Source: Acidobacteriota bacterium (GTDB lineage Bacteria; Acidobacteriota; Terriglobia; Terriglobales; Acidobacteriaceae). Taken from it: a DNA stretch of 39,267 bases. The notes beneath the pieces were generated by a model. It was not told the origin of the DNA and ran no database searches. It was given only the letters and a program-made list of their open reading frames with translations. Position numbers and translations under genes: made by a program. Positions 1 to 39,267 of this stretch are shown one piece after another; position 1 is the first letter of the stretch, and each line of letters begins with the position of its first letter. The stretch lies in contig QIAB01000036.1 of the NCBI GenBank assembly GCA_003225455.1, positions 89,263 through 128,529 on the forward strand, written 5' to 3'.

Positions 1-575
1 ACTTTTCGTTGACCATCAAGCCGCACCAGGCGATTGCCGACTGCGTGTCCTGCATCGGGTGAATCGTGCGCACCCTGATTTGCCTCGACCTCGAGCACAG
101 CCGCAACAATCTTCCGGTATCCGGTGCAGCGGCAAAGGATGCCGCCGATGGCATCCATCACTTCACACTCGCTCGGTGCGCGATTCTTCTCCAATAATGC
201 AGTTGCGGCGACCAGCATCCCGGGAGTGCAAGCGCCGCACTGAGCGGCCCCGTGCGTGAGAAAAGATTTTTGCAGTTTGTCATAAACCGGGCTGCGCTTT
301 GGCAGACCTTCTACGGTTGTAATCTCGCAAGCCTCGGCCTGTCCGGCGGCAATAAGACAGGCACACACCGGCTCGCCGTCCAGCAAAACTGTGCAGGCGC
401 CGCAATCGCCCGCGTCACAGCCAACTTTAGTTCCGGTCAGACCGAGCTCTTCACGCAGGACGCGAGAGAGCCGTTTTATGGGCGGTGCCAATACTGAAAC
501 ATGCCGTCCGTTCAGAGAAAAGCTGATCGGCGTGGTTGCGGCTAGCGAGAGGTGCTGCTGCTCTGTCATCGCCAT
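1..575 (-). CDS. Xanthine-dehydrogenase-type hydroxylase, fused 2Fe-2S and molybdenum subunit (partial, 3' end outside window)
   Basis: I translated this frame by hand; it has a start but no stop before the window edge. Residues 1-165 are a complete two-cluster iron-sulfur domain. The plant-type [2Fe-2S] cysteines are C53, C58, C61 and C73 (motif GCDAGDCGAC), and the second cluster uses C113, C116, C148 and C150 (QCGAC and CRC). Without a stop, the frame runs on into HAVGNRLVRLDGQRK, which resembles the start of a molybdopterin-binding subunit. So this is probably a fused Fe-S/Mo protein of the xanthine oxidase family that passes electrons from the molybdenum site to the FAD subunit just upstream. 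The ATG lies 1 nt after the FAD-subunit stop, behind GGGAG, so the two are translationally coupled. A second in-frame ATG two codons on is possible. The substrate is unknown; a purine is inferred from the neighbours. Confidence 0.85.
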   Translation of the reverse strand, partial: MAMTEQQHLSLAATTPISFSLNGRHVSVLAPPIKRLSRVLREELGLTGTKVGCDAGDCGACTVLLDGEPVCACLIAAGQAEACEITTVEGLPKRSPVYDKLQKSFLTHGAAQCGACTPGMLVAATALLEKNRAPSECEVMDAIGGILCRCTGYRKIVAAVLEVEANQGAHDSPDAGHAVGNRLVRLDGQRK

Positions 576-576
576 G

Positions 577-1413
577 TCAGCAACTCCCGGCGCAGAGATC
601 GAGCGCGCGCCGCACAAGAGTAAGAGCCGTATCATGGCGGTAAGCGGCGGTCCCACGCACATCATCAATGGGAGTCAGCGGCTCCAGATGTTCCGGCATG
701 GCGATCGCGCCGAGTCCAGCGCCCACCGGTGCGCCGATTAACGCAGGTTCCAAAGCTGAAAGACGCTGCGCCCGAACTGAACATGACCCCACGGCAATGC
801 GAGCGTCGTGAACTCTCCGCCGCTCATCGACTGCCACAACTGCGGCAACCATAGCAATTGAGATCACCAGATATCGCCGTGCGCCCAATTTCAAGAATGC
901 CGAAGAGGCGTTCTCGACAGCGTGCGGCACGATGACCGCCGTCAGAATCTCGCCCGCGGTTCGCAACGTCTTGCGATTGCCGACAATGAAGGCGGCGAGC
1001 GGAACCCGCCGTAAGCCGCTGGTTGAAACCAATTCCACTTGCGCGTCGAGCGCCAGCAACGGCGGGACACTATCGGCAGCCGGAGAGGCATTGCAGAGAT
1101 TGCCAGCAACAGTTCCCCGATTCTGAATCTGCACTCCACCGATTTCCCGTGCTGCACTCTTCAGTGCGTCGAAGCATCGCGGAAGCGGCGTCCGCAAGAT
1201 TTCCGTCCAGGTTGTGCCTCCCCCGATTCGAAATTCGTTCTTTTCTCTGGCGATCCCCTTGATCTCTTTTATCGTGGTGATGTCCACCACGGGCGTTGAG
1301 ATCCAGCGCTCCCCCAATGCCGGATAAAAGTCGGTTCCACCGGCCAACACTTGCGCGCCCGGCTCTACAAGCGCGTCCACGGCTTCGTTGAGCGTTTTAG
1401 GCCTGAGATACAC
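577..1413 (-). CDS. FAD-binding subunit of xanthine-dehydrogenase-type molybdenum hydroxylase (CoxM/XdhB family)
   Basis: This is the flavin subunit that takes electrons from the 2Fe-2S domain and passes them to NAD+ or another acceptor. The FAD motifs are both visible: VLAGGTDFYP near the N-terminus and QNRGTVAGNLCNASPAAD in the middle, followed by the hydrophobic PPLLALDAQVEL strand. The C-terminal CO-dehydrogenase flavoprotein domain (GARRYLVISIAMVAAVVAVD onward) is complete, and the length (278 aa) is normal for the family. The open frame extends to a TTG at 1431, but GGAG 5 nt before the GTG at 1413 makes that start more likely. It forms an operon with the downstream Fe-S/Mo gene. Confidence 0.85.
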   Translation of the reverse strand: MYLRPKTLNEAVDALVEPGAQVLAGGTDFYPALGERWISTPVVDITTIKEIKGIAREKNEFRIGGGTTWTEILRTPLPRCFDALKSAAREIGGVQIQNRGTVAGNLCNASPAADSVPPLLALDAQVELVSTSGLRRVPLAAFIVGNRKTLRTAGEILTAVIVPHAVENASSAFLKLGARRYLVISIAMVAAVVAVDERRRVHDARIAVGSCSVRAQRLSALEPALIGAPVGAGLGAIAMPEHLEPLTPIDDVRGTAAYRHDTALTLVRRALDLCAGSC

Positions 1414-1418
1414 AATGG

Positions 1419-1422
1419 CTCC
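1419..1422 (-). promoter_or_regulatory. Shine-Dalgarno GGAG deciding the GTG start of the FAD subunit
   Basis: GGAG on the minus strand, 5 nt before the GTG at 1413. The longer TTG (1431) and GTG (1428) starts have no comparable site. Confidence 0.4.
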
Positions 1423-1514
1423 GCTCACCAATCAGGTGAGGCTTTCGGGTCATTTTCATACAAGCACTCGGGTTTGTACAGCATGGCATCCGGTCGGTCG
1501 GCAGAGCAAGAGAA

Positions 1515-2705
1515 TCATTCGCTAATTTTCTTGGAACCCGCAAGCTGGCGAATCTGATTCAAGTAACCGACATAAACAGGAATGGGGATATCGGGCGAAT
1601 CGCCATCGTTGAGAAAGTGCTCCAGCTTGATGTCAAGCGGGATTGAGCTGATCACTTCGCGAAAACGAGGCATCTGAAGGTATTTCACTTTCCAGATCTC
1701 GAGCATCAAGGAGCGGAAATCTTGGCTGATGAAGCCCATTCTGCGCTTGCCGAGGTAAATAGCGTCAAAGTGACGTTCAGCCAGAGCCTTGCGAATTGGA
1801 TCGTCAGGCAGAGAGAACACGTAAACCAAATGGAATAGATCGGCCAGATCGCCCCATAAAACTTTTTCTTCAAACGCGCTGAAACGGAATGAAGTGTTGC
1901 TGCGCTGCTGGATGGTCCGGACGCGATCGCCGGGATTTAGCCCATGATGATTCAATTCTTCGCGAAACCAGCGAAGCCGCTCTGGCGCGAGATTATGACG
2001 CAGGAACTCAACGGCGTATGCGTTTGGCAAATAGATTTTAGGATCGCCATCCAGACGCGCCAGCCAGGAATTCCAATCACTGTGCTGCAAGACGCCAATC
2101 AACTCACTCAGATCAGCGACGGTTGTGTCAGGGTGATACTTTACGGCCTGCCAGAAATGCTCGGTCGAATCGTAACTGGCGCCGTAGAGCTGAATTCCTT
2201 CCTCGATCGGATACCAGTTTGAGAGCACCCGCGCCGCAATGAACGGTGAGGCGCTCCAGCAGTTCAGGGAATGCTTCCATTTCTCCTGCACTGCCAGAAA
2301 CGCTTCGGCATAACCCGGAGGCAACGGCTCCTTCACGCGCGCGATCGCCTGGCGCAGTTCGTCACTCGTATGAGTGATCAGGGCTTCCAGAGGGCGTTCG
2401 TCGCTCATGGAAACGACTCGGCTCTCGATCCCGCGACGAAGCAATTCGCGCGCCAGACCTTGCCTCTGCGGGTCATCGAGCTGCCAACGACGGGTTTGGG
2501 CCTCGATGGAAGGAAACAATTCAGCTATCGATTTGAACTCGATGAACCCGTGAACGGCGAAAGTAAGCGGCCGGCCATCTTTCAAAATCATGGTCGAAGG
2601 ACTAACGAGCGCGTCGAGCGAAATTTGCTCCGCTCGCGATGGCGATCGCAGAATCAGCGTGATGAGCACGACTGCAACGACCAAACCGCATACGCGTCTC
2701 CCCAT
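1515..2705 (-). CDS. Exported NADAR-like protein with a large insertion
   Basis: Residues 1-25 are a clear signal peptide (hydrophobic LVVAVVLITLIL, cleavage around SRA-EQ), so the protein is exported. The rest resembles the NADAR/YbiA fold. Residues 161-190 (LSNWYP ... STEHFWQAVKY) match the family's N-terminal signature, which in E. coli YbiA reads FSNF ... TSEHYFQAQKF. Residues 319-365 (GKRRMGFISQDFRSLMLE ... KYLQMPRFRE ... KLEHFLND) match its C-terminal signature, and VGYLNQIRQ at 379-387 fits the last helix. NADAR proteins are N-glycosidases acting on ADP-ribose linkages and are normally cytosolic and about 160 aa. Here about 130 residues separate the two signatures instead of about 40, a 150-residue N-terminal part precedes them, and the usual WG-rich loop before the last helix is missing. 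Activity is therefore uncertain. The gene stands alone, 102 nt upstream of the FAD subunit. Confidence 0.55.
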   Translation of the reverse strand: MGRRVCGLVVAVVLITLILRSPSRAEQISLDALVSPSTMILKDGRPLTFAVHGFIEFKSIAELFPSIEAQTRRWQLDDPQRQGLARELLRRGIESRVVSMSDERPLEALITHTSDELRQAIARVKEPLPPGYAEAFLAVQEKWKHSLNCWSASPFIAARVLSNWYPIEEGIQLYGASYDSTEHFWQAVKYHPDTTVADLSELIGVLQHSDWNSWLARLDGDPKIYLPNAYAVEFLRHNLAPERLRWFREELNHHGLNPGDRVRTIQQRSNTSFRFSAFEEKVLWGDLADLFHLVYVFSLPDDPIRKALAERHFDAIYLGKRRMGFISQDFRSLMLEIWKVKYLQMPRFREVISSIPLDIKLEHFLNDGDSPDIPIPVYVGYLNQIRQLAGSKKISE

Positions 2706-2843
2706 AAGCTCCTTTCATGCTCCTTTCTCGCCGCGCAATAATCGCATCAATCCGCAGAGACTCCAACCGCAATCACGTTAAGCTCAGACTCGTAGCACCA
2801 AATTGGCCAAGAAGCAAAGACTGGCTCTGGTATCCTTACGCGC

Positions 2844-3804
2844 GTGCCGCGCACATTTCTGATCGATACCGACACCGCCTCCGACGACGCCGTAGCCATC
2901 ATCATGGCTCTTCGCGCGCCCGATATTCGAGTTGCAGCGGTCACAACGGTGGCGGGGAATGTTGATGTTCAACAAGCTACGCGCAATGCGCTCTACGCCG
3001 TTGAACTCTGTGGGGCCAATGTTCCCGTTTACTCAGGCGCTGAAAAACCGCTGCTGCGTGAGCATCAGAGCGCAACCTGGTTTCACGGCCGCGATGGGCT
3101 GGGAGAGCACAATTATCCGCCGCCGCGCAAAAGCGCCGAAAAATTGCATGCTGCCGATGCGATCATTGGCGCGGTCGAAGCGAATCCTGGAATCGTGCTC
3201 GTCACCTTGGCGCCGCTTACAAATCTAGCCCTCGCCGTTTCAAAACGACCGGATATTGCCGCGAAAGTTGCCCGTAGTGTTGTAATGGGCGGCGCTCCGT
3301 GCTGCGAGGGAAACGTAACACCCGCTGCTGAATACAACATCTGGGTCGATCCCGAGGCAGCCCGAATCGTTCTCCGCAGCGGTCTTCCGGTAGAGCTTGT
3401 CGGCTGGCAACTCTCGCGTGGCGAGGCGGTGCTTCACGATCAGGATATTGCGCACATCGAGGCATTCCGAACCAAACTTGCCCACTTTGCCATCGAGTGC
3501 AACAGCCACGCGCGCAACGCTTACAAAACGCAGACCGGCGAAGATGGAATCTCGTTGCCGGATCCGATTGCAATGTGCATTGCGTTGGATCCGACGCTCG
3601 GCACCGAGTGGCGTCAGCACTATGTGGATGTGGAAACCCAGAGTGAATTAACCCGAGGTATGACAGTCGTGGATCGCCTTCGCATCCGATGAACGCAACC
3701 AAGCGGTTTGGGCATCCATCTTGCATGCCGGACGCAAAGCCAAAGTATGCTGGAAAATCGATAATGCGGTCTGGAAGAATGCGCTGTTTTCGGCCCTGCG
3801 ATAG
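2844..3804 (+). pseudogene. Inosine-uridine-type nucleoside hydrolase, C-terminus frameshifted
   Basis: It hydrolyses the N-glycosidic bond of ribonucleosides, giving base and ribose. The calcium-binding signature DTDTASDDA (D8, D10, D14, D15) is at the N-terminus, with LAPLTNLALA and AEYNIWVDPEAA further on. The open frame stops at 3692 after 282 residues, right after GMTVVDRL. In the +1 frame the expected C-terminal tail follows at once: SDERNQAVWASILHAGRK, then VCWKIDNAVWKNALFSALR, ending at TAG 3802-3804. One extra base near 3675-3685 explains the break; there is no long homopolymer there. The first frame uses an ATG at 2844. If the frameshift is real, the product lacks about 37 residues and may be inactive. 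Confidence 0.8.
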
Positions 3805-3846
3805 CGGCTTAGGTTTCTGCTATAGTTCATTTCCGCGGAGGTCTGT

Positions 3847-4740
3847 ATGCCCCGAGTTGTCCGCTGTGGCCTGATTCAAGCCAGTAACCAGCTCAGCCCC
3901 AACCATCCCCTGCCACAAATCAAGAAAGCCATGATCGAGAAGCACGTGAAGCTGATCGAGCAGGCTGCGAAGAAGAAGACACAGATTCTTTGTCTGCAGG
4001 AGCTTTTCTACGGTCCCTATTTTTGCGCAGAACAAGACGCGCGCTGGTATGAGCTCACCGAGCGCGTGCCGGAAGGCCCCACAACACAGCTGATGCAGAA
4101 AATCGCGGCCAAATACCGCATGGTGATTGTGGTTCCGGTGTACGAGGAGCAGATGCCGGGAGTCTATTTCAATACGGCAGCGGTGATAGACGCGGATGGT
4201 CACTATCTTGGGAAATACCGCAAGCACCACATCCCGCACTGCCATCCCGGATTTTGGGAGAAGTTTTATTTCACGCCCGGCGACCTGGGATATCCGGTGT
4301 TTGAAACAAAATATGCTCGGCTGGGTGTGTACATTTGCTATGACCGGCATTTTCCCGAGGGCGCGCGGATTCTAGGATTGAACGGCGCGGAAATCGTGTT
4401 CAATCCTTCAGCCACGGTGGCGGGATTATCGGAGTATCTGTGGGAGCTGGAGCAGCCTGCTCACGCCGTCGCCAATGGCTACTTTGTGGGCGCGATTAAT
4501 CGCGTGGGCAAAGAAAAGCCATGGAGCATTGGCGAGTTTTACGGAAAAAGTTATTTTTGCAATCCGCGCGGAAAGATTGTTGCTCAAGCCAGCCGCAACA
4601 AAGATGAGGTGGTTGTGGCTGAGCTTGATCTCGACATGATCGCCGAAGTGCGCAAGATTTGGCAGTTCTTCCGCGATCGGCGGCCAGAAAGCTACGGACC
4701 ATTGACGGCGCAGACAGGGGCAGCAGCGGCGGCGGATTGA
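3847..4740 (+). CDS. Beta-ureidopropionase / N-carbamoyl amidohydrolase (nitrilase superfamily)
   Basis: It hydrolyses an N-carbamoyl amine (N-carbamoyl-beta-alanine or N-carbamoylputrescine type) to amine, CO2 and ammonia. The nitrilase-superfamily catalytic triad is visible: E52 in CLQELFYGPY, K126 in GKYRKHHIPH and C164 in VYICYDRHFPE. The length (297 aa) is normal for the family. The neighbouring permease, dihydropyrimidinase and nucleoside enzymes make the third step of reductive pyrimidine breakdown the most likely role; an arylformyl or putrescine substrate is the alternative. The ATG has a good GGAGG 7 nt upstream, and a -10-like TATAGT sits at 3821-3826, so it may have its own promoter. 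Confidence 0.85.
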   Translation: MPRVVRCGLIQASNQLSPNHPLPQIKKAMIEKHVKLIEQAAKKKTQILCLQELFYGPYFCAEQDARWYELTERVPEGPTTQLMQKIAAKYRMVIVVPVYEEQMPGVYFNTAAVIDADGHYLGKYRKHHIPHCHPGFWEKFYFTPGDLGYPVFETKYARLGVYICYDRHFPEGARILGLNGAEIVFNPSATVAGLSEYLWELEQPAHAVANGYFVGAINRVGKEKPWSIGEFYGKSYFCNPRGKIVAQASRNKDEVVVAELDLDMIAEVRKIWQFFRDRRPESYGPLTAQTGAAAAAD

Positions 4741-4841
4741 ATTGAGTTCTGCTGTTGCCGGTCGCACACGAAAGCAGATTCCTCATGGCTAAAGCCAATT
4801 CGGAATGACAATAGCGAGAGTGATCGCATGACGCCAACCAG

Positions 4842-6251
4842 ATGACAGCAACTTCGCAATCTCTCTCGCAAATCGAATCCAGCCCTCTCTACAACTCTGA
4901 CCTCGCGCCTGCGTCGCCTGAACGCCGGCATTGGGGAACCTACAACTACGCGGCGCTATGGATTTCGATGTCAGTCAACATCCTCACCTACATGTTGGCG
5001 GCCAGCCTGATTCAGGGCGGGATGAACTGGAAACAGGCAGTGATCACGGTCTTTGTAGGAAACGTAATCGTGATGGTTCCCATGCTTTTGAATTCGCACC
5101 CCGGCGCCAAATACGGTATTCCCTTCCCCGTGCTGGCGCGTGCGTCCTTCGGCGTTCTGGGTGCGAACGTAGCCGCTGTGCTGCGAGCGCTGGTAGCGTG
5201 CGGATGGTTCGGCATTCAGACATGGATTGGCGGCGAGGCTATCAGCACTCTGCTCGCGACCCTCGCGCCCGGATGGAAACAGGTTCCTTACGGAACTGCT
5301 ATTTGCTTTCTGCTTTTCTGGCTGATCAACGTTGCGGTAATTCTGAAGGGGATTGAATACATTCGAATTCTCCAGGGAATCAGCGCGCCGGTGCTGTTGG
5401 CCGTGGGATTGTCGCTCTTAGGATGGGCATATCACAGCGCAGGCGGATTCGGTCCCATGCTCGCGGTTCCTTCACGTTTTAACAATTTCCCGGATTTCTT
5501 GAAGTTTCTAGTTCCTGCGCTGAATGGGACCGTCGGATTCTGGGCCACGGTTTCGTTGAATATTCCAGACTTCACACGATTTGCGCGCAGCCAGCGAGAG
5601 CAGGCGATCGGCCAGGCACTGGCTTTGCCTGCAACCATGACGTTGTATGCGTTCATCGGTATCGTCGTGACTTCTGCCACGGTAGTGATTTACGGCACCG
5701 CAATCTGGGATCCGGTGCAGTTGCTCAGCCGATTCCACTCTCCCATCGCGGTGGTGATTTCATTGATCGCAATTCTACTGGCTACTTTGAATGTGAACAT
5801 CGGAGCCAACGTCGTGTCACCCGCGAACGACTTTTCGAATTTGTGGCCGAGGCGAATCAGTTTCCGCACCGGCGGTGTGATTACCTGCTTCATGGGCATC
5901 GCTCTGATGCCGTGGAAGCTGCTGGCCGATTACAAAACGTTCATACTGGGATGGCTCGGTGGATACGCGGCGTTTCTTGGACCAGTTGCTGGCATCATGA
6001 TCTGCGACTACTTCCTGGTGCGCGGGCGCACTCTGCAATTGAATGATCTTTATCTCCGCGGAGGAGCCTACGAGTATTCAAAGGGATTCAACTGGCGTGC
6101 GGTGGCAGCCCTCGCCTTGGGAGCAGGGACAGCGCTGGTGGGATTGGCCATTCCGTCTATAAGGGCTTTGTACGATTATTCCTGGTTCGTGGGTTTTACG
6201 ATTTCGTTCGTTGCTTACTACACTTTGATGAAGCTGCGAAATGCGTCCTAG
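4842..6251 (+). CDS. NCS1-family nucleobase/hydantoin/allantoin permease
   Basis: This is an inner-membrane transporter of 469 aa with about 12 hydrophobic segments. NCS1 signatures are present: WGTYNYAALWISMSVNI in the first helix region, FPVLARASFGVLGAN, and NGTVGFWATVSLNIPDFTRF, the substrate- and sodium-site region of Mhp1-like proteins. It probably imports uracil, thymine, hydantoin or allantoin by sodium or proton symport; the exact substrate cannot be read from the sequence. It lies 101 nt after the carbamoyl amidohydrolase and probably belongs to the same unit. Its last 174 nt are overlapped on the other strand by the tail of the VOC frame. Confidence 0.88.
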   Translation: MTATSQSLSQIESSPLYNSDLAPASPERRHWGTYNYAALWISMSVNILTYMLAASLIQGGMNWKQAVITVFVGNVIVMVPMLLNSHPGAKYGIPFPVLARASFGVLGANVAAVLRALVACGWFGIQTWIGGEAISTLLATLAPGWKQVPYGTAICFLLFWLINVAVILKGIEYIRILQGISAPVLLAVGLSLLGWAYHSAGGFGPMLAVPSRFNNFPDFLKFLVPALNGTVGFWATVSLNIPDFTRFARSQREQAIGQALALPATMTLYAFIGIVVTSATVVIYGTAIWDPVQLLSRFHSPIAVVISLIAILLATLNVNIGANVVSPANDFSNLWPRRISFRTGGVITCFMGIALMPWKLLADYKTFILGWLGGYAAFLGPVAGIMICDYFLVRGRTLQLNDLYLRGGAYEYSKGFNWRAVAALALGAGTALVGLAIPSIRALYDYSWFVGFTISFVAYYTLMKLRNAS

Positions 6252-6605
6252 ATTTACGCCGTTGGGATCAATCGCGCCGAACTCTTTTGTGCCCCAAGGT
6301 TTGGTTTGTAATGAACCGTTGGGATGTACTTTCCCTCCGCGTTGCTGGTATTCGGCATACATGGCCTCAATGCCTTTCACCGCGAGTCGCACCATGGTCT
6401 GATCGCCGACTCTTCGTGCGAGGGCCTTGTCGCTCATTCCAGCGATGTGCAGGTAGGCGTCGCCGCGGTTGATGCCTGCATAAGTTGGAGGCGTAGCGTC
6501 GCGAAATGTTTCGTTGAAGCCGCAGACTTTCGTCCACCAATTCAGCGATTCTGTCGCGTCGGCGGCAGGCAACACAGGAATCGCGCCTTTGATGATCGGT
6601 TGCAT
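6078..6605 (-). CDS. VOC (glyoxalase/bleomycin-resistance-like) protein with read-through tail
   Basis: Residues 1 to about 118 form a VOC domain (PVLPAADATESLNWWTKVCG at the start, KPWGTKEFGAIDPNGVNL at the end), a metal-dependent fold used by dioxygenases, isomerases and resistance proteins. Typical members stop near here. This frame instead runs another 57 residues, antisense to the NCS1 gene, with a composition unlike a protein domain (SNERNRKTHEPG ... HQRCPCSQGEGCH). The original stop has probably been lost. The start ATG is 7 nt after the stop of the luciferase-like gene, so translation is coupled to it. Its role in the cluster is unknown. Confidence 0.6.
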   Translation of the reverse strand: MQPIIKGAIPVLPAADATESLNWWTKVCGFNETFRDATPPTYAGINRGDAYLHIAGMSDKALARRVGDQTMVRLAVKGIEAMYAEYQQRGGKVHPNGSLQTKPWGTKEFGAIDPNGVNLGRISQLHQSVVSNERNRKTHEPGIIVQSPYRRNGQSHQRCPCSQGEGCHRTPVESL

Positions 6606-6612
6606 CTCTGCC

Positions 6613-7602
6613 CTATTGAAAACTAGACAGGACTTCCTTCTTATACGCTTCCAACGTGTCTTCTTCTTCTCCGCACATGAGATAGATGTTGAACTGCGTA
6701 ACGCCTACATCCGCCAGCTTACTTAGTTTTTCGCGATTAGCCTGCGCTGATCCGACGATGCAGAAGCGATCAACGACTTCGTCCGAAACGAAATTAGCGT
6801 TGCTGCTTTCGACTTCGCAATGGTGCAGATAGTCATAGCCGGCGCGATTCTGAACGTAGGATGTAAGCGCGGGCGGCAAATCTTCAGGCTTGTACTGTCG
6901 GATGAGATCAACCACGTGATTGGAAACCAGCGCTGGGAACCAGCGCACGCGCTCGCGCGCCACAGCCAAATCATCGGAGACCCACACCGGTGCCGCCGCC
7001 ATGACTTCGATGCTGTGCGGATCACGGCCGACGGCATGCGCGCCTTCTCTTACGAACCCAAGACACCAAGCAATTAGATCGGGATCGGCGAATTGAAGAA
7101 TAATTCCGTCCGCAACTCGCCCCGCCATTTGCAGAACTTTGGGCCCGTAACCGGCAATCCAAACTCGCGGAGAACCCTCCGCCCAGGTCAGCCGGGTGGG
7201 CTGGCCTTCATATTCAATTTCGTGCCCAGCAGTTAGCTCGCGAAATGTCTTGACGGACTCTTCCAATTGCGCCCAGGTAACGGGTTTCTTGCCCAACACT
7301 CGCCGCGAGCTGTCGCCGCGTCCAATGCCTAGTTCCATCCTGCCTCCCGAGATCAAGTTGAGCGTGGCAAACAGGCTGGCTGTGACCGTCATGTCCCGCA
7401 CTGCCGGATTGGTAACGCATGTGCCGAGCCGCATCCGCTTGGTGTTGGCCGCCATTAAGGTGAGGAGCGGATAAGGCTCCTTCCACAAAACGTGAGAATC
7501 GAAAATCCAGCCGTATTGGAATCCCGCAGCCTCCGCCTGACGCGTTAAGCCGACGATGCGCTCGACCGAAATATCTGGTTTCAGGGTTATGCCAAACTGC
7601 AT
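6613..7602 (-). CDS. Luciferase-like (LLM class) flavin-dependent oxidoreductase
   Basis: A 329-residue TIM-barrel protein of the bacterial luciferase-like superfamily, which uses FMN or F420. It begins MQFGITLKPD, has the RLGTCVTNPAVRD and GGRMELGIGRGDSSRR stretches typical of F420-dependent reductases, and PRVWIAGYGPKVLQMAGRVA in the second half. The nearest family I can name from memory is the CPS_4043-type group of putative F420-dependent oxidoreductases; I cannot confirm this. It is transcribed divergently from the dihydropyrimidinase, with 93 nt between them, and is followed by the coupled VOC gene. A redox step on a pyrimidine or hydantoin ring is an attractive guess but only an inference. 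Confidence 0.75.
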   Translation of the reverse strand: MQFGITLKPDISVERIVGLTRQAEAAGFQYGWIFDSHVLWKEPYPLLTLMAANTKRMRLGTCVTNPAVRDMTVTASLFATLNLISGGRMELGIGRGDSSRRVLGKKPVTWAQLEESVKTFRELTAGHEIEYEGQPTRLTWAEGSPRVWIAGYGPKVLQMAGRVADGIILQFADPDLIAWCLGFVREGAHAVGRDPHSIEVMAAAPVWVSDDLAVARERVRWFPALVSNHVVDLIRQYKPEDLPPALTSYVQNRAGYDYLHHCEVESSNANFVSDEVVDRFCIVGSAQANREKLSKLADVGVTQFNIYLMCGEEEDTLEAYKKEVLSSFQ

Positions 7603-7695
7603 AGCGTTCCTTTGCCGATGAAGAAATATCAGGGACTGAAGTGCGGCAGTTTAGCATAAAATCTCTGTTCGCTTCGCCGAAGACCGGAGGCCGGA

Positions 7696-9093
7696 ATGGG
7701 TTTCGACACGATCATTGCCAATGGACAAATAGTGACGGCAACTGACACCTATTCCGCCGACATTGCAATCAGCGCTGGCAAAATAGACGCCGTCGGCCAA
7801 AATCTGCCCAGGCAAAATGCCGGACGCGTGCTGGATGCGGCGGGCAAATATGTTTTTCCTGGCGGCATCGATGTGCATACGCATCTCGATATGCCGTTCG
7901 GCGGCACCACCAGCGCCGACGATTTCGAAACCGGCACGCGCGCGGCTGCATTCGGCGGAACCACAACCCTGATTGATTTCGCCATCCAGTACAAAGGACA
8001 GTCTTTGCGAATGGCGTTCGATACCTGGATGAAGAAGGCGTCGGAGAAAGCAGTCGGCGATTATGCATTTCACTGCATTATTACTGAGCTGGGCGAGACG
8101 CAATTAAAGGAAATGAATGCCCTGGTACGCGAGGGCGTCACCAGCTTTAAGTTGTTCATGGCCTATCCCGGTGTGTTCATGCTGGACGATGCGAGCATCT
8201 TCAAGGCTCTGCAAACTACCGCAAAAAACGGCGGCCTGGTTTGCATGCACGCCGAGAACGGCAGCGCGATCGATGTGATCGTGCAGCAGGCCCTTGCAGA
8301 AGGGAAAAAAGCGCCAAAGTACCACGCGCTAACCCGCCCTACGACCGCGGAGGCCGAAGCAACCGCTAGAGCCATCGCGTTGGCAGAGATGGCCGGCGCT
8401 CCCGTCTACATCGTGCATTTGAGCTGCAATGATGCTCTCGAAAAAGTGCGGGAGGCCCGCGACCGCGGGCTTCCTGTCTATGCTGAAACCTGTCCGCAAT
8501 ATCTTTATCTTTCGATCGACAACTTCGACGTGCCCGGTTTCGAAGGCGCGAAGTACGTTTTCACTCCCCCACTGCGGGAGAAATGGCATCAGGAGAAACT
8601 CTGGAATGGCTTGAAGCGCGATCATCTGCAGGTCGTCTCGACCGATCACTGTCCATTCTGTTTTAAAGAGCAGAAAGAACTGGGGAAGGACGATTTCACC
8701 AAAATTCCCAACGGCGGTCCGGGTATTGAGCATCGCATGTCCCTGATTTATTCCGGTGGCGTCGCCCAAGGCCGATTTAGTGTGAATCGCTTTGTAGAGC
8801 TGGTTTCGACGACTCCCGCCAAGCTCTTTGGCCTGTATCCGCGAAAGGGAACAATAGCGGTCGGCAGCGATGCCGACCTCGTAGTCTTTGATCGCAATCG
8901 CAAACACACCATCAGCGCCAAAACTCACCACATGCGAGTGGATTATTCGATGTTTGAGGGAATCGAAGTAACCGGCATGCCCGATGTTGTCCTTTCCCGC
9001 GGGCAAGTGTTGGTTGAGGGGGACAAATTCCTCGGCCGTGCGGGACAGGGGCAGTTCGTTAAAAGATCCACTTACTTGCGGGTAAATAACTAG
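7696..9093 (+). CDS. Dihydropyrimidinase / D-hydantoinase
   Basis: This cyclic amidohydrolase opens dihydrouracil, dihydrothymine or hydantoin rings to the N-carbamoyl amino acid, the substrate of the amidohydrolase at 3847. The binuclear metal site is complete: H61 and H63 (DVHTHLDMP), the lysine to be carbamylated K152 (TSFKLFMAYPG), H185 (CMHAENGS), H241 (YIVHLSCN) and D317 (STDHCPF). The length (465 aa) is normal. GGAGG stands 6 nt before the ATG. It is divergent from the luciferase-like gene. An allantoinase is less likely, since the protein aligns best by eye with dihydropyrimidinases (FAIQYKGQSL). Confidence 0.9.
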   Translation: MGFDTIIANGQIVTATDTYSADIAISAGKIDAVGQNLPRQNAGRVLDAAGKYVFPGGIDVHTHLDMPFGGTTSADDFETGTRAAAFGGTTTLIDFAIQYKGQSLRMAFDTWMKKASEKAVGDYAFHCIITELGETQLKEMNALVREGVTSFKLFMAYPGVFMLDDASIFKALQTTAKNGGLVCMHAENGSAIDVIVQQALAEGKKAPKYHALTRPTTAEAEATARAIALAEMAGAPVYIVHLSCNDALEKVREARDRGLPVYAETCPQYLYLSIDNFDVPGFEGAKYVFTPPLREKWHQEKLWNGLKRDHLQVVSTDHCPFCFKEQKELGKDDFTKIPNGGPGIEHRMSLIYSGGVAQGRFSVNRFVELVSTTPAKLFGLYPRKGTIAVGSDADLVVFDRNRKHTISAKTHHMRVDYSMFEGIEVTGMPDVVLSRGQVLVEGDKFLGRAGQGQFVKRSTYLRVNN

Positions 9094-9219
9094 CTCAACC
9101 CTCCCGAAAATAGTTCTGCAATTGCCATTCAGGGTTTACAATCAGGCGCGAAAATTTTAGCAGCCAGTCAGGAAGGACACTCACATCACCGAGCTTCTGC
9201 GAGAAGGACTCCGCCTAAC

Positions 9220-10576
9220 GTGAACGCGCCGCTGGTGAGTTCCCTGCCCATCCGGACTGTTGACGTAATCCGCAAGAAGCGCGACGGGGTCGAGCTTTCC
9301 CCTGCTGAAATCGAACACTTGGTTCGCGGCTACACCGGCGGTGAGATTCCTGATTATCAGGCAGCCGCATGGTTGATGTCGGCAGTTATTCGAGGGCTCA
9401 CACGTGCGGAAACCGCCGCGCTCACAGACGCAATGCTGCGCTCCGGCGAAGTGCTCGATCTTTCTTTCTGGATTTTCTGCCCGAAAGATCGACAAGCATT
9501 CCACCGGGGGTGTCGGTGACAAGACGTCTCTGGTGCTTGCGCCGCTTGCCGCCGCGGCCGGATTGATTGTTCCGATGATCAGCGGCCGCGGACTCGGCCA
9601 CACCGGCGGCACGCTGGACAAGCTCGAAGCCATCCCTGGCTTCAATGTAAATCTCCCGATCACTGAGTTTCGCCGGGTTTTGCGCACCTGCGGCTGTGCC
9701 ATGATCGGCCAGACTGCCGAGATCGCGCCCGCCGACAGAAAGCTTTACGCACTGCGAGATGTCACCGGCACTGTGGAGAGTCCCTATCTGATTTGCGCAT
9801 CCATCATGAGCAAGAAGCTGGCGGAGGGAATTGACGGACTGGTGCTCGATGTAAAAACGGGCTCCGGCGCGTTCATGAAGAAAGAAGAAGACGCGGCGTT
9901 TCTAGCCGAGCTGATGGTCGAAACCGGCGAACGCATGGGAAAGCAGGTGGTGGCGCTAATTACCGATATGGATCAGCCGTTGGGACTTCTCGTGGGTAAT
10001 TCACTTGAAGTTGCGGAAGTGGTTGACGTACTGCGCGGGGAAGGACCCAACGATCTCCGCGAACTCTGTCTGGAGCTGGCGGGATGGGTGCTCCAACTTG
10101 GCGATGTGACCGCGACCGTCGCGCAAGGCAGACAGATGGCCGCTCAGCTCATTCGATCCGGAAAAGCACTTGAGAAATTCGGCCAAATGGTGGCGCTGCA
10201 AGGCGGCGATAGCAGCGTGATCGATGATCCGCGCCGCCTGCCCCAGGCAGGTCAGAAGCTTGATGTACTCGGTTCGCGCGCTGGCTTCGTGACGAAGATC
10301 GATTGCGAAGCTATCGGTATCGCTTGTGTAATCCTCGGCGGCGGCCGAGAGAAAAAGGAAGATTCCGTAGATCCATCCGTCGGGCTCGCTTTGCACAAGA
10401 AAGTCGGCGACAGCGTTACCGCAGGAGAGCCGCTATGCACCATTCATTACAATTCTGAAGCTCGCGCGGCTCGCGCCAAAACGTTGATCGAAGCCAGTTA
10501 CCAAATCGGCGATGCGCCGCTACCAAAAAGGCCTCTGATCCATCGTGTCATTGGAAAATCCGGAGATAAAAACTGA
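9220..10576 (+). pseudogene. Pyrimidine-nucleoside (thymidine) phosphorylase, frameshifted
   Basis: It splits pyrimidine nucleosides with phosphate to base and (deoxy)ribose 1-phosphate. The first frame (GTG at 9220, AAGGA about 12 nt upstream) covers the N-terminal alpha domain ([12 protein letters not shown] ... RSGEVLDLS) and stops at 9519. The second frame carries [36 protein letters not shown] and VLDVKTGSGAFMK, the phosphate and nucleoside sites, and runs to 10576. The break is an exact tandem TTTC duplication at 9461-9468. Removing one copy gives a continuous [17 protein letters not shown] reading. The stop is directly followed by the transporter ATG, so the two are coupled. The protein is in the DeoA/Pdp family; uridine and thymidine preference cannot be told apart here. 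Confidence 0.85.
9461..9468 (+). repeat. Tandem TTTC duplication causing the phosphorylase frameshift
   Basis: Two adjacent TTTC units. Deleting one restores the conserved phosphorylase reading frame on both sides. Confidence 0.7.
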
Positions 10577-11783
10577 ATGGGCCGCTTCACTGGCATTCTC
10601 GGTTTACTAACCATGCTGGGCCTGGCGTTCGCCTTCTCTACAAACAGACGCGCGATTCGCGTGAAGACAGTCGCCTGGGGATTGGGCCTGCAAATAGCTT
10701 TTGCCATTTTTGTGCTGAAAGCGGATGTCGGCCGCATCATGTTCCAAAAAGCTGGTGACGCGGTAAATCGCTTGCTGAGCTATGCCTTTGCCGGATCGTC
10801 TTTCGTTTTTGGCGATCTTGGCAAACAAGGCTCGCACCTGGGTTTCTATTTTGCTTTTCAAGTTTTGCCAACCGTCATCTTCATCGCCGCTTTTTTTGCC
10901 GTACTCTACCACTACGGCGTGATGCAGTTCATCATTAAGCAAGTTGCGCGCATAATGACGCGTTTCATGGGCGCCAGTGGCGCAGAGTCGCTGAATGTAG
11001 CGGCCAGCATTTTCATGGGGCAGACCGAGGCTCCGCTGACTATCCGCCCGTTTCTCCCTGATCTGACCCGTTCCGAACTAATGACCGTGATGACCAGCGG
11101 CATGGCGCACGTCTCGGGCGGGATAATGGCGGCTTACATCGCGTTTGGAATTGAGCCGAAACATCTGCTTAGCGCGGTCATCATGACCGCGCCCGGAACG
11201 ATTCTGATGTAAGCCCGAGACCCTGGGTACCGTGCAGACCGCCGAGGCCTCGACGGATGCGAACGTGCTCGACGCGGCGGCGCGGGGCACGCGCGACGGC
11301 CTGCACCTGGCGCTGAACATCGCCGCGATGCTGATTTCTTTCCTGGCTCTGATCGCGCTCTCGAATGGCATTCTAGGCGGGATTCACGCTGGGCTTGCCC
11401 ATCTTCACTTCCCGTGGTTCCCCTCCAGTTTGGAGCGAATCTTTGGCACGCTGTTCGCGCCGATTGCGTGGGTAATTGGCATCCCCTGGCATGATTGCCC
11501 GATTATCGGAAATCTCCTGGGCACACGAATGGTGCTGAATGAGCTAGTCGCGTTTTCACTGCTGGGACCGCAAAGAGCAGTCCTCGATCCACGTTCTTTC
11601 ACAATCGCCACGTTCGCATTGTGCGGATTTGCGAACTTAAGTTCGATCGGAATTCAGATTGGCGGAATCGGTGCGCTGGCCCCGAATAAGAAAGGCGAAT
11701 TGGCGAGGCTTGGCGTGCGCGCAATGCTGGCTGGAACCATGGCGAACCTGATGTCGGCTTCAATTGCAGGAATGCTGATCTGA
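10577..11783 (+). pseudogene. Concentrative nucleoside transporter (CNT/NupC family), frame disrupted
   Basis: An inner-membrane nucleoside symporter. The first frame (10577-11212) has the N-terminal helices, the gate region and FMGQTEAPLTIRPFLPDLTR and MTSGMAHVSGGIMAAYIAFG, the CNT substrate-binding signatures. It ends at TAA right after SAVIMTAPGTILM. The second frame resumes with KPETLGTVQ, then DANVLDAAARGTRDGLHLAL, and carries the C-terminal helices with LNELVAFSLLG and GFANLSSIGIQIGGIGALAP to the stop at 11783. Family members normally have several residues between ILM and PET, so a short deletion rather than one base is likely near 11210. The gene starts directly on the phosphorylase stop; together they would import and cleave nucleosides. 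Confidence 0.85.
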
Positions 11784-11807
11784 TGCGGGCACATTGTCGG
11801 AGCCACA

Positions 11808-12113
11808 CTACCCCGACTGCAGAACCTCATAGTGCGTAACGTTCGGATCGAGTTCTAAAAGGAATTTCTTGTCCTCTGGATAGTAGATGGCCTTCCCAAA
11901 CTCTGGTCCGGCGAAGGCTTTGATCGCATCCCATGAATCCCAGAGCGAGATCAGGGTGAACTCGGCGCTGCCGCCGTAGACGCGTCGTAGAACCCAAACG
12001 CCGCGATTGCCGGGGATAGAAGCATAATCCTTCAGTCCTGTGGCTTGCAGATATTCGAAGTAAGTATCCCGTTCGGATTCGCGAGTTCGGCCTCGCCAGA
12101 TTCGGGCAATCAT
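11808..12113 (-). CDS. ABM-domain (antibiotic biosynthesis monooxygenase-like) protein
   Basis: A small 101-residue protein that begins MIARIWRGRT and contains GVWVLRRVYGGSAEFTLISL and WDSWDAIKAFAG, the pattern of ferredoxin-like ABM-domain proteins. Members include small monooxygenases and many proteins of unknown role. It stands alone, convergent with the transporter gene and separated from it by 24 nt. No specific substrate can be inferred. Confidence 0.65.
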   Translation of the reverse strand: MIARIWRGRTRESERDTYFEYLQATGLKDYASIPGNRGVWVLRRVYGGSAEFTLISLWDSWDAIKAFAGPEFGKAIYYPEDKKFLLELDPNVTHYEVLQSG

Positions 12114-12300
12114 CTGGGATCTCCTCTCGATGGGGACTCTGGTCCTGACACATCCGCACGTTGTAAACCATTTGGAAAATCCTTAGAATGGCGTGCCAAC
12201 GCGAATTTAGGCCATATCCCCTCGCACTCAACATAATACGTTCCGCTGTCTTCGCGTAAGCTGGAGCCTAGCCCTTATATTCGATGAATTGGAGAAACGA

Positions 12301-12804
12301 ATGCCTATCAACGAACTTCTCTTAGCCGAATTTGATGAAGAGATGAAAAAGACGCGCACGACGCTGGAGCGAGTTCCTGCGGACAAGCCGGATTTCGCGC
12401 CGCATCCGAAGTCCATGGCATTAGGCAAACTGGCGCCGCACATCGCAGAACTGGCTGGGTTTGGGGCGACTGTTTTGACCACTCCTGAATTGGATTTTTC
12501 CAATGCCGGCAACCGCCCACGCCCGCCTTTCGAGCCGGCGGGATTGCTGAAGGCGTTTGACGAAAATGTTGCTAAGGCCCGGGACGCCTTGCAAAACATG
12601 AAAGATGACTCCTGGACCCAGCCGTGGAAGTTAAGTTTCCAGGGAAAGCCGATCTTCAGCGGATCGCGATTTTTGGCTTATCGGCAGATGTTCCTGAACC
12701 ATATGGTCCATCATCGTGCCCAGCTCGGAGTGTACTTGCGGCTGAACGAAAAGCCATTGCCGGCGACTTATGGGCCATCAGCAGATGACCGGATGGGATT
12801 TTGA
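12301..12804 (+). CDS. DinB/YfiT-like four-helix protein
   Basis: 167 residues with the DinB-like pattern: MPINELLLAEFDEEMKKTR at the start, a histidine in KLAPHIAELAGFG, and the paired histidines of NHMVHHRAQLGVYLRLNEK. These three positions normally form the metal site of the fold. The family includes mycothiol- or bacillithiol-dependent transferases and many uncharacterised stress proteins. The frame can be opened at a TTG at 12289, but GGAGAA 4 nt before the ATG at 12301 decides for the shorter start. It ends 4 bp from the toxin remnant on the other strand. Confidence 0.75.
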   Translation: MPINELLLAEFDEEMKKTRTTLERVPADKPDFAPHPKSMALGKLAPHIAELAGFGATVLTTPELDFSNAGNRPRPPFEPAGLLKAFDENVAKARDALQNMKDDSWTQPWKLSFQGKPIFSGSRFLAYRQMFLNHMVHHRAQLGVYLRLNEKPLPATYGPSADDRMGF

Positions 12805-12808
12805 ACGG

Positions 12809-12933
12809 CTACCAAATCAGCTTGACCGGATATTTCTGAAAGACAGGATCGTGATCGGATCGCACTCGACTGGAGATCTTTTTTCTCCGCTGATCGCCCG
12901 CCGAAAAATGTAGGTGTCGGGGAGCGCCTTCAC
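12809..12933 (-). pseudogene. Remnant of a VapC-type PIN-domain toxin (large internal deletion)
   Basis: A GTG overlaps the antitoxin stop (GTGA) and opens a frame VKALPDTYIFRRAISGEK, which is the N-terminal beta strand and first acidic residue of a VapC toxin (usually MKALLDTHTFLWAI). A different frame, ending at 12809, gives DHDPVFQKYPVKLIW, the C-terminal end of the same family. Only about 40 codons separate start and end where an intact toxin has about 125-130. The catalytic middle, with its other acidic residues, is gone and the two ends are out of frame. The toxin is therefore dead, leaving an orphan antitoxin. Confidence 0.6.
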
Positions 12934-13160
12934 TTGTAGAATAGGTCCTCAATCTCCTTGGGTAACGGATCATTGAAACCATCCGGGACCATAAACTCGC
13001 CTTTAGCACTACCCAAAGCCCGCTTCCTCCGCTTTCCAGTGATCGGCACAAGCTTCGCGACGGGAATACCGCTCTTCGTAATGATCACTTCTTCTCCCTC
13101 GGCCACTTGTGCCAGGAGCCGGGAAAGGCGGATTTTGGCCTGGCGAAGGTTCACTTCCAT
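12930..13160 (-). CDS. Phd/YefM-type antitoxin (orphan)
   Basis: A 76-residue protein with the Phd/YefM N-terminal DNA-binding and dimerisation fold: MEVNLRQAKIRLSRLLAQVA, then GEEVIITKSGIPVAKLVPI. The C-terminal tail (KGEFMVPDGFNDPLPKEIED) is the flexible, acidic toxin-binding part and ends LFYK. Such antitoxins neutralise a PIN-domain RNase and repress their own promoter. Here the toxin gene, which would overlap the antitoxin stop by 4 nt, survives only as a remnant. The antitoxin itself looks complete, so it may still protect against a related toxin elsewhere or act as a repressor. Confidence 0.75.
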   Translation of the reverse strand: MEVNLRQAKIRLSRLLAQVAEGEEVIITKSGIPVAKLVPITGKRRKRALGSAKGEFMVPDGFNDPLPKEIEDLFYK

Positions 13161-13245
13161 AACTAGCGATTGTAGACTAGAAGCTATCTAGCTATCTCAT
13201 AAATGTCCGCGAGTTGGCACAGTGGCCTGTTATCAACCGTGACGC

Positions 13246-13917
13246 CTACAATGCCCCGCCAACCCGCGCTTTGCCTGCGTACTCGATTATGCGAGTCGTC
13301 AAGCCGACTGTTTTCACGAGGAAGGTGTCCACGATTTCCTCCACTTTTTCGCCATACGAGGAATGCCAATGATTGAGTCCGTGGAGTGCACTCAGTTGGC
13401 ACAGCTCGGAGCGGATTGAAAGTATCTCGGCCATTGTGTTGAGGCAGGCTACATGCAGTTCAGGTTCTCCTCCTGTGTTATTGCCATATATCGGCCCTCC
13501 ATGCGTTGGAAAAATATCCCACCACATGAAACAGGCTTCCTGAAAATGATCGTTCTGCTCATTCGCCCTACTGGGTGCCAGCGGAACTACAAAAATGCGG
13601 AAAAAATTCGCCACTGCACGGATACAGTCGACGCGCTCATCCAGTGGAACTTCAGCATTCAGCAGAGCGTACGCCGACTTGCCCGGTGATGATTCGCCAA
13701 TTAAGAACCATATCCCTTGTGCGACTTGTTCCAGTGAATACCGCTTCAGCTGATCAGGAGCCAAAAACAAGTTGGTCATGTACTCAACCGTGACCGCGTC
13801 GGACAACTGTAGACGATCCCAATAGGTATCGAAATCTTCGTCCCAGTACCACTCACGCTTTTGAACAGGATGATCGAACGCGGCCGTGAGCCATTGGTCG
13901 AAGGTTGCAGTTGGCAT
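13246..13917 (-). CDS. Conserved-looking protein of unknown function
   Basis: I do not recognise a named family. The frame is 223 residues, with no signal peptide or membrane segment. It is rich in aromatic residues and acidic at the N-terminus (REWYWDEDFDTYWDRLQ), has a helical middle with a hydrophobic strand (FFRIFVVPLAPSR) and a C-terminal LSALHGLNHWHSSYGEKVEEI, where the HGLNHWH histidines look like a conserved motif. It stands alone between the antitoxin and enolase. Codon use looks like its neighbours'. An ATG at 13917 is used; no strong ribosome site precedes it. Confidence 0.55.
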   Translation of the reverse strand: MPTATFDQWLTAAFDHPVQKREWYWDEDFDTYWDRLQLSDAVTVEYMTNLFLAPDQLKRYSLEQVAQGIWFLIGESSPGKSAYALLNAEVPLDERVDCIRAVANFFRIFVVPLAPSRANEQNDHFQEACFMWWDIFPTHGGPIYGNNTGGEPELHVACLNTMAEILSIRSELCQLSALHGLNHWHSSYGEKVEEIVDTFLVKTVGLTTRIIEYAGKARVGGAL

Positions 13918-14036
13918 TCACCGAGTATGGCATGCCAGTTGGTGAAACATCGCCATTACACTTGTTGATGGCCGCACGGCGTCTTTATGAGATGAGTTGT
14001 TGTGCCTCTATTCCTCGCCGACAGCCATAGCTGATC

Positions 14037-15365
<1,329 letters not shown>

Positions 15366-15511
15366 CTATTTTGATCCTGGAGGCTGGATCGCCACGATTA
15401 AAAGTAAGACGGCGTCCGGTGAGGTCGCCGATGCCGCTGTAGATTTTCGACATTGGCGGCGATTATAAATCAGGCGCGAATGCAGCTTTCGGGCGTGGTG
15501 TCCTCCTGATG

Positions 15512-15554
15512 CGCAGAAAATTCTTATTCTGCGGGCATGCCTGAAGGGATGCCC
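15512..15554. repeat. Two adjacent inverted repeats (hairpins)
   Basis: CGCAGAA at 15512-15518 pairs perfectly with TTCTGCG at 15527-15533 over an 8-nt loop. GGGCAT at 15533-15538 pairs with ATGCCC at 15549-15554. They lie about 190 nt upstream of enolase. They may be a dispersed element or part of a leader; there is no U-run to make a terminator. Confidence 0.45.
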
Positions 15555-15799
15555 TGAACACAAATCCTGCGTCGCGGTTACTAATCCGCGTTCTGTTCGT
15601 ACTCAGGCGTATCTCCCGTGGTTCCGTTCTGCTTTCTTTGTTTGTCCGTCGCTGATCGCTGTTTTACAGTCGGGTCCAGGTGCAGGATCACACAGAAACT
15701 CTGAACGTCGGTTCGCGCGCTGCATCAGACCGGCCCAGCGCCGTTTGAGCGCGTGATGGAGCAACTGAGAAGAATTTGATTTCAAGCGCAAAAGACCAT

Positions 15800-15828
15800 A
15801 ACCGCGAAGGTTCGCAAAGTTCGCGGAG
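15800..15828 (+). repeat. Degenerate AACCGCGAAGG-type dispersed repeat with dyad symmetry
   Basis: CCGCGAA and TTCGCGG form a 7-bp inverted repeat around GGTTCGCAAAG. It resembles the 'accgcgaaggacgcaaagg' and 'accacagaggcacagagg' repeats scattered in many genomes. A related copy is at 18873-18894. Confidence 0.4.
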
Positions 15829-15845
15829 AAAACCTAGGAGGCACG

Positions 15846-16460
15846 ATGAAGAAGCTGCTGGTTACGACGATGTTGTTGGCGTCGGTTGCTGTGGCGCAGA
15901 CCTTGCCTGCGGGCACCGCGCTGAAAGTGAAGTTGGCGAACAATCTCACAACATTTACGAATAAGCCCGGAGACCCTTTTTCCGGCCGGGTTACCGAGCC
16001 GGTGATGCTTGGCGGCAAAACAGTGATTCCGGTTGGAGCTACGGTTGAGGGTCGTGTAACCAAGATCACCGAGCCGCGGCGAATCGCGGGCAAGCCGACG
16101 ATTGGCATGTTTCCGGAGACAATTATTTTGCCGAACGGCGATCGCTACATGTTGAATGCGGCAGTGGTAGATACAAATTTACGGGACGGAAGCGACGTCA
16201 ATACCGAAGGACAGTTCAAGGGCTCGGGGCACGATGGAAAAGACTTGACGGAGATCGGCTTTGGTACAGGCGGCGGAATGCTAATTGGCGGGTTAATCAG
16301 TGGAGGAAAAGGATTACTGGTCGGCGGGACCATAGGCGCAACACTAACCGTGGCACACTGGCTTGGAAAGCGAAGATCGGCGATGCTGCCGGCGGGAACC
16401 GAATTAACCATGGAATTCAGCCGTCCGTTGGCGATGACTGCGACGAGCGGCGGGCAGTAG
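15846..16460 (+). CDS. Exported glycine-rich protein of unknown function
   Basis: A 204-residue protein with a signal peptide (MKKLLVTTMLLASVAVAQ, cleavage after AVAQ or VA). The mature part has two similar barrel-like segments, LPAGTALKVKLANNLTT and MLPAGTELTMEFSRPL, joined by a glycine-rich hydrophobic stretch (GFGTGGGMLIGGLISGGKGL) that may insert in a membrane. The layout recalls proteins with a TrbI/VirB10-like C-terminal domain, which I cannot confirm. AGGAGG precedes the ATG at a good distance, and a terminator follows, so it is its own transcription unit. Confidence 0.6.
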   Translation: MKKLLVTTMLLASVAVAQTLPAGTALKVKLANNLTTFTNKPGDPFSGRVTEPVMLGGKTVIPVGATVEGRVTKITEPRRIAGKPTIGMFPETIILPNGDRYMLNAAVVDTNLRDGSDVNTEGQFKGSGHDGKDLTEIGFGTGGGMLIGGLISGGKGLLVGGTIGATLTVAHWLGKRRSAMLPAGTELTMEFSRPLAMTATSGGQ

Positions 16461-16490
16461 AAAATCAGTTCTCAGTTTCTGGTTATACGG

Positions 16491-16513
16491 ACGGCGGCTT
16501 CGGCCGCCGTTTT
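16491..16513 (+). terminator. Rho-independent terminator of the exported-protein gene
   Basis: ACGGCGGC and GCCGCCGT form a perfect 8-bp stem closed by a stable TTCG tetraloop, followed by TTT. It lies 30 nt after the stop at 16460 and before the convergent GH57 gene. Confidence 0.85.
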
Positions 16514-16522
16514 GTATGGAGC

Positions 16523-18778
16523 TCATTGTGCCAGTGCAATCAGGTCGGGTTCGCTGAGGAGTTGCAGCTCCATCCATCCCTCGACGGGTAGAGCGTCAAC
16601 CGGCAATCCGTGTTGCCAAAGGCTGAAACGAAGGCGAAGCTTGGTGACGACGGGAGTTTTTGGGGTATCAACGGTTGGTGCGACCGGAGCTGCCAATAGC
16701 CACGCTAGCGGGAGCTTGAATTCAAAATTGCGACCGAGAGCGATAGTTGCTTCAGAGTTCGTTGGACCGTAGTTCGCAAGAATCGTTTCTTCATCTGGCG
16801 CAGTGATCTTCCAGCCGGCAAGCTTACCTGACGTGACCATGGCATCCAAGCGCACAGCTCGCCTTGGCCGCAGTCCATCTTCGGTGCGAGATTCAAGGTT
16901 CACAACCAGATCGAAATTCATCGATGGCACATTGCTGCCAGTGAAATCGAGCCTGCCATAAACGTTGATGTTGTCGATCCCGGCGTGAACCGCATCGAGC
17001 AGAAATTGCTTGCCGTGCATTGCGCCCGCACGGCGGTCTGCGGTGTAGACAGCCGCGCCTATCCATTCAAAGTAACGCACCGTTTCTCCGGTAATGCGGG
17101 GATGAATATACGCAGTTTGCGGAACAAAGGACGGCCGCGCGACGCCTCCAAAAATCGGCTGGGCAAGGTAATCCGGCGGACGCGCGCCAAGGGCCTGGTA
17201 AACGTTCGACAGGTGCTTACGGTACAGCTCATCAAATTCACGGTCGTTGGCGGAATGGTGCTCGGGGCCATACCACCAATTCCAGTCACTCCCTTCGGCA
17301 ATGAGAATTTCTTCGAAAGCGAGGTTGCGTTGGGCGTCGTCGGCGCGTTGGGCGTTGTGCGAATAGAACTCGCGCGCATGGTAGAGGTAATCCCAGGAAC
17401 GATTATCTTCGGGCGCGCCGATCCAAATGTTGAAATTCGCGTTGATCCACGAGCCGGGAACCAGCGAGGTGAGCTCTGCGAAACTCTTGTGGCGCGCTAT
17501 GGCTTCGGAGATGGTAACGGCTTCAATACTGGGATCGTTTTGCAGCGCATCGTAAAATCGGCGGAGGAATTCGCGGCCGGATTTTGGGTAGTATTCCCAG
17601 GCATTTTCACCATCGAGGATGATGGGAACAACCGCGTCCCGACCTTGATTAACAATTGGTTGTGCGGCTTGCTTAATGTTATGCATCAAGTGCTTGGCCG
17701 CGTCCTGCGGAGCCATCCCCGAGTAAACAAACCCAACCAGATCGGAGATGGTGTGGTCGCGGAAGACCAGATGCATTTGCGTTTGCCCTTTTTCGTAACG
17801 GTGAATAGTGTAGAGACTCTCGGCCGCGTCGCTTGGAAGGCGGCATCCGCCATCGCGAGAGAAGTTTATCCCTCGCGTGCGGCTGAGAACACCTTCGTCC
17901 GTAGCCATCCAATTCACATCCAGATTGTGAGCGATTGAGAGAACTTCTTCGGAAACGCTGCCCTCGGAAGGCCAAACGCCTTTGGGGCGAATGCCAAATA
18001 CTTTCTCATGAAGATCGAGACCGCGCTGAAGCTGCTCGCGCGCGTCCTCAGGATGGTGAAAGCGATTTTGCGGCAGCGGCAGCCCGGGAGTGGAAACTGC
18101 GCCCTGATTCGTGTCGCATACCAGTGGAAGGATTGGATGGTAGAACGGCGAAGTTGAAATTTCGATCGAGCCGCGCCGGGCAGCCTCGGCGTGGGCGGGA
18201 AGCACTTTGGCTAGAAGGTCGCGTTGGCAGGCAATCACGCGGCGCTGATCGTCGAGCGAATAGTTGTGTCCCTTCTTGATCAGATCGGCGATGCCGGGTT
18301 CTTTCAGGAAAAACTCATCGAACCAAGCGATCTGGGAGAGCACTTGCAGGTCGGTAAGGTCCTGCGGTTGAAAATATTTTTCGGCGCGCTCCGGAGACTC
18401 GCCCGAATTGCGGAAGCGCTCCCAAAGTTCGTGATAGCGCGGATAGCGGCCGATCATGTGCACGGGATTTGCTTGAAAAAGATATTGCAGCGCAAAGCGC
18501 CGCTCGTCCGAAGTAAGGTCCTTGGAAGGTTTGGCAGCAACGTCGAGGAAGGGATCATGCGCGGTTCCAGCGACGTAGTCCTGAATTTGAGTGATCAGGC
18601 TCGGAACCAAATTAAAATTTTGGTGGACGTTAGGAAACTCGTCCAGCAGCTTGACCATCCCGTAATAATCCTTAAGCGCATGCAGGCGAACCCAAGGCAG
18701 GCGGTATTCGCCAGTGACCAGGTCTTTGTAGAAAGGCTGATGCTGGTGCCAAAGAATGATGACGCGGAGGGTGGCCAT
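16523..18778 (-). CDS. Glycoside hydrolase family 57 protein (alpha-glucan acting)
   Basis: A 751-residue cytoplasmic enzyme with no signal peptide. The GH57 motifs are present: WHQHQPFY at residues 10-17, the nucleophile E272 in GVWPSEGSVSEEV and the acid/base D389 in ILDGENAWEYY. The C-terminal 250 residues form a beta-rich domain (SRTEDGLRPRRAVRLDAM onward). The family contains alpha-amylases, 4-alpha-glucanotransferases, branching enzymes and amylopullulanases, and the substrate cannot be fixed from motifs alone. It is transcribed divergently from the GH13 branching enzyme, which supports a role in glycogen or trehalose-type glucan turnover. Confidence 0.9.
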   Translation of the reverse strand: MATLRVIILWHQHQPFYKDLVTGEYRLPWVRLHALKDYYGMVKLLDEFPNVHQNFNLVPSLITQIQDYVAGTAHDPFLDVAAKPSKDLTSDERRFALQYLFQANPVHMIGRYPRYHELWERFRNSGESPERAEKYFQPQDLTDLQVLSQIAWFDEFFLKEPGIADLIKKGHNYSLDDQRRVIACQRDLLAKVLPAHAEAARRGSIEISTSPFYHPILPLVCDTNQGAVSTPGLPLPQNRFHHPEDAREQLQRGLDLHEKVFGIRPKGVWPSEGSVSEEVLSIAHNLDVNWMATDEGVLSRTRGINFSRDGGCRLPSDAAESLYTIHRYEKGQTQMHLVFRDHTISDLVGFVYSGMAPQDAAKHLMHNIKQAAQPIVNQGRDAVVPIILDGENAWEYYPKSGREFLRRFYDALQNDPSIEAVTISEAIARHKSFAELTSLVPGSWINANFNIWIGAPEDNRSWDYLYHAREFYSHNAQRADDAQRNLAFEEILIAEGSDWNWWYGPEHHSANDREFDELYRKHLSNVYQALGARPPDYLAQPIFGGVARPSFVPQTAYIHPRITGETVRYFEWIGAAVYTADRRAGAMHGKQFLLDAVHAGIDNINVYGRLDFTGSNVPSMNFDLVVNLESRTEDGLRPRRAVRLDAMVTSGKLAGWKITAPDEETILANYGPTNSEATIALGRNFEFKLPLAWLLAAPVAPTVDTPKTPVVTKLRLRFSLWQHGLPVDALPVEGWMELQLLSEPDLIALAQ

Positions 18779-18872
18779 GCGGGAAAGCTCAGTCTAGCAT
18801 GGCGATGTGCGGGGTAGAGCTTCTGTGGACACGGCGTAAAGTACACGAAAGTATAGCGAGCAAAAATTCTTT

Positions 18873-18894
18873 TTAACCACGGAGGGCACAGAGG
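18873..18894 (+). repeat. Degenerate 'TTAACCACGGAGGGCACAGAGG' dispersed repeat
   Basis: It lies in the 177-nt region between the divergent GH57 and glgB genes. The unit resembles the dispersed repeat noted at 15800-15828 and copies known in many bacterial genomes. Confidence 0.4.
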
Positions 18895-18955
18895 ACCACA
18901 CATTACCGACAAGTTCATCCGGTACACTAGTAAATAGGTTCGATCATTCATCGAA

Positions 18956-20875
18956 ATGACCAATCCAGTCGCATCTCCGCGCGAGACAAGCCTGATCATG
19001 GCTGAAGATCTTCATCTTTTCAATGAAGGGACGCATTATCGCGTCTACCAAAAACTCGGGGCGCATCTTCTGAATAAGAACGGCGAACAAGGCACGGCGT
19101 TTTCAGTGTGGGCGCCAAACGCGCGGGAAGTGTCGGTGATAGGCAGTTTCAACGGCTGGGATCGTCACACGCACAAGTTGCAATCGCGCGGAAGCTCGGG
19201 GATTTGGGAAGGCTTTGTGCCGCGAGCGGACAAGGGCGCCCTGTACAAATTTCACATTCGTTCGCATCATCACGGGCACGTTGCCGATAAGGCCGACCCG
19301 TACGGCATTTTTCATGAGAAGCCCCCGCGTACGGCATCAGTGGTGTGGGACTTGAATTATGAATGGGGCGATCAGGACTGGATGAGAACGCGCGCAGGGA
19401 AGCAATCTCTGCACGCGCCGATTTCGATCTATGAAGTTCATCTCGGCTCGTGGATGCGCGTGCCGGAGGAGCATAATCGCCCCCTGACTTACCGTGAGAC
19501 GGCGCCGCGGCTGGCGGAATATGTGCAGCTCATGGGCTTCACTCATGTGGAGTTTCTGCCGGTGATGGAGCATCCCTTTTACGGTTCATGGGGATATCAG
19601 ACCACAGGCTATTTCGCGCCGACTTCGCGCTACGGCACGCCGCAGGACTTCATGTATCTCATCGATTACCTTCACCAGCGCGGGATTGGGGTGATTCTGG
19701 ATTGGGTTCCATCGCACTTCCCTTCTGACGCGCACGGACTGGCGTATTTCGATGGGACGCATTTATTCGAACACGCAGATTGGCGCAAAGGATTTCACCC
19801 AGACTGGCAGACGTACATTTTCAACTACGGAAGAAATGAAGTCCGCAGCTTTTTGCTTTCAAGCGGGATGTTTTGGCTGGAAAAGTATCATGCCGACGGA
19901 CTTCGGGTAGATGCGGTGGCTTCCATGCTTTATCTCGATTACTCGCGGAAACAAGGCGAGTGGATTCCGAATAAGTTCGGCGGGAGGGAGAATTTGGAGG
20001 CGATAGATTTCCTACGCCAGCTTAATGCTGAAGCCTACAAGGAACATCGAGATATTCAAACCATCGCAGAAGAATCCACCGCCTGGCCGATGGTTTCGAG
20101 GCCGATTTATGTTGGCGGGCTGGGGTTCGGCATGAAGTGGGATATGGGTTGGATGCACGACACACTCTCTTATTTCTCGCACGATCCCATTCATCGCAAA
20201 TTCCATCACAATCTGCTTACGTTTCGCATGTTGTACGGCTTTACGGAAAATTTTGTGTTGCCCTTGTCTCACGACGAGGTGGTGCATGGCAAGGGCTCGC
20301 TGATCGGCAAAATGCCGGGGGACGAGTGGCAGAGATTTGCCAACCTGCGCCTGCTCTTTGGATACATGTTTGCCCAACCAGGAAAGAAGCTGCTGTTCAT
20401 GGGTGGCGAGTTTGGCCAGGTGCGCGAGTGGGCACATGATACGAGCTTGGAATGGCATGTGTTGCAATATCCCGTGCATATCGGAATTCAGAAGTGGGTG
20501 GAGCAGTTGAACCGTGCGTACCGCGAGCAGCCGGCTCTACATCATTTGGACAATGATCCCTCCGGGTTCGAGTGGGTGGATTGCAATGATACGGCGGCAA
20601 GCGTGGTGTCGCTGCTGCGGAAAGGCGGCTCGCCTCAGCAGACGATTCTTGTGGTTTGCAATTTCGCGCCGGTGGTGCGGGAAGCGTATCGAGTTGGCGT
20701 ACCCTCGGATGGCTACTGGCGGGAATTACTGAACAGCGACGCCAGCGAATATGGCGGAAGTGGAGTCGGGAATCTGGGCGGAGTGAAGGGGGAGGCGAAG
20801 CCGGCGCACGGAAGGCCCTGGTCGGTCAGTTTGAGGTTGCCGCCGCTGGGGGCGTTGTTCTTCAGAGCCGAATAG
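18956..20875 (+). CDS. glgB: 1,4-alpha-glucan branching enzyme (GlgB, GH13)
   Basis: It transfers alpha-1,4-glucan segments to alpha-1,6 positions during glycogen synthesis. In order, the 639 residues contain an N-terminal CBM48 beta-sandwich ([20 protein letters not shown], about 45-135), the GH13 barrel and a C-terminal beta domain. The catalytic nucleophile D319 lies in [10 protein letters not shown], the acid/base E372 in TIAEESTAW, and [15 protein letters not shown] carries the transition-state aspartate. [18 protein letters not shown] is typical of the branching enzyme group. An alternative start is ATG at residue 15 ([11 protein letters not shown]). No strong ribosome site was seen at either. 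Confidence 0.93.
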
Positions 20876-20942
20876 TGGGCAGGAGCGCCGAGAAATCGAC
20901 GAGCATCATGCAGGCTTTCGCCGCTGAGTTGCTCGAACCGGT

Positions 20943-21335
20943 TCAGGAAATAGCGCACCCGTCCACTTCGCGCTTCAGGCAAAGCAGGTGTTCGATTCGG
21001 GCGAGGATTTCCTCGGCCGGAACACCTTTGGAAAAGACAGCGTCCACGCTGTGACGCATGTTGTCCAGAAGCGGCACGCAGCCTGAGATCATGATCACGG
21101 GCAGCCTGGCATTGTGGCGCTTCAACTCGGAGGCCAGCTCCATGCCATTCATGCCGGGCATTTCGTAGTCAGAGATAACTGCGTCGATCTCCTTCACCTT
21201 TTCCTGAAAAACTGCTAGCGCCTGCATGCCATCCTCTGCCAGGAGCACTTGGTATCCATTGCTCCCCAACACAGTTTCATAGAACTCGAGGATGCCGAGA
21301 TCATCGTCAACACACAGCAGTGTGGGATTCTTCAT
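20943..21335 (-). CDS. Single-domain CheY-like response regulator
   Basis: A 130-residue receiver domain without an output domain. The acidic cluster D10-D12 (LLCVDDDLGIL), the phospho-acceptor D56 (VISDYEMPGMNGM), the signalling S/T position (MISG) and the conserved K103 (FSKG) are all present, so it should be phosphorylatable. It would relay a signal by protein contact, with the partner unknown; no histidine kinase is adjacent. The frame opens at a TTG at 21350, but the ATG at 21335 with AGGT about 9 nt upstream gives the usual N-terminus. Convergent with glgB. Confidence 0.85.
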   Translation of the reverse strand: MKNPTLLCVDDDLGILEFYETVLGSNGYQVLLAEDGMQALAVFQEKVKEIDAVISDYEMPGMNGMELASELKRHNARLPVIMISGCVPLLDNMRHSVDAVFSKGVPAEEILARIEHLLCLKREVDGCAIS

Positions 21336-21528
21336 GCCGTAACCTGCCAACGTGAATTTCCGCCCCGAGATGGAGGGCGAAGTCGTGGAGAGAAACGTTG
21401 CATGCGGAGTACCAAGAGTGGGCCGAGAGGCGGTAGCGCAGTTGGCGCGCGAGGGCGCCCTCTACACAGGTCGACCCTACTGATTTCGATTCCCGGAATG
21501 ATACAGTTTGGAGTCAGGCACAGCTTGA

Positions 21529-23853
21529 ATGCGAATACTGACCCGCTACATTCTGAGCGAAGTGGTCTCCCACGCGGCGATCGGCGCAGCCGTGTTTACG
21601 TTCGTATTGTTCACCCGGGATTTGGGGCGCATTCTTGATCTCGTAGTGCGCAACAGCGCTCCACTGCCCAGTGTTTTGCAAATTTTCTTTTTTACTGTTC
21701 CGGTAGCACTCACGTACACCATTCCGATGGGCGTGCTGGTAGGAATTTTGATCGGACTGAGCCGGCTGGCCGCGGATAGTGAGATCACTGCAATGCGGGC
21801 GAGCGGCATTGGAGTGTGGACCTTTTTGCGCATTATTTTCTTGTTTGTTGTTGTCGCGTGGGCGCTGGCGCTGGTGAATGGCTTGTACGTTGCCCCAGAA
21901 TCGCAGGCTGCGCTTGGGCGCTTGCAGGATCGGCTCAAGTCTTCCCAGGCTTCTTTCGAAGTGCAGCCACGCGTGTTCTATGAAGGTTTCCCCAAGCTGG
22001 TGCTTTATGTGAATGATGTCAAGAGCGCGCGGGGAGCGGCAATCTGGAAGGGAGTTTTCATTGCCGACATGACCACTCCGTCGGCGCCGCGTGTCACTCT
22101 CGCGCGGCAAGGAATTCTGGTCAGCGAGGGACCGGAGATGCTGCACCTCCACCTACTCGACGGGGCGACTCACGAAACTGACCCGGTTGCTCCCGAGAAA
22201 TATCAGATCTCCACGTTTCAGCAGACGGACATTCCCATTCCAGTTCCGCAGGCGGACACGAAAGAGCAGGAGCCGACGCCTGCATCTCAATTGAAAACTT
22301 GGGAGCTGCGCCGCGAGGCACGGAAAACGGACAAAATGTCAGCGCGCTGGGATCTGATTGAATTCCACCGGCGGTTTGCCTTGCCCACTTCCTGCCTGGT
22401 GCTCGCGCTGGTGGGAATTCCGCTCGGACTTTCCTCGAAGAAGGGTGGGAAATCAGGCGGATTTGTGCTGACCATTCTGCTGGTATTCGCCTATTACTTG
22501 GTCACGCTCATCGGGGTTTCGCTGGCACGCCAGGGAAAACTTGCGCCGGCATCCGGGGCATGGCTGGCGGATATTGTTTGCTTTATCTGCGGAGCGTTTC
22601 TGCTGTGGCGGGCTGAACGCAGGCCGCTGGAATTAGGCATACTCCGTGGGGGATGGAATCCGTTTTCGGGAAGATTTTCCACGCCACGTCTTCTGCGCTC
22701 CACCAGCACCGAGGATGCATTTCACAAGGCGGTGACGCGTAGACGAGTGTTCAGCGCACGTTTTCCCATGCTACTGGATGATTATGTCCTGCGGGATTTC
22801 TTTGTTTATCTGCTCATGATCTTGGCGGCGTTTGTGGTGTTGCTGCTGGTGTTCACAGTCTTTGAGCTGCTGGGAGATATTCTCCGCAATCACGTCTCCC
22901 TGTTGACCGTGGGCGAATATCTGCTGAACGTCACGCCATTTTTCCTCTATAACATTACGCACCTGAGCATCCTGCTCGCCGTGCTGATCACATTTGGTCT
23001 GATGCAGCGCTCCAATGAGATGACCGCGATCAAGGCGACGGGCATCAGCATTTACCGGGTCATCGTGCCGGTGTTGTTGGCATCGTGCGTTTTCGCAGTG
23101 GGATTATTTTTCTTTGATCAATTCTATTTGCCGCGAGCCAACAAGCGGCAGGATGCGCTCCGCAACCAGATTAAAGGCAAGCCTCCGCAGACATACTTGA
23201 ATCCTGGTCGCAAGTGGATTTTCGGGCAAAACTACAAAATTTATTACTATCAGTTTTTCGATTCTGACCGGAATCAGTTTGGCAATCTTTCGGCCTTCCA
23301 GCTCGATCCGGCCACATTCCAGCTTACGCGGCGCGTATACGCGGAGCGGGCGCACTGGGAGGAGCGGCTGCAGCGCTGGGTTTGCACGCAAGGTTGGGAG
23401 CGAAGTTTGCGGGGATCGGCGATCCAGGATTTTCACACGTTTGATGTAGCCACGTTCGCCGCGATCAGCGAGCCGCCTTACTACTTCAAGAAAGAAGTGC
23501 GGCAGTCTTCAGAGATGAACTATGAAGAGTTGCGGCATTACATTCGCGATTTGCAGCAGAGCGGGTTCGATGTGGTCCGGCTGCGCGTGCAGTTGTACGA
23601 GAAGTTTGCGTTTCCGCTGATCACGCTGGTGATGGCGGTTTTGGCAGTCCCTTTCTCGTTGTCGACGGGCAAGCGCGGCGCTGTGGCGGGAGTGGCTGCG
23701 GCAGTGGGGATTGCAGTGATTTACACGACTGTGTTCCGGCTGTTTGAGTCTATGGGAAATGTGAGCCAGTTGCCGCCTATCCTGGCAGCCTGGGCGCCGG
23801 ATTTGATTTTTGGAATGGCGGGCGGATACTTGATTCTAAAAGTGCCAACGTAA
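21529..23853 (+). CDS. Fused LptF-LptG lipopolysaccharide export permease
   Basis: LptF and LptG are the two membrane subunits of the LptB2FG transporter that pulls lipopolysaccharide from the inner membrane. This 774-residue protein has both in one chain. Residues 1-370 are LptF-like (MRILTRYILSEVV, then IPMGVLVGILIGLSRLAADS, a periplasmic domain and three C-terminal helices). After a linker rich in Arg and Ser (about 371-415), residues 415-774 repeat the plan as LptG (LLDDYVLRDFFVYLLM, LITFGLMQRSNEMTAIKATG, periplasmic domain, LITLVMAVLAVPFSLSTGKR). Each half has about six hydrophobic segments. It stands alone; no lptB, lptA or lptC is in the window. Confidence 0.88.
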   Translation: MRILTRYILSEVVSHAAIGAAVFTFVLFTRDLGRILDLVVRNSAPLPSVLQIFFFTVPVALTYTIPMGVLVGILIGLSRLAADSEITAMRASGIGVWTFLRIIFLFVVVAWALALVNGLYVAPESQAALGRLQDRLKSSQASFEVQPRVFYEGFPKLVLYVNDVKSARGAAIWKGVFIADMTTPSAPRVTLARQGILVSEGPEMLHLHLLDGATHETDPVAPEKYQISTFQQTDIPIPVPQADTKEQEPTPASQLKTWELRREARKTDKMSARWDLIEFHRRFALPTSCLVLALVGIPLGLSSKKGGKSGGFVLTILLVFAYYLVTLIGVSLARQGKLAPASGAWLADIVCFICGAFLLWRAERRPLELGILRGGWNPFSGRFSTPRLLRSTSTEDAFHKAVTRRRVFSARFPMLLDDYVLRDFFVYLLMILAAFVVLLLVFTVFELLGDILRNHVSLLTVGEYLLNVTPFFLYNITHLSILLAVLITFGLMQRSNEMTAIKATGISIYRVIVPVLLASCVFAVGLFFFDQFYLPRANKRQDALRNQIKGKPPQTYLNPGRKWIFGQNYKIYYYQFFDSDRNQFGNLSAFQLDPATFQLTRRVYAERAHWEERLQRWVCTQGWERSLRGSAIQDFHTFDVATFAAISEPPYYFKKEVRQSSEMNYEELRHYIRDLQQSGFDVVRLRVQLYEKFAFPLITLVMAVLAVPFSLSTGKRGAVAGVAAAVGIAVIYTTVFRLFESMGNVSQLPPILAAWAPDLIFGMAGGYLILKVPT

Positions 23854-23929
23854 GGTCAAGAGCGTTTGACCGCAGAGTTTTCGTCGAAGTCCTCTACGAG
23901 GCTTGCGGTCGATGTGTTCTCGACTATTA

Positions 23930-25084
23930 CTATTTCGTCGCCACGGTCGACGGCTGCCCACCTACGCTGACAGGAGGCATCGTCAAGCTCAGCAGGCCGA
24001 TCGTCGAGTCATAGTTGAAGATTGAAATTGTGTCGGAGCCTTGGTTCGCGACGTATAGGAATGTATTGGTGCCCCCGGTGGACTGGACGGTGGTTCCGGA
24101 ACGCGTTGTGATCCACACGGGAGTCGTGCCGGTGCTAATGCTCGCGGCAGAAAAGGGCGTCAAAACTCCGGTTCCGGTCGAAATCTTGTACTGAGAGACC
24201 TGGTTGGATTGCTTATCCACCACATACAAGAATTTTGACGATGGGTCGATCGCCATCGCGACTGGACCGAGCCCAGCCGCGAATGGCGAACCGACCGCGG
24301 TAAGCCCGCCGTCTGCGCTGGCGCACGTGGTGGATTGATTGTCGCAGATGCTGAACGCGCTGACGTTGTTGGAACCGCTATTTGCTACATATAAGAAATT
24401 GCTGGCGGGCAAAGATCCGGCCATTAGATTGGTAATGCCGAGATCTGAGGGAGCGGTGCCTACCGGATAGGAAACAGGGTTAGTTAGAGCGCCTGAGGAC
24501 GCGTCCACGTTGTACTCCGTGACGGTTCCATCAACCTTGTCAGTAATGTATGCAAATGCTCCGTTGGGAGTAATCGCGATCGCGGAAGGATCAGTTCCAG
24601 TTGTAGCTCCTGGAAATGGCTCTGTGGAAAACAGGCCGGTCTGCGTGAGGCTAGTCCCGGATACAGTAAATATTGAAACATTCGCGGATCCTTCGTTCAC
24701 CACAAAGAGATGTCCGGCAGAATCCATGGTCATACTGACGGGATCGGTGCCTCCGGTCTGTGTTGAACCAGCGGCTGCGAGGGTGCGGTCGGAGTTGACG
24801 GCGTAAGCGGTAACACTGTTGCTGGCGCTATTGGCCACGAAAAGCGCATCTCCCTTGGGAGAGAGTAGAACCGCAGATGGCATGCTATCGGTTGCGACAG
24901 TTTTACCGTTGGCGGTGAATTTTCCGGTGCTCAAGTCGATAGCATAGGGCGTGATCAGGCTGTCTCCCTGCGTGGTGACGAAGAGAGCGCCCGTGCCGCC
25001 GGTGGGTGATTTGTGCGTGCTGCAGGCGGACAGAAATCCCAGCAAAATCAAAACCAGCAGGTACACGAACGCCCGAAACTTCAT
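23930..25084 (-). CDS. YncE/lactonase-like beta-propeller lipoprotein
   Basis: 384 residues from the ATG at 25084. It begins MKFRAFVYLLVLILLGFLSACS, a lipoprotein signal with lipobox LSAC, so it is anchored in a membrane. The remainder is a seven-blade-type propeller of repeated units such as GDALFVANSASNSVTAYAV, AFAYITDKVDGTVTEYNV, NFLYVANSGSNNVSAFSI and TFLYVANQGSDTISIFNY. Such proteins may bind or hydrolyse small molecules, or only bind protein; no catalytic residues can be named here. The frame extends upstream to 25159, but that part precedes the signal and is not used. GGGGAAAG precedes the ATG. Confidence 0.8.
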   Translation of the reverse strand: MKFRAFVYLLVLILLGFLSACSTHKSPTGGTGALFVTTQGDSLITPYAIDLSTGKFTANGKTVATDSMPSAVLLSPKGDALFVANSASNSVTAYAVNSDRTLAAAGSTQTGGTDPVSMTMDSAGHLFVVNEGSANVSIFTVSGTSLTQTGLFSTEPFPGATTGTDPSAIAITPNGAFAYITDKVDGTVTEYNVDASSGALTNPVSYPVGTAPSDLGITNLMAGSLPASNFLYVANSGSNNVSAFSICDNQSTTCASADGGLTAVGSPFAAGLGPVAMAIDPSSKFLYVVDKQSNQVSQYKISTGTGVLTPFSAASISTGTTPVWITTRSGTTVQSTGGTNTFLYVANQGSDTISIFNYDSTIGLLSLTMPPVSVGGQPSTVATK

Positions 25085-25409
25085 TCGTATTCTTTCCCCC
25101 TGGAGTGTGCAGCGATTTATTGCATTCATCTGTGTATCAGGAATGCCTGGGAAGAGCAAACCTCAGACCAAGTAGTTGGAAACCGAGCATGGTCCTAAAG
25201 TTGCCTCGCAGGCCGGGTTTGATCAAGCGCCGTGCGTTGCTGAGACCCGCCAATCCCAGTATTATTCTGAGTGCCTCGGGCCACCCCGCGACCATGCTGC
25301 AAAAGCGAATCGACGATCAACCCGCTATCGCGAGATGATTTGGGAGGCGGAGGAAACTACGAATACTGCCGCGCGAAGAACGGCACGGCGCGGATGATAT
25401 AAAGAGCAT
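25085..25409. other. Divergent intergenic region without a visible gene
   Basis: 325 nt between the propeller lipoprotein and the zinc-ribbon gene. Short frames here look like chance. A TATAAA at about 25397-25402 could be the -10 element of the downstream gene, but it is close to the ATG. Nothing else recognised. Confidence 0.5.
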
Positions 25410-25895
25410 ATGCCGATCTGCTGCCCTGCCTGCGGCGTTCAAATGCCCGACGAATCGTCGTATTGTCCCGGCTGTGGCGCGCAAATTGCGGCGCCCGCTG
25501 CAGCAGTGCCGTGCGGGATCACTGCCGGCATCGGTGACAACATTGCCGGGGCACTGGCCTACTTCTTCCTGCCCGCCGTCCTGTTTGTGCTGGTCGACCC
25601 GTTTAAGAAGAGCCGCTTTATCCGGTTCCATTCATTTCAAGCGCTGTTTCTCGCGATCGCTGCGATTGCTGCCGGGCTGGTCCTGCGGCTGGTTGTTGCC
25701 GTGTTAGGGCTGATTCCGGCCCTGGGTCAGTTTATCGTCTTGCTCATCATGATGGTGGTTGGCATTGGCTGTCTGGTGTTCTGGGCCGTGCTGCTGGTGA
25801 AAGCGCTTCAGGGAGAGTTGTTCAGGCTGCCGTTCATCGGCCAAATGGCGGCCAAGCAGGCGGGTATTTCGGTAGCACACGAGCCGGTTACGTGA
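25410..25895 (+). CDS. Zinc-ribbon membrane protein (DUF4870-like)
   Basis: 161 residues. The N-terminus is a zinc ribbon with two CxxC knuckles, CCPACG and YCPGCG, at residues 4-24. It is followed by a DUF4870-type membrane part with three hydrophobic segments (IAGALAYFFLPAVLFVLVDP, FLAIAAIAAGLVLRLVVAVLG, FIVLLIMMVVGIGCLVFWAVL). The stretch RFIRFHSFQALFLA is the typical DUF4870 signature. Function unknown; such proteins sit in the inner membrane with the ribbon in the cytoplasm. An AAAGAG stretch precedes the ATG. Confidence 0.75.
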   Translation: MPICCPACGVQMPDESSYCPGCGAQIAAPAAAVPCGITAGIGDNIAGALAYFFLPAVLFVLVDPFKKSRFIRFHSFQALFLAIAAIAAGLVLRLVVAVLGLIPALGQFIVLLIMMVVGIGCLVFWAVLLVKALQGELFRLPFIGQMAAKQAGISVAHEPVT

Positions 25896-25957
25896 GCGTC
25901 TCTTGCTTGACAGAACCCTCCCGGAATGGCATTCCTATTAACTTTTACCTGCATTGC

Positions 25958-25964
25958 AAGGGGA
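25958..25964 (+). promoter_or_regulatory. Shine-Dalgarno AAGGGGA fixing a TTG start
   Basis: It lies 4 nt before the TTG at 25969. The longer TTG at 25954 would lie upstream of this site and has no ribosome site of its own. Confidence 0.5.
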
Positions 25965-25968
25965 ACGC

Positions 25969-26934
25969 TTGAAAGTTCGGGTTTTCTATCACGATAAGTG
26001 TTTTGATGGGGCTTCTTCCGCCGCGCTCTTCTCGCGCTTCTACCGGGAACGGATTCGCAATGATATCGAGTTTGTCTACTCCGGCCTGTTGCATCGCGCC
26101 GGTGCCTTGTTTGATGAGAAACAATTTGATGGCGACGAGAACGCAATAGTCGATTTCAAGTATTCCAGTTCTCCAAAGATTACCTGGTGGTTTGACCATC
26201 ACCAAAGCGCGTTTCTGACGCCGGAGGATGCGGCCCACTTCGAGCAGGACCAGAGCAACAGAAAGTTCTACGACCCGGACTTCAAATCCTGCACCAGTTT
26301 TATAGCCACCATCGCCGAACAACGCTTTGGCTTCAATCCGGCTCCAGTCACGGATTTGATCCATTGGACTGACATCATCGACGGTGCGCTGTATCCGGAC
26401 GCGAAAACTGCCGTCGAGATGAAAGAACCCGCGATGAAGCTGACTATGATTATCGAATCGGCGCAGGATTATGGTTTTGTTCCACGCCTGATTCCGCTGC
26501 TGGCAACCAAGCCGCTGGCAGATATCCTGGAGGAGCCGTTCATAGCGCCACTGCTAAAGCCTTTGCTGGAGCGGCATCAGCACTCGATTGCAGTTCTTAA
26601 GGAACGAATTGAATCGAAGGATGGGACGCTATTCTTCGACATCACCGATCAGGACTTGGAAGGCTATAACAAGTTCATTCCTTATTATCTGCATCCAGAG
26701 TGTACATACAGCGTAGGGCTGAGCAAGAGCAGCTTCCGGGTGAAGGTTTCGGTGGGCTCCAATCCTTGGGCGGAGAAGCCGCCGATGGTGAATCTGGCCA
26801 AGATTTGCGAACGCTATGGCGGCGGAGGCCACGCCCGGGTCGGCGCGATTTCTTTTGATGTGAAGCAGCATGAGGCCGCGCGCAAAGCTGCCCATGAAAT
26901 TGTCGAGGAGCTACGCGCGAGTATGCGAGTTTGA
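25969..26934 (+). CDS. DHH-family phosphoesterase
   Basis: 321 residues from a TTG behind AAGGGGA. Motif I is HDKCFDGASSAAL, motif II is in AIVDFKYSS, and the family-naming D76-H77-H78 is in WWFDHHQSAF. The C-terminus has RYGGGGHARVGAISF, the DHHA1 substrate-binding glycine loop. The family includes nanoRNases, 3'-phosphoadenosine 5'-phosphate phosphatases, cyclic dinucleotide phosphodiesterases and RecJ; this size fits the NrnA-like group. The middle segment (about 135-235) is longer and more helical than in NrnA, so the substrate is left open. It acts in the cytoplasm with manganese (family knowledge). The next small ORF overlaps its stop. Confidence 0.8.
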   Translation: MKVRVFYHDKCFDGASSAALFSRFYRERIRNDIEFVYSGLLHRAGALFDEKQFDGDENAIVDFKYSSSPKITWWFDHHQSAFLTPEDAAHFEQDQSNRKFYDPDFKSCTSFIATIAEQRFGFNPAPVTDLIHWTDIIDGALYPDAKTAVEMKEPAMKLTMIIESAQDYGFVPRLIPLLATKPLADILEEPFIAPLLKPLLERHQHSIAVLKERIESKDGTLFFDITDQDLEGYNKFIPYYLHPECTYSVGLSKSSFRVKVSVGSNPWAEKPPMVNLAKICERYGGGGHARVGAISFDVKQHEAARKAAHEIVEELRASMRV

Positions 26935-27143
26935 AAAGGGCTTTCGCGAGCGCGTCTCCAGCCTATCTCCTAGACTCATGGCGCGCATGCTGCCCCCGGC
27001 GCGCCCGATTTTTGGCACGATTTATCAGTTTGCTACTTCTGGCAATGATCTTCGCCTCCGGCCTGACAGCGCTGGTCAGCATTGTGCTGATTCGAAACCG
27101 CATCTTCTCTCCCGCTGAACAGCTCATGCTGCAACCGCGATGA
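26931..27143 (+). CDS. Small single-pass membrane ORF (hypothetical)
   Basis: A 70-residue frame that overlaps the DHH stop by 4 nt (TTGA) and the DUF2127 start by 4 nt (ATGA), which is the pattern of translationally coupled genes. The N-terminal 30 residues are basic (RACCPRRARFLAR). One hydrophobic segment follows (FISLLLLAMIFASGLTALVS), then RNRIFSPAEQ. It begins with TTG and has no clear ribosome site. The coupling argues for a real gene; the lack of any recognised family argues against it. Confidence 0.4.
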   Translation: MKRAFASASPAYLLDSWRACCPRRARFLARFISLLLLAMIFASGLTALVSIVLIRNRIFSPAEQLMLQPR

Positions 27144-27670
27144 ATCTTACGACGCGCATCTTTCATCATCGCCGGCGCACCGCCGAAGAGCGGCGAGAAT
27201 TGCATCATTTAGAGGCACTCAGAGCGATTGCGACCGTCGAATTCGCGAAGGGAGTGATTGTGCTGCTCCTGGCTTTCGGAGTCCTTTCTCTCGTTCGTCA
27301 CGGTAATCTTTGGGATTTCGTCGAAGGCATTCTCGATTTTCTTCATGTCGATCTCGACGGGCGTTTCGCACACCGGTTTCTGGACCTAGCCGATCGCCTC
27401 AGTGACACCAGACTCTGGGTACTTGCGACCTACGCTGGTAGTTATTGCACGCTGCGATTCGTAGAAGCCTATGGACTGTGGAAAGCGCGAGTCTGGGCGG
27501 AGTGGGTCGCTTTAATCTCGGGAGCGATCTATCTGCCGTTTGAAATCTATGAACTATTTCGCAGGATCACAATCGTTCGAGCAAGCGTGCTGATCGTCAA
27601 TCTGGGGATTGTGCTTTACATGCTCTACTTGCGCACGATCGCGGGAAGCCAGCCGCCCAAGGCGGTTTGA
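27140..27670 (+). CDS. DUF2127 membrane protein
   Basis: 176 residues. It begins with a basic stretch (HHRRRTAEERRELHHLEALR), then a DUF2127 core with hydrophobic segments VEFAKGVIVLLLAFGVLSLV, LWVLATYAGSYCTLRFVEAYG, WVALISGAIYLPFEIYELF and VLIVNLGIVLYMLYLRTI, predicting a four-helix inner-membrane protein. YGLWKARVWAEW and PFEIYELF are the recognisable family stretches. Function unknown. Its start overlaps the preceding ORF and its stop is directly followed by an ATG of the next frame, suggesting an operon. Confidence 0.75.
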   Translation: MNLTTRIFHHRRRTAEERRELHHLEALRAIATVEFAKGVIVLLLAFGVLSLVRHGNLWDFVEGILDFLHVDLDGRFAHRFLDLADRLSDTRLWVLATYAGSYCTLRFVEAYGLWKARVWAEWVALISGAIYLPFEIYELFRRITIVRASVLIVNLGIVLYMLYLRTIAGSQPPKAV

Positions 27671-27727
27671 ATGCGGGCTGGTTCAATGCGGACAAAGCCC
27701 CGCGAGTATCATAGATCTTCGATCGTC

Positions 27728-28720
27728 ATGCTCCCTTTCAAACTCGTCTACAGTGACGATTACTATCTTCCTATCGGCGCCCACGTCTTTCCTGCGGAAA
27801 AATACCGCCTTGTGCACAAGCAGCTGCTGGACGCGAGAATTGCGGAGGCGGAGGACTTCCTTGCGCCGCAACCCGCTTCAGATCAGGATATTCTGCTCGT
27901 CCACCGCCCTGAGTACGTACACAAGCTCACGACCGGCACGCTCTCTGCTCTCGAAGAAATGCAGATGGAGATTCCCTATTCGCGTGAGCTGGTGCGGGCT
28001 TTCTGGCTGGCCGCGGGCGGGTCGATCCTCGCGGCCCAGAATGCATTGAAAGACAAAGTTGCGTTCAACATTGGCGGCGGATTTCACCATGCCTTCCCCG
28101 ATCACGGCGAAGGCTTCTGCATGATTCACGACGTGGCTGTCGCTATTCGCCGAATGCAGCGCGATGACAAAATTCGCACTGCCATGACCGTGGATTGCGA
28201 CGTCCACCACGGCAATGGAACGGCCGCTATCTTTGCGGGAACACGCACTGCAAGCGAGCCGCTGCCATCGGTCTCGGCTTCAACGCTGAAATCATCTGGG
28301 ACAAAGATACGCGGCGCGCACTCAGGCGACGTTTTCACGATTTCACTTCATCAACACAATAACTATCCGGCGTGGAAGCCGCATTCGTCCATCGACGTAG
28401 ATTTACCGGACGGCATTGGTGATGAAGATTACCTCGCATGGCTCGACAACGCCCTCAGCTCCGGCCTGCGGCAGTTTGAGCCGGATTTGATCTGCTACAT
28501 CGCGGGAGCGGATCCGTATCGCGAGGATCAGCTCGGCGGATTAGATTTGACCATCGAGGGATTGAAGAAGCGCGATGAATTAGTGTTCCGGGTGGCGAAG
28601 GCGCGCGGAATCCCAGTGATGGTCACGTTCGCAGGTGGATACGCGCAGCGTGTGGAAGATACAGTGACGATTCATTGCAATACGGTGGTGGCAGCACAAG
28701 AGGTGTTTGGGGCGAAATAA
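27728..28720 (+). CDS. Histone deacetylase / acetoin-utilisation family zinc hydrolase
   Basis: 330 residues from the ATG at 27728 (MLPFKLVYSDDYYLPIG). An open stretch before it begins at 27671 and is unlike the family. The active-site histidine pair is in GGGFHHAFPDH, the zinc ligands are D158 and H160 (TVDCDVHHGNGT) and D262 (AGADPYREDQ), and the tail has FAGGYAQ. It would remove acyl groups from lysines, polyamines or small molecules. Between AIFAG and DVFTISLHQ there is an extra segment of about 29 residues (TRTASEPLPSVS and onward) that normal members lack. It is probably a loop insertion, since the frame is kept. Confidence 0.85.
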   Translation: MLPFKLVYSDDYYLPIGAHVFPAEKYRLVHKQLLDARIAEAEDFLAPQPASDQDILLVHRPEYVHKLTTGTLSALEEMQMEIPYSRELVRAFWLAAGGSILAAQNALKDKVAFNIGGGFHHAFPDHGEGFCMIHDVAVAIRRMQRDDKIRTAMTVDCDVHHGNGTAAIFAGTRTASEPLPSVSASTLKSSGTKIRGAHSGDVFTISLHQHNNYPAWKPHSSIDVDLPDGIGDEDYLAWLDNALSSGLRQFEPDLICYIAGADPYREDQLGGLDLTIEGLKKRDELVFRVAKARGIPVMVTFAGGYAQRVEDTVTIHCNTVVAAQEVFGAK

Positions 28721-28782
28721 CATCTTGCGAACTCGCTTGAGAACCTCGCATATAATGCCCGTTCTTTGGAGGACGAGTCCAA

Positions 28783-29081
28783 ATGAAATACGTAACTGTC
28801 GCGTATCCGAACAAGAACGACGCGAAGTTTGACTTCGACTATTACATGCGAAAGCACATCCCTATGGTGTCCAGCTGCTGGGAACAAGCATTGAAGTTTG
28901 TAAAGGGCTATCCTCTCCCACCGACGCTCCGCTTACGCATATCTGCGTCGCGCGAATACGCATCAACAGCGCGGAGGAGTTCTCCTCCGCCATGGCGCAG
29001 CACGGCGCACAGATCATGGGAGATATTCCCAATTACACGAATATCGAGCCGCTCATTCAGATCGATGAGGTTTTGATATAG
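28783..29081 (+). pseudogene. EthD-family protein, frameshifted
   Basis: The first frame begins MKYVTVAYPNKND, followed by FDFDYYMRKHIPMV, the EthD-family start. EthD proteins are small ferredoxin-like dimers, often in degradation clusters. After KGYPL the frame becomes low-quality and stops at 29076. From there the -1 frame gives PTDAPLTHICVARIRINSAE, then MGDIPNYTNIEPLIQIDEVL, ending at TAG 29079-29081, which is the expected C-terminus. One missing base at about 28905-28920 explains the break. GGAGG stands upstream of the ATG. Restored length about 99 residues. Confidence 0.75.
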
Positions 29082-29186
29082 CGGAAGCTTCACCCGCCAG
29101 CGAGCTTTCACTCGCGTTTCCCGCTGCCGGCCTCCGCAGCAGACACAAGGTTCTCACTGTGTGGCTGCTAAAATATTCTCTAGCCC

Positions 29187-30545
29187 ATGTTCGAGAATCT
29201 CCAGGAAAAGCTACAGCGTGCCTTCAAGACTCTGCGCGGCCAGGCCGTCCTGAATGAAGAAAACATTCAGGAGGCGTTACGCGAAATCCGCCTGGCACTG
29301 CTGGAAGCTGATGTCAATTTCAAAGTTGTAAAGCAGCTCATCGATCACATTCAGGAGAAAGCAGTCGGCCAGCAGGTGGCGACTGCGCTCTCGCCGGGCG
29401 AGCAGGTCATCAAGATCCTCCGCGATGAGCTGATTGAGACTCTGGGCCGCGATACCGCGCGACTGAAATTTGCTTCACAGCCGCCTACGGTCGTCCTCAT
29501 GGCCGGTCTCCAGGGTTCCGGCAAAACTACGACCTCAGGCAAGCTGGCAAACTGGCTCAAAAATGGCGGCCATCGCCCGCTGCTGGTTTCAGTGGACGTT
29601 TATCGTCCCGCAGCGCGCGAGCAACTGAAAGTGGTCGCGCAGGCGATCAAAGCTAATTTGTACGAAGGCGAAGTCGGAGAAGCAAACACGGCCACCGTCG
29701 AGCGCCTCGCCAAGGAAGCGCGGCGGGAGGCCATCAACACTGGCTCCGATGTTTTGATCGTAGACACCGCCGGCCGTCTCCATATCGACGATCAACTCAT
29801 GGAAGAGATGCAGTCGCTGAAGCGGCTGCTTAATCCGCAGGAGATTCTGTTCGTTGCCGATGCCATGACCGGACAAGATGCGGTCCGCTCGGCCGACGAG
29901 TTTCACAAGAAGCTCACACTCACTGGAGTAGTGCTTACGAAGATGGACGGCGACGCGCGCGGCGGCGCAGCACTCTCAATCCGCCAAGTCACGGGCCAGC
30001 CGATTAAGTTTATCGGCGTAGGCGAAAAATATGACGCGCTGGAGCCGTTTCACCCCGATCGCATCGTCTCGCGCATCCTAGGAATGGGCGACATTCTTTC
30101 TCTAATCGAAAAAGCCGAGCAGAATGTCGACAAGAAAAAAGCCGAGGAGATGGCCAGCCGCGCCCTGGCCGGCGATGGATTTTCTCTGGAAGATTTCCGT
30201 GACCAGTTGCGGCAAGTCAAGAAGATGGGCTCGTTGCAAAGCTTGATGGGGATGCTGCCCAGCATCGGACCGTTCGCCGGGTTGCAGAAGCATGCGGATA
30301 AAGTTGATGAGAAGCAGCTCAACCGCGTGGAAGCAATCATCAACTCAATGACCGCACATGAGCGCACGCATCATGAAGTCATCAACGGCAGCCGCCGCAA
30401 GCGCATCGCGCGCGGATCGGGCACGAGTGTGCAAGAGGTCAATAATCTGCTTCGCCAATACGCGCAGATGCGCAAAATGTTCAAGCAGATCGGCAAAGCC
30501 AGTTTCGCGCGCAAGCTGGCGGGGATGAAGCTACCGGGCATGTGA
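29187..30545 (+). CDS. ffh: Signal recognition particle protein Ffh (SRP54)
   Basis: The GTPase of the signal recognition particle: it binds 4.5S RNA and signal sequences and delivers ribosomes to FtsY at the membrane. In order: N domain (LQEKLQRAFKTLRGQAVLNE), G domain with GLQGSGKTTTSGKLA (P loop), DVYRPAAREQL, DTAGR and TKMDGDARGGAALS, and the methionine-rich M domain (MGSLQSLMGMLPSIG to KLAGMKLPGM). The length (452 aa) is normal and it is complete. The 4.5S RNA gene is not seen in the window. Confidence 0.96.
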   Translation: MFENLQEKLQRAFKTLRGQAVLNEENIQEALREIRLALLEADVNFKVVKQLIDHIQEKAVGQQVATALSPGEQVIKILRDELIETLGRDTARLKFASQPPTVVLMAGLQGSGKTTTSGKLANWLKNGGHRPLLVSVDVYRPAAREQLKVVAQAIKANLYEGEVGEANTATVERLAKEARREAINTGSDVLIVDTAGRLHIDDQLMEEMQSLKRLLNPQEILFVADAMTGQDAVRSADEFHKKLTLTGVVLTKMDGDARGGAALSIRQVTGQPIKFIGVGEKYDALEPFHPDRIVSRILGMGDILSLIEKAEQNVDKKKAEEMASRALAGDGFSLEDFRDQLRQVKKMGSLQSLMGMLPSIGPFAGLQKHADKVDEKQLNRVEAIINSMTAHERTHHEVINGSRRKRIARGSGTSVQEVNNLLRQYAQMRKMFKQIGKASFARKLAGMKLPGM

Positions 30546-30635
30546 CCCCCCCGCATTCCCAAAATCCAGATCTGGGAGCGCGGTCGGGCACGCAAATTTA
30601 GCACTCTCGCGCAGGGCAATCGGAGGACTGAATCG

Positions 30636-31100
30636 ATGCGCAAAAATTATCTCTTGGTAATTCTGCTTCTTGCCGCAACAACGCTGTCTCAGCAGCGCCC
30701 CCCTGCAGGTTCAGTTCCGAGAAATCCCGAAGATTTTAGCGCCGAACTGCAGAAGCTCCGCGAAACTTGGGTTCAGGAATTCAATGCCGGACACGCCGAG
30801 GCCGTGGCCGCCCTTTACGCTCCCGAAGCCGTGCTCATGCGCTGGGATGGCTCAGTGCACGGGTACGATTCCATCCTCGCCGAATTCAAAAGATCAGCCA
30901 GCGGCGGAGCGCACGATTACGTCGTGCACAGCCTTCACGCCGAACGTTCTGGTGATCTCGGCTACGACACTGGCGCATACAACGTTACCTTGCGTGATCG
31001 AGTGGTCGAGGGCAATTATCTTATCGTGGTGAAGTCGATGAACGGGCAGTGGAAGATTGTCGCCCACTCCAGCGTCGCCAATCCGCCCGAGAAGCCATAG
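30636..31100 (+). CDS. Exported DUF4440/SnoaL-like protein
   Basis: 154 residues. It begins with a signal peptide (MRKNYLLVILLLAATTLSQQ). The mature part is a NTF2-like cone: LQKLRETWVQEFNAGHAEAV, ALYAPEAVLM, DGSVHGYDSILAEF and a C-terminal beta sheet (GNYLIVVKSMNGQWKIVAHS). DUF4440 proteins are often ketosteroid-isomerase-like; no substrate can be named. GGAGG stands 9 nt before the ATG. Alone, 90 nt after ffh. Confidence 0.75.
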   Translation: MRKNYLLVILLLAATTLSQQRPPAGSVPRNPEDFSAELQKLRETWVQEFNAGHAEAVAALYAPEAVLMRWDGSVHGYDSILAEFKRSASGGAHDYVVHSLHAERSGDLGYDTGAYNVTLRDRVVEGNYLIVVKSMNGQWKIVAHSSVANPPEKP

Positions 31101-31193
31101 CTCGCGATTGCCTGCTGCTCAGGACTGCCCGAGCCAGTGGAAATTCGGATCACGAAGGAAAGCTTATCTGAACCGACGATTGCTGTTTGCAGC

Positions 31194-32366
31194 CTAGGCC
31201 ACAGCGGTTCCGCCACGGCTCTGATCAGTGCGGAAACGCAATAGAGCGGCGATGTTTCCGATGCGGTCGAACTCGGGATCGTCTCTTACGTACAGCAGTT
31301 CGACATCGCGGCGAATGGCCGCGGGAATAATGGCATCGCCAACGTTTTCCAGTTCCCGCGTCCCACGGCCGCAAAGTGGGCAATAACGAACCATGTGGGA
31401 ATCGAGATGGGAACAGCCGCTGCACTCCACGGCGCGTGCAGAATAGTTTTCACCCATCAGTACAGTCTGGGCTTCGCCCACCTCAAGCGAACGCAAGACG
31501 CGCCGTAAACCGGTCACTCCCCGGCCGTTGCTTTTAGCCTGACCAAGCACTTCTTGCACCAATGACTGGCGACGCCGATCGAGCGACTCCTGAAAAATGC
31601 GGTTGGCGTGTGCTCGCACTTCGTCATCCGTGACGCTTCCAACGTCAACCGGAAAGCGTCCTAGCAGCCGCTTTTTCACATACGGATGCAGGTGCGGCTC
31701 AAATTCGTGCCAGTTCGTGTCCTGGCACCCGATAATCAGCTTCTCGTACTGGCCCTGATCGTGAGCCTGCTTCAGACGCTCAGCCACATCTTTGAAGTGG
31801 TGCAGAACTTCGTCATTGATGCTGCGCTCGGAATGCCCGGCATCGTATCCCGCGAAGCCATCGCTGCGTCCGCGACGAGGCAGTGGGCGAAAAATAGCGT
31901 CGTGCTCGTGTAATTCATCGAGGCGAAGATCGAAAAAACGAGCTCGATGGCGATCGACGAGAGCAATCCATAGCTGAGGCTGTGCGCCCAGTAGCATTGC
32001 AAGGGGCTTCAGATGAAATCGCCGGTTCACGAACAACTGCGTTGCAGGTAATTGTGGAGGCAAGTCAAATTCGCGCCAGAAATCACGTTTGCCGCAGGCA
32101 AACACCGCCTTGGCCCGGGCCTGGTTGCCATGGAGGTGGCCGGCGAGTTCGAGGACCCGTTGCAGGTCAGCGCGGGCGCACTTGTTCTTGCCGTTCTTCT
32201 CGGTCCCATGCAGCGCTTCCCGGACCAGATCTTTCGCCAGAATAGCTTCTTCTCGGTGTGATTTGTTCTGCGGCCTGCGCGGTTGAAAATAAAAGCTCAC
32301 AACGCAACGGTCTTCGTCACTGTACGGGAATTGTGCCAGTTCACGGATATCTTCACGTGTGATCAT
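31194..32366 (-). CDS. Bacterial archaeo-eukaryotic release-factor-like protein (baeRF) with zinc ribbon
   Basis: 390 residues from the ATG at 32366, which has AGGAGA 7 nt upstream; the GTG two codons earlier overlaps that spacer. The architecture is that of eRF1/Pelota-like proteins found in bacteria: an N-terminal domain, a middle RNase H-like domain around 128-265 (WIALVDRHRARFFDLRLDEL, then INDEVLHHFKDVAERLKQA and KLIIGCQDTNWHEFEP), and a C-terminal L7Ae/Pelota-like domain 275-385 (VTGLRRVLRSLEVGEAQTVL and FDRIGNIAALLRF) with four zinc-binding cysteines C315, C318, C329 and C332 (CSGC and CPLCG). The loop that holds GGQ in true release factors reads RSDGFAGYDAGHSER, with no GGQ. The family is thought to act in ribosome rescue or quality control; that is inference. 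It is second in an operon with the HPF-sigma fusion. Confidence 0.75.
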   Translation of the reverse strand: MITREDIRELAQFPYSDEDRCVVSFYFQPRRPQNKSHREEAILAKDLVREALHGTEKNGKNKCARADLQRVLELAGHLHGNQARAKAVFACGKRDFWREFDLPPQLPATQLFVNRRFHLKPLAMLLGAQPQLWIALVDRHRARFFDLRLDELHEHDAIFRPLPRRGRSDGFAGYDAGHSERSINDEVLHHFKDVAERLKQAHDQGQYEKLIIGCQDTNWHEFEPHLHPYVKKRLLGRFPVDVGSVTDDEVRAHANRIFQESLDRRRQSLVQEVLGQAKSNGRGVTGLRRVLRSLEVGEAQTVLMGENYSARAVECSGCSHLDSHMVRYCPLCGRGTRELENVGDAIIPAAIRRDVELLYVRDDPEFDRIGNIAALLRFRTDQSRGGTAVA

Positions 32367-32390
32367 CACCACATCTCCTGAGGGTTGTAC

Positions 32391-33434
32391 TCAGTCGGCG
32401 CCGGTGTTCTGAAGCAGTTTGTCTCTAAAACGATTAGCGATAGGCGGGGAGCGGCGCAGATGCACTCGCGCCGCTAAGATTGAGGCGCGAATGTCTTCCG
32501 GCTTGCGATCGGTGATGGCTGCGATTTCATCGATCGAGAATCCTTCGATCGCCTGCAGAATAAAAGCCTCGCGGTCGCGCGGCTTAGCGCCTTCAAGCGC
32601 AAATTGCACCAGCGTAATCATCTCGTCTGAGTAAGCGATCTCTTCCGGGGTTGCCAGGCGCGTGTCCGCGATCACGTTCTCTTCGGTCAAGGCTTCATCC
32701 GGCTGATGATACTGCAGCTCGGGCTCATCGCTGGCACGAACGTTAGGCGTACGTGCAGAATCTTCAAGGCGCACAGAAGAGAAGTTATCCTGCCCACGAG
32801 TGGCAAGATCAGTGATGGAACGGATGGCCAATCGGTACAGCCATGGTTCGAGCGTCAGCCGCTCGGGTTTCTCTGCACCATCACCAAGGGCGCGGGCGAT
32901 GACCTCATCGATTACTTCCTCTTTTGTGACAGAACCCTCAGAAATCTGCTCTGCATTTTGTCGAAACACGAGCTCGCGTTCTACGAATCGGTCGAGCCGG
33001 GATAAATTTGCGTTCACATACGACCGAATGTCGTCCGATGACACCATCTGCGGTTGCACCGCGGCGACGGTTTGCTCAAAGGGGACCCGCGGCTCAGCAC
33101 GCGGCTTTTCCGCGCGGCGGTGCCGCCACTTGTGCGAGCTCCGCAACAAGTCCTTATGCTTTGTGATCTGCTGCAACAGATCATCCAGCGCTGCCTTAAT
33201 TGCCGCTGTGGCCGTGGATGCTGACTCCTGAACTGCCATCTGCCCCGACGGAAGCCGGAGGTTGAAAGAAACTATGATTCCCTCACGCGGTGAATTCTGC
33301 TCGATGTTCCCCTTCAAGTGCACCAGCTCAGGACGAAAGACTTGCAGTCTTTTCTGCAGCTTCTCAATCAGGTGGTTGATTTCTTTTTCAATATCAGGAG
33401 TTCGATGGACCCTATAACTGATGTGGACGTTCAT
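32391..33434 (-). CDS. HPF/RaiA ribosome-hibernation domain fused to sigma-70-like domains
   Basis: 347 residues from the ATG at 33434, behind GAGG; the frame is open further upstream to 33557 but that part has no family character. Residues 1-99 (MNVHISYRVHRTPDIEKEI to ALDDLLQQITKHKDLL) match the S30AE/HPF fold, which binds the small ribosomal subunit and silences ribosomes. A basic linker follows (KWRHRRAEKPRAEPR). Residues 132-210 (VNANLSRLDRFVERELVFRQ, VIDEVIARALG, LTLEPWLYRLAIRSITDLA) resemble sigma region 2. Residues 264-330 (TPEEIAYSDEMITLVQFALE, PRDREAFILQAIEGFSIDEI, RASILAARVHLRRS) resemble region 4 with its helix-turn-helix. HPF and sigma domains are normally separate proteins. The baeRF gene follows 24 nt downstream. 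Confidence 0.75.
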   Translation of the reverse strand: MNVHISYRVHRTPDIEKEINHLIEKLQKRLQVFRPELVHLKGNIEQNSPREGIIVSFNLRLPSGQMAVQESASTATAAIKAALDDLLQQITKHKDLLRSSHKWRHRRAEKPRAEPRVPFEQTVAAVQPQMVSSDDIRSYVNANLSRLDRFVERELVFRQNAEQISEGSVTKEEVIDEVIARALGDGAEKPERLTLEPWLYRLAIRSITDLATRGQDNFSSVRLEDSARTPNVRASDEPELQYHQPDEALTEENVIADTRLATPEEIAYSDEMITLVQFALEGAKPRDREAFILQAIEGFSIDEIAAITDRKPEDIRASILAARVHLRRSPPIANRFRDKLLQNTGAD

Positions 33435-33611
33435 GCAGGCCTCGAATGCGGGAAGGGCTCCCGTGAAGCTTGGTGTCCCTACAAACGCGATTCTACACCC
33501 ACAGGCTACGGGCAGAGCGCAAATCGAGGCCCGGTTTTTCGCATTCGGGAAGTACAACTCCGGGCTGGGGCCCCGAGTCTAAAAATGTTCCGCGGAACTG
33601 GATCCTGGCTT

Positions 33612-34535
33612 ATGCGAACGCGTTTCTGGCGCTTATTGTTGACCGCTGGCATCATTGCTGGGTGCGGGGGTTGCGGAGGTCTGGGAATCGGCAACTCACC
33701 CGGCAGCAAACTGGTTTCCCAACTCGGACACGTCTTCCTGGTCGTCGAAGAAAATCACAGCTACTCCGAGGTGATCGGCAATCCTGCGATGCCATATCTA
33801 AACAGCCTGGTTCCTCAAGGAGGTCTAGCCAAGCAGTATTTCGCGAACGCGCATCCTTCCATTCCGAATTACTTCATGCTGACCACGGGTCAGCCGATCA
33901 CGACCGACGACAACTTCTCCGGGACGGTGAGTGACGATAATGTTGTGCGTGAGCTTGTCGCTGCTGGCAAGACTTGGAAGAGCTATGCGGAAAGCCTACC
34001 GGCGGTGGGATACACTGGCCCGGATTCTCCCCCGTATCTGAAGCACCACAATCCTTTCGCGTATTTTTCCGATGTCTTGAGCAGCCCCGCGCAAGCCAGC
34101 AATCTGGTTCCAATTGGGCAACTCAGTGCTGACCTCACGAATAATCAGGTTCCAAATTATTCGTTCATCGTTCCCAATGCGCGGGACGATGCTCACGATT
34201 GCCCGGATGGCGGATCTGATTGCACCGACTCCCAGAAATTAAACGCCGCCGACCAGTGGCTGAAGACAAACATCGGCGGGGTATTGAACAGCTCGGCGTT
34301 TCAGACCGATGGATTGCTAATCATCGTATTCGACGAATCAGACCTCTCTGACTTCAATCATGGCGGCGGCCATGTCGCTATGGTCCTGCTCAGCCCGAAA
34401 GCTAAAGTGGGATTTCAGTGGACCACCTTTTATCAGCACGAAAGCACGCTTCGAACGACGCTTGAAGCTCTGGGCATCGCCAGTCTGCCGGGAGCCGCGG
34501 CCGGGGCGACGGATATGGGGGAGTTTTTTAAGTAA
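33612..34535 (+). CDS. Phosphoesterase-family (acid phosphatase / phospholipase C-like) lipoprotein
   Basis: 307 residues from the ATG at 33612. A signal peptide with lipobox (LLLTAGIIAGCGG) predicts a lipoprotein. The core is a PF04185-type phosphoesterase: VFLVVEENHSYSEV holds metal-binding and nucleophile positions, then YFANAHPSIPNYFMLTTGQP, SFIVPNARDDAHDC and IIVFDESDLSDFNHGGGHVA complete the metal site. It would cleave phosphomonoesters or phospholipid headgroups outside the cytoplasm. The open frame extends upstream to 33318, opposite the HPF-sigma gene, but lacks signal character; an ATG at 33585 is a possible alternative. Divergent from the HPF-sigma operon. Confidence 0.8.
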   Translation: MRTRFWRLLLTAGIIAGCGGCGGLGIGNSPGSKLVSQLGHVFLVVEENHSYSEVIGNPAMPYLNSLVPQGGLAKQYFANAHPSIPNYFMLTTGQPITTDDNFSGTVSDDNVVRELVAAGKTWKSYAESLPAVGYTGPDSPPYLKHHNPFAYFSDVLSSPAQASNLVPIGQLSADLTNNQVPNYSFIVPNARDDAHDCPDGGSDCTDSQKLNAADQWLKTNIGGVLNSSAFQTDGLLIIVFDESDLSDFNHGGGHVAMVLLSPKAKVGFQWTTFYQHESTLRTTLEALGIASLPGAAAGATDMGEFFK

Positions 34536-34653
34536 GGATGTAGTCTAGTCACTCCCCTGCATTCCGTATGTCGAAGTTAGAAACCGAGGGGATCAGACCT
34601 TTGTCGCCCTGAGGCGCATCACAGCCCAGCTATTTCATGGATAAAATTGCAGG

Positions 34654-35656
34654 ATGCGCGCGATGGTTCTGGAACGGCCCGCTGAGGTGACGGCCTCTCC
34701 GTTAAATCTACAGGAAGTCACGCTTCCTATACCTCGTCCTGGCGAAGTCCGCTTGCAAGTGCGCTGCTGCGGAGTCTGCCACACGGATTTGCATATCGCC
34801 GAAGGGGACCTCGCGCTGCCGAAGCTCCCGGTAATTCCCGGCCACCAAATCGTAGGCGTCGTAGATGGAGTTGGCGCTGATGTCCGCGTAATCAAAGAGG
34901 GAGATCGGGTCGGCATACCTTGGCTGAACTCGGTCGATGGCACCTGCGATTATTGCCGGCACGGGTTCGAGAATCTGTGCGATGAAGCACAGTTCACCGG
35001 CTACCACGTTGACGGGGGATATGCCGAGTATGCGGTCGTACGTGAAGACTTCGCGCATCCTATTCCAAAGAATTTCTCTGATAAAAATGCCGCCCCGCTG
35101 CTGTGCGCGGGTGTAATTGGTTATCGCTCATATCGGCTGAGCGGCGCACACGCTGATTCGCGTCTCGGACTATATGGCTTCGGTGCTTCGGCGCATCTGG
35201 TCTTGCAGCTTGCACGCCACGAGGGCTGTGAAGCCTACGTGTTCACTCGATCTCAAGCGCATCGCGACCTTGCGCAGAAACTCGGAGCAGTTTGGGTGGG
35301 CGCGGCGGAAGATTCGCCTCCCCGCCCGCTCGACTCATCAATCATTTTTGCCCCGGCAGGCTCTCTTGTCCCGCAGGCTCTTCGCGTTCTGCGCAAGGGC
35401 GGCATACTCGCCCTCGCAGGAGTGACGATGAGTCCCATTCCGCAAATGGAGTATTCGCTTCTCTACGAGGAGCGGCAGATTCGTTCTGTCGCTAACAGCA
35501 CACGCCAGGAACGTAAGAGAATTCCTCGAATTGGCGGCAGAGGTTCCCATCCGGACCGAAGTCCAGGTCTTCGACTTGGAGCAGGCCAACCTGGCATTGC
35601 AGGCGCTAAAGAAAAGTGAAATTAAGGCCGCTGCAGTGCTGCAGATTTCCCGCTAG
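34654..35656 (+). pseudogene. Zinc-dependent alcohol dehydrogenase, C-terminus frameshifted
   Basis: It oxidises or reduces alcohols and aldehydes with NAD(P). The catalytic zinc site is visible (CGVCHTDLH with C42 and H43; PGHQIVG with H64), as is the structural zinc knuckle GTCDYCRHGFENLC (C98, C101, C109), where the first of the usual four cysteines is aspartate (D95). The cofactor site is LYGFGASAHLVLQLA. The open frame ends at 35619 with an unnatural tail after SVANSTRQ. In the +1 frame NVREFLELAAEVPIRTEVQV, then FDLEQANLALQALKKSEIKA, follows to TAG 35654-35656. One extra G at 35508-35509 explains it. Restored length about 333 residues. Confidence 0.82.
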
Positions 35657-35726
35657 TAACTCGCGCCCTTATCAAGTAACTGTTGCTTTGCCCCTGTCTG
35701 CCGATACTCCACGATAGGGGATAAGT

Positions 35727-38164
35727 ATGCCCGGTTCCATGCCTCTCCAGACCAGGGAGCACATAACTCCGCCTGCCTCGCCCGAGGCCAAGTCCCGCAC
35801 TTCACGCTTAAGACCATTACTAGGTCGGATAATTCTGGGAATTTGCTTTCTTGGTGCCTATCTGTTGCTCACACGTTCGGGCGTTATCTTGGAGAGCAGG
35901 ACGGGATTTACCGTGTGGTATCCCGCCAATGGCCTGGCATTTGCCGTGATGCTCGGCGTGAGCCCCTGGTATGCGCCGCTGGTTGTTATTGCGGATTTGC
36001 TGTCTTTGGTGATGTTCTATCATCAGCGGCTGTTTTCCTGGAGCCTCGCACTTGACCCGCTCGGCATTGCCGCCTATGCCGCCGCCGCGCTGATCTTACG
36101 GCGACGATGGCGCATCGATTTTAATCTCACGCATCGCCGCGACGTCGTGCGCTATGCGGTGGGGGCGCTAGCCGCAGCTGCCTTCTCCACTGCGGCTGGT
36201 GTGGGCGGTCTGCTCGCCGATCACTCACTTACCTGGGACCAAAGTTGGCTCTCGGCTTTCAGCTGGTACAGCGGCGACGCAATCGCTCTGCTGAGCATAG
36301 GTCCGACTCTCCTGATCCACGTATTACCTTGGGTCAGAAAGCAGCTCTCGATGTTTGCGCCAAACGCCAGCGGGTCTCAAGAATTGAGAGGGTTTGCTGG
36401 AATGACAGTTGCCGAGGCACTCGAGACCGTAGCCCAGCTTCTCGCTCTCGTTTTGGTGCTCTGGCTCATGTTCGGCCCATCGCTGTCAAGGCTCGGGGTT
36501 TATTACCTGAGTTTTCTTCCGATCATTTGGATCGCCATGCGCCGGGGAATAGCCAGAGTTAGCATTGCGATTCTTCTATTTAACTTTGGTGTCGTACTTG
36601 CATTGCGGATCTTCATCCCCGAGTCGATTCCTACTGTCAGACTGGGTACTCTGATGCTTTCGGTTTCTTTTACCGGATTGATGGTTGGATCGTCCGTCAG
36701 CGAGAGAGATCGCATTGGCGACGAGCTGCACCAACAGACTCTACACTTGCATTCTCTGATCGAAAATAGCCCGTTTGGGATCGTTGTGCTCGATCCTTTG
36801 CGTCGCGTTCAATTATGTAATGCAGTGTTCGAAAGCATTTTTCTATTCAGCGCCCGAGAAATGTCGAGGAAAACTCTGGAGTCGTTACTCTCTGCGAGAC
36901 ACGAACTCGATCAGATGCGGGAGTTATCAGCACAGGTTTTTGCCGGGCAAGCCGTGCATGAGACGATCCGCCACTTCCGCCGCGACGGGAAATTTATCGA
37001 CGTTGAGATCAATGCGGTCCCCTTGCGTCGTGAGGGCCGTGTCGAGGGAGCTTATGCCATCTACAACGACATTTCTGAGCGTGCAAGAGCACAGGAGCAG
37101 GCAGAGAACGATGCTGCCTCACTCAAACGCTGGGTCGAAGAGTTGCAGTTGCGAACCACCCAAATGGCGCTGCTCAACGAAATGGGAGACATGCTGCAAT
37201 GCTGCGCCAATACATTGGAAGCGCGCTCTGTGGTCTCTAGACTCTGCCGGAAGCTTTTTGCCGACGCAGTCTCAGGAATGCTGTTTGAGTTCAACTCAAC
37301 ACCCGATGTGGTTGAGGCAACTGCTTCGTGGGGCAATTCGCACATCTCAGAGTCATCGTTTGCTCCACCAGCCTGCTGGGCGGTCCGTCGCGGACGGGCA
37401 TATTGGAGTGAACCAGCATCAGACGGAATCCTATGCTCTCATTTCATGTCGCAGGATGCTGTGGCTGTGCTTTGCGTGCCTATGATGGCGCAGAGTGAAG
37501 TTGTGGGTCTGCTCCATTTGCAGTACGGGTCGCTGCTTGCCGCGAAAGATGGCGATCAGCAAGTTTCCGAAAAGCACAGGAAATCGCTTTAGCCAGTCTG
37601 CGGCTGCGAGAGACGCTTCGTGAGCAATCGATCCGCGATCCGCTCACCGGCCTTTTCAATCGCCGCATTATGCAGGAGAGCCTCAACCGCGAACTGCATC
37701 GTGCCCGGCGCAAGCAGCATCCGGTCACCGTGGCCTTGATCGACCTCGATCACTTCAAGCGTTTTAACGACACCTGGGGACATGACGCCGGAGATTTGGT
37801 TCTGAAAACCATCGCGCAAGTGTTTCGCAGCCACTTTCGCGCAGAGGATGTAATCTGCCGCTATGGAGGCGAAGAGTTCTCCGTTATCCTTCCCGAGGCA
37901 TCGATTGAAGACGCCGCTAAGCGCGCAGATGCCCTGCGCCACGAGCTCGTGAAGGTCAGGATTCGGCATCTCGAGCACGCCCTTGACCCCGTGACACTGT
38001 CCATTGGTCTCGCGGCCTTCCCCCAGCATGGAACCACTGCGGAACAACTGCTGCGTAAAGCTGATGAATGCCTGTACGAATCGAAGGCTGGAGGACGCGA
38101 CCGTGTAACCGTCCCTCATGTGAATGAGATTGTCACCGAACGCGAAGTTTCAACCACGCGATAG
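35727..38164 (+). pseudogene. MASE1-PAS-GAF-GGDEF diguanylate cyclase, frameshifted before GGDEF
   Basis: It would make cyclic di-GMP from two GTP in response to signals sensed in the membrane and cytoplasm. The first frame (35727-37592) has a MASE1-type membrane sensor at about 30-320 (WYPANGLAFAVMLGVSPWYA and several more helices), a PAS domain at about 345-455 (LIENSPFGIVVLDPLRRVQL) and a GAF domain at about 475-600, and stops right after it. The second frame gives ALASLRLRETLREQSIRDPL, then TGLFNRR, and the complete GGDEF domain: DLDHFKRFNDTWGHDAGD, active site RYGGEEF and an inhibitory I site RAED five residues before it. One missing A in AAAA (37570-37573) explains the break. If real, sensor and cyclase are separated. 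Confidence 0.85.
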
Positions 38165-38168
38165 CCGT

Positions 38169-38768
38169 TTAGGTTTGGCGAGTCGCCTTGCTCATGTGTA
38201 CCACCGACAGGGACGCGCCATTCGCAAGCGGCACTTCAATACGCTCGGATTCGACGTATCCTCGCGCGCGATACATCGGTACACCCGTAAGCGTGGCGCC
38301 CATTTCGAAGCGCCGGAATCCTCCGGCCTCCGCAGCGCGCTCACAAACTTCGAGAATTCTGCTTCCGATTCCGCGCCGAGCCCATTCCGGATGGACGAAG
38401 AACGCGCGAATCTTGGCTGCATCCTTGCCCGGATCAAGAAGCGCATCCTCCCGTCCCGGACGATGATCGCTGCCAAACAAAGTCTTGCGTTTGCTCCATC
38501 CGCCACAACCGACCAGCGTGGGCTTGTCACCCAGTACCGCTTCGGCCACGAAGTACGTTCCATCCGCAATAAGCTGAGTATCCACGCCCAGCAGCGTGCC
38601 TAGCGCGCCATCGAGCTGATCTTTTGTGTATCCCTGCGGCATCAAACCCCGCACGGAGGCCTCAATCAGCTTGTGTAAATCCGGGATATCCTCCGGAGCT
38701 GCCGCGCGAATTTCGATTGGTGTGTGTTGCTGCTCCACGGAGTCTTCCGTAGCCCGAGTCGTAGACAA
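38169..38768 (-). CDS. GNAT-family N-acetyltransferase
   Basis: 199 residues. It begins with a variable 18-residue stretch, then IEIRAAAPEDIPDLHKLIE, the usual GNAT start, and has AKIRAFFVHPEWARRGIGSR (motif A, with the RRGIGS acetyl-CoA loop) and MGATLTGVPMYRARGYVES (motif B, typical YxxxGF-like end). It would acetylate a small molecule or protein with acetyl-CoA; the substrate is unknown. It is convergent with the diguanylate cyclase and separated from it by 4 bp. Confidence 0.8.
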   Translation of the reverse strand: MSTTRATEDSVEQQHTPIEIRAAAPEDIPDLHKLIEASVRGLMPQGYTKDQLDGALGTLLGVDTQLIADGTYFVAEAVLGDKPTLVGCGGWSKRKTLFGSDHRPGREDALLDPGKDAAKIRAFFVHPEWARRGIGSRILEVCERAAEAGGFRRFEMGATLTGVPMYRARGYVESERIEVPLANGASLSVVHMSKATRQT

Positions 38769-38786
38769 GAACGAAATAGTCTAATT

Positions 38787-39267
38787 ATGCTAGCAGTCAT
38801 GCCAAAAGAAAGTATTGCGACCCAGCCCGCCATTGCCATTGACCGTGAACAAATCACCCGCACCTACAAGCTGATCCGCGCGCACGTGCGGCGAACACCA
38901 GTGATTGAGGTCGATGGAGCTGATTTCGGGCTGCCCGGAATCAGCATCGTTCTGAAGCTCGAGTTGCTGCAGCATTCGGGATCGTTCAAAGCGCGCGGTG
39001 CAATGACCAACCTGCTCGTGAGGAAGGTGCCGTCGATTGGCATCGTAGCGGCTTCGGGAGGGAATCACGGCGCAGCCGTTGCATTCGCGGCTCATCGGCT
39101 GGGTGTCCCGGCTCGAATTTTCGTGCCGAAAGTATCGTCAACGTCGAAGATCGAGAGGATTCGCAGTTACGGGGCGGAATTGGTAATTACCGGTGATCGA
39201 TATGCCGACTCCCTTGCGGCCAGCCAGGAATGGGCTGCGGAATCGGGAGCGATGCAGGTGCATGCTT
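38787..39267 (+). CDS. Threonine/serine dehydratase-like PLP enzyme (partial, 3' end outside window)
   Basis: The frame opens at ATG 38787 (a second in-frame ATG is at 38799) and is still open at the window edge, giving 160 residues. It is a fold-type II PLP enzyme: the Schiff-base lysine is K68 in HSGSFKARGAM, and the phosphate-binding loop is ASGGNHGAAVAFAA at 89-102. RRTPVIEVDGADFG and VPKVSSTSKIERIRSYGAEL fit threonine dehydratase or serine racemase-type proteins, which deaminate threonine or serine. No clear ribosome site precedes either ATG. It is divergent from the GNAT gene. Confidence 0.85.
   Translation, partial: MLAVMPKESIATQPAIAIDREQITRTYKLIRAHVRRTPVIEVDGADFGLPGISIVLKLELLQHSGSFKARGAMTNLLVRKVPSIGIVAASGGNHGAAVAFAAHRLGVPARIFVPKVSSTSKIERIRSYGAELVITGDRYADSLAASQEWAAESGAMQVHA

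Follow-up and report, generated by a model that had tools for sequence, protein, structure and literature searches.

A hibernation-promoting factor domain joined to a degenerate ECF sigma-like region in Acidobacteriota, and its association with a Balon-type baeRF gene

INTRODUCTION

Genes for HPF/RaiA proteins lying beside genes for baeRF/Balon proteins have been published already (PMC6514570, PMC10901736). Balon is a hibernation factor, not a rescue factor, and it can occupy one ribosome together with RaiA (PMC10901736). Alternative sigma70 genes, too, are listed for operons of this type in the Balon paper, and some of the genes named there may be HPF-sigma fusions of the kind described below (PMC10901736). 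In dormant Escherichia coli, transcription and translation are silenced together by separate proteins (PMC6904343). PhyR, a sigma mimic, is described as having the right ECF structure but degenerate contacts to promoter and core (PMC8103513).

Here we analyse two adjacent genes in a 39,267 nt stretch of DNA from an Acidobacteriota bacterium (the window), the first of which encodes an HPF domain followed by sigma-like regions and the second a baeRF protein. In the literature searched, in which subscription papers were few, we found no description of an HPF-sigma fusion.

RESULTS

Domain organization of the fusion protein

The fusion gene, P0001, and the parts of its product are as follows.

32391..33434, minus strand: HPF-sigma-like fusion gene P0001, 347 aa (ORF, translation, Pfam, NCBIfam and full-length homologues)
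33129..33434, minus strand: S30AE/HPF domain, residues 1-102 (Pfam PF02482, fold, basic residues)
33042..33128, minus strand: linker, residues 103-131 (pLDDT below 60; lowest conservation outside the tail)
32787..33041, minus strand: sigma2-like region, about residues 132-216 (three model helices; column comparison of 24 ECFs and 57 fusions)
32649..32729, minus strand: sigma2-sigma4 linker motif, residues 236-262, LQYHQPDEALTEENVIAD (kept in the window's own family and in deep members of the phylum, not in ECFs)
32451..32648, minus strand: sigma4-like region, residues 263-328 (Sigma70_r4_2 and PhyR_sigma-like matches; basic charge reduced)

The N-terminal part of P0001 matches Pfam Ribosomal_S30AE at residues 8-95 (38.4 bits against a cut-off of 23.7; 2e-9), and its model superposes closely on RaiA from the Balon-RaiA ribosome structure (8rd8_D; Z 15.3, rmsd 1.4, 98 residues aligned); the basic residues K25, K92 and K94 are common to canonical HPFs. 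Towards the C terminus, residues 284-326 match both Sigma70_r4_2 (29.4 bits, cut-off 25.7) and PhyR_sigma-like (PF22233; 30.7 bits, cut-off 27). Sigma region 2 has no Pfam match in P0001 and is supported by two other lines: the NCBIfam sigma70-ECF model covers residues 159-328 (1e-8), at 35 bits and thus below its cut-off of 42.9, and the predicted fold of residues 132-334 resembles NepR-bound RpoE (5uxx_C; Z 12.5, rmsd 4.4, 152 aligned). The sigma-like part is likewise similar in its model to the sigma-like domain of PhyR (2lfw; Z 10.8, rmsd 4.3, 139 aligned). The preliminary description of this locus, which had placed an S30AE/HPF domain and sigma-like regions 2 and 4 in one chain, is thus borne out by HMM searches and fold comparison.

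In the AlphaFold model the HPF fold is followed by a low-confidence linker, three sigma2-like helices, a second low-confidence linker and a sigma4-like bundle; with a pLDDT of 74 and a pTM of 0.41, the model cannot be relied on for how the domains sit relative to one another. The architecture recurs among homologues, with an S30AE match (E 0.01) in 35 of 36 fusion members and a PhyR_sigma-like Pfam match in 32 of the 36, and conservation at full length across many genera rules out a frame error or chance ORF. By Pfam, NCBIfam and fold, the part of P0001 after the S30AE domain matches sigma models only, and the C-terminal domain of long HPFs is absent. Nor does P0001 contain a match to a receiver domain, an HPF domain being present instead.

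Sequence features of the sigma-like region

Related genomes supplied 24 ECF-type sigma factors, against which we compared the sigma part, in the end over 57 fusions. The core-binding glutamine of region 2.2 is present in all 24 ECFs and has been replaced in every one of the 57 fusions, by Asp (50), Asn (6) or Gly (1); residue 176 of P0001, at this position, is Asp. Also mostly lost in the fusions are the aromatic residue at 183, Asn at 205, the region 2.4 arginines and, in sigma4, R294 and R321, while the fold residues W198, R288, E297, G298 and E303 are retained. The DAED core-binding motif, a contact called essential in a review of ECF sigma factors (PMC8103513), is degenerate. Sigma4 carries a net charge of +1.4 in the ECFs as against -4.7 in fusions of the window's own family (f1) and -4.0 in those of the second family of the order (f2), and the recognition helix +4.2 as against +2.0 and +0.7 respectively. 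Part of the sigma signature (E173, E177, R316 and R323) survives in f1.

The linker between sigma2 and sigma4 is not conserved in ECFs (PMC8103513), whereas that of the fusions carries a motif kept from f1 (LQFHQPDExLxxExxIAD) to deep members of the phylum (LNFYQPDEVLRLEDLLRD). Taken together, the degenerate core and DNA contacts and the conserved linker motif suggest that the sigma-like domain is kept under selection, although probably not for promoter recognition. In a further family (f8) and in some f2 members the motif and parts of the sigma2 signature have been lost, so the role of the sigma part cannot be uniform everywhere. The inhibitory extension of ECF41 sigma factors makes its contact at a conserved linker motif (PMC8999054); by analogy, the acidic QPDE motif of the fusions could dock on the basic HPF domain.

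These comparisons bear directly on the proposal, made in the preliminary description, that P0001 is a working sigma factor sequestered on ribosomes and then released. An alternative sigma that its HPF domain keeps bound to hibernating ribosomes in an inactive state, until it is set free to reprogram transcription, would account for the Sigma70_r4_2 match, for the ECF model over residues 159-328 and for the presence of both the sigma2 and sigma4 folds. The complete replacement of the core-binding glutamine, the degenerate DAED motif and the reduced DNA-contacting charge all speak against it, as does a simple pattern scan in which no conserved ECF-type promoter was found upstream of the fusion. 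With core- and DNA-binding features degraded throughout the phylum, the sigma part is not what one would expect of a functional sigma factor, and we consider such a function decidedly unlikely. The same scan led us to reject an autoregulated promoter of the ECF type. ECF270 was set aside as a known home for the protein, being listed with zinc-dependent anti-sigma proteins.

A sigma-like part that holds core RNA polymerase on idle ribosomes, as a tether or a store and without recognizing promoters, would let both machines hibernate together. The linker segment that enters polymerase in ECFs (PMC8103513) is, unlike ECF linkers, conserved phylum-wide here, and in stationary-phase E. coli, ribosomes (RMF/HPF) and sigma (Rsd) are put into storage in a coordinated way (PMC6904343). 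Against core binding, nevertheless, stand the absence of the region 2.2 glutamine and the lack of a complete DAED motif, which make a tether of this kind very improbable in our judgement.

By predicted fold and pattern of degeneration, the sigma part resembles the PhyR sigma mimic. The PhyR-NepR pathway proper was rejected, as NepR was found in none of 41 genomes searched, with Caulobacter as positive control. Across the loci examined, none of the genes neighbouring the fusion is conserved as a candidate partner.

Distribution of the fusion and census of S30AE proteins

A full-length fusion is present in 23 of 37 f1 genomes, including that of the window, and is nearly always present in f2; class-wide and phylum-wide searches added fusions from f8 and from roughly nine other acidobacterial families. 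The named relatives are metagenome-assembled genomes of this phylum, many from soil, and include Candidatus Sulfotelmatobacter and Candidatus Angelobacter. A single-protein scan matched Acidobacteriota only, with peptide patterns that are specific to close relatives.

In every f2 genome with a match, seven of them at least 95% complete, the S30AE census found the fusion and no other S30AE protein; G049 has two S30AE matches, both of them fusions, and G046 has none. The fusion is also the sole S30AE protein in three f8 genomes (G056, G064 and G092) and in G504, G295, G497 and others from several other families. Those f1 genomes that have the fusion generally encode a canonical HPF as well. The canonical long HPF seems to be missing from f2 (G037-G050, loci L055-L068).

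In a tree of the HPF domain, built on 105 columns only and rooted at its midpoint, the canonical HPFs group together (100/100), apart from a clade that takes in every fusion HPF. Nested inside this fusion clade are standalone HPFs from families f7, f8, f11 and f12, those of f8 being intermixed with f8 fusions. Because of this nesting, and with the canonical clade read as outgroup, the tree suggests that the fusion is old and that the sigma-like part has been lost several times; the nested standalone proteins are moderate evidence against a late joining of a standalone HPF to a sigma factor.

The census and the tree are relevant to a purely structural role, in which the sigma-like part would, for example, replace the C-terminal domain of long HPF in pairing ribosomes into 100S dimers, or steady the factor on the 30S subunit, with no link to transcription. 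Such a role would fit the position of the sigma-like part, which occupies the place of that C-terminal domain, the status of the fusion as the only S30AE protein in f2 and in other genomes lacking long HPF, and the several lineages that have dropped the sigma-like part and retained the HPF domain. However, a canonical HPF is also kept in many f1 genomes, and a linker motif this strong exceeds the needs of a spacer; we regard a purely structural part as unlikely.

Some individual proteins depart from the general pattern. The f8 fusions L069, L124 and L125 have lost the linker motif and Trp198, and other f8 genomes (L126, L166-L168) have HPF alone, the sigma-like part appearing to erode in this family. 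The reverse is seen in L139 (G408), a fusion with a degenerate HPF domain (no PF02482 match, basic KHK motif lost) that keeps the sigma-like part and the QPDE motif.

The adjacent Balon-type baeRF gene

The second gene of the pair follows the fusion on the same strand.

31194..32366, minus strand: Balon-type baeRF family 10 gene P0002, 390 aa from its ATG (a GTG start at 32372 is possible)

The gap between the fusion stop codon and this ATG is 24 nt, the alternative GTG lying six bases before the ATG. P0002 matches Pfam baeRF_family10 (70.8 bits against a cut-off of 27.1; 1.9e-19), and its model aligns with Mycobacterium smegmatis Balon, Msmeg1130 (Z 30.3, rmsd 2.9, 363 aligned), a match that points to the same three-domain aeRF1-like architecture. 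The preliminary description, which placed an eRF1/Pelota-like gene next, 24 nt on, was therefore accurate. CxxC pairs at residues 315 and 329 are invariant in an alignment of 17 relatives (A2). Neither GGQ nor NIKS occurs in P0002 or is conserved among the 17 relatives, the sole GGQ string among them (L034) falling outside the catalytic loop. Sought as a plain sequence string, the HP dipeptide, the motif that binds the decoding centre, does not occur in the N-terminal domain of P0002. P0002 falls short of the cut-offs of the NCBIfam Balon equivalogs (42.3 bits against 330 and 33.9 against 320), and is a member of the wider baeRF family outside those equivalogs.

Fusion and baeRF genes are adjacent in 17 of the 23 fusion-bearing f1 genomes; a class-wide search found the same arrangement in four further f1 members, and it occurs also in f8 genomes G056 and G092. 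For fusion and A2-type baeRF, f1 comprises 17 genomes with both, six with the fusion only, none with the baeRF only and 14 with neither (Fisher p 6e-6). The single operon suggested for this locus is supported, and so is a functional link with ribosome hibernation. The expected adjacency in related genomes thus holds for most fusion-bearing genomes of f1 and for these two of f8, but no baeRF gene lies beside the fusion in f2 or in the deeper members of the phylum examined. An obligatory HPF-sigma/baeRF pair was accordingly rejected, the pairing being restricted in distribution. In G019 there is a weak match, over part of the length, to a baeRF of a different type, and at f11 locus L070 a standalone HPF adjoins a baeRF gene.

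Since Balon and RaiA can share one ribosome (PMC10901736), joint action of the two products of the window is plausible by analogy. The idea that the baeRF protein frees the sigma part by clearing ribosomes is weak: f2 and the deeper lineages of the phylum include fusions that lack a baeRF, and Balon, which can bind together with RaiA, is a factor of hibernation and not of rescue (PMC10901736).

Upstream region and neighbouring genes

Two elements lie upstream of the fusion gene.

33489..33500, minus strand: promoter-like box GGGTGTAGAATC, an RGGTGTANAAT-type box found at 24 of 27 f1 loci
33449..33463, minus strand: leader hairpin, directly upstream of a GAGG ribosome-binding site (33440-33443)

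The hairpin stem varies on both sides among relatives (ACGGG/CCCGT, CACAGGC/GCCTGTG, GCAGGA/TCCTGC), and its mean score of 7.2 compares with 3.9 in shuffles that preserved base composition only, the highest of 200 shuffles reaching 5.8. For the leader in the window, the predicted structure is longer and takes the ribosome-binding site into the pairing. The hairpin and the RGGTGTANAAT box occur together upstream of f1 homologues (L033-L054, L142-L145), where translational control is possible. The pattern RGGTGTANAATC has four matches genome-wide as against none for a reversed-pattern control, too few to define a regulon, and was rejected as a regulon motif.

On the opposite strand lie a gene for a phosphoesterase-family protein (33318-34535, plus strand), homologues of which also adjoin the fusion in L039 and L041, and one for a MASE1-PAS-GAF sensor (35727-37592, plus strand). 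In deep Acidobacteriota families (L128-L138) the fusion has recurrent but different neighbours, named by eye as an aminotransferase, an HD-domain YhaM-type exoribonuclease-like protein and an RNA methyltransferase-like protein.

DISCUSSION

We slightly favour a reading in which the fusion is a hibernation factor that carries a protein-binding sigma mimic. It would then be a second kind of factor for ribosome hibernation, spread across the Acidobacteriota, and its HPF domain would bind idle ribosomes. The C-terminal domain would descend from an ECF sigma factor whose promoter- and core-polymerase-binding features have gone, and would act in a PhyR-like manner, binding a protein instead of starting transcription. 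The partner could be, for instance, an anti-sigma factor, some element of the transcription apparatus or a further hibernation component, and its binding would tie hibernation to transcription. Within Terriglobia, in the window's family and in part of f8, a Balon-type baeRF would be made together with the fusion and would sit in the A site of those idle ribosomes.

The broader proposal, that one protein couples ribosome hibernation to transcription control across the phylum, is put forward tentatively, at rather less than even chances: HPF on idle ribosomes would carry a mimic able to capture or release a regulator of sigma or a component of polymerase, and gene expression would thereby be set by how many ribosomes are idle. 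The conserved joining of a sigma-derived domain to a hibernation factor points to transcription and translation being linked directly in a common soil phylum, and its frequent position beside a Balon-type gene suggests that a link between the shutdown of protein synthesis and the control of transcription may be built in. As a sigma mimic, the fusion would stand apart from the PhyR-NepR system; it offers a concrete protein, a conserved motif and a set of residues to test. The census also shows that genomes with the fusion as their sole S30AE protein can lack a canonical long HPF.

Comparison with known systems

P0001 is like HPF/RaiA and long HPF in its S30AE domain, fold and basic residues, but long HPF has a C-terminal domain of its own where the fusion has a degenerate ECF sigma, and the HPF domains of the fusions form a separate clade. 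HibA, an archaeal HPF-CBS fusion (PMC13324472), offers a parallel in that an HPF is joined to a regulatory-type module and is the main hibernation factor in many genomes, as the fusion described here would be; it differs in that its module is CBS and its hosts are archaeal, the present fusion being bacterial with a sigma-like domain. The sigma-like domain of PhyR (PF22233, 2lfw) shares the ECF fold with degenerate core and promoter contacts, but is attached to a receiver domain where the fusion has HPF, and its partner NepR was not found in the fusion genomes. P0002 is of the same kind as the Balon/baeRF family 10 proteins encoded beside RaiA (PMC10901736, PMC6514570), although the HPF of the window carries a sigma-like domain. 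Finally, ECF sigma factors with an extra domain have sigma2-sigma4 joined to an extension, as in the fusion; the extensions described do not include an N-terminal HPF, and the sigma part of the fusion is, in addition, degenerate.
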